Shown piece after piece: positions 1 to 64,000 of a stretch of DNA of 64,000 bases. Made by a program: the position numbers and the translations under genes. The stretch is from positions 3,534,001-3,598,000 of the forward strand of contig NZ_CP109090.1 of assembly GCF_035917575.1 (NCBI RefSeq), written 5' to 3'. Position 1 is the first letter of the stretch. The number at the start of each line of letters is the position of its first letter. The notes below the pieces were generated by a model. It had not been told where the DNA came from. It did not search any database and saw only the letters and a program-made list of their open reading frames with translations. Source of the stretch: Streptomyces sp. NBC_01788 (GTDB lineage: Bacteria > Actinomycetota > Actinomycetes > Streptomycetales > Streptomycetaceae).

Positions 1-1351
1 CGCCCCAGACTCCGGCGGCCATGATCAGCAGGATGACCAGGCCGAGCCACAGCTCCACGGTCACGACGGAGATCCGCAGCCGCGTCAGCCCGTACGCCTC
101 GACGTACATGCCCATGCGACGTACCGCCGAGGCGACCACGACCAGGGTGAGTGCGCAGAGGGTGCCGAGGACTCCTCGCACCAGGTTCCGGTCACCGGGC
201 CCGCGGCGCGGTGCCCAGCGCAGCGCGAAGACGATGACCAGGAGGGTGAGGAGCGTTGCGAACAGGAGTTGCCAGAAGCCCTGCCGCGCGTACTCGGAGT
301 AGGTCTGGCCGGTCTTGTCCAGGACGGCCTTGTACCCGCCGAAGAGGACGGCTAGCTGGATGGCGTTGAAGACGGCGAACAGCACGCACAGCACGAGCAG
401 GGGAAGCGCCCACTCAGCCCGGCCGCGGGCGCGGCCCGGGCTTGTCTTGAGGCTGTCCCACCGCAGAGGGGCGGCGGCGGTGTGAGCCGCCGCGAGGGCA
501 CCGAAGACCCCGAGGGCGAACAGCACCAGGCGCCAGGGGCCATCGCCGACGGACGTGTCCGGGACCATCCTGCTCAGCAGGTCGGCGAAGGCCGCGTCGG
601 CCCCGGCGAACAGTGCGCCGAAGACGAGGAGGAGCACAGCCGTCACTGCGAGGGCGCGCAGCGCGGAGCCCAGGCTGCCGGAGGCGTTGCCGGCACGGGT
701 GCGCACTCCTCGCCAGCCCCAGCGTGCGCCCTTGGGCAGCGAGTCGAGCAGTCCCAACGGGCTGAGGACGACGCCGGACCAGGTCCGCGAGCCGTGGAGG
801 GCAAGCGATGCGAGACCGATGGCGGTGGCCACGGCGAGGAGGGAAGGCCACTGGGCGGCGCGGACCGCCGGAACCAGCAGGAGGGCGAGTCCTCCGATGC
901 CCCAGGAGAGCGTCCAGGGACGGGCTTGTACCCGGCCTGCCTGGCGCGCGGCGAAGTAGGCGGTGACCGCGGCCGGCAGGGCGACGAGGAACAGGTTGGC
1001 GCCCATACCGTCGTTGAGCAGCACCATGCTGAGCACACCGGTGGCGAGTGCCGCCCAGAGGACGTCGGTGTTCACGGTGGAGGGCGGTTCGCGGCGCAGG
1101 TCGGGCAACGAGGGTTTGTAGGGGTAGGCGCCCGCGTACAGAGGGCTGGGAGGAGTGGGCGGAAGGTACGGCGGGTGCCCGGCGCTGACGGTTTCGCCGG
1201 GCCGCGTGTCCGTCGCCGCGCGCGACCTGCCCTCCGGTGGTGTTCCCGCCCGCTGTGCTCCCCCCGTTTCCGCGGCCTCTCGCTCAGGTATTCGCCCCGA
1301 CTGCCTGGACCGCTCGGGCGGTTCGGCGGGCACAGGTAATTTCTCTGTCAT
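1..1351 (-). CDS. DUF4173/DUF4153-like polytopic membrane protein, 3' end cut by window
   Basis: About 450 codons are visible, and the frame stays open to the left edge, so the C-terminus lies outside the window. The ATG at 1351 has a GGGAGGGGG ribosome site about 5 bases upstream. The first 85 or so residues are rich in Pro, Arg and Glu and look cytosolic. After them come many hydrophobic segments, beginning with VLWAALATGVLSMVLL. A conserved-looking stretch, TYSEYARQGFWQLLF, near residue 347 resembles DUF4173-type proteins common in Streptomyces. These have no firm biochemical role. The membrane location is clear from the sequence; the family name is from memory. Confidence 0.8.
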   Translation of the reverse strand, partial: MTEKLPVPAEPPERSRQSGRIPEREAAETGGAQRAGTPPEGRSRAATDTRPGETVSAGHPPYLPPTPPSPLYAGAYPYKPSLPDLRREPPSTVNTDVLWAALATGVLSMVLLNDGMGANLFLVALPAAVTAYFAARQAGRVQARPWTLSWGIGGLALLLVPAVRAAQWPSLLAVATAIGLASLALHGSRTWSGVVLSPLGLLDSLPKGARWGWRGVRTRAGNASGSLGSALRALAVTAVLLLVFGALFAGADAAFADLLSRMVPDTSVGDGPWRLVLFALGVFGALAAAHTAAAPLRWDSLKTSPGRARGRAEWALPLLVLCVLFAVFNAIQLAVLFGGYKAVLDKTGQTYSEYARQGFWQLLFATLLTLLVIVFALRWAPRRGPGDRNLVRGVLGTLCALTLVVVASAVRRMGMYVEAYGLTRLRISVVTVELWLGLVILLIMAAGVWG

Positions 1352-1592
1352 AGGACCCCCTCCCAACCGGCCCCAGAACGCCCGTACTTGGGCGCGTCGA
1401 GCGGGTACCGGTGTCGCTTGCGAAGCATGCCGCCATGATCGACAGGGCGGCGTGCCCGCAAGGGTAACGGGACCGGCGGGGACGTCCGCGCTCGCGCAGC
1501 TCCCGAAGGCATGGCGGATCCGGCCCGGGGCTCTCGCCGTGCTTCGGCCTCTCGGCGCAACCGGGGGGCAGGTTCGGAGAGTCGTACCCGCC

Positions 1593-2210
1593 GTGGCAGA
1601 AGAACGTGCAGAGCGCAGCCTGATGTTGTCGCCCGCCGCCTCTACGGCAGTGGGCATCGGCGGTCTGACCATCGCCGCCGTGGCGAGTTGGAGCAGCCTC
1701 CTGCTGGTCGTGCAGGGGCGGGTGATCCCCGGCTGGGTCGTGAGTGCGGTTGTCCTTGTCCTGTCGCTCGTTCTCCGACGGTCCCTCATCCGGAGCGGCG
1801 GCACGGCGGGCGCTTCGAGGCTCCCGCAGAAGCGGGCCGCGTGGGCTCGGCTGGGGAGCATTCTGCTGATCACCGCGGCGGTGCTCGGCACGGCAGGGGG
1901 AGCGGCCGACGACCTGATCTTCATCGCGAAATACCACGTGCTGCGCCCTGAGGGGCCGGGGGGCTGCACGGCCGTGGTGCGGGAGACGTCCTTTCTCATG
2001 ATCGGCAATGGCGAGGCGTACGCGGTGGGGCGCACCGGCCTGGCCCTGGGCAAGTCGGGGTCGTGGACGGTCGACGACGGTTACCGGCCCGTCGACGCAG
2101 GTACGTACGAGTTGGTCTGGGGACGGGACGGCGGTCTTCTGCGAATCAGCGGTACGAGCACCGATCCGGTCATCCGTGGAGGATCGGCCGACATCGACTG
2201 CGGATGGTGA
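1593..2210 (+). CDS. small membrane protein of unknown function
   Basis: I do not recognise this 205-residue protein. It has three hydrophobic stretches: VGIGGLTIAAVASWSSLLLV, GWVVSAVVLVLSLVL and LGSILLITAAVLGTA. A basic loop lies between the second and third. The last 100 residues look soluble and contain two Cys (GGCTAV near the middle and DCGW at the very end), so an outside domain with a disulfide is possible. GTG 1593 was chosen because GGAGA lies 12 bases upstream; ATG 1623 is the alternative but has no ribosome site. The reading frame extends further upstream without coding character. It is divergent from the DUF4173-like gene across about 240 bases. Confidence 0.6.
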   Translation: MAEERAERSLMLSPAASTAVGIGGLTIAAVASWSSLLLVVQGRVIPGWVVSAVVLVLSLVLRRSLIRSGGTAGASRLPQKRAAWARLGSILLITAAVLGTAGGAADDLIFIAKYHVLRPEGPGGCTAVVRETSFLMIGNGEAYAVGRTGLALGKSGSWTVDDGYRPVDAGTYELVWGRDGGLLRISGTSTDPVIRGGSADIDCGW

Positions 2211-2261
2211 GGCCGGTCACCTGGACCGAGACTCGGACGCAAGGCTGATCCGCCAACTTCA

Positions 2262-2663
2262 CTACTGCGGAGGCTTTTTGGTGCGCCGGTGGATGACCGC
2301 CAGCCGTACGGAGTACGCCAGGCAGGCGACGGCCAGGACGGGCAGGACGACCACGGCCGGGTTCACCCAGCCCGGCACCATGTCGTAGCCCGCGTTGCAT
2401 TTGTCGTGCAGCGGGAACAACTGCGTTTCGTTGAGATGCGCACTGCGGTAGGCCTCGTCGTAGGTCTGGCCGGCGGAGTGGCAAGCCTCCGCCGGGTCCA
2501 GCGACGTTCCGGCCATAGCACCGACGAGCCAGGAGGCCACGGTCCCCAGCAGGAGCAGCACAGCGGTCCCGGCGAACCAGCCGGCACTGCGCCGCCACCG
2601 GCCACCGACCAGCAACCGGCCCCAGAACCAGAGCCCCAGCCCGACCAACACCACGAACAGCAA
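2262..2663 (-). CDS. membrane protein of unknown function, probably lacking its normal 5' end
   Basis: The protein has at least three hydrophobic segments (LLFVVLVGLGLWFWG, TAVLLLLGTVASWLVGAMAG, PAVVVLPVLAVACLAYSV). Between them lies a Cys-containing outside loop with ACHSAG and HDKCNAGYD. It ends in the basic tail HRRTKKPPQ. The loop sequence and codon use look like a real gene. No start with a ribosome site is visible. TTG 2663 or GTG 2654 would begin directly in a membrane helix, and an upstream start at 2747 would run antisense to the neighbouring gene. This suggests the original promoter and N-terminus are gone. No function can be assigned. Confidence 0.55.
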   Translation of the reverse strand: MLFVVLVGLGLWFWGRLLVGGRWRRSAGWFAGTAVLLLLGTVASWLVGAMAGTSLDPAEACHSAGQTYDEAYRSAHLNETQLFPLHDKCNAGYDMVPGWVNPAVVVLPVLAVACLAYSVRLAVIHRRTKKPPQ

Positions 2664-2667
2664 AGGT

Positions 2668-2940
2668 TTGCTGATCTGGGTCGGGCTCGCCCTGCTGTCC
2701 GGGCGGGTGTGGGGATGGAGGCTTTCCTGGATCCTCCCCCTGGTCACCCTCTTCCCGCTGACGTACTGGCAGGTCGACGGCCTGGGGCGGTTCCGGTGGT
2801 GGGACTGGACGGATCAGTCCGGATACTCGATTCCCTGCTGGGGGATCGCCATCGGCAGCCTGCTGGTGGGTGGGGGCGCGATGGCGCTGACTCCGTGGCG
2901 CGTTGCTCGGCTGCGGCGCGCATTCCAGCGGAACAGGTAG
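2668..2940 (+). CDS. small membrane protein, probably a 5'-truncated remnant
   Basis: The 90-residue product has a first hydrophobic segment around LIWVGLALLSGRVWGWRLSW, then ILPLVTLFPLTYW, a Trp-rich loop (GRFRWWDWTDQ) and a last helix GIAIGSLLVGGGAMAL before a basic tail. Codon use is typical of Streptomyces. The only start is TTG 2668, with no ribosome site and only four bases from the first possible codon of the opposite-strand gene. I therefore read it as the surviving 3' part of a larger gene. A terminator hairpin follows at 3005-3038. Family not recognised. Confidence 0.5.
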   Translation: MLIWVGLALLSGRVWGWRLSWILPLVTLFPLTYWQVDGLGRFRWWDWTDQSGYSIPCWGIAIGSLLVGGGAMALTPWRVARLRRAFQRNR

Positions 2941-3004
2941 CGGGCAAGGAAACCACCCGCGGTGTACGTGCTTTTCTGTTTTCCGGCGTGGGGCGGCTGT
3001 CGCG

Positions 3005-3038
3005 CCGGTACGGCCCCGGGGAGTCGGGGCCGTACCGG
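3005..3038. terminator. bidirectional terminator hairpin
   Basis: A perfect 13-base stem (3005-3017 with 3026-3038, CCGGTACGGCCCC and its complement) encloses an 8-base loop. It sits between the convergent ends of the genes finishing at 2940 and 3056. There is no T-run, which is normal for Streptomyces terminators. Confidence 0.75.
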
Positions 3039-3055
3039 TTCGGCTCAGCGGGTAG

Positions 3056-5029
3056 TCACTTGGTGAAGGCGAAGTACTTCCAGGCGCCGTGGGTCGTGGA
3101 GTTCACGTTGTCGCCGGAGGAGCCGTTGATGTACGACGAGCGCATGCGGGCGCGGATGCCGGACTCGCCCGGCGCCCCCAGGCTCACGGCCGACTTGCCC
3201 GCGGTACCGAGGGCGAAGTACTCGTAGCCCGAGTCGTACCACTTGCCCTGGTAGTACACCTGGAGCTGGAAGCGCTGCTTGCGGCCCGGGTAGTAGGTCA
3301 TGGTCGTGGTGAACAGCGGATCGGTCTTCTTGTGGAAGTAGTAGTACGTCGTGGAGCCGATCTTGCCCGTCTTGTACTGCTTGGAGACGGCGGTGGAGAC
3401 CTTCACCCGGGCGTACGCGGTCGACTTGACGGTCTTGGCGGCGTAGCGGGCGTCGCCGCCGAAGACGGCGCTGACGGTGGTGTCACGGGTCATGCTGACG
3501 GTCGCCGACAGGTTGCCCTTGGAGTTGACCTTGGCCGTCTTCAGCAGCTTCTTCGGCTTGTCGGGGCCGAAGGGGTCCGCGTAGATGGAGACGGTGCGGT
3601 TCTTGTACGTCGTGCCGAGGTGCGCCGTGAAGGTGACCTTCTTACCGTACGAGTACAGCTTGCCCTTGTTGTTCAGGGTCAGCGCGGCCGCCTTGCGGGA
3701 GACGTCCACCGCGCCCGAGGCAGAGGCGGGCATGTGGGCGGCGTCGCCCGCGTAGGTGACCTTGTAGGTGACCTTGCCGCCGGCGGGCGGGGCGTCCGTG
3801 AAGGAGAAGCTGCCGTCCGCCTTGGTCTTGACGGCGGCCAGCGCCTTGCCGCTCGGCGACTCGACGTCCGTGCGGGTCACCTTCAGCGCGGCGCCGGCGG
3901 CGGGGAGGCTCTTCGAGGTCAGTTTGCCCTTGACGGTGAGCGTCTTGGCGCGCTCCGACTTGGCGGGGGCCGATACCTTGAGGGTGGGCAGTTCCTTGGT
4001 GGGGTCGGTCAGGGCGCGCAGGGTGTGGACGCCGTAGGAGTTCACGGACACGGCGAAGATCCGGCTCGAGTCGGGCGCCCAGGCCAGCGCTCCGTCCACG
4101 AGGGTGTCGGCGCCGCTGTGGTTGCCGGTGTTGGGGAAGTCGTACTCCCGCACCGGCACCGGGTCACCGGGCCGGTGGATGTGGACGTCGGGCTCGTACC
4201 AGGAGAAGCTGCCGCCCGCGATGGTGCCGTCGGGCGCGACGCGCACGGCGTTCGGGTACGCGTCGATGGGGTAACCCGCCAGCTTGGTGAGGTTGGCGGT
4301 CGAATAGGCGCCGAGGCCGTAGCCGCCCCGGTCCGGCGAGCCCCACGAGGTGAGTACCTGACTGCCGTCGGGCGTCAGGTCCAGCTGCTTCACGCCGCTG
4401 CCCATGTCGCCCTCGGCGCGGAGGGTGGCGTCGTCGGCGGAGACGTCGTACACGGCGAGCCTGGAGCCGCTGCCCGCCACCAGGACGCCCGGGACGGCCG
4501 GGTCGGCGGCCAGCAGCGTTTCGGTGCTCGGGTAGGAGTCGTTGTCTCCGCGCTGGGCGAGGTGGACGACGGGTTCGGGGCCGGAGACGTCGAGCGAGCC
4601 GAAGTCGCCGCCGTAGGAGAACCAGATCCGGCCGTCCACCTCCTCCAGGTCGCCGGGCGCCGCGTCGACCGGGTAGCTCGCGGTCCGGGTGTACGTCCCC
4701 GTCTCCACCGAGACGATCCGGTTGTCGTTCTTCACGGCGGCGTACACCTCGCCGGAGTCGGCGGACAGCGCGAGGCCGGTCACGCCGGGGAGACCGGCGA
4801 GTGTCGCCTTCACGGTGCCCGAGTAGTCGGTGACGACGATCTTGCCGGCGGTCGGGTCGGAGATGTAGACCCGCTGGTGGACACCGTCCACGACCATGTC
4901 GCCGACCGAGTTCACCGGAAGGACCTTCGCGGAGTCGGCCGCCGCCGGACCCGCCATGCCCGTGGCCAGGGCCACGGAGCTGAACACGACCGCGAGTGCC
5001 GTCGCGGCCGAGATGCTACGCCTGCGCAC
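3056..5029 (-). CDS. secreted beta-propeller protein with Ig-like repeats
   Basis: The product is about 657 residues. The start chosen is GTG 5029, which gives a clean signal peptide: VRRRS, a hydrophobic core ATALAVVFSSVALA, then an AxA site near AAADSA. Residues of roughly 35-330 form repeated beta-blades (for example VGDMVVDGVHQRVYISDPTA and KIVVTDYSGTVKATLAGL) like YVTN/NHL-type propellers. Residues of about 345-560 look like three bacterial Ig-like units with Ala/Lys-rich linkers. The last 95 residues are Tyr-rich (GSTTYYYFHKKTD, YYQGKWYDSGY) and may be a wall- or surface-binding domain. It is probably an extracellular or cell-wall protein. The substrate is unknown and no catalytic motif was seen. 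Confidence 0.8.
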   Translation of the reverse strand: MRRRSISAATALAVVFSSVALATGMAGPAAADSAKVLPVNSVGDMVVDGVHQRVYISDPTAGKIVVTDYSGTVKATLAGLPGVTGLALSADSGEVYAAVKNDNRIVSVETGTYTRTASYPVDAAPGDLEEVDGRIWFSYGGDFGSLDVSGPEPVVHLAQRGDNDSYPSTETLLAADPAVPGVLVAGSGSRLAVYDVSADDATLRAEGDMGSGVKQLDLTPDGSQVLTSWGSPDRGGYGLGAYSTANLTKLAGYPIDAYPNAVRVAPDGTIAGGSFSWYEPDVHIHRPGDPVPVREYDFPNTGNHSGADTLVDGALAWAPDSSRIFAVSVNSYGVHTLRALTDPTKELPTLKVSAPAKSERAKTLTVKGKLTSKSLPAAGAALKVTRTDVESPSGKALAAVKTKADGSFSFTDAPPAGGKVTYKVTYAGDAAHMPASASGAVDVSRKAAALTLNNKGKLYSYGKKVTFTAHLGTTYKNRTVSIYADPFGPDKPKKLLKTAKVNSKGNLSATVSMTRDTTVSAVFGGDARYAAKTVKSTAYARVKVSTAVSKQYKTGKIGSTTYYYFHKKTDPLFTTTMTYYPGRKQRFQLQVYYQGKWYDSGYEYFALGTAGKSAVSLGAPGESGIRARMRSSYINGSSGDNVNSTTHGAWKYFAFTK

Positions 5030-5312
5030 AGTGATGGAACCCCCACAGAAGAAGCCCGGTTCTCGCCGGGCGGAAACGGACGGGCCGCGTGTCCCCCCGC
5101 GCACGGACTACGGGTGCGTGGACGCCGCCGAAGCAGCAGCGTATGGCATGTCAGTGACAATCGCCGACTAAAAATTCGGTGCCGCCCCCGGCCCCGGCCT
5201 GCGAGGACCGCGAACTCAGCGGTCTCGCGGGGCCTCTTCCTGGTTGCCGGGTCGATGAAGGTGGCCATCGGCACAGCCACCCGGTCACGCGCCCGTCCGG
5301 TCGCGGGACGCC

Positions 5313-6272
5313 TCAGCCCAGGGTGCGTACCGGGTTGCCGGCCAGGTAGGCCTGGATGTCTTCCACCGCGTCGCCGTAGTAGGTCGCGTAGTTGGCCTGC
5401 GAGACGTAGCCGAGGTGGGGGGTGGCGAGCAGGTGTGGGGCGGTGCGCATCGGGTGGTCGGCGGGGAGTGGTTCGACGTCGAACACGTCCACGCCGGCGC
5501 CGGCGATACGGCCCTCGTGCAGGGCGGCGAGCAGCGCGTCCTGGTCGACGACGGCGGCGCGGGAGGTGTTGATCAGGTAGGCGGTGGGCTTGAGGAGGGC
5601 GAGTTCGGTGGCTCCCAGCAGGCCGCGGGTGCGGTCGCTCAGCGCGAGGTGGACGGAGACGAAGTCGCTCGCCGACAGCAACTCCTCCTTGGAGGAGGCG
5701 AGTTCGACGCCTACCTCCTTGGTGCGGTCCTCGGTGAGATTCTGGCTCCAGGCGCTGACCCGCATCCCGAAGGCGAGGCCCACCTGTGCGACGCGGCTGC
5801 CGATCTTACCGAGGCCGAGCAGGCCGAGGCGGCGGCCCTGGAGGTCGGCGCCCACGGTGGACTGCCAGGGGCCGCCCTCGCGCAGCGCGTTGTTCTCGGT
5901 CACCAGGTTGCGGGCGAGGCCGAGCAGCAGCGCCCAGGTCAGTTCCACCGGCGGCGTGGAGGAGCTGCCGGTCCCGCACACGGTGACGCCGTGGCGCTCG
6001 GCGGCGGCGTAGTCGATGACCGAGTTGCGCATGCCGGAGGCGACGAGCAGCTGCAGGCGGGGCAGACGATCGAACAGCGTGGCCGGGAAGGGGATCCGCT
6101 CGCGCAGGGTGACGACGATGTCGAAGTCGGCGAGGACACCGGCGAGTTCGTTCTCGTCGGTGAGGTGCTCGCGGAACGTGACGATCTCCACCCGGTCCTC
6201 GACCGGGCTCCAGTCGGCGGAGGCGAGGGCGGCGTCCTGGAAGTCGTCGAGCACGGCGCAGCGCAGGGGCAT
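5313..6272 (-). CDS. D-2-hydroxyacid dehydrogenase family protein
   Basis: This 319-residue NAD(P)-dependent oxidoreductase resembles phosphoglycerate/glyoxylate reductase-type enzymes that interconvert 2-oxo and D-2-hydroxy acids. The Rossmann motif GLLGLGKIGSRVAQVG lies near residue 150. The catalytic Arg is in NTSRAAVVD, the Glu in VDVFDVEPLP and the His in LLATPHLGYVS, so the enzyme looks intact. ATG 6272 follows GGAGA at good spacing. It is divergent from the RraA-type gene over 161 bases, which suggests shared control and possibly a shared hydroxy-acid or oxo-acid route. The substrate cannot be read from the sequence. Confidence 0.88.
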   Translation of the reverse strand: MPLRCAVLDDFQDAALASADWSPVEDRVEIVTFREHLTDENELAGVLADFDIVVTLRERIPFPATLFDRLPRLQLLVASGMRNSVIDYAAAERHGVTVCGTGSSSTPPVELTWALLLGLARNLVTENNALREGGPWQSTVGADLQGRRLGLLGLGKIGSRVAQVGLAFGMRVSAWSQNLTEDRTKEVGVELASSKEELLSASDFVSVHLALSDRTRGLLGATELALLKPTAYLINTSRAAVVDQDALLAALHEGRIAGAGVDVFDVEPLPADHPMRTAPHLLATPHLGYVSQANYATYYGDAVEDIQAYLAGNPVRTLG

Positions 6273-6433
6273 GTCAGTGGTCTCCGTCGTCGTTCGTCGT
6301 TCGTGCTGATCAGGCTGCTCGATGACATCGCTGTCCGGCAAACCCGATGGACCACGCGCGACGAGCGCCCGTACTGTCGGGCGCGGGCCAGCCGGCCTCA
6401 GGGACGACCACACCCGAGACGATCAGAGGTGCC

Positions 6434-7090
6434 ATGACGGACGCCATGAAGGACGCCACCGGCCCCACCGCTCCCGCCGCCGGTTTCGCGGACATCCCGA
6501 CGACCACGCTGGCCGACCTCCTCGGCCGGGCGCAGGTCATGGACATCGGCGTCCGCCCACTGTGGTCGCCGGTGCCGCGCGTGGCCGGGCCGGCCTTCAC
6601 CGTGCGGTGCCCTCCCGGTGACAACCTCATGCTGCACGCGGCCATTCACCGTGCCGCCCCGGGCTCCGTCATCGTCGTCGAGTCCGGCGACCTGGACTAC
6701 GCCCTGGCGGGCGGCAACGTGTGCGCCGTGGCTCAGCGCCGCGGCGTCGCGGCCTTCGTGCTGGACGGTCTGATCCGCGATCTGGGCGAGGTCCGCGAGG
6801 CGGGCTTCCCCGTGTTCGCCCGGGGCGTCATCCCGATCCCGGGCGGCAAGAAGGCCGTGGAGCCGCTGAACACGGAGGTGACCTGCGGCGGGGCGAAGGT
6901 GAACGCCGGCGACGTCGTGGTCGCCGACGAGGAGGGCGTCGTGGTCGTCCCGGCCGCCCGCCGCGAGGAGATCCTCGCCGCCGCACGGGCGAAGCTGGCC
7001 AAGGAGGCGGACGAGACCCTCGACGCGTGGGAGGCGGCCCACCACGCCCGTGTCGAAGGGATCCTACGCGAGCAGGGCTTCGAGGAGTGA
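6434..7090 (+). CDS. RraA-like / 4-hydroxy-4-methyl-2-oxoglutarate aldolase family protein
   Basis: The 218-residue protein shows the RraA/HMG-aldolase fold signature: a glycine-rich segment GGNVCAVAQRRGVAAFVLDG followed by LIRDLGEV. There the Arg-Asp pair normally binds the pyruvyl substrate and metal. Known members are either metal-dependent aldolases/decarboxylases of C4-C6 oxo-acids or inhibitors of RNase E (RraA). The retained RD pair, and the context beside a 2-hydroxyacid dehydrogenase, favour the enzyme. ATG 6434 has AGAGG at 6425. ATG 6446 is a less likely start. The C-terminal 40 residues are helical and charged. Confidence 0.85.
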   Translation: MTDAMKDATGPTAPAAGFADIPTTTLADLLGRAQVMDIGVRPLWSPVPRVAGPAFTVRCPPGDNLMLHAAIHRAAPGSVIVVESGDLDYALAGGNVCAVAQRRGVAAFVLDGLIRDLGEVREAGFPVFARGVIPIPGGKKAVEPLNTEVTCGGAKVNAGDVVVADEEGVVVVPAARREEILAAARAKLAKEADETLDAWEAAHHARVEGILREQGFEE

Positions 7091-7121
7091 CCTCCCGCGC
7101 GGGCCGCGTCTCCCGGCCGGA

Positions 7122-7862
7122 TCACATCGACGGGGTCCGGGCGTAGACCCCGCCCTCGGTGTCGAGGACGGTGACCCGGGACACGTAGTCCCAGGAGCCA
7201 CTGCCGGGCTTGACGTCGGCGACGGCGTACCAGGCGCCCCAACCCGGCTTGCCGGGCAGCTCGATGAGCTTGCCCCGCACCGTCCCGTCGGCCGTTTCGA
7301 CCTCGACGCTGGACGCGGTGCCCTTGCCGCCGTAGTACACACCGGAGAGGTAGACACGACTGCTGTCGCCCTCGGACTGCACTCCGACTCCGGGAGTGTT
7401 CCGATCGATGTTGCCGTCGACCACGCTCCGGAACTGCGGCTCGTCGGGCATGGAAGGCGTCGTCCAGTACTTGCCCTCCGCCGTGAGCCACAGCTCGAAG
7501 CCGGGGGCCGCCGTCACGTGTTCACCCGAGGCGACGACACGCGGCGTCGGGGCCGGAGCCGCCGAGGAGGCGGACGGCGAGGGCGAGACGGACGCGGGCG
7601 CCGCGGGAGGCGCGTCGTGGGCGGCGCCGGGTTCCGTGCCGCGCAGCACGACCACGGCCAGCGGGACCAGCAGCAGCCCGCATCCCGCGCCGAGTACGGC
7701 CGTCCGCCGCCTGAGCCGGATCCGCCGCCCTAGGCGCTCCACGTCCGCCAGCGGCAACGGGGAGGGCCTGAGCTCGTGTGCGGCCTCGGCCAGTGCCTGG
7801 CGCAGCCATGCGGCCTCGGTGTGTCCCGGACCTGATTCTGCTTCGGTTCTGGGGTGGTTCAT
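7122..7862 (-). CDS. single-pass membrane protein coupled to a sigma factor, possible anti-sigma/sensor
   Basis: The 246-residue protein has a cytoplasmic N-terminus of about 60 residues (helical, EAAWLRQALAEAAHELRPSP), one membrane helix (VLGAGCGLLLVPLAVVVL), a Pro/Ser/Ala linker and an outside domain of about 145 residues. Its ATG shares the A of the sigma-factor stop TGA (TGATG), so the two are translationally coupled. That layout is typical of sigma/anti-sigma pairs. The outside domain, from TPRVVASGEHVTAAPGFELW onward, is almost identical to the secreted protein at 8519-9145. I did not recognise a named domain. The anti-sigma role is inferred from position and topology, not from a zinc-binding motif, which is absent. 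Confidence 0.75.
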   Translation of the reverse strand: MNHPRTEAESGPGHTEAAWLRQALAEAAHELRPSPLPLADVERLGRRIRLRRRTAVLGAGCGLLLVPLAVVVLRGTEPGAAHDAPPAAPASVSPSPSASSAAPAPTPRVVASGEHVTAAPGFELWLTAEGKYWTTPSMPDEPQFRSVVDGNIDRNTPGVGVQSEGDSSRVYLSGVYYGGKGTASSVEVETADGTVRGKLIELPGKPGWGAWYAVADVKPGSGSWDYVSRVTVLDTEGGVYARTPSM

Positions 7863-8431
7863 CAGCTGGCTCCGGTGACGGGGTGGGAGCGGTCGGAGGC
7901 GGGGGATGCGGCGAAGGCCGCGAAGGCCGGGTGGGAGCGCAGAGCCGCGAGGCCGCGCCGCGCATGGGTCTTGACCGTTCCGAGCGAGCAGTCGAGCACC
8001 TCGGCGATGGCGGTTTCGGGAAGGTCCTCCCAGTAGCGCAGCACGAGCACCGTCCGCTGCCGGGCGGAGAGAGTGGCGAGCGCCTGCGTGACCGCGGCGC
8101 GGCGCTCGACGGACTCGGCGTGGCCGTTGTCCGGCTGATGCACCCGCTCGGGCAGGAACGGCATCAGCAGATGCGTGACCCGTCTTCTGCGGATCCGGCT
8201 GAGGTTGTTGTTGACGAGGGAGCGTCGTACGTAGAGGTCGACGTCGTCGGGCGGGATGCGCCCCCAGCGCGCGTACACCTTGGCCAGGGTGGTCTGCACG
8301 AGATCCTCGGCTTCGTGGTGGTCGCCGGTGAGCAGGACGGCGGTCCGTAGCAGACGGGTCCAGGCCGCACTGGCGTAGGCGGCGAAGTCGGTGCTCCCGG
8401 AGGAGCCTGCGAATCTCTCGTACTGCGGCAC
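7862..8431 (-). CDS. SigE-family (ECF-like) RNA polymerase sigma factor
   Basis: This is a 189-residue group IV-type sigma factor. Region 2 spans about residues 15-85 (TGDHHEAEDLVQTTLAKVYA, then VRRSLVNNNLSRIRRRR). Region 4 lies at about residues 115-172, with the helix-turn-helix PETAIAEVLDCSLGTVKTHA. It belongs to the Actinobacteria-specific SigE-like subfamily, not to S. coelicolor SigE itself. The start is GTG 8431 with a weak GGGA site. It is coupled to the membrane gene downstream. A terminator at 8486-8512 separates it from the secreted paralogue, so its promoter probably lies between 8432 and 8485. Confidence 0.9.
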   Translation of the reverse strand: MPQYERFAGSSGSTDFAAYASAAWTRLLRTAVLLTGDHHEAEDLVQTTLAKVYARWGRIPPDDVDLYVRRSLVNNNLSRIRRRRVTHLLMPFLPERVHQPDNGHAESVERRAAVTQALATLSARQRTVLVLRYWEDLPETAIAEVLDCSLGTVKTHARRGLAALRSHPAFAAFAASPASDRSHPVTGAS

Positions 8432-8485
8432 GAACGCGGTTCCCTGTGGGTCGGGTACGGGGAGGAATGGAGCCGGAGAGCTCCG

Positions 8486-8512
8486 GGGCGGGGGCCGCGC
8501 GGGCCCCCGCCC
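8486..8512 (-). terminator. terminator hairpin after the secreted paralogue
   Basis: An 11-base GC stem (GGGCGGGGGCC, 8486-8496, with 8502-8512) closes a 5-base loop just past the stop codon at 8519. It should limit read-through into the sigma-factor gene. Confidence 0.7.
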
Positions 8513-8518
8513 GGGAGG

Positions 8519-9145
8519 TCAGCGCAGCTTCAGCTGGGCGTAGATCTTGCCCTTGGTGTCGTGGACGGTGATCCGGGAGACGTAGTCCCAGGAGCCGCCG
8601 CCCGGCTTGACGTCGGCGACGGCGTACCAGGCGCCCCAGCCGGGCTTGCCGGGCAGCTCGATGAGCTTGCCGTGTACCGTCCCGTCCGCCGTTGCGATCT
8701 CGACGCTGGACGCGGTGCCCTTGCCGCCGTAGTAGACACCGGAGAGGTAGACGTGGCTGTCCGTGCCCTCGGCCTGCATCGAGACTCCGGGGGTGCTCCG
8801 GTCGATGTTGCCGTCGACCACGCTGCGGAACTGCGGGTCGTCGGGCATGGAAGGCGTCGTCCAGTACTTGCCCTCCGCCGTGAGCCACAGCTCGAAGCCG
8901 GGGGCCGCCGTCACATGTTCACCGGAGGCGACGACACGGGGCGTCGGGGCGGTCTTCTTCGCGGTCGGCCGCAGTGGCGTGGAGGCCCGGGCCTTCGCGG
9001 CGGAAGCGGCCTGGGTCTGCGCCGTTCCCGCCTGCGCGACCGTGGCGTGCGGTGCCTTCGCGGGTACGGCGTACGCCGCTGTGGTCGTCCCCGCCACGGC
9101 GGCGACGACGGCGGCGCAGGCGAGGACCTTCAGCGTCCGTTTCAT
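8519..9145 (-). CDS. secreted paralogue of the sigma-linked membrane protein's outer domain
   Basis: This 208-residue exported protein starts with MKRTLKVLACAAVVAAVAG and a likely cleavage at AYA-VPA. An Ala/Thr/Lys linker follows. The roughly 140-residue C-terminal domain differs from the outer domain of the protein at 7122-7862 at only a minority of positions (for example DDPQFRSVVDGNIDRS versus DEPQFRSVVDGNIDRN). DNA identity across the shared part is also high, pointing to recent duplication or gene conversion. The ATG at 9145 has GAGGAG upstream. Function is unknown. Proximity suggests it is a soluble version, competitor or target of the membrane sensor. Confidence 0.85.
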   Translation of the reverse strand: MKRTLKVLACAAVVAAVAGTTTAAYAVPAKAPHATVAQAGTAQTQAASAAKARASTPLRPTAKKTAPTPRVVASGEHVTAAPGFELWLTAEGKYWTTPSMPDDPQFRSVVDGNIDRSTPGVSMQAEGTDSHVYLSGVYYGGKGTASSVEIATADGTVHGKLIELPGKPGWGAWYAVADVKPGGGSWDYVSRITVHDTKGKIYAQLKLR

Positions 9146-9352
9146 GAACGGGCAACTCCTCTTGGAACACGGACCCCTGGGGGATCCGGAATGACTGGTG
9201 GAAGGAGGGCGCCTCTCCACCCGTTCAAACCCCGCCGGGACCGCTTCCGGATGACACCCCCGCGGGATTTCTTCGCGGAGCGGCTGTGTACGCCGACGCG
9301 CGGCCTGGCGCCGGTCCCGCCGCGCTCGGTGCGCGGCGGCGATAATCGCCGG

Positions 9353-10408
<1,056 letters not shown>

Positions 10409-10474
10409 CGCCGGCTCCTGCGCGTGACGCGGACCCCGACCCCTACGACCGACACCAGCTCCGAGGACTCACGG

Positions 10475-12595
10475 TCAGCCGTTGATCACCGTGACCCCTT
10501 CCGGCGCCGACACCTCCACCGATCCGTCCCCCTTCACCGCGATGTCCAGCCGCTTCCCCCCGGCCTCGAGACCGGTGACCGTCAGCGGTCCGTACGCGCG
10601 GGCGAAGCCCGGGGCGACCGTCAGAGTGCCGGCCGGGATGTCCGCGCTCAGGCCGAGAGCCGACTGGAGGACGAGGACCGAGGACGCCGCCGCCCACGCC
10701 TGGGGCCGGCAGGACGCCGGATAGGGCGCGGGACGCGGGCCGGCCTCGGCGCCGTGGCCCGCGAAGAGTTCCGGCAGCCGGGCCTCGAACGCCGCCGACG
10801 CCGTCAGCAGGCCGTCCGCCAGCGACGCCGCGGCGTCCGGGAAGCCGGACCTGACCAGGCCGTGCACGGCGATCGCGGTGTCGTGCGGCCAGATCGAACC
10901 GATGTGGTAGCCGTACGGGTTGTAGCCCGCCGCCTCGCTGCTCAGCGTGCGCAGACCGTGGCCCGAGTCGAGGTCGCCGCCGGAGAGCCGGGCGGCCAGG
11001 AGAGCGCTCTCCTCGTCGTTCAGCAGACCCGTGCCCAGAAGGTGGCCGAAGCCCGAGGTGACCGAGTCGGCCGGCCTGCCGTCGCCGTCCAGCGCGACCG
11101 CCGGGTACGGGCCCCGTTCGTCTTCCACCCAGAAGCGCTCGCGGAAGCGGGTGGCGAGCCGGTCCGCCCACTCCTCCCACTCGTCGGCCCCCGGGCGGCC
11201 GAAGGACCGCAGCAGCGCCGCTCCGCCGCGTGCGGCCTCGTAGGCGTACGCCTGCACCTCGCACAGCGCGATCGGCGGTTGGGCGAGGCTGCCGTCGCGG
11301 TACCGGATGGAGTCGCCGGAGTCCTTCCAGCCCTGGTTGGCCAGGCCCCGGCCCGACTGGTCGACGTACTTGAGGAAGCCGTCGCCGCCGGCGTCCCCCT
11401 GGTCGCGCATCCACGCCAGCGCCGACTCGGCGTGCGGCAGCATCCGCTCGACCTGCTCCGACGCCAGGCCCCAGCGCCAGGCGTCGTGGAGCAGGGAGAT
11501 CCACAGCGGGGTGGCGTCGACCGTGCCGTAGTACACCGGCGGGAGCGAGAACGTGTCGCTGAACGCCGAGGTGTCGCGCCGGACTTCGTGCAGGATCTTG
11601 CCCGGCTGCTCCTCGGAGGCCGGGTCGGTGACTCCGCCCTGGCGGCGGGCGAGGGTGCGCAGGGTGCCGGCCGCGAGCTCGGTGCCGAGCGGGAGCAGCA
11701 TGCGGGCGGCCCAGAGCGAGTCGCGGCCGAAGAGGGTCAGGAACCAGGGCGCGCCCGCGGCGAGGAACTGGTCCGGCCGGTCCCCGGGCGAGCGCGGGTC
11801 GGTCAGGCGCAGACGGTCCAGGTCGGCGAGCGACTGCTCCAGCCACCGGTCGAGGCCCCGGTCCGCGCTGCGCAGGACGGGGGTGCGCCACGGCAGGGCG
11901 CCGGCGGGGGGCGCCGGGAACTGGTCGCCGTCCGCGTGGGCCGCGGTGCAGCGCAGGGTGACCGTCCACGAGGCGCCGGGGTCCAGGGCGATGTCGTAGG
12001 ACAGCCGGCCCGTCGGCACGTCCAGCGTGTCGGGCGCGGGGTCACTGACCAGGCGTACGGCGAACCCGTCGCTCGCCCAGGACAGTTCGCCGGTGCCGGC
12101 GGCCTGCGCGGATGCCGCCCGGGCCGGGCGGCCCGACTTGACCTGCTCCATGGTGGCGAGGTCCGTGCCGGCCGTGACCGTCAGCCGGAAACGGACCGAC
12201 TGGGTGCCCGCGTTGGTGACGTCGAGGACCTCCTCCAGCCCTCCGGCCGTCGTGGTCCGGCGGCGGTGCAGGGCGACCGCGGGGTCGGCCGTCACCTCTC
12301 CGAGCCCCCGCAGGATCGACCGGAAGTCCGCCCGGTCCGCCCCGCGCAGCCCGTGTCCGACGGGCGCCAGCGGGATGCCCTCGGCCGTGACGGTCAGTCG
12401 CGAGAGCGCCCGGCGGTCGCCGTGGAAGAAGCCGTCCGCGCCTCCGTCGAAGGCCCCGTCGGCGCGTGAGATCACGAAGCTGGGCGCGTACAGCGTGACG
12501 ACCGCGTCGTGCAGGAACGGCTGAAGGCCCTCGGTCACCGCGGGGGGCGGCGTGACCGAGCCGTTGGCGTCCGGGGTCTTGACAGTCGAGTCCAA
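10475..12595 (-). CDS. glycogen-debranching-type (amylo-alpha-1,6-glucosidase-like) glycoside hydrolase
   Basis: The protein has 706 residues. The first 200 form a beta-rich domain like the N-terminal domain of bacterial debranching enzymes (DGFFHGDRRALSRLTVTAEG). The rest resembles the alpha/alpha-barrel catalytic domain, with GRDSLWAARMLLPLGTELAA, NPYGYHIGSIWPHDTAIAVH and RPQAWAAAS. It should hydrolyse alpha-glucans or related oligosaccharides in the cytoplasm; no signal peptide is visible. TTG 12595 is preceded by GAGAGG about 10 bases away. It is divergent from a LacI regulator with paired operator half-sites between them, and a sugar transporter lies beyond. Exact linkage specificity is inferred from family resemblance. 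Confidence 0.85.
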   Translation of the reverse strand: MDSTVKTPDANGSVTPPPAVTEGLQPFLHDAVVTLYAPSFVISRADGAFDGGADGFFHGDRRALSRLTVTAEGIPLAPVGHGLRGADRADFRSILRGLGEVTADPAVALHRRRTTTAGGLEEVLDVTNAGTQSVRFRLTVTAGTDLATMEQVKSGRPARAASAQAAGTGELSWASDGFAVRLVSDPAPDTLDVPTGRLSYDIALDPGASWTVTLRCTAAHADGDQFPAPPAGALPWRTPVLRSADRGLDRWLEQSLADLDRLRLTDPRSPGDRPDQFLAAGAPWFLTLFGRDSLWAARMLLPLGTELAAGTLRTLARRQGGVTDPASEEQPGKILHEVRRDTSAFSDTFSLPPVYYGTVDATPLWISLLHDAWRWGLASEQVERMLPHAESALAWMRDQGDAGGDGFLKYVDQSGRGLANQGWKDSGDSIRYRDGSLAQPPIALCEVQAYAYEAARGGAALLRSFGRPGADEWEEWADRLATRFRERFWVEDERGPYPAVALDGDGRPADSVTSGFGHLLGTGLLNDEESALLAARLSGGDLDSGHGLRTLSSEAAGYNPYGYHIGSIWPHDTAIAVHGLVRSGFPDAAASLADGLLTASAAFEARLPELFAGHGAEAGPRPAPYPASCRPQAWAAASSVLVLQSALGLSADIPAGTLTVAPGFARAYGPLTVTGLEAGGKRLDIAVKGDGSVEVSAPEGVTVING

Positions 12596-12621
12596 GGAAG
12601 TAGAACCTCTCAGCGTTTGAT

Positions 12622-12674
12622 CGTTCCAAAGACATTAAGTGACTCGTCAGAGCGCTGACAATGCTTTTGGAACG
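12622..12674. promoter_or_regulatory. paired inverted half-sites, candidate LacI operator
   Basis: CGTTCCAAAGACATT (12622-12636) and AATGCTTTTGGAACG (12660-12674) are inverted copies matching at 13 of 15 positions. They are separated by 23 bases in the spacer between the debranching-enzyme start (12595) and the LacI-type regulator start (12716). The position suits repression of both genes. Confidence 0.7.
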
Positions 12675-12715
12675 CTAAAACTGCTCCTCGTTCCCTCTGC
12701 ATGCCGGAGACCGCA

Positions 12716-13792
12716 ATGCCCCGCTCCAGCAACGACCCGCCCGCCAGGGGCGGCCCGGTGACGCTCGCCATGGTCGCGCGCCGGGCCGGGGTCTCCCCGC
12801 AGACCGTGTCGAACGCGATCAACTCGCCGGACCTGCTGCGTTCCGAGACCCTGGAGCGGGTCCGCCGTGTGATCGACGAGATGGGCTACCGCCCCAGTCG
12901 CGCCGCGCAGACCCTGCGCACCCGCTCCAGCAGGCTGATCGGCTACGGCATCCAGCCCCTGCCGGCCAGCAGTCCCGTCCTCGACCGGTTCCTGCACGCC
13001 CTGTCGCAGGCCGCCGACGAGGCCGGTTACCGGATCCTGCTGTTCGCCTGCCGGCCCGGCACCCCGACGCTGGACGGCTACGAGGAACTGCTCGACCAGC
13101 ACGAGGTCGACGGCTTCGTGCTCAGCGGCACCGAGCACAACGACCCGCGCCAGGCCTGGCTCGCCAAGCGCGGGGTGCCGTTCGTCGCCTTCGGCCGGAT
13201 GTGGTCGCGACGGCAGATCGGCGACTGGATCGACGTCGACGGCGCCTCGGGCACGGACGCCGCCGTGGAGCACCTGATCGGTCTGGGGCATCGCAGGATC
13301 GCCTTCCTCGGCTGGGGGCGCGGCTCATCCGGCGCCGGTGACGACCGCGCCGAGGGCTGGCAGCGGGCCATGAAACGGCACGGGCTGCCGACGCGCGGGC
13401 GGCGCGCGCAGAGCGTGAACGACATCGACGCGGCCCGCGCCGCCGTGAAGCCGCTGCTCGACGCGGGGGCGACCGCGGTGGTCGCGGCCAGCGACATGCT
13501 GGCGCTCGGCTGCTACCAGACGCTGCGCGAACGCGGGGACGTCCCCGGTCGCGACGTCGCCGTGGTCGGCTTCGACGACTCGCCGACCGCCGGGCTCCTG
13601 TCGCCCGCGCTGACCTCCATCGCCCAGCCGCTGGAGGAGGTCGGCCGGGAGTGCGTACGGCTGCTGCTGGCGCGGTTGGCCGCGCCTGACGCCCCGCCCG
13701 AACGCATCCTGCTGCCGCCGTCCCTGGTCGTCCGGGACAGCATCCGGGCCGCCCCCGTCGCGGACGGGACCGCGACCGCGACCGCCGTCTGA
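12716..13792 (+). CDS. LacI-family transcriptional regulator
   Basis: The 358-residue protein has an N-terminal LacI helix-turn-helix (VTLAMVARRAGVSPQTVSNA, then GYRPSRAAQTLRTR) and a periplasmic-binding-protein-like effector domain (residues of about 75-345, with HRRIAFLGWG and VAVVGFDDSPTAGLLSPALT). ATG 12716 was chosen over ATG 12701 because GGAGA lies five bases upstream of it. It most likely represses the divergent debranching enzyme, and perhaps the sugar transporter downstream, through the inverted sites at 12622-12674. Release by a sugar ligand is expected for the family. The ligand is unknown, but an alpha-glucan oligosaccharide fits the neighbours. Confidence 0.92.
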   Translation: MPRSSNDPPARGGPVTLAMVARRAGVSPQTVSNAINSPDLLRSETLERVRRVIDEMGYRPSRAAQTLRTRSSRLIGYGIQPLPASSPVLDRFLHALSQAADEAGYRILLFACRPGTPTLDGYEELLDQHEVDGFVLSGTEHNDPRQAWLAKRGVPFVAFGRMWSRRQIGDWIDVDGASGTDAAVEHLIGLGHRRIAFLGWGRGSSGAGDDRAEGWQRAMKRHGLPTRGRRAQSVNDIDAARAAVKPLLDAGATAVVAASDMLALGCYQTLRERGDVPGRDVAVVGFDDSPTAGLLSPALTSIAQPLEEVGRECVRLLLARLAAPDAPPERILLPPSLVVRDSIRAAPVADGTATATAV

Positions 13793-14325
13793 CGACGGGC
13801 CGACGGGCCGACGGGCCGACGGCTCAAGGGCCCGGCGGCTCGACAGCCCGACGAACCGACGGACTTGGCGGACACCGGTCACCCCCGGCGAGCACCGTCC
13901 CGACCGGAACCATCCCGGCCGGCTGTCCCGATCAGCGCCATCCCGGCCGGCACATCCCGGCCCCGGCTCGGTCGGCACCGCCCCGACCGTCCCCCATCCC
14001 GACCCGGACCCGTCCCCACCGTCCCCGTCCCCGTCCCCGTCCCCGTCCTCCCTCTCCCGACCCGGGCCCGTCCCGGTCGGCACCGCCCCGACGGTCCCCG
14101 TCCCCACGGGGTCCGCCCCCGTCCCCACCGTCCCCGTCCCCGTCCTCCCTCTCCCGACCCGGGCCCGTCCCGGTCGGCACCGTCTCCGCCCCGTCCCGAC
14201 CCGTCCCCCTCCGCGTCGGTCCAACCACCCCCGGCCACACCGAGTTCTCCTCTCCTCCACCCCCGGCCGTCTTTCGTGCCGCCGGGCGGAGCCGCACTCA
14301 CCATCCCCGAATCCTGGAGGTATCC
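13793..14325. repeat. 533-base gene-free spacer of GC-rich tandem and direct repeats
   Basis: No convincing gene is present. From 13794, GACGGGCC repeats at least three times. From about 14020, CCGTCC and CCGTCCC units repeat. A 47-base direct repeat is exact at 14039-14085 and 14136-14182, beginning GTCCCCGTCCTCCCTCTCCC and ending GGTCGGCACCG. The last 40 bases hold the ribosome site of the binding-protein gene (GGAGG before 14326). The promoter of the transporter operon should lie here, but no clear hexamers were seen. Confidence 0.85.
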
Positions 14326-15570
14326 ATGTCCCACCGCACGGCTGCCACGGCCCTCGCCACCTGCGCGGCACTGCTCGTCACCGCGGGCTGCTCGTCGAGT
14401 TTCGGCGGCGACAAGAAGACCGAGCAGGACACCGGCTCCCACCAGGACCTGCGGGTGCTGATAGCCAGTTCCGGCGACGCCGAGACCAAGGCCGTCAAGG
14501 AGGCGGCCGCCGCGTACGCCAAGCAGTCCGGCAACAAGGTGACCGTCGACGTCGCGAAGGACATGAACCAGCAGCTCGCCCAGGCGTTCGCCGGGCACAA
14601 GCCGCCGGACGCCTTCTACGTCAACTCCGACCAGTTCGCGAACTACACCAGAGGCGGCTCCCTGTACGCCTACGGTGACCAGGTCAAGGACGCCGACGAC
14701 TTCTCCGAACAGTTGCGCGCCTCCTTCACCCACGACGGCAAGCTGGTGTGCCTGCCCAAGGACACCTCCACGCTCGCCCTGGCGGTCAACACCGACCTGT
14801 GGACGAAGGCGGGGCTCACCGAGAAGGACTACCCGGCGGACTGGGACCAGCTGAAGAAGGTCGCGGGCAAGCTGACCGGGCACGGCGTGACCGGACTGGT
14901 CACCAGCGGCGAATACGCGCGGCTGGGCGTCTTCATGAAGGAGGCCGGCGGCTGGATCACCAACGCCGACCAGACGAAGATGACCGCCGACAGCGCGCAG
15001 AACGTGCAGGCGCTCCAGTACGTGCAGTCCCTGCTGAAGTCCGGTTCCGTGAAGTACGCCAGCCAGGTCGACACCAACTGGGGCGGCGAGGCCTTCGGCA
15101 AGGGCAAGGCCGCCATGACCATCGAGGGCAACTGGCTCGACGGCGCCATGAAGGCCGACTACCCCGACGTGAAGTACAAGGTGGTCCCGCTGCCCGCCGG
15201 TCCGGCCGGCCAGGGCACGCTCGCCTTCAGCCAGTGCTGGGGCGTGGCCGCCGAGAGCGCCCACCGGTCGGCGGCCGTGGACCTGGTGACGTACCTCAAC
15301 TCCAGCGCACAGCAGCTGAAGAACGCCGACGCGTTCGGTGTGATGCCCTCGCGCACCAGCGCCCTGGCCGAGTACGCGAAGCAGAACCCCGCTGCCAAGG
15401 CGTGGGTCGACGGCAGCGCCTACGCGCAGGGCCCGGTGACGCTCGCCGGATTCGACAAGGTGCTCGGCCAGTTCAACACCGACCTCGCGGGGCTGGCCAC
15501 CGCCGACCCGAAGAAGATCCTCGCCGACCTCCAGCGCAACGGCGAACGCGCGCTCACGAAGGGCAACTGA
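14326..15570 (+). CDS. sugar ABC transporter substrate-binding lipoprotein
   Basis: This 414-residue family-1 solute-binding protein has a lipobox near residues 17-22 (LLVTAGC), so it is membrane-anchored by a lipidated Cys. Typical features are DLRVLIASSGDAETKAV, GHKPPDAFYVNSDQFANY, a ligand-side KAAMTIEGNWLDGAMK and a C-terminal helical part. ATG 14326 has a strong GGAGG site. It heads a three-gene transporter operon with the permeases at 15577 and 16746. No ATPase gene follows, so it probably uses a shared ATPase such as MsiK encoded elsewhere. Sugar specificity is inferred from the adjacent LacI regulator and debranching enzyme. Confidence 0.92.
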   Translation: MSHRTAATALATCAALLVTAGCSSSFGGDKKTEQDTGSHQDLRVLIASSGDAETKAVKEAAAAYAKQSGNKVTVDVAKDMNQQLAQAFAGHKPPDAFYVNSDQFANYTRGGSLYAYGDQVKDADDFSEQLRASFTHDGKLVCLPKDTSTLALAVNTDLWTKAGLTEKDYPADWDQLKKVAGKLTGHGVTGLVTSGEYARLGVFMKEAGGWITNADQTKMTADSAQNVQALQYVQSLLKSGSVKYASQVDTNWGGEAFGKGKAAMTIEGNWLDGAMKADYPDVKYKVVPLPAGPAGQGTLAFSQCWGVAAESAHRSAAVDLVTYLNSSAQQLKNADAFGVMPSRTSALAEYAKQNPAAKAWVDGSAYAQGPVTLAGFDKVLGQFNTDLAGLATADPKKILADLQRNGERALTKGN

Positions 15571-15576
15571 CCCACC

Positions 15577-16749
15577 GTGTCCGCGCGTACGTCACACCAC
15601 CCCCGGCCGGAGCCGCGTTCCCGCGCCGGCCAGGGGTCCCGTACGGCCGGCCCGCCGGGCGAACCTGACACGCCCGGCGGGCCCGGCCCTGAGTCGGCGG
15701 CGCCCGCCCGGCGGGTGGGGCGCCGCTCGGAGGGCGCCTGGGGCTGGCTGTTCGTCAGCCCCGCGGTGCTCGTCCTCGGCCTGTTCCTGGTCCTGCCGAC
15801 GCTGATGGCGCTGTGGGTGAGCCTGCTGCACTGGGACGGGCAGTCCAACCCGTTCAGCGCGCAGGCGGACTTCGCCGGCCTGGACAACTACCGGGCGCTG
15901 CTCACCGAGGACGGCCTCGACCGCACCCTGTTCGCGACCTCGCTGCGCAACACCGTGTACTACGTGCTGCTGACCGTGCCGCTCCAGACCTTCCTCGCGC
16001 TGGGTCTGGCGCTCGTCGTCAATCAGCGGCTGCTGCGTGCCCGGAGCGCCCTGCGCACCGCGTTCTTCTTCCCTTCCGTCACCAGCTCGATCACGGTGTC
16101 CACCATCTTCCTGTTCCTGTTCCAGGGCAGCGGTGCCGTCAACACGGCGCTGTCCTGGATCGGGCTGAAGGGCCCGAACTGGTTCAACGACCCGCGGGGA
16201 GTGCTGTCCCTGCTGCTCGGCGGCCTGGGCGTCGTCGACACCGGTCATCCCTCGGGCGTGCTGGCCGACCACTCCTTCATGGGGCTGTCCTGGTTCGAGT
16301 GGCTGTCCGGGCCGTCGGTCGCGATGTGCACGATCATCCTGCTCGCGGTGTGGACGACGTCCGGCACCTTCATGCTGATCTTCCTCGCGGCGCTCCAGGA
16401 CGTGCCGCGCGAGCTGGAGGAGGCGGCCGCGATCGAAGGCGTGAGCCGCTTCCAGTTGCTGCGGTACGTGACGCTGCCCGCGCTGCGGCCGGTGCTGTTC
16501 CTCGTGCTCACCCTCGGTCTGATCGCCACCTGGCAGGTCTTCGACCAGGTGTACGTCATGAGCCAGGGTGCCCCCGGCAACACGACGCTCACGCCGGCCT
16601 TCCTGTCCTACTCGACCGCGTTCGACGACGCGGACTTCGGCCAGGGCGCGGCCATCGCCTTCATCCTGCTCGTACTGATCCTGACCATGACGGCCCTGCA
16701 GCGCCTTCTGCTGCGCGAGCGCGCCGCCCGTCCCCGGAGGAACCGATGA
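15577..16749 (+). CDS. sugar ABC transporter permease (MalF-like)
   Basis: The protein has 390 residues with an unusually long Pro/Arg/Gly-rich N-terminal tail of about 55 residues. Six to seven membrane helices follow, starting at GWLFVSPAVLVLGLFLVLP. The EAA coupling loop that contacts the ATPase is clear: ELEEAAAIEGVSRFQLLRYV. GTG 15577 begins seven bases after the binding-protein stop. A loop of about 50 residues rich in Gly (VLSLLLGGLGVVDTGHPSG) sits between helices and is longer than in many relatives. The 3' end overlaps the next permease by ATGA, so the two are translationally coupled. Confidence 0.92.
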   Translation: MSARTSHHPRPEPRSRAGQGSRTAGPPGEPDTPGGPGPESAAPARRVGRRSEGAWGWLFVSPAVLVLGLFLVLPTLMALWVSLLHWDGQSNPFSAQADFAGLDNYRALLTEDGLDRTLFATSLRNTVYYVLLTVPLQTFLALGLALVVNQRLLRARSALRTAFFFPSVTSSITVSTIFLFLFQGSGAVNTALSWIGLKGPNWFNDPRGVLSLLLGGLGVVDTGHPSGVLADHSFMGLSWFEWLSGPSVAMCTIILLAVWTTSGTFMLIFLAALQDVPRELEEAAAIEGVSRFQLLRYVTLPALRPVLFLVLTLGLIATWQVFDQVYVMSQGAPGNTTLTPAFLSYSTAFDDADFGQGAAIAFILLVLILTMTALQRLLLRERAARPRRNR

Positions 16750-17645
16750 GCGCGCATTCCACGGCCGCCCGGGCGCAGGGGCGTCCGGTGCTCGGGCGCT
16801 TTCCCCGGCCCCTGCGGATCCTCGGGTACGCGCTGGTGGTGGGGCTCGGGCTGCTGTATGTCCTGCCGTTCGCCATCCAGTTGGCGACCGGGTTCAAGAC
16901 GGACCCGGACGCGGCGAACCATCCGCTCGGGCTGTTCCCGGTCACTCCGACGACCGCTGCCTACCAGCGGCTGTTCGGGATCAGCCAGGCCGGGGAGGGT
17001 GTGCCGTTCCTGCGCTGGCTGGGCAACTCGGTGTTCGTCGCGGTCGTCATCACCGCGGGGCGGGTGCTGTTCGCCTCCATGGCCGGGTACGCGCTGGCCC
17101 GGCTGCGCTTCCCGGGCCGCACCCTGCTGTTCGGGTTCCTGCTCACGATCATCGCAGTGCCGCCCGTGGTGCTGCTGATCCCGCGGTTCCTGGTGCTCAA
17201 CGCCTTCGGGCTGTTCGACACCTACGCGGCCATGATCCTGCCGCTGCTGGTGGACGCGGCGCAGGTGTTCATCATGAAGCAGTTCTTCGAGTCGATCCCC
17301 CGGGAGGTGGAGGAGGCCGCGCGGGTCGACGGCGCCGGTGTCTTCCGCACCTTCTGGTCGGTCGTCCTGCCGATGGCCCGGCCGGCCCTGATCACCGTGA
17401 CGATCCTGGCCTTCCAGGGCTCCTGGAACGAGTTCACCCACTACCTGGTGGCCACCCAGTCCAGCCAGTACGAAACCCTGACCACCGGCCTCGCCCGCAT
17501 GGTCTCCGGCAGCCTGGGCGGCGGCACCCAGTACCCCCTGAAACTCGCCGCGGCCCTCCTGTCCACCCTCCCCGTGGCCATCCTCTTCTTCTCCTTCCAA
17601 CGCCACTTCGTCCAGGGCGCGAACGCGGGAGCGGTCAAGGACTAG
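16746..17645 (+). CDS. sugar ABC transporter permease (MalG-like)
   Basis: This 299-residue partner permease has six membrane helices, and its EAA loop is EVEEAARVDGAGVFRTFWSV. The ATG at 16746 overlaps the preceding stop (ATGA). The C-terminal end (FFSFQRHFVQGANAGAVKD) matches the usual end of this family. Together with the upstream permease and binding protein it forms an importer for a di- or oligosaccharide. A terminator hairpin follows at 17692-17717, which closes the operon. Confidence 0.93.
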   Translation: MSAHSTAARAQGRPVLGRFPRPLRILGYALVVGLGLLYVLPFAIQLATGFKTDPDAANHPLGLFPVTPTTAAYQRLFGISQAGEGVPFLRWLGNSVFVAVVITAGRVLFASMAGYALARLRFPGRTLLFGFLLTIIAVPPVVLLIPRFLVLNAFGLFDTYAAMILPLLVDAAQVFIMKQFFESIPREVEEAARVDGAGVFRTFWSVVLPMARPALITVTILAFQGSWNEFTHYLVATQSSQYETLTTGLARMVSGSLGGGTQYPLKLAAALLSTLPVAILFFSFQRHFVQGANAGAVKD

Positions 17646-17691
17646 GACGACCACACCAAGCCACCCACCGAGCGGCGCGGGCCCTGCGCGC

Positions 17692-17717
17692 CGCGGCGGG
17701 CGGCACAACCCGCCGCG
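17692..17717 (+). terminator. terminator of the sugar transporter operon
   Basis: A perfect 9-base stem CGCGGCGGG (17692-17700) pairs with 17709-17717 around an 8-base loop, 47 bases after the last permease stop. Confidence 0.65.
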
Positions 17718-17858
17718 CCGTCCATAACGTTTCTGCAGGTCAGCATGGGCTTTCCGTGATCACCTGGGACGGTGACCCGGATGAGAGCCCCGCAACCCGC
17801 CCTGCCTGGGCGCGGTTGTCCCCCGTGATTGGCAAGAGACCATCAGGAGGGGATCGCC

Positions 17859-18323
17859 ATGGCCATTCCGCAGGTCGCGCGCCTTGTCACCGCCCTTGGT
17901 GCCGCCATCGCGCTGGTTTTCACCTCGGCGACGGGCGCCAGTGCCGGCCCATTCGGCTCGACACCGGTTCAGACCTTCGAGTACAGCGTGGGCGGCGTGA
18001 CCATGAAGGTCCCCACGGGCTGCATGTTCACGCACATCATCCGCGGCAGCGCACTCCGGATCACCTACCAGAACGCCGGTGGCGACTGCGCCTTCGTGGG
18101 GGCGCTCAGCAGTGGCTTCTGCAACTGGCGGATCGACTTCACCTACGCGGACACCGGCAACCGCACCTACCGCACCTCGCGCGGCAGGACGCACGACGAG
18201 TGCAAGATCGACCCCATGCGGAGCAACTCTCCTCAGATGCTTCCTCGTTATGGCAAGACATGCGCCCACCTCTACGTCAACGGCGTGCGGCGGGTGAGTC
18301 AGTGCCATCACGTCACGAAGTGA
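17859..18323 (+). CDS. small secreted six-cysteine protein of unknown function
   Basis: The 154-residue precursor has a signal peptide (MAIPQVARLVTALGAAIALV, cleavage near ASA-GPF). The mature part is about 120 residues with six Cys, in GCMF, DCAF, FCNW, ECKI, TCAH and QCHH. These are likely to form three disulfides and a compact extracellular fold. A textbook AGGAGGGG ribosome site precedes ATG 17859. I do not recognise a family. Small secreted disulfide-rich Streptomyces proteins include enzyme inhibitors and surface proteins, but nothing here decides between these. A small membrane protein gene follows after seven bases. Confidence 0.75.
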   Translation: MAIPQVARLVTALGAAIALVFTSATGASAGPFGSTPVQTFEYSVGGVTMKVPTGCMFTHIIRGSALRITYQNAGGDCAFVGALSSGFCNWRIDFTYADTGNRTYRTSRGRTHDECKIDPMRSNSPQMLPRYGKTCAHLYVNGVRRVSQCHHVTK

Positions 18324-18330
18324 GCCGAGT

Positions 18331-18582
18331 ATGAGCGAGCAGCAGCGGCAGCAGGGGAAGGCGGCTGGACCGGCGGAGGAGCGAGCCGACGCGATGCGGC
18401 GGAGAGCCGGGCCCTGCGGCTTCGTCGTGGGGTTCGGCGTCGTCCTTGCCTTCTTCGCCTTCTTTCCCGGGTTGCCGCATGTCATCGACTGGGGTGCTCT
18501 TCTTGGGGCGTTGGGGGTGGGGTTGTTCGCGCGGTGGGGGTGTCGGGCGTGGGTGAGGAGGGGTTCGGGTTCTCGGGGTTAG
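18331..18582 (+). CDS. small two-helix membrane protein
   Basis: The protein has 83 residues. A charged cytoplasmic head (EQQRQQGKAAGPAEERADAM) is followed by two hydrophobic segments (GFVVGFGVVLAFFAFFPGL and GALLGALGVGLFARWG) and a basic end. It starts seven bases after the secreted six-Cys protein, so the two may be one transcript. Its last 100 bases overlap, on the opposite strand, the end of the MFS transporter gene. The ribosome site is weak. Function unknown. Confidence 0.55.
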   Translation: MSEQQRQQGKAAGPAEERADAMRRRAGPCGFVVGFGVVLAFFAFFPGLPHVIDWGALLGALGVGLFARWGCRAWVRRGSGSRG

Positions 18583-19735
18583 GGCGGCGGGAGGCTGCGG
18601 CGAGGGTCAGGGTGATCGTCGTCGAGGCCGCTGCTGTTGCCGTCATCGCCGTGGCGGGGGACGTGAGTTGGGCGATCGTGCCGGCCAGGGCGGCGCTCGC
18701 GCCCTGGAGGGTGAGCATGCCCGCGGAGTGCAGGCCCAGGGCGTGGCCGGCCAGTTCGTCGGGGGTCGAGGCCATCAGGCGCTCCTGCTGGACCAGGCTC
18801 GCGCCGAAGCCGACGGAGGCGAGGGTCACCAGGCAGGCGGCCACCGGTACGGACGGGTGGAGGACGAAGAGCAGGTACGGGGCGGCCAGCAGCAGGAGCA
18901 GCGGCGTGGCCGCCCGGCGGCGTACCGCCGGAGGCAGCAGGCGGCCCACCGTCACATCGCCGGCCAGCATCCCGAACGCCGCGCACGCGAACAGCGTGCC
19001 CGCCGCCGCGGGGCTGTAGGAGACGTACAGGGACTCGCAGCCGACCACCAGGCCGTTGGGGAGCCACAGGCCCAGGTAGGTCAGACGGCGCGGGCGGGAC
19101 GACCAGAGCAGGGCGTTGGTGCGCCAGGTCGCCGAGACGGACGGGCGGCCGGAGGTGCGCGGACGCCGCCGGGTCAGGCCGAGGCGGAGCACCGCCGCCG
19201 CCACGGCGTAGAGCGCGGCGGACAGCAGCAGCGAGACCCGCGGTGACAGGGCCGCCACCAGCACCCCGCCCGTCGCGAACCCGATGATCTGCATGATGCC
19301 GCTCATCATGTTGAACACCGAACGCCCGAGCAGATAGCCGTCCTTGGACAGGATCTCGTTCAGCAGGCCCCAGCGGACTCCCCCGCCCAGGGAGGCGACC
19401 AGCCCCTGCGCGAGGATCACCGCGAAGACCGCCCACAGCGCCAGACCGGGCACCGCCAGCAGCGCCGTGCCCGCCGCGAAGGACAGGCAGACGCCCACCA
19501 GCGCACGCCTCGGCGGCAGCCGGTCCGATCCGGACAGGAAGAGGGTCGCGCCGAGCACCTGGGCCAGCGAGGGCCCGAACATGCTCACCGCGGAGAGCAG
19601 CGGCGAGTCCGTCGCCCGGTACACCAGGGTGCCGAGCGCGAGTCCGCTCGCCGTCTGGGCCACCGTCTGCGCACAGGACGCGAGGAAGAGCGGCGTGAAC
19701 TCCGGGGTGCGGAAGAGCTGCTGGTAGCTGCGCAT
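18482..19735 (-). CDS. MFS transporter
   Basis: The 417-residue, roughly 12-helix protein begins MRSYQQLFRTPEFTPLFLAS, a start common among Streptomyces major facilitator exporters. The central loop is short and basic (LTRRRPRTSGRPS). The last 35 residues are a Pro/Thr-rich low-complexity tail (NPENPNPSSPTPDTPTARTT) that overlaps a small gene on the other strand. It is divergent from a winged-helix regulator, with a perfect palindrome at 19776-19793 between the two. Drug or metabolite export controlled by that regulator is the natural reading. The substrate is not known. Confidence 0.88.
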   Translation of the reverse strand: MRSYQQLFRTPEFTPLFLASCAQTVAQTASGLALGTLVYRATDSPLLSAVSMFGPSLAQVLGATLFLSGSDRLPPRRALVGVCLSFAAGTALLAVPGLALWAVFAVILAQGLVASLGGGVRWGLLNEILSKDGYLLGRSVFNMMSGIMQIIGFATGGVLVAALSPRVSLLLSAALYAVAAAVLRLGLTRRRPRTSGRPSVSATWRTNALLWSSRPRRLTYLGLWLPNGLVVGCESLYVSYSPAAAGTLFACAAFGMLAGDVTVGRLLPPAVRRRAATPLLLLLAAPYLLFVLHPSVPVAACLVTLASVGFGASLVQQERLMASTPDELAGHALGLHSAGMLTLQGASAALAGTIAQLTSPATAMTATAAASTTITLTLAAASRRPNPENPNPSSPTPDTPTARTTPPPTPQEEHPSR

Positions 19736-19775
19736 GCGCCGGAGTCTCGGGCGGGAACGGGGCCGGTGGTTATTG

Positions 19776-19793
19776 TTTCGCGCAGTCGCGAAA
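19776..19793. promoter_or_regulatory. perfect palindromic operator
   Basis: TTTCGCG-CAGT-CGCGAAA is a perfect 7-base inverted repeat with a 4-base centre. It lies between the divergent MFS (start 19735) and winged-helix regulator (start 19816) genes. A possible minus-10 element TATTGT abuts it at 19771-19776. Confidence 0.75.
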
Positions 19794-19815
19794 GGTCGCC
19801 GGGGAGGGGCAGTCC

Positions 19816-20808
19816 ATGGGCCTGTGGCATTTCAACGCCGACACACTCGCCGGGAGCCGGTTCGTGCTCTCACCGCTCGCCGAGACCTTCGCGAGCCTGA
19901 AACTGCTGCACGCGGGCTCCGGCAACCACCCCGGCGAACAGGCGTGGCTGCGCGCGCACCTGCCCGCCTACCGGCGCCTCCTCGTCGGCGACCCCGTCAC
20001 CGCGCTCCTCGTCCGCGCCGGACTGGGCCGGGACTGGATCGCCGACTTCCTCACCCCCACGCCACTGGACGAGGAGTCCTTCGAGGAAGGCGTCGAGCGG
20101 GTGCGCGCCGCCGACCCGGAGGCGGCCCGAGCGCACCTGCGGACCTCGCTCGCGGGACCGCTGCCGGCCGCGCTGGAGCGGGACGACCTGCCCGAACGTG
20201 CGGCCCGGCTCCTGGAGTACGTCTGGGCGGACACCGTACGGCCCTCCTGGACCCGGCGGCGGCACGTCCTCGAAGCCGATGTCGTCGCACGGACCGCGCA
20301 GGTCAGCCGGGGCGGCTGGGCCGCGGTGCTGGACACCCTGCGGCCGGGCACGCGCTGGCTCGGCGAGAACCGGTTCCAGGTCAACCTGCACGAGTATCCG
20401 CCGCGCGAGCTCTCCGGCGCCCAGCTCGTCTTCGTGCCGGTCACCCCGAAGACCGGCTGGGTGGCGTGGGACGAGCCGCGGCGCCGCTACGCCGTCGTCT
20501 ATCCCTGCGCCGGCGCCCTCGCCGACACCGACGCGCGCCGCGCCTCCGTGCCCACGGGCCTCGGGGCCCTGCTGGGCCGCGCCCGCGCCGAGGTCCTGCT
20601 CCTGCTCGCCTCCCCGCTCAGCACCACCCAGCTGACCGCCGTGACCGGCCAGACCCTGGGCTCCGTGGGCCGCCACCTGCGCGTACTCCTTGACGCGGGC
20701 CTGGTGCAACGCCGCCGGGCCGGACGCTCGGTCCTGTACTCACGGACCGGCGCGGGCCAGGTCCTCGTCGAGGCGGCGGCTTCTCGGGGCACTAGCATCC
20801 GCTCATGA
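19816..20808 (+). CDS. ArsR-type winged-helix regulator with long N-terminal domain (DUF5937-like)
   Basis: The protein has 330 residues. The N-terminal 230 (WHFNADTLAGSRFVLSPLAE and onward) form a domain seen in DUF5937-type Streptomyces regulators. The last 90 carry an ArsR-like winged helix (STTQLTAVTGQTLGSVGRHL, LLDAGLVQRRRAGRSVLYSR). No metal-binding Cys cluster is present, so a small-molecule ligand is more likely than a metal. GGGGAGGGG precedes ATG 19816. It probably binds the palindrome at 19776-19793 and controls both itself and the divergent MFS gene. It overlaps the glutathione peroxidase gene by ATGA. Confidence 0.85.
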   Translation: MGLWHFNADTLAGSRFVLSPLAETFASLKLLHAGSGNHPGEQAWLRAHLPAYRRLLVGDPVTALLVRAGLGRDWIADFLTPTPLDEESFEEGVERVRAADPEAARAHLRTSLAGPLPAALERDDLPERAARLLEYVWADTVRPSWTRRRHVLEADVVARTAQVSRGGWAAVLDTLRPGTRWLGENRFQVNLHEYPPRELSGAQLVFVPVTPKTGWVAWDEPRRRYAVVYPCAGALADTDARRASVPTGLGALLGRARAEVLLLLASPLSTTQLTAVTGQTLGSVGRHLRVLLDAGLVQRRRAGRSVLYSRTGAGQVLVEAAASRGTSIRS

Positions 20809-21326
20809 CGACTTCAGACAGCAGCAGCGAACTCGCCCCGGACTCCCCCCTGACCGTGGAGATCGGCGCCCTTCAGGGCGGGGCGGCCGGACTCGGGCAG
20901 TACGCGGGGCAGGTCGTGCTCATCGTGAACGTGGCGTCCAAGTGCGGGCTCACCCCGCAGTACGCCGGACTCGAACAACTGCACGAGCGGTATGCGGCGC
21001 AGGGCTTCACCGTGCTCGGCGTGCCGTGCAACCAGTTCATGGGGCAGGAGCCGGGCAGCGCCGAGGAGATCGCCGCGTTCTGTTCCGCCACGTACGGAAT
21101 CACCTTCCCCATGACCGAGAAGGCCGAGGTGAACGGGGAGGGACGCCACCCGCTCTACGAGCGTCTGACCGGCTTCGCCGACGCCGAGGGGTACACCGGG
21201 GACATCCGCTGGAACTTCGAGAAGTTCCTGGTCGGACGGGACGGCAAGGTCGTCGCCCGGTTCTCCCCGCAGACCGCCCCCGAGGCCGCCGAGCTGGTCA
21301 CGGCTGTCGAGGAGCAGCTCGCCTGA
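20805..21326 (+). CDS. glutathione peroxidase family protein
   Basis: The protein has 173 residues. The peroxidatic Cys is in NVASKCGLTPQY; the active-site Gln and Asn neighbours lie in VLGVPCNQFMGQEPGS; the Trp is in IRWNFEKFLVGRDGKV. Actinobacteria lack glutathione, so the reductant is probably thioredoxin, as for most bacterial members. It is a cytosolic defence against hydroperoxides. Its start overlaps the regulator stop (ATGA), so it is co-transcribed with the ArsR-type gene. That could place peroxide defence under the same operator as the exporter. A strong terminator follows. Confidence 0.93.
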   Translation: MTTSDSSSELAPDSPLTVEIGALQGGAAGLGQYAGQVVLIVNVASKCGLTPQYAGLEQLHERYAAQGFTVLGVPCNQFMGQEPGSAEEIAAFCSATYGITFPMTEKAEVNGEGRHPLYERLTGFADAEGYTGDIRWNFEKFLVGRDGKVVARFSPQTAPEAAELVTAVEEQLA

Positions 21327-21351
21327 CGAGCCGCTCCCTCTGAGGTGAGCG

Positions 21352-21390
21352 GTCCGCCGGCCCGGGGCCAGGGCTCCCGGGCCGGCGGAC
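21352..21390. terminator. strong bidirectional terminator
   Basis: A perfect 15-base stem GTCCGCCGGCCCGGG (21352-21366) pairs with 21376-21390 around a 9-base loop. It lies between the convergent glutathione peroxidase (stop 21326) and the gene ending at 21393. Confidence 0.85.
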
Positions 21391-21392
21391 GG

Positions 21393-23309
21393 TCACTTCT
21401 TCAGCTCGTCCGGGCACGGAGTGCCGCGCGGGAGCTGGTACGGCGCCGCCAGCCGGTACGTGCCCGGCTTCGGCGCGAGCAGCTCGGTCCACTTGTCGCC
21501 CTGGGCGTCCTGCTCCGTCTCCATGAGGCAGCCGTTGACGTTGTCGTACGTCTTCGGCTCGCCCTCGGCGCGATGCTTGGAGACGTCGGTCTCCTGGGGC
21601 GCCTTGAGGCTCTTGCCCTGGTCGTCGACGAGGCTCAGCCAGGGCGAGTACGGGATGCGGATGAGGATGCGGCCCGCCTTGCGTACCTGGAGGGTCATCT
21701 CGCCCTGCTCGGCGCGTTCGACGACCGCGTCCGGCTCGGCGAGCGGCGCCGGGTCGGTGACCTTGAACAGCTGCCAGTTGGCGTCGCCCCAGATCTGCTT
21801 CAGGTACGGCATGCCCTCCTGCACCAGCGCGCGTTCACGCTCGCCGCCGTTGCCGTCGACCTCGCCCTTGGGCAGCACCACGTAGTGCACCGCCCACCGC
21901 TGCAACCAGTCGTGGTAGTTCGCCGAGTTGAGCGTGTCGTCGTAGAAGAGCGGGTTGCGCTGCATGTCGGCCTGGCGGTTCCAGCCGCGGGCCAGGTTGA
22001 CGTAGGGCGCCAGCGCGGAGGCCTCGCGGTGGGAGCGGGCGGGGACCACCTCGACGCGGCCCTTCTCCGCGCCCGCCCGCTGCAACTGGTTGACCAGGGG
22101 GGCCAGCTCACGCGCCCAGGAGGCGGCGGGAGTGGTGTTGACGGTGTCGTCGACCGACTTGAACCCTATCCAGCCGACGAAGCCGACGACGGCCACCACG
22201 ATCGCGTACCAGGTGCGCGATCGCGGGACCGCGAACGGCAGCGCCGCCACCAGCACCACCCCCGCGAACAGCATGGCCAGCCGGGTGATGTTGGAGCCGA
22301 TCTGGGAGCTGATCAGCCAGACCATGACGATCGCCAGGCCGTACACCGCGGACGTGATCCGGACCGTCTTCCAGTCCCGGGGGACGAGGACGACGGCGAG
22401 CACGGCGTAGATCAGCGGCAGGATCACCGAGGCGAACGCCATCGGCTGGGTGCCGGAGAAGGGGAACAGCCATGCCGACACGGCCACCACCGCGGCCGGG
22501 GCCAGGCCGAGCGCCCAGAAACCCGGGCGGCGCTTCTGGAAGAACAGCGCGACCGCGATCAGGCCCACGAACAGGCCCGCCACGGGCGAGGACATGGTGG
22601 CGAGCGCGGCCAGCGGGGCCGCGACCAGCGCCTTCGCCCAGCGTTTGAAGCGCCAGCGGTGCGGCCAGCAGAACACGGCAGCGACCGCGCCCAGCGCGAA
22701 CATGGTCCCCAGGCCGTAGGTCACCCGGCCCGACATCGCGTTGCACAGCAGGCCGAAGACGCCGATCAGCGCGGCCCACAGGGGGTTCCTGACCGAGGGG
22801 CTGCGGATGAGGACCAGCATCAGCAGGCCCGCCGAGACGGTGCCCGCGATCATCATGGTCGTACGGACGCCGAGGAGGGACATCAGGTACGGCGACACCA
22901 CGCTGTACGACACCGGGTGCATGCCGCCGTACCAGGCGAGGTTGTACGCCGAGTCGGGGTGCCGGCCGACGAACTCGGCCCAGGCGTCCTGCGCCGCGAG
23001 GTCGCCGCCGCTGTTGGCGAGCGTGAAGAACCAAATGACGTGCAGCAGGCCTGCCAGGGCGGTGACGGACAGTACGGGGTGCCGCAGCATCCGCTCCCGG
23101 ACCGCCATGACCGCGGCCCGGACACGGGACCCTCCGCCGTCCTGTTCCCCGTTCCGGCCGCCTCCAGGGCCGTCCGCCGGGCCGTCCGCCGGGCCGTCCT
23201 GCCGACGGTGGTCGTCATTCGTGTCCGTCGCCGACGCGCCTATTCGCGGTCCCTCCCCCGGGCGGCCCGGATCGGCGTCGTCGGCGCGTGTCGGATCCGC
23301 TGTGGCCAC
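21393..23309 (-). CDS. large polytopic membrane protein, GT-C glycosyltransferase-like
   Basis: The protein has 638 residues. A disordered acidic/Gly N-terminal tail of about 70 residues precedes roughly 11-12 membrane helices, spanning VTALAGLLHVIWFFTLA to TWYAIVVAVVGFVGWIGF. A C-terminal soluble domain of about 215 residues follows. Between the first helices is an outside loop with WYGGMHPVSYSVVSPYLM. The architecture is like membrane glycosyltransferases or arabinosyltransferase-type proteins, though automatic annotation often calls such proteins MFS. No diagnostic catalytic motif was certain. The gene converges on glutathione peroxidase and follows the carboxypeptidase gene on the same strand. 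A cell-envelope role is inferred from that neighbour. Confidence 0.7.
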   Translation of the reverse strand: MATADPTRADDADPGRPGEGPRIGASATDTNDDHRRQDGPADGPADGPGGGRNGEQDGGGSRVRAAVMAVRERMLRHPVLSVTALAGLLHVIWFFTLANSGGDLAAQDAWAEFVGRHPDSAYNLAWYGGMHPVSYSVVSPYLMSLLGVRTTMMIAGTVSAGLLMLVLIRSPSVRNPLWAALIGVFGLLCNAMSGRVTYGLGTMFALGAVAAVFCWPHRWRFKRWAKALVAAPLAALATMSSPVAGLFVGLIAVALFFQKRRPGFWALGLAPAAVVAVSAWLFPFSGTQPMAFASVILPLIYAVLAVVLVPRDWKTVRITSAVYGLAIVMVWLISSQIGSNITRLAMLFAGVVLVAALPFAVPRSRTWYAIVVAVVGFVGWIGFKSVDDTVNTTPAASWARELAPLVNQLQRAGAEKGRVEVVPARSHREASALAPYVNLARGWNRQADMQRNPLFYDDTLNSANYHDWLQRWAVHYVVLPKGEVDGNGGERERALVQEGMPYLKQIWGDANWQLFKVTDPAPLAEPDAVVERAEQGEMTLQVRKAGRILIRIPYSPWLSLVDDQGKSLKAPQETDVSKHRAEGEPKTYDNVNGCLMETEQDAQGDKWTELLAPKPGTYRLAAPYQLPRGTPCPDELKK

Positions 23310-23473
23310 CTGACGGCTCTCCCCGTGTCCTGTTCCCTGTTCGCGGCCGCGTCCCGCGACCGGCGACGTGTCCGTTTCGTGACGCTAGCACGCACCCCGC
23401 CGGGCCAGCTCCCGGGTGGGGCTGCCCGACGGGGTGGGCGGGGGCGGCGACGGCCGCCGGGATGACGCGGAGA

Positions 23474-25975
23474 TCAGCCGACGCGGGTCAGCTTGGCCGG
23501 GAAGCCCGGCTCGGCGAGATCGTCCTGGAGGGCCACGGGCACCTGTACGGCGCTCTCGGCGCCCTCACCGACGGTGAGCATGCCCACCTCCGTGCCGGCC
23601 TTCGCGGTGTGCGGCAGCGCGTCCTTGGTGGTGAGGGACAGCTTCAGCCGCAGGCCGCCCCAGCCGACCGCGGTGACGTCCTTGGTGACGACGACCGGCG
23701 TGTGGCCGCCGAGCTGGTCGTCGACGTACCCGACGACGTCGCCCTTCTTCAGGATCTTCGCCGAGGTCGGCACCTTTTGGGCGGCGAGCAGCGCGGTCTT
23801 GCTGACCGAGTTGACCAGGTCGAGGATCGACTGTGCCTTGTACTGGGCCAGGATCGCGCCGACGATGGTCACCGTCCGGCCACCGACCTCCTTGCGGGCC
23901 GCGAAGAGCAGGTTGCCGCCGGCCGCGGTGGTGGAGCCGGTCTTGATGCCGATCGCGCCGATGGTGTACGGCAGCTGGTTGAAGTTGGTCCAGTACTTCC
24001 CGGTCGGGTCCGTCCAGCTCGCCGCGCTGGTGATGGCCACCATGGCCGGGATCCTCATGGCCGCGTTGCCGAGCTTCACCTGGTCCTCGGCGGTGGAGAC
24101 GGTGGTCTTGTTCAGGCCCGAGGGGTCGGTGTACGTCGTGTTGGACATTCCGAGTTCCTTGGCGGTGGCGTTCATCTTCTTGACGAACTCCGCCTCGGAG
24201 CCGGCGTCCCAGCGGGCCAGCAGGCGCGCGATGTTGTTCGCGGAGGGGATCATGACGGCGGACAGGGCCTGCTTCTCGGTGAGGAAGCTGCCGGCCTTGA
24301 CGTTGTCGAGCGTGGACTCGCCGTCCTTGTTGTAGCCGGCCTCCTTCTCGGCCGTCGGGTCGACCTCGATCTTCGGGCCTTCCTCGTCGACCTTCAGCGG
24401 GTGCTCGCGCAGGATGATGTACGCGGTCATGGTCTTGGCGACCGAGCCGATGGGGACCGGCTTCTGCTCGCCGAAGTGGTCCATCGTGCCGACGCCGTCG
24501 ACGTCCATCCAGCCCTGGCCCTCGTCCGGCCAGGGCAGCTTCACCGGGTCGCCGTCGAAGGTGTAGGTGTCCTCGGCGGTCAGCGCGAGGCTGGTTTCCG
24601 GCAGCGTTCGCACGGACTGCACGACCGCAAAGACGATCACCAGGAGCAGGACCAGCGGGGTCCAGATCTTGACCCGGCGCACCGTGGTGCGCAGCGGGGT
24701 CTCCGGGGGCGGCGGAGTGTTCGTGAGCTCGGCCAGCAGGTCCAGCGGCGGCTTGGGCGGCAGCGGCTGCTGGGTGGTGCGCTCGGGGCCGAGCTGCGGG
24801 ACGGCGACCCTGGGGTCCGCGGGCGCGGGCTTGGGCGCGGACGTCGGCGGCTGCGCGGGCGTCGGCGACTTCGGGAGCTGCGGCTTGCGGGCCGGCGGGG
24901 CGTCGTGCGGCTTGAGCGCGACGAACTTGCTGGTCCGCTCCGCCTCGGCCTCGGGGGCCTGCTTCTTGGCGCCGCCCAGCTTGAGCATGGTCGTGGGCTG
25001 GTCGACCTGGGGCTTGGCGGCACCGCCGAGCTTCAGCATGGTGGTGGGCTGGTCCACGGGCGGCTTCTCACCCGGACCCGCGTCACCCTCGGGCGCCTTG
25101 TCGTCCTCGGCGCGCTTGCCGTCGCCGGAGGGCTTGCCGTCGCCCTCGTCGCCGTCCCGGTCGTCGTCACCGGCCTCGGGGGCGTCGTCCTCGGCACGCT
25201 CGCCGGCGCCGTCCTCGGGCGCCTCGGCGTCCTCCTCGGGCTCAGCCACGGCCTTGGCACGCTCGGGGGCCTCGGACGCGGTCCCGGCCTCGGCCTCGGT
25301 ATCGGCCTCGGCACGCTCGTCGTCGTCGTCGGAGGAAGCGTCGGCGTCCTCCGCGTCGGAAGCGTCCGCCGCGGCCTCGTCGGCGTCCTGGGGCTCAGCC
25401 TCGTCCTTGCCGCGCGCGGCGCCCTCGGGCTCCTCCGCGTCGCTCTCGGGCGCGGCCCCGGCCTTCGCAGGCTCGGGGTCGTCGGCGTCGTCGGAGTCGT
25501 CGGCGTCCTTCTTGGCCTCCGAAGCCTCCGCCTCCTCGGTGTCGTCCCCGGACGCGGCCTCCGCGTCCTTCCCGTCCGCGTCGGAGTCCACCCGCGCGGC
25601 CGCCGCAGCACGCAGGCGTGTGTCCCCCGCCCCGTCGGTCTCGTCGCCGTCGGCGGCGGCCTCGGAGGCCTCCTCCTCGCTCTCCGCGGCACCCTCGGTG
25701 TCATCCGCGTCGCCGGTGTCGTCGGCGTCGTCGTCGGTCTCCGACTTCGTCTTCACATCCCGTACCGAAAGCACCCGAGTGGCCGTGTCGACCCCGCCGC
25801 GCCCCTCGGAACCGCCGGACGCGCCGGACGCGCCGGCCTCGTCCGACTCCCCGGTCAACGCGATGCGCGGGTCGCCCGCCTCGTTCCTGGACTCGGGAAC
25901 CGAGTCCGCGCTCCCCGACGTCGTTCGTGCCGACGACTCGCGCTGCTTCGACCTGTCGGGGGACTCGCCCGCCAC
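23474..25975 (-). CDS. D-alanyl-D-alanine carboxypeptidase with a long acidic cytoplasmic tail
   Basis: The protein has 833 residues. The N-terminal 435 or so are low complexity: Asp/Glu/Ala to about residue 300, then two copies of VDQPTTMLKLGG near 308 and 328, then a Pro/Lys-rich stretch. One membrane helix (WTPLVLLLVIVFAVVQSV, about 440-458) leads to an outside penicillin-binding peptidase S11-type domain. Its motifs are SxxK in GSVAKTMTAY (about 511), SxN in PSANN (about 578) and KTG in GIKTGSTTA (about 676). It should trim stem peptides of peptidoglycan. GTG 25975 has a GAGGAGG site. The acidic tail is much longer than in most family members. Confidence 0.9.
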   Translation of the reverse strand: MAGESPDRSKQRESSARTTSGSADSVPESRNEAGDPRIALTGESDEAGASGASGGSEGRGGVDTATRVLSVRDVKTKSETDDDADDTGDADDTEGAAESEEEASEAAADGDETDGAGDTRLRAAAAARVDSDADGKDAEAASGDDTEEAEASEAKKDADDSDDADDPEPAKAGAAPESDAEEPEGAARGKDEAEPQDADEAAADASDAEDADASSDDDDERAEADTEAEAGTASEAPERAKAVAEPEEDAEAPEDGAGERAEDDAPEAGDDDRDGDEGDGKPSGDGKRAEDDKAPEGDAGPGEKPPVDQPTTMLKLGGAAKPQVDQPTTMLKLGGAKKQAPEAEAERTSKFVALKPHDAPPARKPQLPKSPTPAQPPTSAPKPAPADPRVAVPQLGPERTTQQPLPPKPPLDLLAELTNTPPPPETPLRTTVRRVKIWTPLVLLLVIVFAVVQSVRTLPETSLALTAEDTYTFDGDPVKLPWPDEGQGWMDVDGVGTMDHFGEQKPVPIGSVAKTMTAYIILREHPLKVDEEGPKIEVDPTAEKEAGYNKDGESTLDNVKAGSFLTEKQALSAVMIPSANNIARLLARWDAGSEAEFVKKMNATAKELGMSNTTYTDPSGLNKTTVSTAEDQVKLGNAAMRIPAMVAITSAASWTDPTGKYWTNFNQLPYTIGAIGIKTGSTTAAGGNLLFAARKEVGGRTVTIVGAILAQYKAQSILDLVNSVSKTALLAAQKVPTSAKILKKGDVVGYVDDQLGGHTPVVVTKDVTAVGWGGLRLKLSLTTKDALPHTAKAGTEVGMLTVGEGAESAVQVPVALQDDLAEPGFPAKLTRVG

Positions 25976-26235
25976 CGATGCCTCCTCATGTGCCGCACGC
26001 CCAACGTGCCGCTACCGAACCGTGAATCACGATCTGAACCGCCACCCGGACGACGCAGCCGAACCGTTGGCCGTACCGCTGTCCGAACCATGTACCAGTG
26101 TCCTGTGTACGGGCCAAACCCACGCGGTAGACGAGAACGACATAGCTACCGGTTCCCTTACGAACCGGTCACGCACCCTCGACAGACCAATGTGAGAGGG
26201 GTCACCCTGTCTTTCATCCACGCGGGGAGGCATGG

Positions 26236-26964
26236 ATGGGCAGGAGCCGCAGAACACTTCCGGAGGAGCTTCTGCTGCTGGCATTGGACCCGGCCACGGG
26301 TACCACTGCACAGCCGCAGTCGCTCGACCTGGGTCTGGCCGGAGCGCAGCTAGTGGAGCTGGCGCTGGCCGGACGGATAGCCCCAGACGGGGATCGTATC
26401 GCCGTGGTGGCGCCACGGCCGACAGGAGATCCAACTCTGGACTGCGCGTTGGAGTTGCTGCGAAGGCGCGGCGCTCCGGTTCGCGCCGTCCACTGGATCG
26501 GCGGGCCGCGTCTCGGGCTCCGCCAGACGTATCTCTCGCATCTGGAGCGGTGCGGCATGGTGCATGCCGTGGCCGGCCAGATGTGCGGGGTGCTGCCGAC
26601 AACTCGCTACCAGGCGACGGACACCGAGATCAGCCGGGAGATCAGGGCCCGGCTGGACTCCGCGATCCGCACCGGCGTACCGCCGGACCCGCGGACCGCG
26701 GCGCTCGCCGCGCTGGCGCACGCGGTCGGCCTCGGCAAGCACCTGTACCCCGGCAACGAGGGACGGTCGTCACGGTCCCGGCTCAGGGACCTGATCCGGC
26801 ACGACCCCATGGGCGGCCTCGTGGCGCACGCCGTGATGGACGTCCAGAACGGCGTGGGGGCACAGCCGCGCCGCGGGGCGGGCGCCAGGCCCGCGGCGGA
26901 ACCCGCTCGCGGCGTTCCGATGCAGCCACGCCACGGCTCCATGGCCCGTGCCGTGGCCCACTGA
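26236..26964 (+). CDS. GPP34 family protein (Golgi phosphoprotein 3-like)
   Basis: The 242-residue protein starts RRTLPEELLLLALDPATG, followed by LAGAQLVELALAGRI. This is the signature of the GPP34/Vps74 fold, which in eukaryotes binds phosphatidylinositol-4-phosphate and sorts Golgi glycosyltransferases. Bacterial copies are common in Streptomyces and lack a firm role. The last 30 residues are an Arg/Ala/Gly-rich tail. GGGGAGG precedes ATG 26236 by five bases. It is divergent from the carboxypeptidase gene across 260 bases, so a membrane-linked function in the envelope is a reasonable guess. Confidence 0.9.
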   Translation: MGRSRRTLPEELLLLALDPATGTTAQPQSLDLGLAGAQLVELALAGRIAPDGDRIAVVAPRPTGDPTLDCALELLRRRGAPVRAVHWIGGPRLGLRQTYLSHLERCGMVHAVAGQMCGVLPTTRYQATDTEISREIRARLDSAIRTGVPPDPRTAALAALAHAVGLGKHLYPGNEGRSSRSRLRDLIRHDPMGGLVAHAVMDVQNGVGAQPRRGAGARPAAEPARGVPMQPRHGSMARAVAH

Positions 26965-27262
26965 GCCGCGCAGCACAGCGCCACACCGCACGACGCAGCA
27001 CCGCAGAGCGACAACGCCGCACCGCAGTCCCCCGTCCCGGAACGACGGTCCGGGAGCCGCAGGTTCGACAGGAGCGGCGGGACCGTACACCTCGTACGCG
27101 TCCCGCCGCCCTCGCAGCCACGTCCGGGTGCACAGGGCGTTGCCGAACTGACGTGTACTCGCTGCATATCCGGCGTTTTCCAGCGGTAGTAAGCACCTTG
27201 GTGGCAATCTGCTCAGCAGCAGATACGCAAAGTAGAGGCATGCGGCCGGAGGTGCACGTCCC

Positions 27263-28120
27263 GTGGCGTCCAATGTCAATCCCACTGTCAGGCGACGCCG
27301 ACTAGGCCAGGAGTTGCGCAAGCTGCGCGAGAACAAGGGCATGACGGCCGAGGAGGTGGCCGAGAGGCTGCTGGTGTCGCAGTCGAAGATCAGCCGCCTG
27401 GAGAACGGCCGGCGCAGCATCAGCCAGCGTGACGTCCGCGATCTGTGCGGGGTCTACGAGGTGGAGGACCACCGGATCGTCGACTCGCTCATGCAGATGG
27501 CCAAGGACTCGCGCCAGCAGGGCTGGTGGCACTCCTTCGGCGACATCCCCTACAGCGTCTACATCGGCCTGGAGACGGACGCGGCGAGCCTGCGGATCTA
27601 CGACCCCCAGGTCGTTCCCGGACTGCTTCAGACCCGCCAGTACGCGGAGGCGCTCATCGCGGGCGCCCTGCCGGAGACGGCGCCCGCCGACATCGAGAAG
27701 CGGGTGCAGGTAAGAATGCGGCGGCAGGAACGAATCTCCGCCGCGGAGAACCCGTTGCGACTGTGGACGGTCCTGGACGAGGCCGCCCTGCGCCGGGTCG
27801 TCGGCAGCCCCGCCCTGATGCGGGAGCAGTTGGAGCACCTGGTCGAGCAGACCCGGCTGCCGCACGTGACCGTGCAGGTCATCCCCTTCGAGATGGGCGC
27901 GCACCCGGGCCTCAACGGGCAGTACGCGATCCTGGAGTTCCCGGACACGGCGGACTCCAGCGTCGTCTACATCGAGGGCGTCACCAGCGACTTGTACCTG
28001 GAGAAGGCGAACGACGTACAGAAGTACAGCGTGATGTACGAGCACCTGCGGGCGCAGGCGCTGAACGTGGAGCAGTCACGGCAGTTCATCGCGAATATCG
28101 CCAAGGAACACACGCATTGA
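27263..28120 (+). CDS. scr1: Scr1-like XRE regulator with DUF5753 domain
   Basis: The protein has 285 residues. The helix-turn-helix lies at residues of about 15-70 (MTAEEVAERLLVSQSKISRL). A DUF5753 domain follows (YDPQVVPGLLQTRQYAEALI, then HVTVQVIPFEMGAHPGLNG). Such proteins pair with a small DUF397 protein and affect development and antibiotic production. The gene order here matches my memory of the S. coelicolor Scr1/Scr2 locus, described as toxin-antitoxin-like. GTG 27263 follows GGAGGT by 10 bases. The DUF397 partner is at 28304. The 298 bases upstream (26965-27262) show no gene and no obvious repeat. Confidence 0.88.
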   Translation: MASNVNPTVRRRRLGQELRKLRENKGMTAEEVAERLLVSQSKISRLENGRRSISQRDVRDLCGVYEVEDHRIVDSLMQMAKDSRQQGWWHSFGDIPYSVYIGLETDAASLRIYDPQVVPGLLQTRQYAEALIAGALPETAPADIEKRVQVRMRRQERISAAENPLRLWTVLDEAALRRVVGSPALMREQLEHLVEQTRLPHVTVQVIPFEMGAHPGLNGQYAILEFPDTADSSVVYIEGVTSDLYLEKANDVQKYSVMYEHLRAQALNVEQSRQFIANIAKEHTH

Positions 28121-28131
28121 GTGCCGCAGCT

Positions 28132-28157
28132 TGAAGGTGCCGCACGGTACACCTTCA
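28132..28157 (+). terminator. hairpin between the scr1-like and scr2-like genes
   Basis: TGAAGGTG (28132-28139) and CACCTTCA (28150-28157) form a perfect 8-base stem with a 10-base loop, 12 bases after the scr1-like stop. It may attenuate read-through, so that the small partner is made mainly from its own promoter in the remaining 146 bases. Confidence 0.5.
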
Positions 28158-28303
28158 CCAGGCCAAAGCGGAAGACTCCATTGGAATATGCCATCCGTAA
28201 GGATGAATAGTCCCTTCGGACCCGGAGTGCGGCGGGTAGCGTCGATCACGCCATCGATCAACAACGGTGGCGCAATCCACTCCACTCGCAATCCGGAGCA
28301 GAA

Positions 28304-28495
28304 ATGGCAATTCGTCAGGGCGCCAGGGAGACGTGGACCAAGTCCTCGTACTCCACGGGCAACGGCGCGTGCGTCGAAGTCAAGTCACCGGTGGTCGCGG
28401 CCATGGCGGTCCGGGACTCCAAGGTCTCCTCGGGACCGGTGCTCGACTTCCACGCCGCCGCATGGAACACGTTCGTGACGTCGCTCAAGGCTTGA
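28304..28495 (+). CDS. scr2: Scr2-like DUF397 protein
   Basis: The 63-residue protein has the full DUF397 pattern: WTKSSYSTGNGACVEV, then MAVRDSKVSSGPVLDF and AAWNTFVTSLK. DUF397 proteins are small partners of DUF5753/XRE regulators. In the Scr pair the two proteins interact and one counters the other. Unlike the pair at 33520-34523, this gene does not overlap its regulator but lies 183 bases downstream behind a hairpin, so the two may be expressed separately. The symbol is by position and resemblance to the S. coelicolor locus. Confidence 0.85.
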   Translation: MAIRQGARETWTKSSYSTGNGACVEVKSPVVAAMAVRDSKVSSGPVLDFHAAAWNTFVTSLKA

Positions 28496-28808
28496 GAAGA
28501 CAACCGCACGACAACTGCAACAAGCACCAGCTGATGAGCCCTCTCGACGAGTTCGCCGTCCTTGCCGAGGGGGCTCCGCTGTGCCCGGACGCCGACCCCG
28601 TCCGATTTCATTCACGTACATGAACCAAGGTCAGCAAGGCGAACATCTTTGCCCGCTCTTGACCTGACGCTTGCTTGTCGTGCCCGCGCCATCGAACCCA
28701 CGATGAGCGGGCGCTTCGCGACCTTCCTCGCCCCTACCCCGTTCAGGCGAAGTGCCAGCCAGCTGAGCGGAGTTCACAAGGCGGACCTTGGAAGGGAGCC
28801 ATGAACCC
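28496..28808. other. gene-free spacer upstream of the symporter
   Basis: These 313 bases hold no supported gene. TTCACGTACATGAA at 28611-28624 is a 14-base palindrome with one symmetric mismatched pair and could be an operator. TTGACC at 28659 could be a minus-35 element, without a convincing minus-10. At 28801 an ATG with a good site (GAAGGGAGCC) opens a three-codon ORF, MNP, whose TGA overlaps the symporter ATG at 28809. Confidence 0.5.
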
Positions 28809-30377
28809 ATGAACAGTCTCGACTGGGCCGTACTCATCGGCTACTTCGGTGTCATGGTGGCCATCGGCGTCTGGTCCCACCGGCGCGTCGACGACGTCAG
28901 CGACTTCTTCACCGCGGGCGGCAAGATGCCCTGGTGGCTGTCGGGCATCTCGCACCACATGTCGGGCTACAGCGCGGTGATGTTCACCGGTTACGCCGGC
29001 ATCGCCTACACCTACGGTGTCACGTCCTTCGTCACCTGGTCCTTCCCCATCGCGCTCGGCATCGCCATCGGGTCGAGGCTGTTCGCCCCGCGGATCAACC
29101 GGCTGCGGTCCCGGCTGCACGTGGCCTCGCCGCTCGAATACCTGAAGAACCGCTACAACCTGCCCACCCAGCAGGCCCTCGCCTGGTCCGGGATGCTGCT
29201 GAAGGTCGTGGACGTGGCCTCCAAGTGGGCCGCCATCGCCACCCTGCTGTCCGTGTTCACGGGCATGTCCCTCAACCACGGCATCCTGATCACCGGCGTG
29301 ATCACCGCCTTCTACTGCACCATCGGCGGTCTGTGGGCCGACGCCCTCACCGAACTGGGCCAGTTCGTCATCCAGCTCCTGGCCGGCATCACCATGTTCG
29401 TGGCCGTGGTCGCCGAACTCGGCCCACACGGCGGCTTCTTCGGCGTCTGGGACGACCCGGCGCTGCACGGCCACGCCAAGCCGCTGGTCGGCCCGTACGG
29501 GACGGTGTTCCTGCTCGCGTTCCTCTTCATCAAGCTGTTCGAGTACAACGGCGGAATGCTCAACCAGGCGCAGCGGTACATGGCCACGGCGTCCGCCCGT
29601 GAGGCCGCCCGCTCCGCGCGGCTCTCCGCCGTCCTGTGGCTGGTCTGGCCGCTCGTCCTGTTCTTCCCGATGTGGATGTCGCCGCTGCTGGTCCACGCGC
29701 AGAAGCCGGACGGCTCCGACTCCTACGCCCTGATGACCGAGCAGTTGCTGCCCCACGGCCTGCTGGGGCTGGTGATCGTCGGCTTCTTCTCGCACACGAT
29801 GGCCATGTGCTCCTCCGACGCCAACGCCATCGCGGCCGTCTTCACCCGGGACATCGCGCCCGTCGTCTCCGCGCGGGCGCGGGCCTGGAACCAGCGCAGC
29901 GGGCTGGTCGCCGCCCGGCTGACCACGGTGGTCTTCCTCGCGCTGTCCATGGCGGTGGCCACGCAGGTCAACTCGCCGACCTTCAAGGACATCATCACCG
30001 TCGTCATCAAGTGGGTCGCCGGTCTCATGGGACCGATCGCCATCCCGATGATGCTGGGCCTGCTCCGCCCGTTCCGCCGCTCCGGTCCGACGGCGGCGCT
30101 CACCAGTTGGGCGGCGGGCCTGCTGGCCTTCTGGCTGGTGAACTACCCGATCAACTGGAACGTCGACGGCGGAGTGCCGTTGCAGTACCAGGTGTCGGTA
30201 CCGCTCGCCGTCTCGCTGGTCCTCTACATCGGCATCGGGTTCGTCAAGCCGGAGGACACACCCGAACGCCTCGCGGTCATCGAGAAGGTCAACACGGACG
30301 GGGACGGGGACCTGGCGGCGGCCGCGGTACCGGCTCCGGCGGGCGCGGGCGACGACGTGGTGGGGAAGCAGCCGTAG
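28809..30377 (+). CDS. sodium:solute symporter family protein
   Basis: The 522-residue protein has about 13 membrane helices, from MNSLDWAVLIGYFGVMVAIG to SVPLAVSLVLYIGIGFVKP. The SSS-family segment GGMLNQAQRYMATASAREA resembles the NQxxxQR-type signature of sugar- and solute-transporting members. It should couple inward sodium flow to solute uptake. The ligand may be a sugar or a small organic solute. ATG 28809 sits in the sequence CCATGAAC, overlapping the end of a three-codon upstream ORF, which could couple translation. The C-terminal 50 residues are Ala/Asp-rich. It ends 20 bases from the convergent ADP-ribosylglycohydrolase gene. Confidence 0.9.
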   Translation: MNSLDWAVLIGYFGVMVAIGVWSHRRVDDVSDFFTAGGKMPWWLSGISHHMSGYSAVMFTGYAGIAYTYGVTSFVTWSFPIALGIAIGSRLFAPRINRLRSRLHVASPLEYLKNRYNLPTQQALAWSGMLLKVVDVASKWAAIATLLSVFTGMSLNHGILITGVITAFYCTIGGLWADALTELGQFVIQLLAGITMFVAVVAELGPHGGFFGVWDDPALHGHAKPLVGPYGTVFLLAFLFIKLFEYNGGMLNQAQRYMATASAREAARSARLSAVLWLVWPLVLFFPMWMSPLLVHAQKPDGSDSYALMTEQLLPHGLLGLVIVGFFSHTMAMCSSDANAIAAVFTRDIAPVVSARARAWNQRSGLVAARLTTVVFLALSMAVATQVNSPTFKDIITVVIKWVAGLMGPIAIPMMLGLLRPFRRSGPTAALTSWAAGLLAFWLVNYPINWNVDGGVPLQYQVSVPLAVSLVLYIGIGFVKPEDTPERLAVIEKVNTDGDGDLAAAAVPAPAGAGDDVVGKQP

Positions 30378-30396
30378 CGGCGCGCGGCCCGTGCGG

Positions 30397-31518
30397 CTAC
30401 CGGGTCCCGCGCGGATAGCGTGCCAGCCACGCCGGGGAGGATCCGGTGGGCCCGTGCAGCGCGGGTCCCTGGGTCATCTCCATCGCGAAGTCGTCCGCCA
30501 GGACCAGCAGAGTGGGACGGCCCTCCAGCTCGGCCAGCCAGGCCGGCGGGAGGGCCGTCTCTCCGTACAGGGCGCCGAGCAGCCCGCCGGTGAGGGCACC
30601 GGCCGCGCCGGAGGACCCGCTGTGGTTCACCGCCAGGCACAGCCCGTGGCGTACGTCCTCGCTCACCAGCGCGCAGTAGACGGCCACGGCGAGCAGGCCC
30701 GCCGCCGTCCCCTGCCCCGCCAGTTCCTCCACCCGGTCCGGGGTCGGCATGCCCTGCCGTACCGCGCCCAGCGCGTGCTGCAGGGCCTCCGACACCGGCT
30801 GGTGCCCGTGGCGTGCGGCGAGCAGCGCCAGCGCCTTCTGCACGGCGCCGTCGAGGTCGTCGCCGCGGGCGAGGGCGTGCACGATCACCGCGTAGGCGCC
30901 GGCGGCGAGGCAGGCGGTGGGGTGCCCGTGGGTCTGCGCCGCGCACTCGACGGCGAGCTGCGTGACGAGCTGCGGCTCCCAGCCGACGAGAAGCCCGAAG
31001 GGCGCCGACCTGGCGACCGCCTCCGGACCGGCCTCGGCGGGGTTCTTGGGCGCCTCCAGGGTGCCCATGGTGTCGTCGCCGAACCCGATCAGCAGCGGCC
31101 GGCTCGGACCGCGCCGGGCGTACAGCCACTCCTCACGAGCCAGCCAGCCGTCCTCCTCGCGCCGCTCGTCCGGTCCCCAGTCCCGCTGGGTGGCGGCCCA
31201 GCGCAGGTACGCGCGGTGCAGATCGGTGGGCGGGTGCCAGGCCCCGGTGTCGCGGCGGACCTGCGCGCGGATGAGCCCGTCGACGGAGAACAGGGTGAGC
31301 TGCGTGACGTGTGTGACGGCACCGCGGCGGCCGTGGGCGGGCACGAGCTCCCGGAGCCCCTCGGGTCCGTGGGCCTGCCTGATCGCTCCGAGGCCCAGGC
31401 AGTCCACCGGCGCGCCGAGCGCGTCCCCCAGGGCCACCCCGAGCAGCGTCCCCCGCACCCGACTCCGGAAGTCCTGCTGCTCGCCACGCCCCCAGAGACC
31501 CCCGGACGTCGCACCCAC
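30397..31518 (-). CDS. ADP-ribosylglycohydrolase family protein
   Basis: The protein has 373 residues. The family hallmarks are VRGTLLGVALGDALGAPVDC at the N-terminus, IGFGDDTMGTLEAP in the centre where DraG-type enzymes bind magnesium, and AVNHSGSSGAAGALTGGLLG near the C-terminus, normally GDSDS/T-like. The last motif has NHSGSS in place of the common GGDSD, so one metal ligand may differ. Members remove ADP-ribose from proteins or nucleic acids. GTG 31518 was chosen because GGGGAGGT precedes it by six bases. It stands alone and converges on the symporter gene. Confidence 0.85.
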   Translation of the reverse strand: MGATSGGLWGRGEQQDFRSRVRGTLLGVALGDALGAPVDCLGLGAIRQAHGPEGLRELVPAHGRRGAVTHVTQLTLFSVDGLIRAQVRRDTGAWHPPTDLHRAYLRWAATQRDWGPDERREEDGWLAREEWLYARRGPSRPLLIGFGDDTMGTLEAPKNPAEAGPEAVARSAPFGLLVGWEPQLVTQLAVECAAQTHGHPTACLAAGAYAVIVHALARGDDLDGAVQKALALLAARHGHQPVSEALQHALGAVRQGMPTPDRVEELAGQGTAAGLLAVAVYCALVSEDVRHGLCLAVNHSGSSGAAGALTGGLLGALYGETALPPAWLAELEGRPTLLVLADDFAMEMTQGPALHGPTGSSPAWLARYPRGTR

Positions 31519-31647
31519 GCTGAGACCTCCCCGGCAGTTACCCGTCCGTACGCCCAACAGTTCAGCACAGTAATCGAACAGGGACGGTCAGTTGAGGAGA
31601 CGGAAAGGTGGGAAATTCGTGATGGGTGCGGTCCAGAAAGATCGTTC

Positions 31648-31908
31648 TCAGCCGTACCAGGTCACATTGCACACGTAGACGCACTCGTGGCGGGGCACGG
31701 ACAGAAAGCTGACGAACCCGCGGCCACCGAGGATGTCGAATTCACGCAGACCGCCTTCCCGGTCAAAGGGCCTGCCGATCTTCACCGAGTCATGGCCGAG
31801 CGCCGCCAGTTCGGTGACGATCCGCTCCACCTCGGCGACCACACCCGGCGGTAGCCCATCCGTGACGTACTCGGCATCGGGGTTGTAGTCCCACGCCCAG
31901 TCAGTCAC
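31648..31908 (-). CDS. small toxin-like protein paired with a DUF6247-type gene
   Basis: The 86-residue protein begins MTDWAWDYNPDAEYVTDGLP and contains VVAEVERIVTELAALGHDSV, then FDREGGLREFDILGGRGFVS and a final WYG. Length, a charged helical start and a beta-rich end resemble RelE/ParE-type toxins, though I could not align catalytic residues with confidence. Its ATG overlaps the stop of the upstream gene by four bases (31905-31908), the usual order of antitoxin then toxin. Possible function: a ribosome-dependent or protein-binding toxin. This is inference from size and coupling. Confidence 0.6.
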   Translation of the reverse strand: MTDWAWDYNPDAEYVTDGLPPGVVAEVERIVTELAALGHDSVKIGRPFDREGGLREFDILGGRGFVSFLSVPRHECVYVCNVTWYG

Positions 31909-32252
31909 AGCCCGGCCTCCGCCTCGGCCGCCTCTCGGATGGTGCGGATCTCGGCGATGGCCTGAGCCGGATCCTGTTCTCCCGCGTCCACAATCCGTTC
32001 CAGCTCACGCAGCCGGGCGGCCCGCTCCGGGTGCCGTTCGATCGCCACGAACACCGCCCAGGAGTGCACGAAGGCCCTCAGCGGCGCGAGGCTCTGCGTC
32101 TGCTGCGCGTTCGTCGTGGCTTCGAACAGGTGCTGTGTGAGGACGGGAACCCTGCTCGGAGCGATGCGCGCGACCGCCGCCCGCAGCGCGACCGGTGTGA
32201 GCTCTGGCATGGGGATCAGCGGTCCGTAAGGGCCATCGGTCTGAGCGCTCAC
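31905..32252 (-). CDS. DUF6247-like protein, putative antitoxin
   Basis: The 115-residue, mainly helical protein contains MPELTPVALRAAVARIAPSR and ERHPERAARLRELERIVDAG, then a final AIAEIRTIREAAEAEAGL. It resembles the DUF6247 family found in pairs with small proteins in Streptomyces. GTG 32252 follows GGAGGT by four bases. The stop codon overlaps the start of the toxin-like gene. As the first gene of a two-gene, tightly coupled unit it is the likely antitoxin. No separate DNA-binding motif is evident. Confidence 0.65.
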   Translation of the reverse strand: MSAQTDGPYGPLIPMPELTPVALRAAVARIAPSRVPVLTQHLFEATTNAQQTQSLAPLRAFVHSWAVFVAIERHPERAARLRELERIVDAGEQDPAQAIAEIRTIREAAEAEAGL

Positions 32253-32354
32253 GGTGACCTCCGGTACTGGTGCGTCGGTCCTCGTACGGTACCGGTGTGG
32301 CCGGTGGCACGACGCGGGGACAGTGCTTGGCATCCGGCTCATCTCCGGGGCTTC

Positions 32355-32720
32355 CTAGGCGGCCGCGGCGGATGGGCGGCAGTTGTACGAGGTCGTCCGG
32401 GTCGTCATTCGGCCCGATTGAAGACGCTCCTTGGCGCGTGAGAGGTAGCCGTGTTCCTCCAGCTCCCGCAGGGCCGCGGCGATGCGGATCTCCCCCTCGG
32501 GGAACTTCCCGGCCAGCGTCTTGATCCCGATGGGGGTGCCCTTCGGCAGCGACTGGATGTGCACAGCCAGGCCGATCGCCGTCAGGGACAACTCGGCGTG
32601 CTGGGCCAAGTGGTTGCCGACCACCGTGAAGTTCTCGTGATGCGGTTCGTTCATGTGGATGACGCCGCCGGAATGGCCGGACTTGGCGCGTGCGGGCGCG
32701 TTAGGGTGCTGATCAGTCAT
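32355..32720 (-). CDS. short helix-turn-helix protein, probably C-terminally truncated
   Basis: The 121-residue protein carries a winged-helix-like segment: LSLTAIGLAVHIQSLPKGTP, then IKTLAGKFPEGEIRIAAALR and ELEEHGYLSRAKERLQSGRM. This segment is common in Streptomyces proteins of about 250 residues tied to mobile or developmental loci. Here the sequence ends with TSYNCRPSAAAA right after the winged helix, so the usual C-terminal half seems missing. GGAAGGAAG lies upstream of ATG 32720, with an alternative start at MNEPHHENF. It may be a remnant or a short regulator of the neighbouring pair. Confidence 0.6.
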   Translation of the reverse strand: MTDQHPNAPARAKSGHSGGVIHMNEPHHENFTVVGNHLAQHAELSLTAIGLAVHIQSLPKGTPIGIKTLAGKFPEGEIRIAAALRELEEHGYLSRAKERLQSGRMTTRTTSYNCRPSAAAA

Positions 32721-32775
32721 CGGAAAGCGGCTGCTTCCTTCCAGTCATCGGGGAGGCGGCCCTTCCCGATGATCA

Positions 32776-32811
32776 GGCCCTCGCTGTGGGATGGCAGTCC
32801 CCGCGAGGGCC
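32776..32811. repeat. inverted repeat in the spacer between two minus-strand genes
   Basis: GGCCCTCGC (32776-32784) and GCGAGGGCC (32803-32811) are perfect inverted copies separated by 18 bases. They lie between the ATPase gene (ends 32973) and the short HTH gene (starts 32720). They could be a terminator or an operator of the HTH protein. Confidence 0.5.
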
Positions 32812-32972
32812 GATGCATGTGTGCGGTCGGTGGAACAGACGCTGCACCACGATCACCTCGCCACGCCAGCCGAGCGGGGCATATTCACTCCGCCGGGTGA
32901 TGGACGGGGGCGGTGGGGGCGGGTTCGGTTCTTTCCCCGGTTCTTTGGTCTTTTGCGTCGGGCGCCGCCGGG

Positions 32973-33425
32973 TCACCGGTCTCCGCGACGCGGTGCGAGT
33001 TCGGCCCAGACCGTCTTGCCGTGGGCGGGTGCCTCGGTGACGCCCCAGCGGTCGGCGAGCGCGGCCACGAGCAGCAGGCCACGCCCCGACTCCGCGTCCG
33101 CCGCCACCGGGTCCGCGATCCTCGGGAGCCGGTCACCGCGCGCGTCGGTCACCTCGATGCGGAGGGTGCCGTCCCCGTGCAGCTTCATCGCCAGCCGGAA
33201 GTCCCGCCCCCTGACCCGCCCGTGGAACGCCGCGTTCGCCGCCAGCTCCGCCACGATCTGCACCGCGTCCGCCAAGCCCACTCCCCAGTCGTCCAGTTGG
33301 CGTTCCGCCAGCAGGCGGGCCAGTCGCGCACCTCTGCGCGTCGCGGAGAGCTGCACGGCGAAATGGGCCGACGGAGCAGCGATCGATAGGGGGAATTTCT
33401 TACTCATGTCACCCAGAGTCGTCAT
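32973..33425 (-). CDS. RsbW-type ATP-binding protein (HATPase)
   Basis: The 150-residue protein has the GHKL ATPase pattern of anti-sigma/serine kinases: the N-box VQIVAELAANAAFHGRVRG, a G1-like LRIEVTDARGDRLPRI and the G2 motif ESGRGLLLVAALADRWGV. Stand-alone copies are very common in Streptomyces beside DUF5753/DUF397 pairs, as here, where the divergent gene at 33520 is one. Two starts are possible, ATG 33425 and ATG 33407, both with weak ribosome sites. The partner could be a sigma factor or the regulator pair; this is not decided by sequence. Confidence 0.85.
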   Translation of the reverse strand: MTTLGDMSKKFPLSIAAPSAHFAVQLSATRRGARLARLLAERQLDDWGVGLADAVQIVAELAANAAFHGRVRGRDFRLAMKLHGDGTLRIEVTDARGDRLPRIADPVAADAESGRGLLLVAALADRWGVTEAPAHGKTVWAELAPRRGDR

Positions 33426-33519
33426 CCATCCCTACGCTGAACAGCCATCACCACGGTACGCAACGTGACTGTACGCACGCAGGGCGGAGTCGTCCGGCTC
33501 GTACGTCGGGAGGGATGAC

Positions 33520-34332
33520 ATGGAGGACGAAGAGGCCGAGGCCGTACTCAGGACGGTCGGCCGGCAGATCAAGATGTGGCGCGAGGCCGCCGGGCTCAAG
33601 CAGGGAGAACTCGGCGCCGCCATCGGGTACGGCGACGAGATGGTCTCCTCGGTCGAACGCGGACGCCGCATCCCCAAGCCCGACTTCCTCGACAAGGCCG
33701 ACGAGGTGCTCGGCGCGGGCGGGAAGCTCTCCGTGATGAAGGCGGACGTGGAGCGGGCCCGGTACCCGAAGAAGGTACGGGACTTGGCGAAGTTGGAGGG
33801 CGAGGCCGTCGAGCTGGGCGCCTACGACAATCAGCAGATCCACGGCCTGTTGCAGACTCCGGCGTACGCCCAAGCGCTGTATGCGATGCGTCGCCCCGCG
33901 TACACGGAGGACGAGATCGAGCGCCACGTCGCCGCGCGTATGGCACGCAAGGCCGTGTTCGAGCGAGTGCCCCGGCCGCTCATCACCTTTGTCCAGGAGG
34001 AGGTGACGCTACGGCGGCCGATCGGCGGCAGAATGGTTCTGCGACAGCAACTCGAACGCCTGCTGGAAATCGGGCAGTTGCGGCATGTCTCGGTCCAGGT
34101 GATGCCCACGGACCGTGAGGACCACGCGGGCATGGCGGGACCGCTGCGGCTCCTGAAGCTCCGGGACGGCAAGACGCTGGGGCACTGGGAGGCCCAGTTG
34201 CACAGCCGGGTGATCAGCGACCCGAGAGAGGCCCAGATCCTCGACATGCGCTATGGAATGATCCGTGCGCAGGCCCTCTCGCCTCGGGAGTCGCTGTCCT
34301 TCATCGAGAAGATTCTGGGAGAAGAGACATGA
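33520..34332 (+). CDS. second XRE/DUF5753 (Scr1-like) regulator
   Basis: The 270-residue protein has an XRE helix-turn-helix (LKQGELGAAIGYGDEMVSSV) and a DUF5753 domain (LGAYDNQQIHGLLQTPAYAQ, then HVSVQVMPTDREDHAGMAG, ending MRYGMIRAQALSPRESLSFI). It is a paralogue, not a copy, of the protein at 27263. ATG 33520 follows GGGAGG closely. It is coupled by ATGA to the DUF397 gene at 34329 and is divergent from the HATPase gene with 94 bases between. The three-gene layout is a recurring Streptomyces module. Confidence 0.9.
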   Translation: MEDEEAEAVLRTVGRQIKMWREAAGLKQGELGAAIGYGDEMVSSVERGRRIPKPDFLDKADEVLGAGGKLSVMKADVERARYPKKVRDLAKLEGEAVELGAYDNQQIHGLLQTPAYAQALYAMRRPAYTEDEIERHVAARMARKAVFERVPRPLITFVQEEVTLRRPIGGRMVLRQQLERLLEIGQLRHVSVQVMPTDREDHAGMAGPLRLLKLRDGKTLGHWEAQLHSRVISDPREAQILDMRYGMIRAQALSPRESLSFIEKILGEET

Positions 34333-34523
34333 CCACCACGCTCAACTGGTTCAAGAGCAGCTACAGCAGCAACGACGGCCCCGACTGTGTCGAGGTCGCC
34401 ATAGCCACCCCCGCCCCCTCCCCCACCACCGTCCACGTCCGTGACACAAAGGACCGGGACGGTGCGCGGCTCGTGTTCGGGGGTGCGTCCTGGAGCGCGT
34501 TCCTGGACGGTGTCGCCCCGTAA
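34329..34523 (+). CDS. DUF397 protein, partner of the second Scr1-like regulator
   Basis: The 64-residue protein carries the pattern LNWFKSSYSSNDGPDCVEVA, then VHVRDTKDRDGARLVFGGAS and WSAFLDGV. It starts inside the regulator's stop (ATGA), so the two proteins are made together. A Pro/Ser insert (TPAPSPTT) sits between the two conserved halves, making it slightly different from the DUF397 at 28304. By analogy with Scr1/Scr2 it should bind and modulate the upstream regulator. Confidence 0.9.
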   Translation: MTTTLNWFKSSYSSNDGPDCVEVAIATPAPSPTTVHVRDTKDRDGARLVFGGASWSAFLDGVAP

Positions 34524-34603
34524 CGTCGGAACGGCAGCGCACTCCTACCGGCCGCTGACCAGGGAAGATGGAGAACTGGGCCGGGAGTATCTAGGGTCGG
34601 CAC

Positions 34604-35257
34604 GTGGCTTTCATCATGGTATGCGAAGACGACGCGGCGGTCCGCGGCGTACTCAAGCGCGCCCTGGAGCACGACGGCCACACCGTCTCCGTCGCCGCCA
34701 CGGCCGACAGCCTGCTGCGGCAGCTCGCACCGGCGCCCCATCTGGTCGTCCTGGATCTCGGGCTCCCGGACGCCGACGGCCGCGACGTCTGCCTGGCCCT
34801 CCGGGCGCGCGGCGTCGACACGCCGGTGTTGATGCTCACCGCCCTGGACGGCCTGCATCACAAGGTGGGCGGCTTCGAGGCCGGCGCCGACGACTACATG
34901 ACCAAACCCTTCGACATCCCGGAACTGCTGGTCCGCGTCCGAGCGCTGCTGCGCCGGGCCACCGTGGCGCCCGCACCGCGCGAGGTCGTCCTCGATCCGG
35001 CGAAGCACGTGGTGACCTACGACTCGGTGAGCGAGAGCCTGACCCCGACCGAGTTCCGGCTGCTGGGCCGCCTGATCGCCTCGCAGGGCGACGCGGTACG
35101 CCGCCACGCCCTCATCGCCGCCGGCTGGCCGCACGGAGCGCAGGTCAGCGACAACACCCTCGACTCCTTCGTGCGCCGGCTGCGGACCAAGCTCGGTCCG
35201 CTGGGGGTGGCCGAGCGTCTGGCGACCGTCCGCGGCGTGGGCTACCGATGGCAGTGA
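34604..35257 (+). CDS. OmpR-family response regulator
   Basis: The protein has 217 residues. The receiver domain has the acidic pair EDD (residues 8-10), the phospho-acceptor Asp in HLVVLDLGLPDADG (about 50), and the conserved Thr and Lys in LMLTALDG and YMTKPFDIPE. The C-terminal winged helix contains LTPTEFRLLGRLIASQGD and DSFVRRLRTKLGPLG. GTG 34604 has no strong ribosome site; a leaderless or weak start is possible. The histidine kinase overlaps its end by 10 bases, so the pair forms one two-component system. Confidence 0.93.
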   Translation: MAFIMVCEDDAAVRGVLKRALEHDGHTVSVAATADSLLRQLAPAPHLVVLDLGLPDADGRDVCLALRARGVDTPVLMLTALDGLHHKVGGFEAGADDYMTKPFDIPELLVRVRALLRRATVAPAPREVVLDPAKHVVTYDSVSESLTPTEFRLLGRLIASQGDAVRRHALIAAGWPHGAQVSDNTLDSFVRRLRTKLGPLGVAERLATVRGVGYRWQ

Positions 35258-36516
35258 CGGGATTCCGCAGGAGGGTCGTCGCGCTCACTGTGCTGATCGC
35301 CACCGCCGTGGTCGCGATCCTGGTCGTGGTCTCGCACGTGCTGCTGAGCGGGGTGACGGACGCCGACGCGCACGATCTGGCGCGTACCCGCGCCGAGGCG
35401 GTCGCGGCGAACGTCACCGCCGTGGGCGGCCGTGTCGTGCTGACGGAGAACAGCAGTGAGGCGCTGGACGAGGTCGCCTGGGTGTATGCCGACGGCCACC
35501 TGATCGACGGGAACGTACCGGCGGGCATGGTCGAGCGCGTCGAGGCGCTGGCAGGCTCACGGCGATCGCAGACCGCCGCCGTCGACAACTACCTCCTGTA
35601 CGCGCGGAAGGTCCCGGTCGACGGCCACAACGTCATGGTGATCGTCCGGGTGGACCTCACGCCCTACGAGACATCCGAGCAGCACAGCCTGACCTTGTCG
35701 CTGATCCTGGGCGGCCTCGCGATCCTCCTCGCCGGCGTTGTCGCGCACCTCGTGGTGCGCCGCGCGCTGCGGGTCGTGCACGAGATGGCCGCGCTCGCCG
35801 ACGACTGGAGCCATCACGAACCCGGGCGCCGCTTCGACCTCGGGGTCCCCCGCGACGAGTTCGGGGAACTGGGGCGGACCCTGGACCACCTCCTGGAGCG
35901 CGTGGACAACGCGCTGGCGGACGAGCGCCGGCTCACTGATGAGATCGCCCACGAGCTGCGGACACCGCTCACGGTCCTGCGGGGCGAGGCGCAGCTTGCG
36001 CAGCTGTCCGGCGAGCCGGTGACGCCGGAGGCGGTGCTGAGCGAGGTCGACCGCCTCGATGCGGCGATCACGACGATTCTGCGCGCCGCGCGCGCACAGG
36101 GAGACGCCGGGACCCGGTGCGATCTGCGCTCCGCCGCCCGGCAGGCGATCGCCGGCCGCGCGGTCGAGGTCGACTTTCCCGCGAAGGCCGAGGTCGCCGT
36201 GGCGGCCGACGTCACCGTGTCGCTGTTGTCGCCCCTGCTGGAGAACGGCCTGCGGCATGCGCGGTCGCGTGTGTGGATCACCGCGCGCGTCCAGGGTGAG
36301 GCAATCGTGGTCGATGTCCTGGACGACGGCCCCGGGTTCGATTCCGCGGAGGTCGACCGGGTCTTCGAAGCGGGTGTGACCGGCGTCGGCGGGTACGGGC
36401 TGGGGCTGCCGGTGGTCCGGCGCATCGCCGCCTCGGCCGGTGTGGAGGTCCGCGCGATCGCGGACGGCCGCGGTCACGTCGAGGTGACGCTCCCGGCCGC
36501 GCGTGCGGCCACGTAG
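35248..36516 (+). CDS. sensor histidine kinase
   Basis: The protein has 422 residues. Helix one (VVALTVLIATAVVAILVVVS) and helix two (LTLSLILGGLAILLAGVVAH) bracket an outside sensor of about 120 residues. A HAMP-like linker follows, then the phospho-acceptor His in DEIAHELRTPLTVLRGEAQ (about 236). The ATPase domain shows LLENGLRHARSRVW (N-box), DDGPGFDSAEVDRVFEAG (G1/F) and VGGYGLGLPVVRRIA (G2). The outside part has no recognisable ligand domain. It overlaps its response regulator and is followed after 38 bases by a COG4705 membrane protein, a likely target or accessory component. Confidence 0.92.
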   Translation: MAVTGFRRRVVALTVLIATAVVAILVVVSHVLLSGVTDADAHDLARTRAEAVAANVTAVGGRVVLTENSSEALDEVAWVYADGHLIDGNVPAGMVERVEALAGSRRSQTAAVDNYLLYARKVPVDGHNVMVIVRVDLTPYETSEQHSLTLSLILGGLAILLAGVVAHLVVRRALRVVHEMAALADDWSHHEPGRRFDLGVPRDEFGELGRTLDHLLERVDNALADERRLTDEIAHELRTPLTVLRGEAQLAQLSGEPVTPEAVLSEVDRLDAAITTILRAARAQGDAGTRCDLRSAARQAIAGRAVEVDFPAKAEVAVAADVTVSLLSPLLENGLRHARSRVWITARVQGEAIVVDVLDDGPGFDSAEVDRVFEAGVTGVGGYGLGLPVVRRIAASAGVEVRAIADGRGHVEVTLPAARAAT

Positions 36517-36554
36517 TCAGGTTGTGTGCAGGTTCCCCGCGTCAACCTCCCCGC

Positions 36555-37829
36555 ATGACAACGACGACGGAAGCACGCACGCGCAGCGGGCGGCTCATGC
36601 TCAACAAGGTCCCCGAGGTCACCATCTGGTTCTGGGTGATCAAGGTCCTGTGCACGACGGTCGGTGAGAGCTTCGCCGACTGGATCAACACCCAGCTGGG
36701 CGTCGGGCTGGTGAACACGGCCTGGATCTTCACCGCGGTCCTGGTGGTGGTCCTGGCCGTCCAGCTGTGGCTGAAGCGGTACGTCCCGTTCCCCTACTGG
36801 CTGACCGTGGTCGTTGTCAGCGTGACGGGCACCTTGTACACCGACATCCTGACCGACCGGCTGAACGTGCCGCTGTGGATCAGTTCCGCGGTCTTCTCGG
36901 TGCTGCTCGCGGTGGTCTTCGGCGTGTGGTGGCTGCGTGAGCGCACGCTGTCGATCCACTCGGTCACCACGTTCTCGCGGGAGTCGTTCTACTGGCTGAC
37001 CGTCCTGGTCACCTTCGCGCTCGGCACCGCGACCGGCGACTGGACTCTGGAGCTGACCGGCTGGAGCCCGGGCGTCTCGGTGTTGCTGCCGCTCGGCCTC
37101 ATCGCGGCGATCACCATGCTGCGGAGGTTCGGCGCGAACCCGGTGCTGTCCTTCTGGCTCGCCTACATCCTGACCCGCCCGCTGGGCGCGAACATCGGCG
37201 ACTGGCTCGCCTCCCCCAAGGTCGCCGAGAGCCCGGGCGAGCCGACCGGTCTCGCGCTGGGCACGTTCACCACCAGCCTGATCTTCCTCGGCCTGATCCT
37301 GGCGACGGTTGTCTACCTGACGGTGACGCGCTCGGATGTGACCGAGACCTTCGAGGCGGCCCACGCCGCACGGGTCACCGGCGACCCGCGCAAGGAGCGC
37401 GTCGCGCTGGCCGGCTTCGGACTACTGGCCGTCGCCACCGCGGCCCTGCTGGTCTGGGCCCACGGTCAGCCGCACGTCGGCCCGGCGCCGGAGACCGACA
37501 CCACCTCCGCCGTCCAGTTGCCTCCCGGTCAGGCGGTGAAGCACTTCCCGCCCGCGAAGGTCGGCGCGCTGCGGACCCTCGCGTCCACCTCGCTCAAGGA
37601 CGCACGCTCGGGGGACGCGGCCGGGGCCCATGCGGCCGCCCAGTCGCTGCGTGACCTGTGGGATGCCGACCAGGCCTCGCTGGAGCCGCTGGACGAAACC
37701 GGCTGGACCTCCGTCGACGCCCAGATGGACAAAGTGCTCAAGACCTTCGGCATCGACCACTCGAACCCGCCGATGTCGCCGGCACAGCAGGAGAGCGAAC
37801 TGAAAGCCCTCCTGGCGGACCTGGGCTGA
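36555..37829 (+). CDS. COG4705-like integral membrane protein
   Basis: The protein has about 424 residues. The start MLNKVPEVTIWFWVIKVLCT, then VGESFADWINTQLGVGL, is typical of COG4705 uncharacterised membrane proteins. About nine helices follow in two similar halves; GESFADW is mirrored by PLGANIGDWLA. A roughly 120-residue C-terminal helical tail follows (LRTLASTSLKDARSGDAAGA). The tail is not in the shorter family members I recall and could be a regulatory domain. ATG 36555 lacks a clear ribosome site. It sits directly behind the two-component genes and is probably co-transcribed. Transport or stress function is unproven. Confidence 0.78.
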   Translation: MTTTTEARTRSGRLMLNKVPEVTIWFWVIKVLCTTVGESFADWINTQLGVGLVNTAWIFTAVLVVVLAVQLWLKRYVPFPYWLTVVVVSVTGTLYTDILTDRLNVPLWISSAVFSVLLAVVFGVWWLRERTLSIHSVTTFSRESFYWLTVLVTFALGTATGDWTLELTGWSPGVSVLLPLGLIAAITMLRRFGANPVLSFWLAYILTRPLGANIGDWLASPKVAESPGEPTGLALGTFTTSLIFLGLILATVVYLTVTRSDVTETFEAAHAARVTGDPRKERVALAGFGLLAVATAALLVWAHGQPHVGPAPETDTTSAVQLPPGQAVKHFPPAKVGALRTLASTSLKDARSGDAAGAHAAAQSLRDLWDADQASLEPLDETGWTSVDAQMDKVLKTFGIDHSNPPMSPAQQESELKALLADLG

Positions 37830-37911
37830 CGGACCGCACAGCGCCCGGCCACCGCACCGGCCGACGGGCTCAGTGTGCCGGGCCGCGCCGTGAACCGCGC
37901 CGGTCGAAGCT

Positions 37912-38484
37912 CTAGTTGACGACCTCGACCCTCGTGCCCGGGTCCGCGAAGGCCCACAGGGCCGTGCCGTCGGGCTTGCCCATGCGGATGCCGCCCGTCT
38001 TGGCGTCGGCGGCGGCCGGTGGGGGTGAGGCACCGTCCACGGCGTTGCTGAAGGCGATGAAGACGCCGGACTTGCCCGCGAAGTACATGATGTGCTCGAT
38101 CTGGACGCCGTCCGAGCCGGTCGTCGAGGGGACGCGCTGGGAGATCACGTAGGCGCCCGGGTCGGGGCTCACCGTGCCCGGCCAGACCGGGAAGGTGCGG
38201 GTGGGTTTGTCGCTCTCGTCGACCAGCCACACCCGCTTCTGGGCGAGGGCGTAGACGATCCGGTGGCCCACGCCCGAGTCGGCCGGGACGGCAGGCGGAG
38301 CCGACGGCTTGGGCTTGGGTTTGGCGGAGGGGCTCGCGCTCGCCGAGGACACGGGTCGGTGGTCGGCGGCCGGGGCCGTGGGGTGGGCACCCTGGTCGGC
38401 CTTCGCCGCCAGTACGGCCACCGCCGCGACCGCGCCCACGGTCAGGCCGCTGACCCAGACCCACGAAGGTATTCGGGCCGCCAT
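37912..38484 (-). CDS. membrane-anchored L,D-transpeptidase-like protein lacking the catalytic Cys
   Basis: The 190-residue protein has one N-terminal membrane anchor (WVWVSGLTVGAVAAVAVLAA), a Ser/Pro/Lys linker and a C-terminal domain. The latter looks like a YkuD fold: GHRIVYALAQKRVWLVDESD, then TFPVWPGTVSPDPGAYVISQ and a final KTGGIRMGKPDGTALW. In active L,D-transpeptidases this last segment reads SHGCIRM or similar. Here the Cys and the preceding His are absent, so it should be catalytically dead and perhaps binds peptidoglycan. GTG 38490 is an alternative start. GAGGAG lies about 10 bases upstream of ATG 38484. Confidence 0.72.
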   Translation of the reverse strand: MAARIPSWVWVSGLTVGAVAAVAVLAAKADQGAHPTAPAADHRPVSSASASPSAKPKPKPSAPPAVPADSGVGHRIVYALAQKRVWLVDESDKPTRTFPVWPGTVSPDPGAYVISQRVPSTTGSDGVQIEHIMYFAGKSGVFIAFSNAVDGASPPPAAADAKTGGIRMGKPDGTALWAFADPGTRVEVVN

Positions 38485-38563
38485 GGGCACGCATCTCCTC
38501 GGTGCTACTCGACCCCTCCGACGGGGGTCGGATCATCGTACTGCGAGCTGCGTCTTACTCGGT

Positions 38564-41149
38564 TCAGTCCAGGACCGGCAGCAGGTCCGGGAGGTGGCCG
38601 TCCGACGCGGCCGCGGCCTGCCGCCTTTCCTCCGGGACCTCGCCGTAGAGCGTGGTCCTCGGCTTCGCCGGGCGTCCGGCCGCCGCCGCCACCGCGACCA
38701 GGTCCTTGACGGACTTGTAGGAGCCGTAGGAGGAGCCCGCCATGCGGGAGATCGTCTCCTCCATCAGCGTGCCGCCGAGGTCGTTCGCGCCGGAGCGGAG
38801 CATTTCGGCGGCGCCCGCCTCGCCCAGCTTCACCCAGCTCGTCTGGATGTTGGGGATCCAGGGGTGCAGCAGGAGCCGCGCCATCGCCGTCACCGCGCGG
38901 TTGTCCCGTACGGAGGGGCCGGGCCTGGCGATGCCCGCCAGGTACACGGGGGCGTTGGTGTGGATGAAGGGGAGCGTCACGAACTCGGTGAAGCCGCCGG
39001 TCCGCTGCTGGATGCGGGCCAGGGTGCGCAGGTGACCGAGCCAGTGGCGGGGTTGGTCCACGTGGCCGTACATCATCGTCGACGAGGACCGGATGCCCAG
39101 TTCGTGGGCGGTCGTCACGACCTCGATCCAGGTGGCGGTGGGCAGCTTGCCCTTGGTCAGGACCCAGCGGACCTCGTCGTCGAGGATCTCGGCCGCCGTG
39201 CCGGGGATGCTGTCCAGGCCCGCCGCCCTGGCCTCGGTCAGCCACTCGCGGATGGACAGGCCGGTGCGGGTGGCGCCGTTGACGACCTCCATCGGGGAGA
39301 AGGCGTGCACGTGCATGCCGGGGACGCGTTCCTTCACCGCGCGCGCGATGTCGAAGTAGGCCGTGCCCGGCAGGTCGGGGTGGATGCCGCCCTGCATGCA
39401 GACCTCCACCGCGCCGACGTCCCAGGCCTGCTGGGCCCGGTCGGCGACCTGGCCGAGGGACAGGGTGTAGGCGTCCGCGTCGGTGCGGCGCTGGGCGAAG
39501 GCGCAGAAGCGGCAGCCGGTGTAGCAGACGTTGGTGAAGTTGATGTTCCGCGTGACGATGTACGTGACGTCCTCGCCCACCACGGACTTGCGGACGTCGT
39601 CGGCGATCCTGCACAGCGCGTCCAGGGCCGGGCCGTCCGCGTGCAGCAGCGCCAGGGCCTCGTCGTCGGTGAGCCTCGTCGGGTCGTCGGCGGCCGTGCG
39701 CAGGGCCTGCCGTACGTCGGTGTCGACGCGTTCCGGGGCCATGCCGGGGGCGGCCGCCTCGCGCAGGGCTCCCCAGTCGCCGTACACCTCGTCGAAGTCG
39801 CCCCGGCGGTCGGCGGTGCGGCCGTCGGTGTCGATGGTGCGGTGCAGGTCGGTGCGGCCGGTGGCGGTGAAGGCCTCGTCGGGCTCCTGCCAGGGACGGC
39901 CCTCGACCACCGCGTCCGGGCGGGCCAGGCCCGTCTCGGGGTCGGCCAGGGCACGAACGTGCGGCAGCAGCCGCGGGTCGAGCCAGGGTTCGCCGCGGGT
40001 GACGAACTCCGGGTACACGCAGAGCCGTTCGCGCAGTTCGAAGCCCGCCGCGGCCGACTTCTCGGCGAGCTGCTCGATCCGGGGCCAGGGGCGTTCGGGG
40101 TTGACGTGGTCGACGGTGAGCGGGGAGACGCCGCCCCAGTCGTCGATGCCGGCGCCGATGAGCCGTTCGTACTCGGCGTCGACCAGATTGGGCGGGGCCT
40201 GGAGGCAGGCGGAGGGGCCCATGATGTGCCGGGCGACGGCCACTGTGGCGACCAGCTCGTCGAGTTCGGCGTCGGGCATGCCGCGCATGGCCGTGTCCGG
40301 CTTGGCGCGGAAGTTCTGGATGATCAGTTCCTGGATGCCGTGGTGGGCGCGGGCGACCTTGCGCAGGGCGAACAGGGACTCCGCGCGTTCCTCGTACGTC
40401 TCGCCGATGCCGATCAGGATCCCGGAGGTGAAGGGGACGGAGGAACGGCCGGCGTCCTCAAGGACCCGCAGCCGCACGGCCGGTTCCTTGTCCGGGGAGC
40501 CGTGGTGGGGGCCGCCCGGCTCGGACCACAGCCGGCGCGCGGTCGTCTCCAGCATCATGCCCATCGAGGGGGCGACGGGCTTGAGGCGCTGGAAGTCCGT
40601 CCAGGTCATGACGCCCGGGTTGAGGTGCGGCAGCAGGCCGGTCTCCTCCAGGATGCGGATGGAGACGGCGCGTACGTAGGCGATGGTGTCGTCGTAGCCG
40701 TGCGCGTCGAGCCACTCGCGCGCTTCCGGCCAACGGTCCTCCGGCTTGTCGCCGAGGGTGATCAGGGCTTCCTTGCAGCCGAGTTCGGCGCCTCGGCGGG
40801 CGATGTCGAGGACCTCGTCGGGGGACATGAACATCCCGTGCCCGGCGCGGCGCAGCTTGCCCGGCACGGTGACGAACGTGCAGTAGTGGCACTTGTCGCG
40901 GCACAGCCGGGTCAGCGGGATGAAGACGCTCTTGGAGTAGGTGATGACGCCGGGACGGCCGGCGGCCTCCAGACCGGCGTCCCGCACCCGGGCCGCGGAG
41001 GCGGCGAGGTCCCGGAGGTGCTCGCCCCGCGCCTGGAGCAGCACCGCCGCCTCGGCGACATCGAGCGCGACCCCGTCCCGGGCACGTTTGAGCGCACGAC
41101 GCAGCGAGTTCTCGGTGGGACCGGTTCCGGAGAGCACGGAAGTCGTCAT
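38564..41149 (-). CDS. fbiC: FO synthase (CofG-CofH fusion)
   Basis: The 861-residue protein has two radical-SAM halves. The first has the cluster motif [10 protein letters not shown] (CofG-like, near residue 85). The second has [10 protein letters not shown] (CofH-like, near residue 540). It joins 5-amino-6-ribitylamino-uracil to tyrosine to make FO, the chromophore of coenzyme F420, used by actinobacterial reductases and in some antibiotic pathways. Length matches the fused FbiC of mycobacteria and Streptomyces. ATG 41149 is close to the divergent PHP-domain gene. No other F420 genes are in the window, as is usual. Confidence 0.96.
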
Positions 41150-41247
41150 CCTTCGAGCATACGGTCGCGGTCACCAGGGCCGATCAAGGAAGGACCGGCC
41201 GGTGGCGCCGGTGGTCCGGCCGTGGACCCGGACGGCGCACTCCCGTC

Positions 41248-42720
41248 GTGACGGTCGCCTCCGTGGCGCCTACGTTGGGAAGCGTGACCTTCGCGAGGGG
41301 CGCGGACGGCGGGCAGGTGACCCGGACGATCCGGGGGACGCTGGCGCCGGGTGCGGCCGACTACGTGTACGTTCCCGTCGACGTTCCGGACGGGGTGCGG
41401 GAGATCAAGGTCTCGTACACCTACGACAGGCCGGCCGTTCCCGCGGGCACGCCCGGCAACGCGCTGGACATCGGCATCTTCGACCAGCGCGGCATCGAGC
41501 CGGGCGGCGAGGGCTTCCGTGGCTGGTCGGGCGGGGCGCGTACGGAGTTCTTCGTCCGCGCGGACGACGCGACACCCGGGTACATCGCGGGGCCGGTCGG
41601 CGCCGGTGTCTGGCACATCGTGCTCGGGCCCTACACGGTCGCCCCGCGGGGCCTGTCGTACACGCTCGACGTCACCCTGACCCACGGCGCCCCGGGCACG
41701 GCCGTAGCGCCCGTGTACCCGCCGCAGTGGGCCAGGGGGCGGGGGCGGGCCTGGTACCGGGGGGACTGCCACCTGCACTCCTGGCATTCCGACGGGCGCC
41801 GCACCCCCGCCGAGATCGCCGCGCGGGCCAGGGCGGCCGGCCTCGACTTCATCAACAGCTCGGACCACAACACCCATGCCTCGCACGCGCACTGGGCCGA
41901 CCACGCGGGCGACGACCTGCTGATCATGCTGGGCGAGGAGGTGACGACGAGGAACGGCCACGTCCTCGCCCTCGGCACCGACCCGGGCACCTTCGTCGAC
42001 TGGCGCTACCGGGCGCGGGAGGGCCGCTTCGGCCGCTTCGCCCGCGAGATCCGCCGCGCGGGCGGCCTGGTCGTGCCCGCCCACCCGCACGCCACCTGCG
42101 TCGGCTGCGCCTGGAAGTTCGGCTTCGGCGAGGCGGACGCGGTGGAGGTGTGGAACGGCCCCTTCACCCCGGACGACGAGATGGCGGTGGCCGCGTGGGA
42201 CGCCACGCTCGTGGCGGCGGCACGGGAGGACCGGCGCTGGCTGCCCGCGATGGGCAGCAGCGACGCGCACCGGCCGCCGGACTCCGTGGGCCTGCCCCAG
42301 ACGGTCGTCCTGGCCGACGACCTCACCCGGGATGCCGTCCAGGACGGCATCCGCGCGGGCCGCTCGTACGTCGCCGAGTCCCGGCGCGTGTCGCTCGCCT
42401 TCACCGCGACGGGCGCCGGGGGCGAGCGGGCGGGCATCGGGGAGCGGCTGCGGGTGGCCCCGGACACCCCGGTGACGGTCCGCCTCGAAGCCTCCGGCGT
42501 ACCGCGCTGCACGGTCCGCCTCGTGACCGACCAGGGGGTGCTGCTCACCAGCGACCCGTTCCCCGTGCCGGGCTCGGGGGCCGTCGAGTGGCGCACGACC
42601 CCGGCGTACGCGGCGTACGTACGGGCCGAGGTGCGCCATGAGACGGCGGTGGGGCCGCTGCCCGGGGTGATGGCGGCGCTCACGAACCCGATCTTTCTGG
42701 GCGCGGGCGGACACGTCTGA
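41248..42720 (+). CDS. CehA/McbA-type PHP-domain metallohydrolase
   Basis: The protein has about 490 residues. An N-terminal beta domain (about 1-160) precedes a PHP phosphoesterase-like domain. Its metal motifs are YRGDCHLHSWHSDG, INSSDHNTHASHAH, LGEEVTTRNGHVLALG, VVPAHPHA and MGSSDAH. Relatives include carbaryl and CehA-like hydrolases and poorly defined phosphoesterases. There is no signal peptide from GTG 41248; GTG 41284 is an alternative start. It lies between fbiC (divergent) and afsR (same strand, 181 bases upstream). Nothing in the sequence links it functionally to either. Confidence 0.85.
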   Translation: MTVASVAPTLGSVTFARGADGGQVTRTIRGTLAPGAADYVYVPVDVPDGVREIKVSYTYDRPAVPAGTPGNALDIGIFDQRGIEPGGEGFRGWSGGARTEFFVRADDATPGYIAGPVGAGVWHIVLGPYTVAPRGLSYTLDVTLTHGAPGTAVAPVYPPQWARGRGRAWYRGDCHLHSWHSDGRRTPAEIAARARAAGLDFINSSDHNTHASHAHWADHAGDDLLIMLGEEVTTRNGHVLALGTDPGTFVDWRYRAREGRFGRFAREIRRAGGLVVPAHPHATCVGCAWKFGFGEADAVEVWNGPFTPDDEMAVAAWDATLVAAAREDRRWLPAMGSSDAHRPPDSVGLPQTVVLADDLTRDAVQDGIRAGRSYVAESRRVSLAFTATGAGGERAGIGERLRVAPDTPVTVRLEASGVPRCTVRLVTDQGVLLTSDPFPVPGSGAVEWRTTPAYAAYVRAEVRHETAVGPLPGVMAALTNPIFLGAGGHV

Positions 42721-42901
42721 CCGGCGGACGGCGCCCGCTCGCCCGGCCGTCGGGGCCAAGAGCGTGCGGAGAGGATGTGTGGGCCTTGTGTCGTGGGATG
42801 TGCGTGGCTGTGATCGCCGTCTCGGGAGCTGACGCATCTGCCGTGAACAAGGCAAACTGGCCTTGCTTGTTGACGGTTCGACAGGGGGCCAGGGGGCAGC
42901 G

Positions 42902-45844
42902 ATGGAAGGTGTACCGCGAGTACCTGAGCAGCGGTGTCCCGAGCAATCGGCGACGCTGCGCTTCAGCGTGCTCGGTCCGGTGCGCGCCTGGCGCGGAGAG
43001 CAGCCTCTGCCCACCGGTTCCCCGCAGCAACGCGCCCTGCTGGCGGCGCTGCTGCTGCGCGAGGGGCGCACCGCGACCGCGGCCGAGCTGATCGACGCGC
43101 TGTGGGGCGAGGAGCCGCCGTCGCAGGCGCTGGCGGCGGTGCGGACGTACGCCTCCCGGCTGCGCAAGGCGCTGGACCCCGGGGTGCTGGTCAGCGAGTC
43201 CGGCGGATACGCCGTGCGCGGGGCGGGCGAGGGCGCGCTCGACCTGGCCGAGGCGCAGGAGCTCGCGGCCCTCGCCGACAAGACCCGGTCGGCCGGGGAC
43301 CTGTGCCAGGCGCGCGAGCTGCTGCGGCGGGCGCTCGCCCTGTGGGACGGGGAGCCGCTGGCCGGGGTGCCCGGTCCCTACGCGGAGGCACAGCGGGTGC
43401 GCCTGGAGGAATGGCGACTGCAACTCCTCGAGTCCTGCCTGGACATGGACCTGGAACAGGGCTGCCACGCGGAGGCCGTCTCGGAGCTGACGGCGCTGAC
43501 GGCGGCCCACCCGCTGCGGGAACGGCTGCGCGAGCTGCTGATGCTGGCGCTGTACCGCAGCGGCCGGCAGGCGGAGGCGCTGGCGGTGTACGCCGACACC
43601 AGACGCCTCCTGGCCGACGAGCTGGGCGTGGACCCCCGCCCGGAACTGCGTGAACTGCAACAGCGCATCCTCCAGGCCGACCCGGCCCTCGCCGAGCCGT
43701 CCTCGCCGGTGGCCGAACCGGCGGTGGTCGCCGTACGCCCCGCGCAACTCCCGGCGACCGTACCGGACTTCACGGGCCGCAGCTCCTTCGTGGCCGAGCT
43801 GAGCGAGGTGCTGGCCTCGGCCGACGGGCGTGTGATGGCCGTGTCGGCGGTGGCCGGGATCGGCGGCGTGGGCAAGACGACGCTCGCCGTCCACGTGGCC
43901 CACCAGGCGCGGGCCGCTTTCCCGGACGGCCAGTTGTACGTGGACCTCCAGGGCGCCGGTGCCAGAGCGGCCGAGCCGGAGACCGTCCTCGGCTCCTTCC
44001 TGCGCGCCCTCGGCACCGCGGACTCCGCGATCCCGGACTCCCTGGAGGAACGCGCGGCCCTGTACCGCTCGGTGCTCGACGGCCGCCGGGTCCTCGTCCT
44101 GCTGGACAACGCGCGGGACGCGGCCCAGATCAGGCCGCTGCTGCCGGGGACGGAGGGCTGCGCGGCCCTGATCACGTCCCGGGTGCGGATGGTGGACCTG
44201 GCGGGCGCGCACCTGGTGGACCTGGACGTGATGAGCCCCGACGAGGCGCTGTCCCTGTTCACGAGGATCGTGGGCGAGGAGCGGGTGGCGGGCGAGCGCG
44301 AGGCGGCCCTCGACGTGGTCGCCGCCTGCGGTTTCCTGCCCCTGGCCATCCGTATCGCGGCGTCCCGGCTGGCGGCGCGCAGGACCTGGACGGTGTCGGT
44401 CCTGGCGGCGAAACTCGGTGACGAGCGGCGGCGGTTGGACGAGCTCCAGGCGGGCGACCTGGCGGTGAAGGCGACGTTCGAGCTGGGCTACGGGCAGCTG
44501 GAGCCCGCGCAGGCCCGCGCGTTCCGCCTCCTGGGCCTGGCCGACGGCCCGGACATGTCCCTGGACGCGGCGGCCGCCGTACTGGACCTGCCGGCGGACG
44601 ACACCGAGGACCTGCTGGAGTCCCTGGTCGACACCTCGCTCCTGGAGTCGGCGGCCCCCGGCCGTTACCGCTTCCACGACCTGGTCCGCCTCTACGCCCG
44701 CGCCTGCGCGGAACGCGACGAACACCCGCCGGGCGAGCGCGCGGCTGCGATGTCGCGGCTGCTGGACTTCTACCTGGCGACGGCGGCCCGGGTCTTCGCC
44801 ATCGACCGGCCCGGAGACATGCTGGTGGACCACTTGGAGGAGCCCCGCTACGCCGGACTGGACTTCGCGGACCGTCGCGCCGCGCAGGACTGGCTCTACT
44901 GCGAGGCGGTCCCGCTCCTGGCCTGCGTACGGCAGTCGTCCGGCGCCGCCACACTCCGCCGCGCTGTCGACCTGCTGTGGGCCGCGGTCGATCTCGCGGA
45001 GTCGGGGGCGAACTCCAGGGAGTACGAGGCGACCGCGGCGGCACTGCGCGATGCGGCCCGCGCCGCGTCGGACGGCCGGGCGGAGGGGCGGGCCATCCTG
45101 GTCCTCGCCAACGCGCGCCACTGGTCGGGCCACTTCGACCGGGCCGACCAGGAGGCGCGGCAGGCACTCGCGCTGTCGGAGGCCGCGGACGATCCGCTGC
45201 CCTGCTGCTGGGCGGTGAACATCCTGGGGGCGTTCGCCTTCTACCAGAGCCGGTTCGCGGAGGCCGAGGAGTACCTGGAGCGAGCCATCCGCGACTTCCG
45301 CGCCTGCGACGACCTCGCCGGCGCGGCGGCCGCGTTGTGCAACCTGTCCCGTCTGCACCTGGAGACGGAGCGCGCCGAGAGCGCCGCGCGCCTCGCACGG
45401 CAGGGCGTGGAGATGTACGAGCGACTCGGGCACTCGCTCAAGGTCGCGAACGGCCACTACGCCCTCGGGATGGCCCTCGGCAAGAACGGTCAAGTGGCCG
45501 ACGCCGCCGCCCATCTCGGTGCGGCGCTCCAGGTGTTCCGCACCAGTCGTCAGCGCCTGTGGGAGGGCATGGCCCTCTTCCGGCTCGCGGAGGTCGATCT
45601 CCTCGCCCAGCATCCCGCGCAGGCCGCCGCCAACGCCGAGATGGCACTCGCCGCGCTGCGGGGCATCGGCGGCGACTGGCGCCGCGGCAACGTCCTCACC
45701 GTGCTCGGCACGGCCCTGAGCGGGCTGGGCCAGTCCGGGAGGGCCCGGGTGTGCTGGCAGGAGGCACTGGAGATCTACGAGCGGCTACGCTCCCCCGAGG
45801 TCGCGGAGGTGCGCGCGCTGCTGGCCCCTGCCGCCGTGGCGTGA
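42902..45844 (+). CDS. afsR: AfsR, SARP-family global regulator of secondary metabolism
   Basis: The protein has 980 residues. Residues of about 15-270 form the SARP part (winged helix SPQQRALLAALLLREGRTAT, then the BTAD segment DLEQGCHAEAVSELTALTAA). An NB-ARC ATPase follows, with Walker A AGIGGVGKTTLAVHV near 322 and Walker B RVLVLLDNARD. The last 350 residues are TPR-like helices. AfsR is phosphorylated by AfsK and switches on afsS. ATG 42902 (MEGVPRVPEQ) follows AGGGGGC; a TTG 39 bases earlier is less likely. Much of the N-terminal and ATPase parts match my memory of S. coelicolor AfsR; the TPR end looks more diverged. Confidence 0.96.
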   Translation: MEGVPRVPEQRCPEQSATLRFSVLGPVRAWRGEQPLPTGSPQQRALLAALLLREGRTATAAELIDALWGEEPPSQALAAVRTYASRLRKALDPGVLVSESGGYAVRGAGEGALDLAEAQELAALADKTRSAGDLCQARELLRRALALWDGEPLAGVPGPYAEAQRVRLEEWRLQLLESCLDMDLEQGCHAEAVSELTALTAAHPLRERLRELLMLALYRSGRQAEALAVYADTRRLLADELGVDPRPELRELQQRILQADPALAEPSSPVAEPAVVAVRPAQLPATVPDFTGRSSFVAELSEVLASADGRVMAVSAVAGIGGVGKTTLAVHVAHQARAAFPDGQLYVDLQGAGARAAEPETVLGSFLRALGTADSAIPDSLEERAALYRSVLDGRRVLVLLDNARDAAQIRPLLPGTEGCAALITSRVRMVDLAGAHLVDLDVMSPDEALSLFTRIVGEERVAGEREAALDVVAACGFLPLAIRIAASRLAARRTWTVSVLAAKLGDERRRLDELQAGDLAVKATFELGYGQLEPAQARAFRLLGLADGPDMSLDAAAAVLDLPADDTEDLLESLVDTSLLESAAPGRYRFHDLVRLYARACAERDEHPPGERAAAMSRLLDFYLATAARVFAIDRPGDMLVDHLEEPRYAGLDFADRRAAQDWLYCEAVPLLACVRQSSGAATLRRAVDLLWAAVDLAESGANSREYEATAAALRDAARAASDGRAEGRAILVLANARHWSGHFDRADQEARQALALSEAADDPLPCCWAVNILGAFAFYQSRFAEAEEYLERAIRDFRACDDLAGAAAALCNLSRLHLETERAESAARLARQGVEMYERLGHSLKVANGHYALGMALGKNGQVADAAAHLGAALQVFRTSRQRLWEGMALFRLAEVDLLAQHPAQAAANAEMALAALRGIGGDWRRGNVLTVLGTALSGLGQSGRARVCWQEALEIYERLRSPEVAEVRALLAPAAVA

Positions 45845-45858
45845 CGCCGCGGCCGAGG

Positions 45859-45892
45859 CGTTCATCATTCGTTTATCGCGGCCCGGCATCCT
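45859..45892 (+). promoter_or_regulatory. afsS promoter with SARP (AfsR) box
   Basis: CGTTCATC (45859-45866) and CGTTTATC (45870-45877) are direct repeats 11 bases apart, the spacing of SARP binding sites. A possible minus-10 CATCCT (45887-45892) begins nine bases after the second repeat. This layout, in place of a minus-35 box, matches the known AfsR-activated afsS promoter. The first repeat begins 14 bases after the afsR stop. Confidence 0.85.
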
Positions 45893-45977
45893 CTTCCTTG
45901 TCGGTTTCGTCGCGTCGGGGGGCAGACGAATCGCCGGTGAGGTCGCCGCACTCGTCATCCGGAGCGGGCGACTCGAA

Positions 45978-46020
45978 GGGGCCCGTCCGGCCACCCACGG
46001 GGGAGTGACCGGCGGGCCCC
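45978..46020 (+). repeat. stem-loop in the afsS leader
   Basis: GGGGCCCG (45978-45985), a bulged T, and CCGG (45987-45990) pair with CCGG (46009-46012) and CGGGCCCC (46013-46020). The result is a 12-pair stem with an 18-base loop. It ends 40 bases before the afsS ATG and lies inside the predicted transcript. Confidence 0.7.
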
Positions 46021-46060
46021 CAACCACCTCGAACGGCACACAGCAACGGGAGACAGCAGC

Positions 46061-46237
46061 ATGAGCGAGACCAGCAAGGACAAGCCGGTCGTCAAGCCGG
46101 CCAACACGCACATCACCGACGCCGAGGCCGGCACCGAGGTCAAGCCGCTCAACACGCACATCACCGACGTCGAGAAGGTGGATGACGGCGGCACGGCCAA
46201 GCCGGACAACACGCACATCACGTCCAACCCGAGCTAG
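46061..46237 (+). CDS. afsS: AfsS (AfsR2), small sigma-like activator of antibiotic production
   Basis: This is a 58-residue protein with three copies of a KPxNTHIT motif at about residues 12-19, 28-35 and 47-54 (VVKPANTHITD, VKPLNTHITD, KPDNTHITS), separated by acidic spacers. The motif repeats, the small size and the place between afsR and afsK identify AfsS, whose repeats are essential for stimulating antibiotic genes in S. coelicolor and S. lividans. ATG 46061 has GGGAGA upstream. The leader is long: the predicted start site near 45899 is about 160 bases away. Transcription should depend on AfsR binding at 45859-45877. Confidence 0.93.
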   Translation: MSETSKDKPVVKPANTHITDAEAGTEVKPLNTHITDVEKVDDGGTAKPDNTHITSNPS

Positions 46238-46257
46238 AACGCCCTCTCACACGGGGA

Positions 46258-46296
46258 TCGGCCGCGGTGGCACCGAGGGGGAGCCGCCGCGGCCGA
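46258..46296. terminator. terminator after afsS
   Basis: A 14-base stem (46258-46271, TCGGCCGCGGTGGC) pairs with 46283-46296 with one G-T pair and an 11-base loop, 20 bases past the afsS stop. The rest of the spacer to afsK (46297-46502) shows no supported gene. Confidence 0.8.
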
Positions 46297-46502
46297 GGTG
46301 TGTCCGGGGGCGGGTCGGCGTCACCCGGTCGGCGCAGTGGCGGCTCGGTGTGACTCGCGTGGCGGCGGTGCCGCACGCGGAGTAGCGTCGTATGCGCCGG
46401 TGGTGACCAAGAGCGCCGTCGGCCAGGACCGACGGCCGTCGTCCGAGCGCCCCTTCCGCGCATCCCGTACGGCGGCCGTCACCCCCACCTCCCCGCGCGG
46501 GT

Positions 46503-48818
46503 TCAGGTGGTGCGGGCGGTGCCCGTCCCCTTCTCCGCGTCCAGGGCGTACACGCAGCGGTCCTTGCTGCACGCGTACACGACCCCGTCCCTGACCACCG
46601 GGGAGCCGGTGATCTCGCCGCCGGTGGCGAGCTTCCAGCGCAGCCGGCCGTCGTCGGCCTTGAGCGTGTACAGCAGGTGGTCGGTGGAGCCGAAGTGGAT
46701 ACGGCCCTCGGCGACCGCCGGGGCACCGACGATCTCGCCGCCCGCCTGGAAGCGCCACTTGGGCGTTCCGGTGACCGCGTCCAGGGTGTACAGGCCCCGG
46801 CCGCTGCCGACGTGGACGTGCCCGGCGGCGACCAGGACCGGGGCGACGGAGGCCCGGGACTCGGTGGCGATGCGCCAGCGGTCGCGGCCGTCGGTGGCGT
46901 CGAGGGCGTAGACGGTGCCGAGGTAGTCGGCGAGGTAGACGCCGCCGCCGCTCACCGCCGGACCCGGCGCGAAGGCCGGCGGGCAGAGGAAGACCGCGGG
47001 CGCCTCGAAGTGCCAGCGGACACGGCCGCTCGCCACGTCCACGGCGAGCACGCGGGTGCCGGCGCAGACGTAGACGTAGCCGTCCGGGGCCGGGGTGACG
47101 CGCACCGGCACGCCGCCGCAGGAGGCCGCGTCGCCGATCGGGTAGGACCAGCGCTCCTCGCCCGTGCGGGCCTCCAGGGCGCGCAGGCGGGCGTCCTGCC
47201 AGACGTACACCGTGCCGTCGTGGACGACGGGGCCCGCCTCGGGGGACTCGAAGTCGGTCTGGCAGCCGGCGATCTCCCACAGCTTCTGGCCGCCCGCGGC
47301 CTCCCAGGCCTGGACGCCCCCGCCGCGGGTGCCGGTGACGACCGTGCCGCGGTCGGCCTTGAGGGAGTACACCCAGGCGTCGGTCTGCACCCGCCACAGG
47401 TCGGTGCCCTCGCGGGCGTCCAGGGCGAACAGGGTGGGCCCGTCGGAGGCGTGCACCCGGCCGTCGGCGACCGCCATGGACCAGGCCACGTCGCGGGTCT
47501 TGAAGCGGCGGCGGCCGGTGGCCACGTCCAGGGCGTGCACCTCGAAGGAGGTGACGTAGACGAGGTCGTCGGCGACGGACGGGGTGCCCCAGACGTCGTT
47601 GGACATGCGGAAGCGCCACGGGCGCCAGCCGGTCGGCGTCTCCGGCGGCATGGCCGGTACGGCGGGGTCGGCGCCGTTGACGCCGGGGTGCGGCCGGGAC
47701 CAGGTGGCGGCCAGGCCCGCCTCGGGCGGGGGCGCCTTGACGGCGGCGGCACGGGCGTCGGCGACGCGCGGACCGGGGCCGATCGGCACCTGGGCGCCGG
47801 CCAGCCGCACGGGACCGGAGTCGGGGATGCCCACCGGCGCGGGTACGGCCGGGGCCGGGACGGCGGGGCTGTGCGACGGCGGCGGCGGTACGGCGACCCG
47901 TGGGGCGGGCGGCAGGGCCAGGCGGCCGCCGCGGCGGGACTCGATGAGGCCGACCGCCGGCTCGGGCAGCCAGGCGGAGGCCGTACCGCTGTCGTCGGAG
48001 CCGGAGCCGAACAGATGGGGCGCGAGCTGGGCCTGGAGGTCGGCCGGCTTGGGCCGCCCGGTGGCCTCCATCTGCATGCAGGAGTCGATCAGCGGACGCA
48101 GCTCGTCCGGGAGTCCCTCCAGGTCGGGGCCCTCGCGCAGCAGCATGAAGACCGTCTCGACGGGGTTGGCGCCGTGGAAGGGCGGATGCCCGGTGGCGGC
48201 GAACACCAGCATCGAGCCGAGCGAGAAGACGTCGCTGGCGCCGGTGACGCTGCGCGAGTCCTTGGCCTGCTCCGGGGACATGTACGCGGGCGTGCCGACG
48301 GCGACGTTCGTCATGGTCAGCCGGGTGTTGGAGACCCCGGAGGCGATTCCGAAGTCGATCACGCGCGGCCCGTCCTCGACGACGAGGACGTTCGACGGCT
48401 TCAGGTCGCGGTGGACGAGCCCGGCGCCGTGGATGGACTGGAGCGCCTCGGCGACGCCCGCCGCCAGCCAGCGCACCGCCTGGGCCGGGAGCGGACCGCA
48501 CTCGGTCACTATCTCCTCCAGGGAGGGCGCCGGGACGTAGGCGGTGGCCAGCCACGGCACGGCGGCGCGCGGGTCGGCGTCGACGACCGCGGCCGTGTAG
48601 AAGCCGGAGACCGCCCGCGCGGCCTCCACCTCACGCGTGAAGCGGACCCGGAAGAGCTGGTCCTCGGCCAGCTCGGTCCTGACCGTCTTGATCGCCACGC
48701 GCCGGCCGGACGCCGAGCGCGCGAGATAGACCAGCCCCATGCCGCCGGCACCCAGCCGTCCCAGCACCTCGAACGGCCCGATCCGCCGCGGGTCGTGCTG
48801 CGTCAGCTGATCCACCAC
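46503..48818 (-). CDS. afsK: AfsK, serine/threonine protein kinase with PQQ-type beta-propeller
   Basis: The protein has 771 residues. The kinase domain (about 12-275) has the Gly loop LGRLGAGGMGLVYLA, the invariant Lys in VAIKTV, the catalytic loop VHRDLKPSNVLV, DFGIASG and GTPAYMSPEQA. A Pro/Ala-rich linker leads to a C-terminal propeller of repeated PQQ-like blades (SVADDLVYVTSFEVHALDVA and six or so more). AfsK phosphorylates itself and AfsR. The first of two GTG codons, 48818, was chosen; GGGAGGTGG lies upstream and the N-terminus VVDQLTQHDPRRIGPF matches the known one. The linker seems shorter than in S. coelicolor (799 residues from memory). Confidence 0.96.
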   Translation of the reverse strand: MVDQLTQHDPRRIGPFEVLGRLGAGGMGLVYLARSASGRRVAIKTVRTELAEDQLFRVRFTREVEAARAVSGFYTAAVVDADPRAAVPWLATAYVPAPSLEEIVTECGPLPAQAVRWLAAGVAEALQSIHGAGLVHRDLKPSNVLVVEDGPRVIDFGIASGVSNTRLTMTNVAVGTPAYMSPEQAKDSRSVTGASDVFSLGSMLVFAATGHPPFHGANPVETVFMLLREGPDLEGLPDELRPLIDSCMQMEATGRPKPADLQAQLAPHLFGSGSDDSGTASAWLPEPAVGLIESRRGGRLALPPAPRVAVPPPPSHSPAVPAPAVPAPVGIPDSGPVRLAGAQVPIGPGPRVADARAAAVKAPPPEAGLAATWSRPHPGVNGADPAVPAMPPETPTGWRPWRFRMSNDVWGTPSVADDLVYVTSFEVHALDVATGRRRFKTRDVAWSMAVADGRVHASDGPTLFALDAREGTDLWRVQTDAWVYSLKADRGTVVTGTRGGGVQAWEAAGGQKLWEIAGCQTDFESPEAGPVVHDGTVYVWQDARLRALEARTGEERWSYPIGDAASCGGVPVRVTPAPDGYVYVCAGTRVLAVDVASGRVRWHFEAPAVFLCPPAFAPGPAVSGGGVYLADYLGTVYALDATDGRDRWRIATESRASVAPVLVAAGHVHVGSGRGLYTLDAVTGTPKWRFQAGGEIVGAPAVAEGRIHFGSTDHLLYTLKADDGRLRWKLATGGEITGSPVVRDGVVYACSKDRCVYALDAEKGTGTARTT

Positions 48819-49030
48819 TTGCCTGCCACCTCCCCGTACGAGCCGCGCCACCCACATATGTACGCGACCGAAGTGCAGCGTCTCACCACCGCACCGCCGT
48901 GGCGGCACGCACCCTGATTCTTCCTGTCCGGCGCACAGGTTGCGAACCCGGCGACACATCGGGATGTCACGCCGCAAAACCCCCTCTTCCCGGTCGGGGG
49001 GCGGATTTCACCTCTCCGATCGCCGCTCCC

Positions 49031-49756
49031 TCACCTCTCCAGGAGGGCGAAGGACGCCCCCTGATTGTCGGCGACGACGGCGACGGTTCCGTACGACGTC
49101 CCGAAGGGCGGCACCTGCACCCGTCCGCCGAGCCGGGCGACCGTGCCGAGAGCCTCCTCCAGCTCCGCGACCCGGAAGTGGACGAGGAAGTGCGGCGGCA
49201 TCTCGGCCGGGAAGACGTCGGAGACGGCGGCCCGGCCGAATTCGGGCTCGGCGCCCGGCCCGAACAGGGCGTCGTGGAACAGTCCGCCGTAGAAGACGTT
49301 GGCGGCCTCGGTGTCGCGGGCGTAGAGCTGGGCCCAGACGAAGGTGCCCGGCTCGTGGCGTCTGCCGAAGCCCTGGTGGCTGTCCGGCTGCCACAGCCCG
49401 AAGACGGCGCCCTCGGGATCGGCGGCGAGGGCGGCCAGGCCCAGGCCGTCGACCCGGGCGGGCGGGATCACGATCTGCCCGCCGCCGGCCCCGATCCGCT
49501 CGGCCAGCGCCCGGATGTCCGGGGTCGCGAAGTACACGGTCCAGACGGTGGGCATACGGCCGTCCGTCTTCGGCGAGAGCGCGGCGACGGGCTCCCCGTG
49601 CAGCCGGGCCGGTACGGACGCTCCGTACGTCTCCTCCGCGAAGCTCCACCCGAAGAGCTCACCGTAGAACCGCTTTCCCGCCTCGACGTCGGGAAGCTGC
49701 GCGTCCACCCAGCAGGGGACGCCCTCTGTGCTCGCGGATGCCCTGTTTTCGGCCAT
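49031..49756 (-). CDS. kbpA: KbpA-like VOC (glyoxalase-fold) protein
   Basis: The 241-residue protein is made of two VOC repeats: PCWVDAQLPDVEAGKRFYGE, then FGWSFAEETYG in the first, and FVWAQLYARDTEAANVFYGG in the second. It lies just upstream of afsK on the same strand, where S. coelicolor has kbpA. That gene codes for a roughly 250-residue protein that binds AfsK and blocks its autophosphorylation. The similarity to DnrV/glyoxalase-type hydroxylases is a fold resemblance; enzyme activity is not implied. The start ATG 49756 has only a weak site. The symbol rests on position and fold. Confidence 0.75.
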   Translation of the reverse strand: MAENRASASTEGVPCWVDAQLPDVEAGKRFYGELFGWSFAEETYGASVPARLHGEPVAALSPKTDGRMPTVWTVYFATPDIRALAERIGAGGGQIVIPPARVDGLGLAALAADPEGAVFGLWQPDSHQGFGRRHEPGTFVWAQLYARDTEAANVFYGGLFHDALFGPGAEPEFGRAAVSDVFPAEMPPHFLVHFRVAELEEALGTVARLGGRVQVPPFGTSYGTVAVVADNQGASFALLER

Positions 49757-49878
49757 GTCGCCAAAGTAGCCGGGTCACGCGCAGCCCGCAGACCAGGCAC
49801 ACCAGCCTCTCCGAGCTCATGCACCCCATTTGCAGTCGGCCGAATCGCGCTCCGATCACTGCTCGGTAAGCTGACGAC

Positions 49879-50523
49879 ATGACAGGACAAGTGCGTACCG
49901 TCGACGGCCGCGTGGCCGGTCGACGTGGGCAGGCGACCCGGCAGAAGCTGCTCGACTGCCTCAGCGAGATGCTCAGCTCCTCCCCCTACCGGGACGTCAA
50001 GGTCATCGATGTCGCCAGGAAGGCGGGGACTTCGCCCGCGACCTTCTATCAGTACTTCCCCGATGTCGAGGGCGCCGTTCTGGAGATCGCCGAGCAAATG
50101 GCCGCCGAGGGCGCCGGGTTGGCCGAGCTGCTCGAAGGCCGGTCGTGGGCCGGGAAGGCCGGCTGGCAGACGGCGCAGGAACTCGTGGACGGGTTTCTCG
50201 AGTTCTGGCGCCACAACGACGCCATTCTGCGCGTGATCGATCTCGGTGCCGCCGAGGGCGACAAGCGCTTTTACAAGATCCGTTCGAAGATCCTGAACTC
50301 CGTGAACAACTCCCTGGCGGAATCTGTCACCGAACTCCAGTCCAAGGGCCGGGTCGACAAGGATGTGAATCCGGCCGCGATCGCCGGTTCGCTGGTCGCT
50401 ATGCTCGCGGCGGTCGCCTCCCACCAGAAGGGCTTCGCCCCGGGGGTGAAGCAGGCCGAGCTGAGGCCGAACCTGGCGCTCCTGGTTCACCTGGGCGTCA
50501 CCGGCAAGAAGCCGACGCGATAG
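49879..50523 (+). CDS. TetR-family transcriptional regulator
   Basis: The 214-residue protein has a TetR helix-turn-helix (VIDVARKAGTSPATFYQYFP, about 45-65) and an all-helical ligand domain (HNDAILRVIDLGAAEGDKRF, NNSLAESVTELQSKGRVDKD). It is divergent from the kbpA-like gene over 122 bases, so it may control that gene and hence AfsK activity; no palindrome was clear in the spacer. A perfect 18-base inverted repeat downstream ends the transcript. TetR genes beside kbpA-afsK are conserved in Streptomyces as far as I recall. Confidence 0.92.
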   Translation: MTGQVRTVDGRVAGRRGQATRQKLLDCLSEMLSSSPYRDVKVIDVARKAGTSPATFYQYFPDVEGAVLEIAEQMAAEGAGLAELLEGRSWAGKAGWQTAQELVDGFLEFWRHNDAILRVIDLGAAEGDKRFYKIRSKILNSVNNSLAESVTELQSKGRVDKDVNPAAIAGSLVAMLAAVASHQKGFAPGVKQAELRPNLALLVHLGVTGKKPTR

Positions 50524-50569
50524 CCCGTGCACCGGCCTCGGACTCCGTCCGGGCCCCAAGTCCTGTCAG

Positions 50570-50605
50570 GCAGGCGGCGGTCCACCCGGGTGGACCGCCG
50601 CCTGC
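50570..50605. terminator. very strong bidirectional terminator
   Basis: A perfect 36-base palindrome (two 18-base arms, 50570-50587 and 50588-50605, beginning GCAGGCGGCGGTCCACCC) lies between the convergent TetR gene (stop 50523) and the lipoprotein gene (ends 50636). Confidence 0.85.
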
Positions 50606-50635
50606 TGCCATGTGCGGGGAGAAACCCGAACGACC

Positions 50636-51307
50636 CTAGAGCCGGTCGAGCCAGATCACGATGCCCGTCAGGTCGTGGAGGACGGCCGCGACGCCCGCCC
50701 GGACGGCTGCGGCGCAGCGCGCGGCGGTGAACGACTCCGGGTCGTAGGTCGAGGACATGCCGAGTCCCTCGCCCCGGAACGAGGCACCGGACCAGTCGAC
50801 CGCCGTGACGTTGTGGGTGGGTTCGGCGAGCTCCGCGCCGACGACGAGGAACTGCTGCGACAGATGGCTCGCGGTGACCACGGCGAGCGGGTCGACGAGA
50901 TCGTTGCCCGCGCCGACGACCAGGTCAGGGCCCATGCCGATGGCCCTGTCGATGGCGGGAACGAGGTCGTGGGGGCCGTCGGCGGTCACCGTCCTGAGGT
51001 TCACGTGCTCGCTCGCGGCCCAGTCCTTCACCGCCGACACCAGGGCCCTGGTCGGACGGTCGTCGCCCGCGGTGAGCAGCACCACGCGGTAGCCCTTCGG
51101 CGGGTGCACACCGTTCCAGGAACCGGGCCGCGGCGTGACCGTGGCCTCCGGGGTGGGCGGGGCGGAGGGGTCGGTGAACCCCGCGCCGAGCATGCCCACG
51201 GCGGTGGGCTTCGCGTGCGGCTGTGACCAGTCGTCGCCGGAGCCGCATCCGGTGACCAGCGCGGCGGCCGCGGCCAGCGTGGCAACGGCCCGAAGCGGGG
51301 AGCGCAA
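50636..51307 (-). CDS. lipoprotein with a BMP/periplasmic-binding-like domain
   Basis: The 223-residue protein has a lipoprotein signal (MRSPLRAVATLAAAAALVTG followed by the lipidated Cys). After a Pro/Thr linker, the domain GYRVVLLTAGDDRPTRALVS, then LVVGAGNDLVDPLAVVTASH and NVTAVDWSGASFRGEG, resembles a short basic-membrane-protein/substrate-binding fold. It is smaller than true transport binding proteins and has no transporter genes beside it, so a sensory or binding role is more likely. TTG 51307 follows GGAGGA by eight bases. Confidence 0.8.
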   Translation of the reverse strand: MRSPLRAVATLAAAAALVTGCGSGDDWSQPHAKPTAVGMLGAGFTDPSAPPTPEATVTPRPGSWNGVHPPKGYRVVLLTAGDDRPTRALVSAVKDWAASEHVNLRTVTADGPHDLVPAIDRAIGMGPDLVVGAGNDLVDPLAVVTASHLSQQFLVVGAELAEPTHNVTAVDWSGASFRGEGLGMSSTYDPESFTAARCAAAVRAGVAAVLHDLTGIVIWLDRL

Positions 51308-51478
51308 GGCGATCGTCCTCCGAGTGATCGTGGGTGCGCCGCCATCCTGCTATCCGCGACCGCCACGGGTCGCCCCCGCGAGGGCCGATACGGGGCTTGT
51401 TTCTCAACGGTTCGCCGACGGGCCGGAGTTTGTTCACCGATGACATGCACCGTGCACGGGAAACCCCAAGGAGCCACC

Positions 51479-52687
51479 ATGTCATCACGGGTCCGCCGCG
51501 CCCTCGTCGGAATCACCGCGGCAGTGATCGCCTTCCTGGGCCTCGGGCAACCGGCCTCGGCCCATGGATTCTCGTCCGTCGTGTACGTCCACATCACGGG
51601 CGGCGACGGCGGACGCATACGCACGGTGCTGGAGCTGGAGTACGACCTCTTCGTCGTGTCCGCCGCCGACGCCGAACACGACGACCCCCTCTTCCGGGCC
51701 GGCACCGCCGCCTTCGAGGCCGAGGACGCCCGGGCGCAGGCCGCGGCGCTCGAGTCGCACGCCGCCTCGGCCGTCACGTACGTCACCGGGCGCTTCTCGG
51801 TCGCCGCCGGCGGCAAGGCCTGCACACCGTCGCGGGCCGGCGACGTCACGATGGGCCGGCGGGAGGGCGTCCCGTACGCCTCCCTGCCGCTGGAGTGGGC
51901 CTGCCCCGCGGAGGGCGGCGACCGCGAGGTGCGCAGCACGCTCTTCCCCGACTCCGAGGGCTACGTACGCGGCACCAGGACGATCGCCACCTACGACCTC
52001 ACCGGTCTCTCCGGCAGCGCCGCGCTCGACGCCGGGCATCCGTCCTTCTCGATCAGTCAGTCGTGGTACGAGCGGTTCTGGGAGTTCTTCCGCCTGGGCG
52101 CCGAGCACCTGCTGACCGGAGTCGACCACATCCTGTTCCTGCTGGCGCTCATCGCCGGGTCCCGCCGCCTGCGCGAGATCGTGCTCGCGGCCACGAGTTT
52201 CACCCTGGCCCACTCGGTGACGTTCCTGCTCGCCGCCCTCGGCCTGGTGGAGGCGCCGGAGCGGATCGTGGAGCCCGTCATCGCGCTGTCGATCGCCGTC
52301 GTCGCCGGCTGGCACCTGTTGCGGCTCCGGCGGCACGACGACGTGGCCACGCTCGCCGGACCCGCGGAACAGGGCCCGTTGGGCCTGGACCGGGCCGGAT
52401 GGCTGCGCCTCGGGGTCGTGTTCTGCTTCGGCCTCGTGCACGGCCTGGGGTTCGCAGGCGCCCTCGGGATCGACGAGCCGTGGTCGTGGACCCTGCTGTG
52501 GTCCCTGCTGGTGTTCAACGTCGGTATCGAAGCAGTGCAGTTGGGGATCATCGTGATCGTCTTCCCGCTCCTCGCGCTGCTGCGTCACCGTGCGCCGAGG
52601 GCGGGCATGTGGGCGACCGGCGCACTGTGCGCGGGGGTGGCCGTCATGGGTTCGGTGTGGTTCGTACAGCGGGTGCTCGAAGGCTGA
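51479..52687 (+). CDS. HupE/UreJ family membrane protein
   Basis: The 402-residue protein has a signal peptide (residues 1-33, ending ASAHGF) and an outside N-terminal domain of about 165 residues. The C-terminal part has about six helices with the family motif EHLLTGVDHILFLLALIAGS and the His-containing HSVTFLLAA and LVHGLGFAG. Relatives of this kind (HupE/UreJ_2) are proposed nickel or metal permeases. The His, Asp and Glu residues in the helices fit metal passage, but no nickel enzyme is nearby. AAGGAG precedes ATG 51479. Confidence 0.87.
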   Translation: MSSRVRRALVGITAAVIAFLGLGQPASAHGFSSVVYVHITGGDGGRIRTVLELEYDLFVVSAADAEHDDPLFRAGTAAFEAEDARAQAAALESHAASAVTYVTGRFSVAAGGKACTPSRAGDVTMGRREGVPYASLPLEWACPAEGGDREVRSTLFPDSEGYVRGTRTIATYDLTGLSGSAALDAGHPSFSISQSWYERFWEFFRLGAEHLLTGVDHILFLLALIAGSRRLREIVLAATSFTLAHSVTFLLAALGLVEAPERIVEPVIALSIAVVAGWHLLRLRRHDDVATLAGPAEQGPLGLDRAGWLRLGVVFCFGLVHGLGFAGALGIDEPWSWTLLWSLLVFNVGIEAVQLGIIVIVFPLLALLRHRAPRAGMWATGALCAGVAVMGSVWFVQRVLEG

Positions 52688-52727
52688 GAACAGCGCAGGT
52701 CTAGCGCGAAGTTCAGCTGATTCCAAG

Positions 52728-52755
52728 ATCGCATTTGCGATTGATTTACCAAATC
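52728..52755. promoter_or_regulatory. two adjacent short palindromes upstream of the phosphoesterase
   Basis: ATCGCA-TT-TGCGAT (52728-52741) is a perfect 14-base palindrome. GATTT-ACC-AAATC (52743-52755) follows at once. Both are AT-rich for this genome and sit 58-85 bases before ATG 52813, a suitable operator or promoter position. The nearby GTTCAGC (52711) is only a partial match to a PHO-box unit. Confidence 0.5.
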
Positions 52756-52812
52756 CGGAGACCTTGATGGCCTCCATTCCATGCACCTCCGTGCACCAAA
52801 GGAACGAATCTG

Positions 52813-54792
52813 ATGATTTCGAGACCCTCCTCGTCGGCTTCCGGGTCGGCGCGGCGCCGCGTGGCCACGGGTGCCGCCGCGGCATTCCTGGGCCTGACGG
52901 TGGCCCTCGGCAGCGGCCTGGCCTCCCCGGTCCAGGCGGCCGAGACCAGCACGTTCACCGGCATCATCCTCGGCGTCGGCGCCAACGAGTCCCAGCGCAC
53001 CGTGACCTGGTACTCCTCGGCCGACACCGCGCAGAAGGTCCAGCTCGCGCCGACGGCGCAGGTGGACAAGGGCGAGTTCCCGGCCTCCGCCATCACCTTC
53101 GACGCCCTCGGCGGGGAGAACATCGCCACCAGCGGCGGCTACAACCGCCACGCCACGCTCACCGGTCTCCGTGAGCACACGGCCTACTCCTACCGGGTCG
53201 GCTCCGAGGGCAACTGGTCCTCCGCGTACTCCTTCAAGACGCAGGACTTCAAGGGCGACTACGACTTCCTGTTCTTCGGCGACCCGCAGATCGGCTCGTC
53301 CGGCAACACCGGCAAGGACCAGGCCGGCTGGCAGGACACCCTCGACGTCGCGCTCGGCGCCAACCCGGACAGCGAGCTGCTGGTGTCGGGCGGCGACCAC
53401 GTCGAGACCGCCAACACCGAGTCCCAGTGGAACGCCTTCCTCGCCCCCGACCAGCTCCGCCAGTACCCGTGGGCCGCCACCATCGGCAACCACGACGTCG
53501 GCGGCAAGGCGTACGAGCAGCACCTCTACACGCCGAACACCGACCGCTCGGCGCCGCTGTACTCCAACGGCCAGCCGGGTTCCAACACGTCGGGTGGCAA
53601 CTACTGGTACATCTACAAGGATGTGCTGTTCATCGACATCAACAGCAACAGCTACGCCACCAGCCAGGGCGGCGGCGGCGACGCCGCGCACATCGGCTAC
53701 GTCACGGACGTCATCAACAAGCACGGCTCCGAGGCCAAGTGGAAGGTGCTCGTCTTCCACCACGCCATGTACTCGCCGGCGTCCCACGCCAAGGACTCCG
53801 ACGCCAAGGTCCGCCGAGGCGACCTGCCGGCCGCCTTCTCCAAGCTCGGTGTCGACCTGGTGCTGGCCGGCCACGACCACGCCTACTCGCGCAGCTACCT
53901 GCTGAAGAACAGCGAGAAGCAGAACAAGGACGAGCAGCCCGGCGCCGCCGACGTGTACCCCGGCCCCGGCGGTGTGCTGTACGTGACGGCCAACTCGGCC
54001 TCGGGCTCGAAGTACTACGGCATCACCAAGCCGGACACCAGCGGCACGAGCGGCGCCGGCAACGGTGCCGACCCGCTGAACCCCGGTAACTACTGGTTCA
54101 ACTCGGTCCAGAACCAGGAGAACGTCCGCAGCTACGTCAAGGTCAAGGTCCGCAACGACAAGCTCGTCGTCGAGAACCTGCGCAGCGGCACCTGCGCGGC
54201 GCCCAACGCCGCGGTGGAGCTCGGCCAGTCCTCCTGCGTCAACACGCCCTCCGGTCAGCCGGTCGGCTCGGTCGTCGACAAGGTCACCGTGCACCCGTAC
54301 CACGGCGACGGCCAGGACATCCAGGTGAACGTCCCGAACGCCGCCCCGGGCGAGTTCGGCTGGACGATCGACGGCTACAACGGCCTGGTGGACCTCGGCA
54401 CCGCCAAGGACCACGACGGCGACTACTTCCAGGCCACCGGCAGGATCAACCCGATCCTCGTGTCGGACAGCCGCCGCTCGCTCGCCCCGTGGTCGATCTC
54501 GGCCAGCGTGGGTGACTTCAAGGACGCCGACAAGGTGTTCTCCGGTGCCTACCTCGGCTGGACGCCGAACGTGCTCCAGGAGGGCGCCGGCGCCAAGGCC
54601 AGCGGGGAGGTGGCCTCCGGCTACGACGGTGGCGGCGCGGGTCTGTCCGTCTCGCGCGGTCTGGGCTGGGCCGACCAGGGTCACCCCAAGGGCAAGGCCA
54701 AGCTGGGCGCCGACCTGGATCTGAGGATCCCGGGCAGCGTCGACAAGGGCGCCTACCGCGCCACTCTCACGATCACCGCTCTGAGCAGCTGA
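52813..54792 (+). CDS. secreted purple-acid-phosphatase-type metallophosphoesterase
   Basis: The protein has 659 residues. The export signal is twin-Arg-like (SGSARRRVATGAAAAFLGLT) with cleavage near VQAAETS. An N-terminal fibronectin-like domain (about 47-140) precedes a calcineurin-type domain: FFGDPQIG, VSGGDHVETA, ATIGNHDVGG, LVFHHAMYS and LAGHDHAYSRSY. All main metal ligands are present. The C-terminal 230 residues form an extra beta domain (ISASVGDFKDADKVF). It likely hydrolyses phosphate esters outside the cell. GGAA-type ribosome site near 52800. Two palindromes upstream and a strong terminator downstream frame a single-gene unit. Confidence 0.93.
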   Translation: MISRPSSSASGSARRRVATGAAAAFLGLTVALGSGLASPVQAAETSTFTGIILGVGANESQRTVTWYSSADTAQKVQLAPTAQVDKGEFPASAITFDALGGENIATSGGYNRHATLTGLREHTAYSYRVGSEGNWSSAYSFKTQDFKGDYDFLFFGDPQIGSSGNTGKDQAGWQDTLDVALGANPDSELLVSGGDHVETANTESQWNAFLAPDQLRQYPWAATIGNHDVGGKAYEQHLYTPNTDRSAPLYSNGQPGSNTSGGNYWYIYKDVLFIDINSNSYATSQGGGGDAAHIGYVTDVINKHGSEAKWKVLVFHHAMYSPASHAKDSDAKVRRGDLPAAFSKLGVDLVLAGHDHAYSRSYLLKNSEKQNKDEQPGAADVYPGPGGVLYVTANSASGSKYYGITKPDTSGTSGAGNGADPLNPGNYWFNSVQNQENVRSYVKVKVRNDKLVVENLRSGTCAAPNAAVELGQSSCVNTPSGQPVGSVVDKVTVHPYHGDGQDIQVNVPNAAPGEFGWTIDGYNGLVDLGTAKDHDGDYFQATGRINPILVSDSRRSLAPWSISASVGDFKDADKVFSGAYLGWTPNVLQEGAGAKASGEVASGYDGGGAGLSVSRGLGWADQGHPKGKAKLGADLDLRIPGSVDKGAYRATLTITALSS

Positions 54793-54809
54793 CCGTAACC
54801 GCTTGACCA

Positions 54810-54841
54810 GGGGGGTGGGCACCTTCCGGTGCCCACCCCCC
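54810..54841 (+). terminator. terminator of the metallophosphoesterase gene
   Basis: A perfect 14-base stem GGGGGGTGGGCACC (54810-54823) closes a TTCC tetraloop and pairs with 54828-54841, starting 18 bases after the stop codon. Confidence 0.88.
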
Positions 54842-54885
54842 GCCACTCGTTCCAGACCCGCACCAGACCGCCCGAGGACCCCGAG

Positions 54886-56031
54886 ATGCCCCTGCCCGCA
54901 ACGCGCCGGAAGACCACGGTCACCGCACTCGCCCGCACCGCCGCCCTGGCCCTGCTCCTGGCCTTCGCCCTCACCGGGCTGCGGGCCGCCCCGGCCGCGG
55001 CGGACGGCGGCGACGTCACCTGGACGGTCAGGACGGCGCCGAACAGCTACGGTGCCGACCGGTCCAGCTTCAGCTACGCCGTGAACCCCGGTGGACGCGT
55101 CGAGGATGCCATGGTGGTCTCCAACCGCGGCAAGTCCCCGCTCACCCTGGCCGTGTACGCCGCCGACGGCTTCACCACCGACACCGGCCAGCTCGACCTG
55201 CTCACCAAGGACAAGAAGTCCGTCGGCATCGGCGCCTGGGTGCACGCCGACCGCACGAGCGTCGTCCTCAAGCCCGGCACGTCCGTCAAGGTCCCCTTCA
55301 CGGTCACCGTGCCCGGCAACGCCACGCCCGGCGACTACGTGGGCGGCGTCCTGACCTCGCTGCGGCAGTCCGACGAGGCCGAGGGCATCAACGTGGACCG
55401 GCGCCTCGGCATCCGGGTCAAGCTGCGCGTCAGCGGCGACCTCCGACCGGCCCTGGCGGTCGAGAACCTGCACGTGGACCACTCCGGCTCGGCCAACCCG
55501 TTCGCCACGGGCGACGCCACCGTCACGTACACGATCCACAACACCGGCAACGCCGTGCTCTCGGCCCGGCAGGCGGTGTCGGTCTCGGGCCCGTTCGGAT
55601 GGCTGCGCACCGAGGCGGGCCGGATCCCCTCGCCGCCCGAGCTGCTCCCGGGCGAGAGCTGGAAGGTGAAGGTGCCCGTGCACGGCGTGGTGCCAGGCGT
55701 CGTCCTGACCGCGACCGCCACCCTCACTCCCCTGCTCACCGACGCGTCGGGCTCCACCACCACGCTCGACCCGGTGACGGCCACCGCGCACGGCTGGGCC
55801 GTCCCGTGGACGCTGCTGCTGCTCCTCGTCCTGCTGATCGCGGTCGCCGTCGGAGCGGTCGTCCGCACCCGCCGCGGCCGCGCCCGCCGCAAGCTGCGCG
55901 AGGACGCCCGCGTACGGGACGCGGTCGAACAGGCGCTGCGCGAGCAGCGGACCACTGAGGAGGCCGAGGAGACCGAGGAGGTCACGGAGCGCCAGGAGGC
56001 CCCGGAGACCCCGGAGGCCCGGAAGAGCTGA
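54886..56031 (+). CDS. secreted/membrane DUF916-like (WxL-interacting-type) surface protein
   Basis: The 381-residue protein has a signal peptide (TALARTAALALLLAFALTGL, cleavage near AAADGG) and a beta-sandwich outside part of about 270 residues. That part has the DUF916-like features SYAVNPGGRVEDAMVVSNRG and TPGDYVGGVLTSL. A membrane helix (VPWTLLLLLVLLIAVAVGAV) and a charged cytoplasmic tail rich in Arg then Glu/Thr follow. Proteins of this type are cell-surface scaffolds. ATG 54886 is favoured by GAGG at 54874 and by the signal peptide; an upstream start adds an unlikely Pro-rich leader. Confidence 0.8.
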   Translation: MPLPATRRKTTVTALARTAALALLLAFALTGLRAAPAAADGGDVTWTVRTAPNSYGADRSSFSYAVNPGGRVEDAMVVSNRGKSPLTLAVYAADGFTTDTGQLDLLTKDKKSVGIGAWVHADRTSVVLKPGTSVKVPFTVTVPGNATPGDYVGGVLTSLRQSDEAEGINVDRRLGIRVKLRVSGDLRPALAVENLHVDHSGSANPFATGDATVTYTIHNTGNAVLSARQAVSVSGPFGWLRTEAGRIPSPPELLPGESWKVKVPVHGVVPGVVLTATATLTPLLTDASGSTTTLDPVTATAHGWAVPWTLLLLLVLLIAVAVGAVVRTRRGRARRKLREDARVRDAVEQALREQRTTEEAEETEEVTERQEAPETPEARKS

Positions 56032-56063
56032 GGTCCGGCGCGGGGCGGGGCGATACTCGGGGC

Positions 56064-56729
56064 ATGGAACCGGATCTTCACGAGCTGCTGACGTCACTTC
56101 GCGTCTGGGACCCGGAGCTCACCGAACTGCCCGCCCTCGACCCCGCGGCGGCACCCGCCGCCCCGCTGCCCCTCTTCGCGCGGTGGCTGGCGGAGGCGGC
56201 GGCGGCCGGGCAGCCCGAGCCGCACACGATGTCGCTGGCGACGGCGGACGAGGAGGGCCGGCCCGACGTCCGCATCGTGATGCTGCACGGCGCGGACGCC
56301 GAGGGCTGGTCCTTCGCCACCCACGCCGGCAGCCGCAAGGGCCGCCAGCTCGCCGCGAGTCCGCATGCCGCCCTCGCCTTCTACTGGCCGGTCCTGGGCC
56401 GCCAGGTCCGCGTCCGGGGCCCGGTCACTCTCGCCCCGCCCGAGGAGGCGCAGGCGGACCTGCACGCCCGCTCGACGGGCGCCCTGGCCGCCGCCCTCAC
56501 CGGTCGGCAGAGCGAGGTCCTGGACTCCCTGGACGAGCTGGCCCGGGCCTCGGAGTCGGCCTGGGAGCGGGCCGCCGGCGCCCCGGACACCGAGGTCCCC
56601 TCCTGGACCCTCTACCGCCTCCGGCCCACCGAGGCCGAGTTCTTCCAGGGCGACGCCCGGCGCCGCCACGTGCGGCTGCGTTACCGCCGTACGCCGGACG
56701 GCTGGGCGCGCGAACTGCTGTGGCCCTGA
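56064..56729 (+). CDS. pyridoxamine 5'-phosphate oxidase-like flavoprotein
   Basis: The 221-residue protein has a split-barrel FMN fold similar to PdxH: TMSLATADEEGRPDVRIVML, then SRKGRQLAASPHAALAFYWP and GRQVRVRGPVTLA. Its C-terminal dimerisation end is FFQGDARRRHVRLRYRR. PdxH makes pyridoxal phosphate from the pyridoxamine or pyridoxine forms; this protein keeps the general layout but a different specificity is possible. ATG 56064. It stands alone and converges on an acetyltransferase gene with only six bases between. Confidence 0.87.
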   Translation: MEPDLHELLTSLRVWDPELTELPALDPAAAPAAPLPLFARWLAEAAAAGQPEPHTMSLATADEEGRPDVRIVMLHGADAEGWSFATHAGSRKGRQLAASPHAALAFYWPVLGRQVRVRGPVTLAPPEEAQADLHARSTGALAAALTGRQSEVLDSLDELARASESAWERAAGAPDTEVPSWTLYRLRPTEAEFFQGDARRRHVRLRYRRTPDGWARELLWP

Positions 56730-56735
56730 CCCGGC

Positions 56736-57611
56736 TCAGCCGAAGTCGTACATCGCGAAGTCGGACACCGGCCGGTAGCCGATCCGCTGGTAGAGGCCGT
56801 TGCTGGTCGGATTGGCGAGGTCGGCGAACAGCAGCACCTCCTCGGCCCCCGACTCCAGCGCGGCCCGGCTGACCTCGACCGTGACGGCGCCCGCGTACCC
56901 GCGCCCCCGCAGGTGCGCCGGTGTGTAGACCGCGACCACCCGCACCTGCCCGGCGACCTTAGGAGTCGTGCCCGCCATGGCGACGGGCGTCCCGTCCGGG
57001 TCCTGCCAGAACATGACGTCGCCGCGGCGCACCCGCTCGTCCGCCCAGCGCTGCGGGTCGTGGACGCCCGGCTCGCCGACGGCGACCGAGAACTCCTCGA
57101 ACCACCGGGCCAGTCGCTCGCGGTCCGCCTCGCCCGCCACTCTGGCCCGGCCCGGCGGAACCTGCCGCGGCACCGTCAGCTCGCCCAGCCGGTAGAGCCG
57201 CACCCGCTGCCGCAGGTGTACCTCGGCGCCGGTGATCCGGCGCCAGGCCCCGGCGAAGGCGGCGGCGGTGTCGCGGTCCGCGGTGACACCGGACACCTGG
57301 TGTCCCGCGTCGGCGAGCCGGGCCGCGAGCACGGCGGCCTCCTCCTCGGTCAGGACGGTGAGCAGGAGCGGATGGGGCGGCGTGCGCAGGAAGGCGGCCC
57401 GCGTGCCCGCCCCGCCGGCCCCGTCCAGCAGGCCGAACTCGGGTGCGGCGTCGCCGTAGTGCCGGTCGCCGCTCAGGCGCAGGTTCTCCGTCACCGTGAG
57501 GAGGATGGTGTGCGGTGCGGGCCGTGAGCGGAGGAACTCCCCTCCACGCGCGAGGAATTGCCCGACGTCGTCGGTCAGGTGCCAGTCATCGGTGGTCGTC
57601 CCGGAAGTCAT
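56736..57611 (-). CDS. GNAT-family N-acetyltransferase (two-part)
   Basis: The protein has 291 residues. The C-terminal 130 carry the GNAT acetyl-CoA site (VRVVAVYTPAHLRGRGYAGA, then FADLANPTSNGLYQRIGYRP). The first 150 form a second, degenerate GNAT-like half common in Streptomyces. It transfers acetyl from acetyl-CoA to an unknown amine. ATG 57611 follows a GGGG stretch. A second GNAT gene lies 41 bases upstream on the same strand, so the pair may be co-transcribed. Confidence 0.88.
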   Translation of the reverse strand: MTSGTTTDDWHLTDDVGQFLARGGEFLRSRPAPHTILLTVTENLRLSGDRHYGDAAPEFGLLDGAGGAGTRAAFLRTPPHPLLLTVLTEEEAAVLAARLADAGHQVSGVTADRDTAAAFAGAWRRITGAEVHLRQRVRLYRLGELTVPRQVPPGRARVAGEADRERLARWFEEFSVAVGEPGVHDPQRWADERVRRGDVMFWQDPDGTPVAMAGTTPKVAGQVRVVAVYTPAHLRGRGYAGAVTVEVSRAALESGAEEVLLFADLANPTSNGLYQRIGYRPVSDFAMYDFG

Positions 57612-57652
57612 GCCCCATGGTCCCGCCCACGGCCGTCCGGCGCCCGCGAATT

Positions 57653-58255
57653 TCAGGGGCGCTCCGGCTCCGGGTCCGTGGCCAGACGCGCGTGCAGGTG
57701 CGCGTCCCGGAAGGCGTCGCGGCGGTCCGGCTCGAAGATCGCGCCGCGCATCGTGCCCTCGTACCGGAAACCGCAGCGCTCGGCGACCCGGCAGGACGCC
57801 CCGTGGCCCACGGCGTGGTCCAGTTCCAGCCGGTGCAGGCCCAGTTCGCCGAACGCCCAGTCCGCCACCAGCCTCAGCGCCCGGGTGGCGACCCCGCGGC
57901 CACGGGCCTCGGGCAGGACCCAGTAGCCGGTCGTCGCGACGCCGAGCAGCGGGCGGATGTCGTTGACGCCGATGTGCCCGAGCGTCGTGCCGCTCCCTGC
58001 GTCCGCGATCACGAAGGACGCGGCCGCGCCCTCCCCCGCGCGCAGGGCGCGTGCCCGCAGCGAGTCGCGGGCGCCGGTGAGGTCCGTGACGGGGACGAGC
58101 GGTGTGTTCCAGCGCCGGAACTCCGGGTCGGTGACGCCGCGCAGCCACGACCGCACGTCGGCGTCGGACTCCGGGTCCCACGGACGCAGCAGCAGCCCGT
58201 TCCCCGAGGTCCGTGCCGTGGCGAGGTTCCGTATGTCATGCGGGTCGGCGGTCAC
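57653..58255 (-). CDS. GNAT-family N-acetyltransferase (RimJ/RimL-like)
   Basis: The protein has about 200 residues. The sequence LLLRPWDPESDADVRSWLRG, LGHIGVNDIRPLLGVATTGY and VLPEARGRGVATRALRLVAD, then FRYEGTMRGAIFEPDRRDA, is the RimJ/RimL acetyltransferase layout. These enzymes acetylate ribosomal protein N-termini, amino acids or small molecules. The start is uncertain: GTG 58255, 58270 and 58291 are all possible and none has a good ribosome site. It is divergent from the flavin monooxygenase gene. Confidence 0.85.
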   Translation of the reverse strand: MTADPHDIRNLATARTSGNGLLLRPWDPESDADVRSWLRGVTDPEFRRWNTPLVPVTDLTGARDSLRARALRAGEGAAASFVIADAGSGTTLGHIGVNDIRPLLGVATTGYWVLPEARGRGVATRALRLVADWAFGELGLHRLELDHAVGHGASCRVAERCGFRYEGTMRGAIFEPDRRDAFRDAHLHARLATDPEPERP

Positions 58256-58368
58256 CGGCCCATTAGACACCGCACCGCACCCGGATCGCACAGGTGTTCA
58301 TTCGTGATCAATCCGCAACCGATACCAGCATTGACCGCGTCCCCTCAACCCGGCAGGCGATTACCCTC

Positions 58369-59589
58369 ATGCCCATGACCGACTCGACCACCGTCTCCGC
58401 GGCGCGGCACGCCGACCGTCCCGTCTACGTCATCGGCGGCGGTCCGGGCGGCCTGGCCGCCGCGCAGGCGCTGCGCGCACGGGGAATACGCGCGGTCGTC
58501 CTGGAGAGGTCCGACCGGGTCGGGGCGTCCTGGCGGCGCCACTACGACCGGCTGCGCCTGCACACCACCCGGCGCAGCTCCGCGTTGCCGGGGCTGCCGA
58601 TGCCGCGCCGGTTCGGCCGGTGGGTCGCGCGCGACGACGTGGTGCGCTACCTGGACAAGTACGCCGAGCACCACGGCCTCGAGATCGTGACCGGCGTCGA
58701 GGTCTCCCGCGTCGAACCCGCCCCTGACGGCACCGGCTGGCTGCTGCGCGCCTCCGGCGGACGGGAGCTGACCGGCGGTGCGGTGGTCGTCGCCACCGGC
58801 CACAACCACACGCCCCGCCTGCCCGACTGGTCCGGCCGGGAGACCTACCAGAACGGGCCCGGCGAGCTGGTGCACGCCGGTGAGTACCGCAACGCCGAAC
58901 CGTACGCCGGGCGTGACGTGCTGGTCGTCGGTGTCGGCAACACCGGCGCGGAGATAGCCGTGGACCTGGTGGAGGGCGGGGCCGAGCGCGTACGGCTGTC
59001 GGTGCGCACTCCCCCGCACATCGTGCGCCGGTCGACCGCCGGGTGGCCCGCCCAGTACACGGGCGTGCTCGTGCGGCGGCTGCCGGTCCGGCTCGTCGAC
59101 GTGCTCGCGCGACCGGTGGCGAGGGTGAGCGTGCCGGACCTGTCGGCGCACGGCCTGCCCCGCCCCCGCACCGGCCTGTACTCGCGGGTCGCCCAGGGCG
59201 CGATCCCCGTCCAGGACGTCGGTCTCCTCAAGGCGGTCCGCAAGGGCAGGGTCGAGATCGTGGCCGCCGTGGAGGGCTTCGAGAGCGGCAAGGTGCTCCT
59301 CGCCGACGGCACCCGCATCCAGCCGGACGCCGTCATCGCCGCCACCGGCTACGTCCGCGCCCTGGAGGGGCTGGTCGGCCATCTGGACGTGCTCGACTCC
59401 CGCGGCAGGCCGGTGGTCCGCGGTCGACGCACGCCGAAGAACGCGCCCGGCCTGTACTTCACCGGCTTCACGAACCCCATCAGCGGCATGCTCCGCGAAC
59501 TGGCCCTGGACGCCGAGCGGATCGCCGGTGCCATCGCGAAGGAGAACGCCCGCAAGGACGGCCGCAAGGTCTCCCGGCTGCCGGCCTGA
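58369..59589 (+). CDS. flavin-dependent monooxygenase (FAD/NAD(P)-binding)
   Basis: The 406-residue protein has an N-terminal FAD motif (VYVIGGGPGGLAAAQALRAR) and a central NAD(P) motif (VLVVGVGNTGAEIAVDLVEG), as in flavin-containing or Baeyer-Villiger-type monooxygenases. Further family-like stretches are LHTTRRSSALPGLPMPRRF and VVVATGHNHTPRLPDW. It probably oxygenates a small organic substrate; no cluster partner points to which. ATG 58369 was chosen, with ATG 58375 as an alternative; an earlier in-frame start at 58294 would add an unlikely leader. Confidence 0.85.
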   Translation: MPMTDSTTVSAARHADRPVYVIGGGPGGLAAAQALRARGIRAVVLERSDRVGASWRRHYDRLRLHTTRRSSALPGLPMPRRFGRWVARDDVVRYLDKYAEHHGLEIVTGVEVSRVEPAPDGTGWLLRASGGRELTGGAVVVATGHNHTPRLPDWSGRETYQNGPGELVHAGEYRNAEPYAGRDVLVVGVGNTGAEIAVDLVEGGAERVRLSVRTPPHIVRRSTAGWPAQYTGVLVRRLPVRLVDVLARPVARVSVPDLSAHGLPRPRTGLYSRVAQGAIPVQDVGLLKAVRKGRVEIVAAVEGFESGKVLLADGTRIQPDAVIAATGYVRALEGLVGHLDVLDSRGRPVVRGRRTPKNAPGLYFTGFTNPISGMLRELALDAERIAGAIAKENARKDGRKVSRLPA

Positions 59590-59629
59590 TCCGCCTGGCG
59601 CCCCGTCACATCCGTCGGGGTCGTGGGCT

Positions 59630-60958
59630 TCAGGCGGCCGCGGGGCTCAGGACCCCCGGCCGCCGCCGGATCACCAGCGCCATCAGGGCCGCCGCGGCGC
59701 ACAGCGCGCCCGAGGCGTACCAGACCACGTCGTAGGAGCCGAAGACGTCCCGCGCGAGACCGCCGAGGTAGGCGACCAGCGCCGCGCCGACCTGGTGGGA
59801 GGCGAGCACCCAGCCGAAGACGATCGCGCTGTCCTCGCCGTAGTGCTCACGGCACAGGGCGAGGGTGGGCGGCACGGTGGCGACCCAGTCGAGGCCGTAG
59901 AAGACGATGAAGAAGATCATCGGCGGGTGCACGCTCGGCGCCAGCAGCATCGGCAGGAACAGCAGCGAGACACCGCGCAGCGCGTAGTACACGGCGAGCA
60001 GGCGGCGTGGTTCGAAGCGGTCGGTGAACCAGCCGGAGGCGATGGTGCCGGCCACGTCGAACACACCGATGACCGCGAGCAGCGAGGCGGCCGCCGTGAT
60101 GGGCATCCCGTGGTCGTGGGCGGCGGGCACGAAGTGGGTCTGGATCAGGCCGTTGGTGGAGGCGCCGCAGATGGCGAAGGTGCCGGCCAGCAGCCAGAAG
60201 GGCCCGGTGCGCACCGCGGAGGACAGGACGGCCAGGGTGCGACGGGCGGCCCCCGGCACGGGCACGGGCTTCGGCACGAACTCGTCGGCGCCGTACGGCT
60301 TGACGCCCACGTCCGCCGGGTGGTCGCGCAGCAGCAGCCAGACGAAGGGCACGACGGCGAGGGCGGCCAGCGACACCGTGACGGCGGCCGGGCGCCAGCC
60401 GTGCGACTGGACGGTCCAGGACAGCACCGGCAGGAAGATGAGCTGGCCGGAGGCGGAGGCGGCGGTGAGGATGCCGGTGACCAGGCCGCGCCGCTCCGTG
60501 AACCAGCGGTTGGTGACCGTCGCGGCGAAGGCCAGCGCCATCGAGCCGGTGCCGAGGCCGACCAGCAGGCCCCAGCACAGCCACAGTTGCCAGGCGGTGG
60601 TCATCCACACGGTCAGACCGGACCCGGCGGCGATCACCACGAGGGCGGCGGCGACCACCCGGCGGATGCCGAAGCGGTCCATGAGCGCGGCGGCGAAGGG
60701 CGCGGTGAGCCCGTACAGCGCGAGGTTGATCGAGACCGCGGCGCCGATCGTGCCCCGCGACCAGCCGAACTCCTGATGGAGCGGGTCGAAGAGCAGGCCG
60801 GGCAGCGAGCGGAAGGCCGCGGCGCCGGTGATCGTGACGAAGGTGACGGCGGCGACGAACCACGCGCGGTGGACACGGGCCGCGCGGCGGGCGGACGGCG
60901 TCCGGGCCGTGGCGTCGGACGCGGGGGTGTCGGAGGCGGGTTCGGTTGTCTGGGTCAC
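59630..60958 (-). CDS. MFS transporter (OFA/monocarboxylate-like)
   Basis: This 442-residue protein with 12 helices resembles the oxalate/formate antiporter or MCT-like branch of the major facilitator family (FGWSRGTIGAAVSINLALYG, NRWFTERRGLVTGILTAASA, CGASTNGLIQTHFVPAAHDH). A short disordered N-terminus precedes helix 1. GTG 60958 is only 72 bases from the divergent AraC-type regulator at 61031, which likely controls it. No ribosome site is seen, so a leaderless message is possible. The substrate is probably an organic anion or drug. Confidence 0.88.
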   Translation of the reverse strand: MTQTTEPASDTPASDATARTPSARRAARVHRAWFVAAVTFVTITGAAAFRSLPGLLFDPLHQEFGWSRGTIGAAVSINLALYGLTAPFAAALMDRFGIRRVVAAALVVIAAGSGLTVWMTTAWQLWLCWGLLVGLGTGSMALAFAATVTNRWFTERRGLVTGILTAASASGQLIFLPVLSWTVQSHGWRPAAVTVSLAALAVVPFVWLLLRDHPADVGVKPYGADEFVPKPVPVPGAARRTLAVLSSAVRTGPFWLLAGTFAICGASTNGLIQTHFVPAAHDHGMPITAAASLLAVIGVFDVAGTIASGWFTDRFEPRRLLAVYYALRGVSLLFLPMLLAPSVHPPMIFFIVFYGLDWVATVPPTLALCREHYGEDSAIVFGWVLASHQVGAALVAYLGGLARDVFGSYDVVWYASGALCAAAALMALVIRRRPGVLSPAAA

Positions 60959-61030
60959 GCCATAGAGCGTGCGGCAAGGGCCCGAATCTCCTCCACTGGC
61001 CCGAAGGACAGCATTCGCTAGGATCGGGCC

Positions 61031-62044
61031 ATGGACCAGGCCACGGACTTCCGCCCGCACCGCGTCGCCGTCCTCGCCCTCGACGGGCTGCTGCCCTTCG
61101 AGCTGGGCATCCCGCACCGGATCTTCGGGCGGCCCCTGGACGCCGCCGGACGGCTGCTGTACGAGGTCGTCACCTGCTCGGTCCGGCCGCCAGGACCGGT
61201 GCAGACGGACGCCGACTTCTCGATCCACGTGCCGCACGGCCCCGAGGCCCTGGCCACCGCCGACACCGTGATCGTCCCGGCCTCGTACGAGCTCGGCCCG
61301 GTCTACGAGAAGGGGGTGCTGACCGGGGAACTGGCCGCCGCCCTGGCACACATCCGGCCCGGCACCCGGCTCGCCTCCATCTGCACGGGCGTGTACGTGC
61401 TGGCCGCGGCGGGGCGTCTGGACGGGCGGCGCGCCACGACGCACTGGGCCGACGCCGACCGCTTCCAGCGGGTGTTCCCGCGGGTCCGGGTGGACGCGGA
61501 CGTGCTCTTCATCGACGACGGCGACGTGCTGACCTCGGCGGGCGTCGCGGCCGGGATCGACCTGTGCCTGCACATGGTGCGCCGCGACCACGGCACGGCG
61601 GTCGCCAACGAGGTGGCCCGGCGGACCGTCGTACCGCCGCACCGCGACGGCGGTCAGGCGCAGTACATCCACCGGCCGGTGCCCGACCCGCAGCGCGCCA
61701 CCACGACCACCGCGCGCGCGTGGGCTCTGGGCCGCCTGCACGAGCCCATCCGGTTGCAGGACATGGCCGCGCGGGAGGCGATGTCGGTACGGACCTTCAC
61801 CCGGCGCTTCCGCGAGGAGGCCGGGATCAGTCCGGGGCAGTGGCTCACCCAGCAGCGCGTCGAACGGGCCCGGCACCTGCTGGAGTCCACGGACCTGTCC
61901 ATGGACCAGGTGGCCCGGGACGCCGGCTTCAACACGGCGCAGTCGATGCGGCAGCATCTCCAGACGGCACTCGGGGTGACACCGACGGCCTACCGGCGGA
62001 CCTTCCGGGTGAACGGATCGGCGAGGGCCGAAGCGGAGGTCTAG
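61031..62044 (+). CDS. DJ-1/PfpI-AraC (GlxA-type) transcriptional regulator
   Basis: The protein has 337 residues. The N-terminal DJ-1/PfpI-like domain (VAVLALDGLLPFELGIPHRI, SICTGVYVLAAAGRLDGRRA with the conserved elbow Cys) senses a ligand. Two AraC helix-turn-helix motifs follow (IRLQDMAAREAMSVRTFTRR and MDQVARDAGFNTAQSMRQHL). TAGGAT at 61018-61023 is a likely minus-10, placing transcription very close to ATG 61031. It probably controls the divergent MFS gene. The effector is unknown. Confidence 0.93.
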   Translation: MDQATDFRPHRVAVLALDGLLPFELGIPHRIFGRPLDAAGRLLYEVVTCSVRPPGPVQTDADFSIHVPHGPEALATADTVIVPASYELGPVYEKGVLTGELAAALAHIRPGTRLASICTGVYVLAAAGRLDGRRATTHWADADRFQRVFPRVRVDADVLFIDDGDVLTSAGVAAGIDLCLHMVRRDHGTAVANEVARRTVVPPHRDGGQAQYIHRPVPDPQRATTTTARAWALGRLHEPIRLQDMAAREAMSVRTFTRRFREEAGISPGQWLTQQRVERARHLLESTDLSMDQVARDAGFNTAQSMRQHLQTALGVTPTAYRRTFRVNGSARAEAEV

Positions 62045-62432
62045 GGTCCCGCGAGTTGTCCACAGCCTGTGGATGACGTCCGGGTGCTCCGGAAGGCAGG
62101 GCGGGCCCGGCCGGCGGCGCGCCCCTGCCCGTCCCCCACGCGGCAGCGCGCGCCGCCCTCCGATCCCGGCACACCGGTCCCACCCCCTCGAACCCTGAAG
62201 GGACCGGTCGGCGCCGACATCACGACCCACACTCGTCGAGGACTTCCGGTGCCCCAGCCCTCGTCGTCCCCTCGCGGCGAATCGCTGACCACCAGCGTGA
62301 TCAAGCGGACACGAGGCGTCAACACCGCCCTGACGATTTACCCGTTATGCCCGCTCGCAACGGGGCGCGCACAGAAGCATCTCCCGGCGCACGGCCTCGC
62401 CGCCGGGACAACGGGGTTACGGGGTTACGGGG
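62045..62432. other. 388-base gene-free spacer
   Basis: This spacer contains a pair of inverted DnaA-box-like sites at 62056-62076. A probable terminator hairpin of the AraC-type gene follows: GGCAGGG at 62095-62101 with CCCTGCC at 62123-62129. No gene is convincing in either strand. The last 30 bases (GGGTTACGGGGTTACGGGGC) form a short repeat before the next gene's stop. Confidence 0.6.
62056..62076. promoter_or_regulatory. inverted pair of DnaA-box-like sequences
   Basis: TTGTCCACA (62056-62064) matches the preferred Streptomyces DnaA box. TGTGGATGA (62068-62076) is a second, inverted, less exact copy. Together they make the palindrome TCCACAG-C-CTGTGGA. They lie 12 bases after the AraC-type gene. 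No other boxes or dnaA-region genes are near, so this is not the origin. Confidence 0.6.
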
Positions 62433-62957
62433 CTATACCGCCCCGTAGGCGAGCCCGCCGTAGGCGCCGTACCCCCCGTACGCCAGACCCTCGTACGCCG
62501 GGGACGTGCGGCCGCAGCTCGCCGGCACCGACGTCTCCGCCGCGTCAACCGCCTTGGTGCAGCTGTCGAGTTCGCACCAGATGCGCTTGCCCACGCCCTC
62601 CGGGCACCAGCCCCACCGGTCGGCGAGACCGTCGACGAGGGCGAGGCCGCGGCCGCCGGTCGACTCGTCACCGGGACAGCGCGGCACGGGGGCCCGGGTG
62701 CTGGCGTCGGCCACCTCCAGGCGCACGGTGGCCGCCCCGGCCGGCTCCCCGGACAGGAACAGCCGCAGCACGGCCGGGCAACCGGTGTGCACCACGGCGT
62801 TGGTGACCAGTTCGGAGACGAGCAGGACGAGGGTCTCGGCGAGCGGCTCATCCGCCGCTATCCCCGACCCGGCGAGCCGGGAGCGGGCCCAACGCCGGGC
62901 ACGCCCCACCTCCGCGGGGTCGGGCCGGATCTCCAGCTGCACTTGAAGCACCTGCAC
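62433..62957 (-). CDS. RsbW-type ATP-binding protein with Gly/Tyr-rich tail
   Basis: This 174-residue GHKL ATPase of the anti-sigma type has the N-box LVSELVTNAVVHTGCPAVLR, the G1 region VRLEVADASTRAPVPR and the G2 motif GGRGLALVDGLADRWGW. After the domain, the last 40 residues turn into TSPAYEGLAYGGYGAYGGLA, a Tyr/Gly repeat not part of the ATPase. GTG 62957 is the start. Such proteins switch sigma factors through anti-anti-sigma partners; none is in the window. Confidence 0.88.
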   Translation of the reverse strand: MQVLQVQLEIRPDPAEVGRARRWARSRLAGSGIAADEPLAETLVLLVSELVTNAVVHTGCPAVLRLFLSGEPAGAATVRLEVADASTRAPVPRCPGDESTGGRGLALVDGLADRWGWCPEGVGKRIWCELDSCTKAVDAAETSVPASCGRTSPAYEGLAYGGYGAYGGLAYGAV

Positions 62958-63087
62958 CGCTCACACCATCCGAACCGGCGGACACACAGCCTCGCGCCTC
63001 ACGAGGCCACGATCGTAGCCATTTTCCGCATGACCAGAACAACAGCCAGAGCAAGTGTCACGGAACGTGACTCCCTGGAGAGACAGC

Positions 63088-63291
63088 ATGGTTGACGCAC
63101 CGTCACCGCAACAAGCGCTTCGGGCATATTCCCGCGCGAAGGAGTACCCGTGCGGCATACTGTGCGACACCCGTCATGGGATGGCTCAAGCTCGGAACCA
63201 CTCGCATTTCACACAAGGTACCCGAGCGCGACGGCGACTCCGGGACGTGACGAGTCGCGCGCGGGACACAACCCGGCACCACGCTCCGTGA
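63088..63291 (+). CDS. possible small protein of unknown function
   Basis: This 67-codon ORF begins MVDAPSPQQALRAYSRAKEY and contains PCGILCDTRHGMAQ. GGAGAGAC ends a few bases before ATG 63088, a good ribosome site. Against it, third-position GC is low for this genome (many A and T at the wobble base), the second half is Arg/Thr-rich and looks random, and no family is recognised. It could be a young or transferred gene, a remnant, or chance. Confidence 0.3.
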   Translation: MVDAPSPQQALRAYSRAKEYPCGILCDTRHGMAQARNHSHFTQGTRARRRLRDVTSRARDTTRHHAP

Positions 63292-63469
63292 TCATTGAAT
63301 GCCACGATCAGTGACATTCGCCCGCGGGGGACCACGATGCCGGGGCCGCCCAGGACCGCCGGTGTCACCGCACGCGGGCACGACGCACGGCAGCCGAGGC
63401 ACCGATCGGCGTTCCGAACTGCTCGTGCGCCCGGGCGTGTTGCGCGACTCGGCCCGTACGCGAACGTGC

Positions 63470-63508
63470 GAGCCCCCTCGGCGGGGCGGGGCGCCGCAGA
63501 GGGGGCTC
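63470..63508 (-). terminator. terminator of the EF-hand gene
   Basis: GAGCCCCCTC (63470-63479) and GAGGGGGCTC (63499-63508) form a perfect 10-base stem around a 19-base GC-rich loop, 46 bases past the stop of the minus-strand gene. Confidence 0.75.
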
Positions 63509-63553
63509 AAGTACGGTGTTCTCGCAGGTTGTTGGGGGCGGGTGGGGCCGGCG

Positions 63554-64000
63554 CTACTCGGGGACGGTGAAGTAGCGGGCGAAGGCGGGCACGATCTCCT
63601 GCTCGCCCACCCTGCCGTCGCCGTCGGTGTCGAGCGCGGCGGCGATGAACCCGGCGGCCCCCTCGGGCACGCCGAGCACCCGGAGCACGCGCACGGTGTC
63701 CTCGATCGTGGCGGCGCCGTCGCCGTCGGCGTCCGCGACGGCCAGGGCGGCGTGCAGGAAGGGGCGGGCGATCTCGGCGAACCGCTCGGGGTTGTCGCGC
63801 AGGCGCTTGACCGCGCCGGTCACGAACTCCTCGCGGGTGATGCGCTGGTCGCCGTCACGGTCGGCGATCCCGGCCATGCCCTGCCAGAAGGCCTCCGCGC
63901 CGGCGTACAGGGCCTGGCCCTTGTCGGAGCGGGCGGCGGTGGCGAACTCGGCGAGCAGCGAGCGGGCCGCCACGCTGAAGTCCTCGCGGTCGATGTAGCC
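63554..64000 (-). CDS. EF-hand calcium-binding protein, 5' end cut by window
   Basis: 149 codons are visible, and the frame runs past the right edge. Three full loops are seen: IADRDGDQRITREEF, VADADGDGAATIEDT and LDTDGDGRVGEQEI. The last half of another, GYIDREDFSVAARS, lies at the window edge, so the complete protein is a four-EF-hand, calsymin/CabD-like protein of about 170 residues. Such proteins bind calcium in the cytoplasm and may buffer or sense it in Streptomyces. An internal ATG at 63973 is not the true start, because the first EF-hand lies upstream of it. Confidence 0.9.
   Translation of the reverse strand, partial: GYIDREDFSVAARSLLAEFATAARSDKGQALYAGAEAFWQGMAGIADRDGDQRITREEFVTGAVKRLRDNPERFAEIARPFLHAALAVADADGDGAATIEDTVRVLRVLGVPEGAAGFIAAALDTDGDGRVGEQEIVPAFARYFTVPE

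Follow-up and report, generated by a model that had tools for sequence, protein, structure and literature searches.

The minus-strand gene set described here belongs to a stretch of 64,000 nucleotides from Streptomyces sp. NBC_01788 (contig NZ_CP109090.1, the window). With moderate confidence, it is read as an autoregulated Streptomyces ECF sigma/anti-sigma cassette, the chief product of which would be its own sensor domain in soluble form. Comparison with related genomes demonstrates the arrangement of the genes, their linkage, the co-variation of a promoter-like motif with the type of sigma factor and, as far as sequences can tell, gene conversion between the two copies of the domain.

Organization of the Cassette

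The features are as follows, all on the minus strand:

8519..9145, secreted D protein, 208 aa (ATG at 9145, stop at 8519), with a Sec-type signal peptide, an Ala-rich linker and a C-terminal domain D
8534-8944, domain D of the secreted protein (C-terminal)
7862..8431, SigE-family ECF sigma factor, 189 aa (GTG start at 8431, stop at 7862)
7122..7862, membrane D protein, putative anti-sigma factor, 246 aa (ATG at 7862), predicted single-pass
7137-7547, domain D of the membrane protein (outer, C-terminal)
9228..9256, promoter-like motif TGTCATCC-N18-GTT, 111 nt 5' of the ATG of the secreted gene, found by comparison
9197..9221, inverted repeat/hairpin GGTGGAGAGGCGCC..., directly 3' of the motif, close to the probable start of transcription
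8486..8512, GC-rich hairpin, proposed attenuator, within the 87-nt gap between the secreted gene and the sigma gene

The three genes and the outer domain shared by two of their products lie where a previous sequence-only reading had placed them. The ATG of the membrane protein is located inside the stop codon of the sigma gene (TGATG), and the signal peptide of the secreted protein ends, by eye, in AYA. On the plus strand, a divergent ORF of 351 aa (9353-10408) contains a Glu/Ala/Gly/Thr repeat tract in its middle part (about 9635-9990).

Domain D, of about 137 residues, is 86.9% identical between the two window proteins and 90.7% identical at the DNA level, so that alignment bears out the near identity previously claimed. 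The copies share a gapless repeat of 300 nt at 88%. The identity in register drops near the edges of D, at about 7139 and 7550, and only the outer domain is therefore common to both proteins. A chance likeness is excluded by the phmmer comparison of the secreted with the membrane protein (E 6.4e-78 for a database of 5.8 billion). At an E-value limit of 0.001, the 8.27 Mb genome holds two copies of D. Neither Pfam nor NCBIfam has a model that matches D in the window proteins, and for 28 membrane relatives Pfam gives no match to it either. AlphaFold predicts D to be all-beta, 128 of its residues having a pLDDT of at least 90, and fold searches with D return weak Ig-like or beta-sandwich neighbours only.

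The sigma factor scores 179.9 bits against TIGR02983, above the curated cut-off of 141.55, which places it in the SigE family; Pfam region 2 and region 4 are both found. Eight sigma genes of the same genome, the window's included, exceed the TIGR02983 cut-off, and for five of them, again with that of the window, the next protein shows by eye a short basic N-terminus and one hydrophobic segment. The outer regions of these partner proteins differ, and within this genome D is found solely in the window cassette.

Conservation and Spread among Streptomyces

The search for D covered 295 Streptomyces genomes, including that of the window, with ten candidates scored per genome, and at an E-value of 0.001 or below D is present in at least 59 of them. 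The 57 loci taken for comparison come from 54 of the 59; G037, G080, G112, G229 and G231, with weak D matches (E 3e-4 to 8e-4), were left out. Among the 87 D matches in these loci, a count in which the domain of L052 is entered as two pieces, 82 lie within 900 nt of a sigma match on the same strand, with the sigma gene downstream in 31 and upstream in 51. Two of the five unlinked matches score 25 bits or less. Consequently, the linkage of D to sigma genes holds within Streptomyces, and the wide occurrence of D away from sigma genes, which the sequence-only reading had named as evidence against its proposal, is not seen within this genus.

Complete triads number 29, in 27 genomes, within the 57-locus set. 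A set of distinct loci was obtained by adding 21 loci from named genomes, removing identical sigma sequences and keeping sigma matches of 100 bits or more beside D, so that the lower-scoring fused forms are excluded. The order secreted D, sigma, membrane D is preserved in 38 of these 43 loci. Two of the remaining five are at contig ends (L058 and L092), two have no secreted D (L087 and L099), and L065 has no membrane D.

The surroundings of the cassette differ between loci. When five proteins flanking the window cassette were compared with 77 other loci, they were shared by Streptomyces sp. CB01373 (L089), a near relative, and by no other locus, apart from one partial match of 41% in L080. Furthermore, D occurs in five Streptomyces plasmid records, three of which were opened. 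Two of these, L157 and L159, contain the triad with D in both outer proteins, annotated as hypothetical protein, SigE family sigma factor and hypothetical protein; the third has a lone D gene within the stretch fetched. Taking into account the different flanks and the plasmid triads, the cassette seems to move as a unit.

Two further observations concern the neighbourhood of the cassettes and their number. A divergent sigma-like gene (about 40-50 bits to the sigma factor of the window) is located upstream of many cassettes and fused forms, for example in L051, L072, L074, L076, L078 and L080, and none was found near the window cassette. One genome, G162, has three separate cassettes (L062, L063 and L064), with identities of 70-95% within a cassette and 38-51% between cassettes.

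Age of the Pair and Gene Conversion

For the high identity of the two copies, either recent duplication or ongoing gene conversion had been suggested. Recent duplication is not supported, because both copies are present in relatives, where the identity of the pair falls to 34-36%; judged from these sequences, the secreted/membrane pair is old. Gene conversion, in turn, is supported by the tree and by Ks values. The D tree was built from 81 rows and 139 columns, with many forks open and long branches flagged. It requires 16 changes between the secreted and membrane labels, at least 13 of them forced by starred branches, and placing all secreted rows in one clade is rejected (AU p 9e-153). These label changes are in part old splits and not conversion. 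Starred sister relationships between D copies appear in seven loci (L032, L062, L063, L069, L090, L107 and L109), and the copies of L088 and L089 form a mixed clade.

Within-pair Ks is 0.03-0.23 in eight of the nine loci that are candidates for conversion, the exception being L069 with 0.66. On the basis of these values, conversion seems to have occurred in at least seven lineages, including that of the window, with L069 doubtful. Two of the cassettes, L062 and L063, belong to a single genome, and for L062, L063 and L109 the set has no near relative by which the event could be dated. The Ks of the window pair, 0.20, is lower than those of the window copies compared with the same-type copies of L090 (0.34 and 0.50). 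Keeping the secreted rows together is also rejected for the window lineage (p 0.005, for a group named after the tree had been seen). Signal peptides, N-termini and the promoter motif are common across lineages, so that repeated duplication does not offer an easy alternative.

By raw identity, fewer cases stand out: 6 of 38 pairs are mutually closer than either copy is to any copy of its own type, and the own secreted copy is the nearest one for 9 of 38 membrane copies. The other 29 are nearer to the membrane copy of another locus. The window pair fails both tests, because its near relative L089 is in the same converted state. The two copies of most cassettes have diverged from each other, which indicates that conversion, as traced in these sequences, is episodic. 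With 29 of the membrane copies closer to other loci and the identity of some pairs so low, a common ligand is not forced everywhere.

Two other explanations concern the role of the secreted copy. According to the first, the secreted D would itself be the ligand of the membrane D, and its accumulation would switch the sigma factor on (or off); such a protein-autoinducer loop, with the matching kept by conversion, may tell self from non-self. We consider it unlikely, because several pairs share only 34-45% identity and plain homotypic binding would need frequent rebuilding. The second is of comparably low probability and assumes ordinary ECF regulation, in which the sigma factor drives expression of a secreted protein of the envelope or matrix and the sensor arose by domain capture from it, with no feedback from the secreted copy and with conversion as a passive consequence of nearby repeats. 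Close direct repeats recombine, and the divergence of the copies in most lineages agrees with this explanation. A precedent in which sensor and target have binding modules in common is offered by the RsgI proteins of C. thermocellum with their carbohydrate-binding domains (PMC4711584). Against this explanation, the triad stays intact in changing surroundings, and 38 of the 43 distinct loci retain the secreted gene with the sigma and membrane genes.

Promoter Motif, Hairpins and the Operon Question

The exact motif TGTCATCC-N18-GTT precedes 35 of the 36 loci with a sigma match of 225 bits or more and none of the seven below 225 bits, a threshold chosen after the table had been seen. The exception, L087, has a sigma factor of 233.5 bits and neither motif nor secreted D. 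Among the seven loci with distant sigma factors, near variants of the motif are visible by eye in L063 and L109. Within L032-L109, the exact motif is confined to positions in front of a cassette or of a lone gene for secreted D. The lone genes concerned are those of L102, L104 and L105, each with a signal peptide; another lone D gene, in L075, has the motif with one mismatch, and those of L050, L073 and L096 have signal peptides and no motif. Motif and 5' repeat combined are present in 11 of 295 genomes, in all 11 at the cassette, and a relaxed pattern occurs at three places in the genome of the window, one of them the cassette, compared to one for the reversed control. The motif is consequently proposed, from this distribution, as the target of the cassette's own sigma factor; a regulator other than this sigma factor could be the one that uses it.

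In many relatives, an inverted repeat around GGAGAGGCGCC is found 3' of the motif. The repeat at 9197-9221 of the window has another sequence in some lineages and is weakly foldable in others; a role as operator, as transcript-end hairpin or of another kind is conceivable.

The secreted gene had been described as lying behind its own terminator. A hairpin is indeed present between the secreted and sigma genes, as in most of the loci printed, where its sequence differs by lineage. Its interpretation as a terminator needs correction: the window hairpin (8512-8486) has no T run, and folding of the region is not exceptional, with z -1.55 and an equally good fold in 17 of 200 shuffles. A single operon with attenuation is for this reason at least as likely as separate units. 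Since the hairpin sits between the secreted gene and the sigma gene, we read the secreted, sigma and membrane genes as one autoregulated operon with attenuation. The hairpin could also be a full terminator, with the sigma gene transcribed from an unrecognised promoter.

A natural deletion is informative here. In L099 (5130-5520), the secreted gene consists, by eye, of a signal peptide and a C-terminal tail, with D deleted, and the motif, ribosome site, hairpin, sigma gene and membrane gene are all retained. This retention suggests that the promoter at the motif may also serve the sigma gene. The view of the secreted gene as an independent unit is doubtful, the sole promoter motif found for the cassette being the one that precedes this gene.

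The Membrane Protein as a Putative Anti-Sigma Factor

The membrane protein is composed, in order, of a predicted cytoplasmic helical N-terminus, an Arg-rich stretch, the transmembrane segment, a Pro/Ser linker and D. AlphaFold places two helices at the N-terminus with low to middling confidence. Membrane copies have a more hydrophobic segment than secreted ones, mostly 35-65 residues N-terminal of D. Ahead of that segment lies a conserved sequence that reads LREALAEAAYDVTPSxVPLxAIERxGRRxRRRRR, and the secreted copies of the relatives show, by eye, an N-terminal signal peptide. In the window, the membrane gene adjoins and overlaps the sigma gene, as is characteristic of membrane anti-sigma factors. 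Of 40 membrane rows, 28 overlap the sigma stop codon by 4 nt and three, including the window, by 1 nt; the remaining nine have another start or none called. Starts were chosen automatically, without success in 2 secreted rows and 5 membrane ones, and the choice was odd in a few more.

No recognised anti-sigma domain was found in the membrane protein by Pfam, NCBIfam or the zinc motif HxxxCxxC, the last being precluded by its single Cys. Sigma factor and membrane D form one fused ORF in 18 genomes; L033 (4580-6925), L040 (5487-6746) and L056 (5768-6859) are examples, alongside 15 further loci, with a SigE-like sigma factor, a transmembrane segment and D. In the fused proteins, judged by eye, either the sigma2-sigma4 linker is shorter or the N-terminal helix region is altered, so that they support sigma binding imperfectly. 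In several of them most of the linker is gone, and to judge from their sequences these may not act as ordinary sigma factors. That the membrane protein is instead a positive regulator or receptor which does not sequester a sigma factor controlled otherwise would fit the missing anti-sigma domain and zinc motif, and is improbable in view of the translational overlap and the natural fusions.

Proposed Mechanism

Under the preferred reading, an autoregulated sigma/anti-sigma cassette, the short cytoplasmic helices of the membrane protein would keep the SigE-family sigma factor inactive, and binding of an extracellular ligand to the membrane D would release it. The freed sigma factor would then fire the promoter at the motif, a step for which the support is comparative genomics. 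This promoter would yield much secreted D and, by read-through of the hairpin, less sigma factor and membrane D, as suggested by the layout and by the one natural deletion. The secreted D, being the same domain, most likely binds the same outside ligand and could act as an effector (scavenger or neutraliser) or as a decoy that ends the response. We infer the sequestration, the ligand-induced release, the read-through, the sharing of the ligand and the sign of the feedback.

Conversion between the neighbouring copies appears, from the tree and Ks, to have re-matched both domains in at least seven lineages. Such re-matching would be expected of an effector and a sensor that have to share specificity from time to time. 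A decoy would end the response and a neutralising effector would remove its cause, both being negative feedback; a homotypic ligand, if true, would give positive feedback and represents the bolder case.

Relation to Known Systems and Significance

The closest likeness is to SigI/RsgI of Clostridium thermocellum. PMC4711584 and PMC6056542 describe a membrane anti-sigma factor whose outer binding domain is of a kind found in sigma-controlled secreted proteins too, and an autoregulated sigma factor in an operon shared with the anti-sigma factor; in PMC4711584, the binding module of the sensor is said to resemble modules of the secreted proteins under its control. In these accounts, SigI is without region 4, RsgI sensors mostly carry carbohydrate-binding modules, and cellulosome genes located elsewhere are among the targets reported. 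In contrast, the secreted partner in the window is essentially the sensor domain alone, encoded by the first gene of the same cassette, and copies of this type are homogenised by gene conversion in some lineages. Membership of RsgI/SigI is rejected, as the window sigma factor has region 4 and the membrane protein is without a family match.

ECF sigma factors fused to membrane anti-sigma parts are described in PMC8999054 and PMC5826349, namely IutY (ECF243) and ECF48/52/53, including SCO4117. As in the 18 fused D proteins, these have sigma factor, transmembrane segment and outer domain in one polypeptide. The window proteins, unlike those described there, are separate, with one Cys, no zinc-finger match and a D that matched no named family in the searches. 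An ECF52-type fused sigma factor is rejected for the window, since its genes are separate and the fusion is found in 18 other genomes only.

Among the matches listed by the literature searches, there was no account of the cassette, of D or of the conversion. For most ECF sigma factors of Streptomyces, the signal is not known. In this cassette, one soluble domain of the sensor type appears to be the output, behind a motif-defined promoter, so that both the ligand and the feedback can be tested with one purified protein. The natural sigma/sensor fusions are available for comparison, and the cassette provides an example of gene conversion that recurs and affects just one domain of two differently located proteins. 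More tentatively, and with considerable doubt, the receptor and its matched soluble twin in one operon may constitute a circuit in which the chief output of the sigma factor feeds back as a decoy or autoinducer and conversion in cis re-matches the two; Streptomyces genomes would then exchange insulated, self-specific circuits for protein signalling outside the cell.
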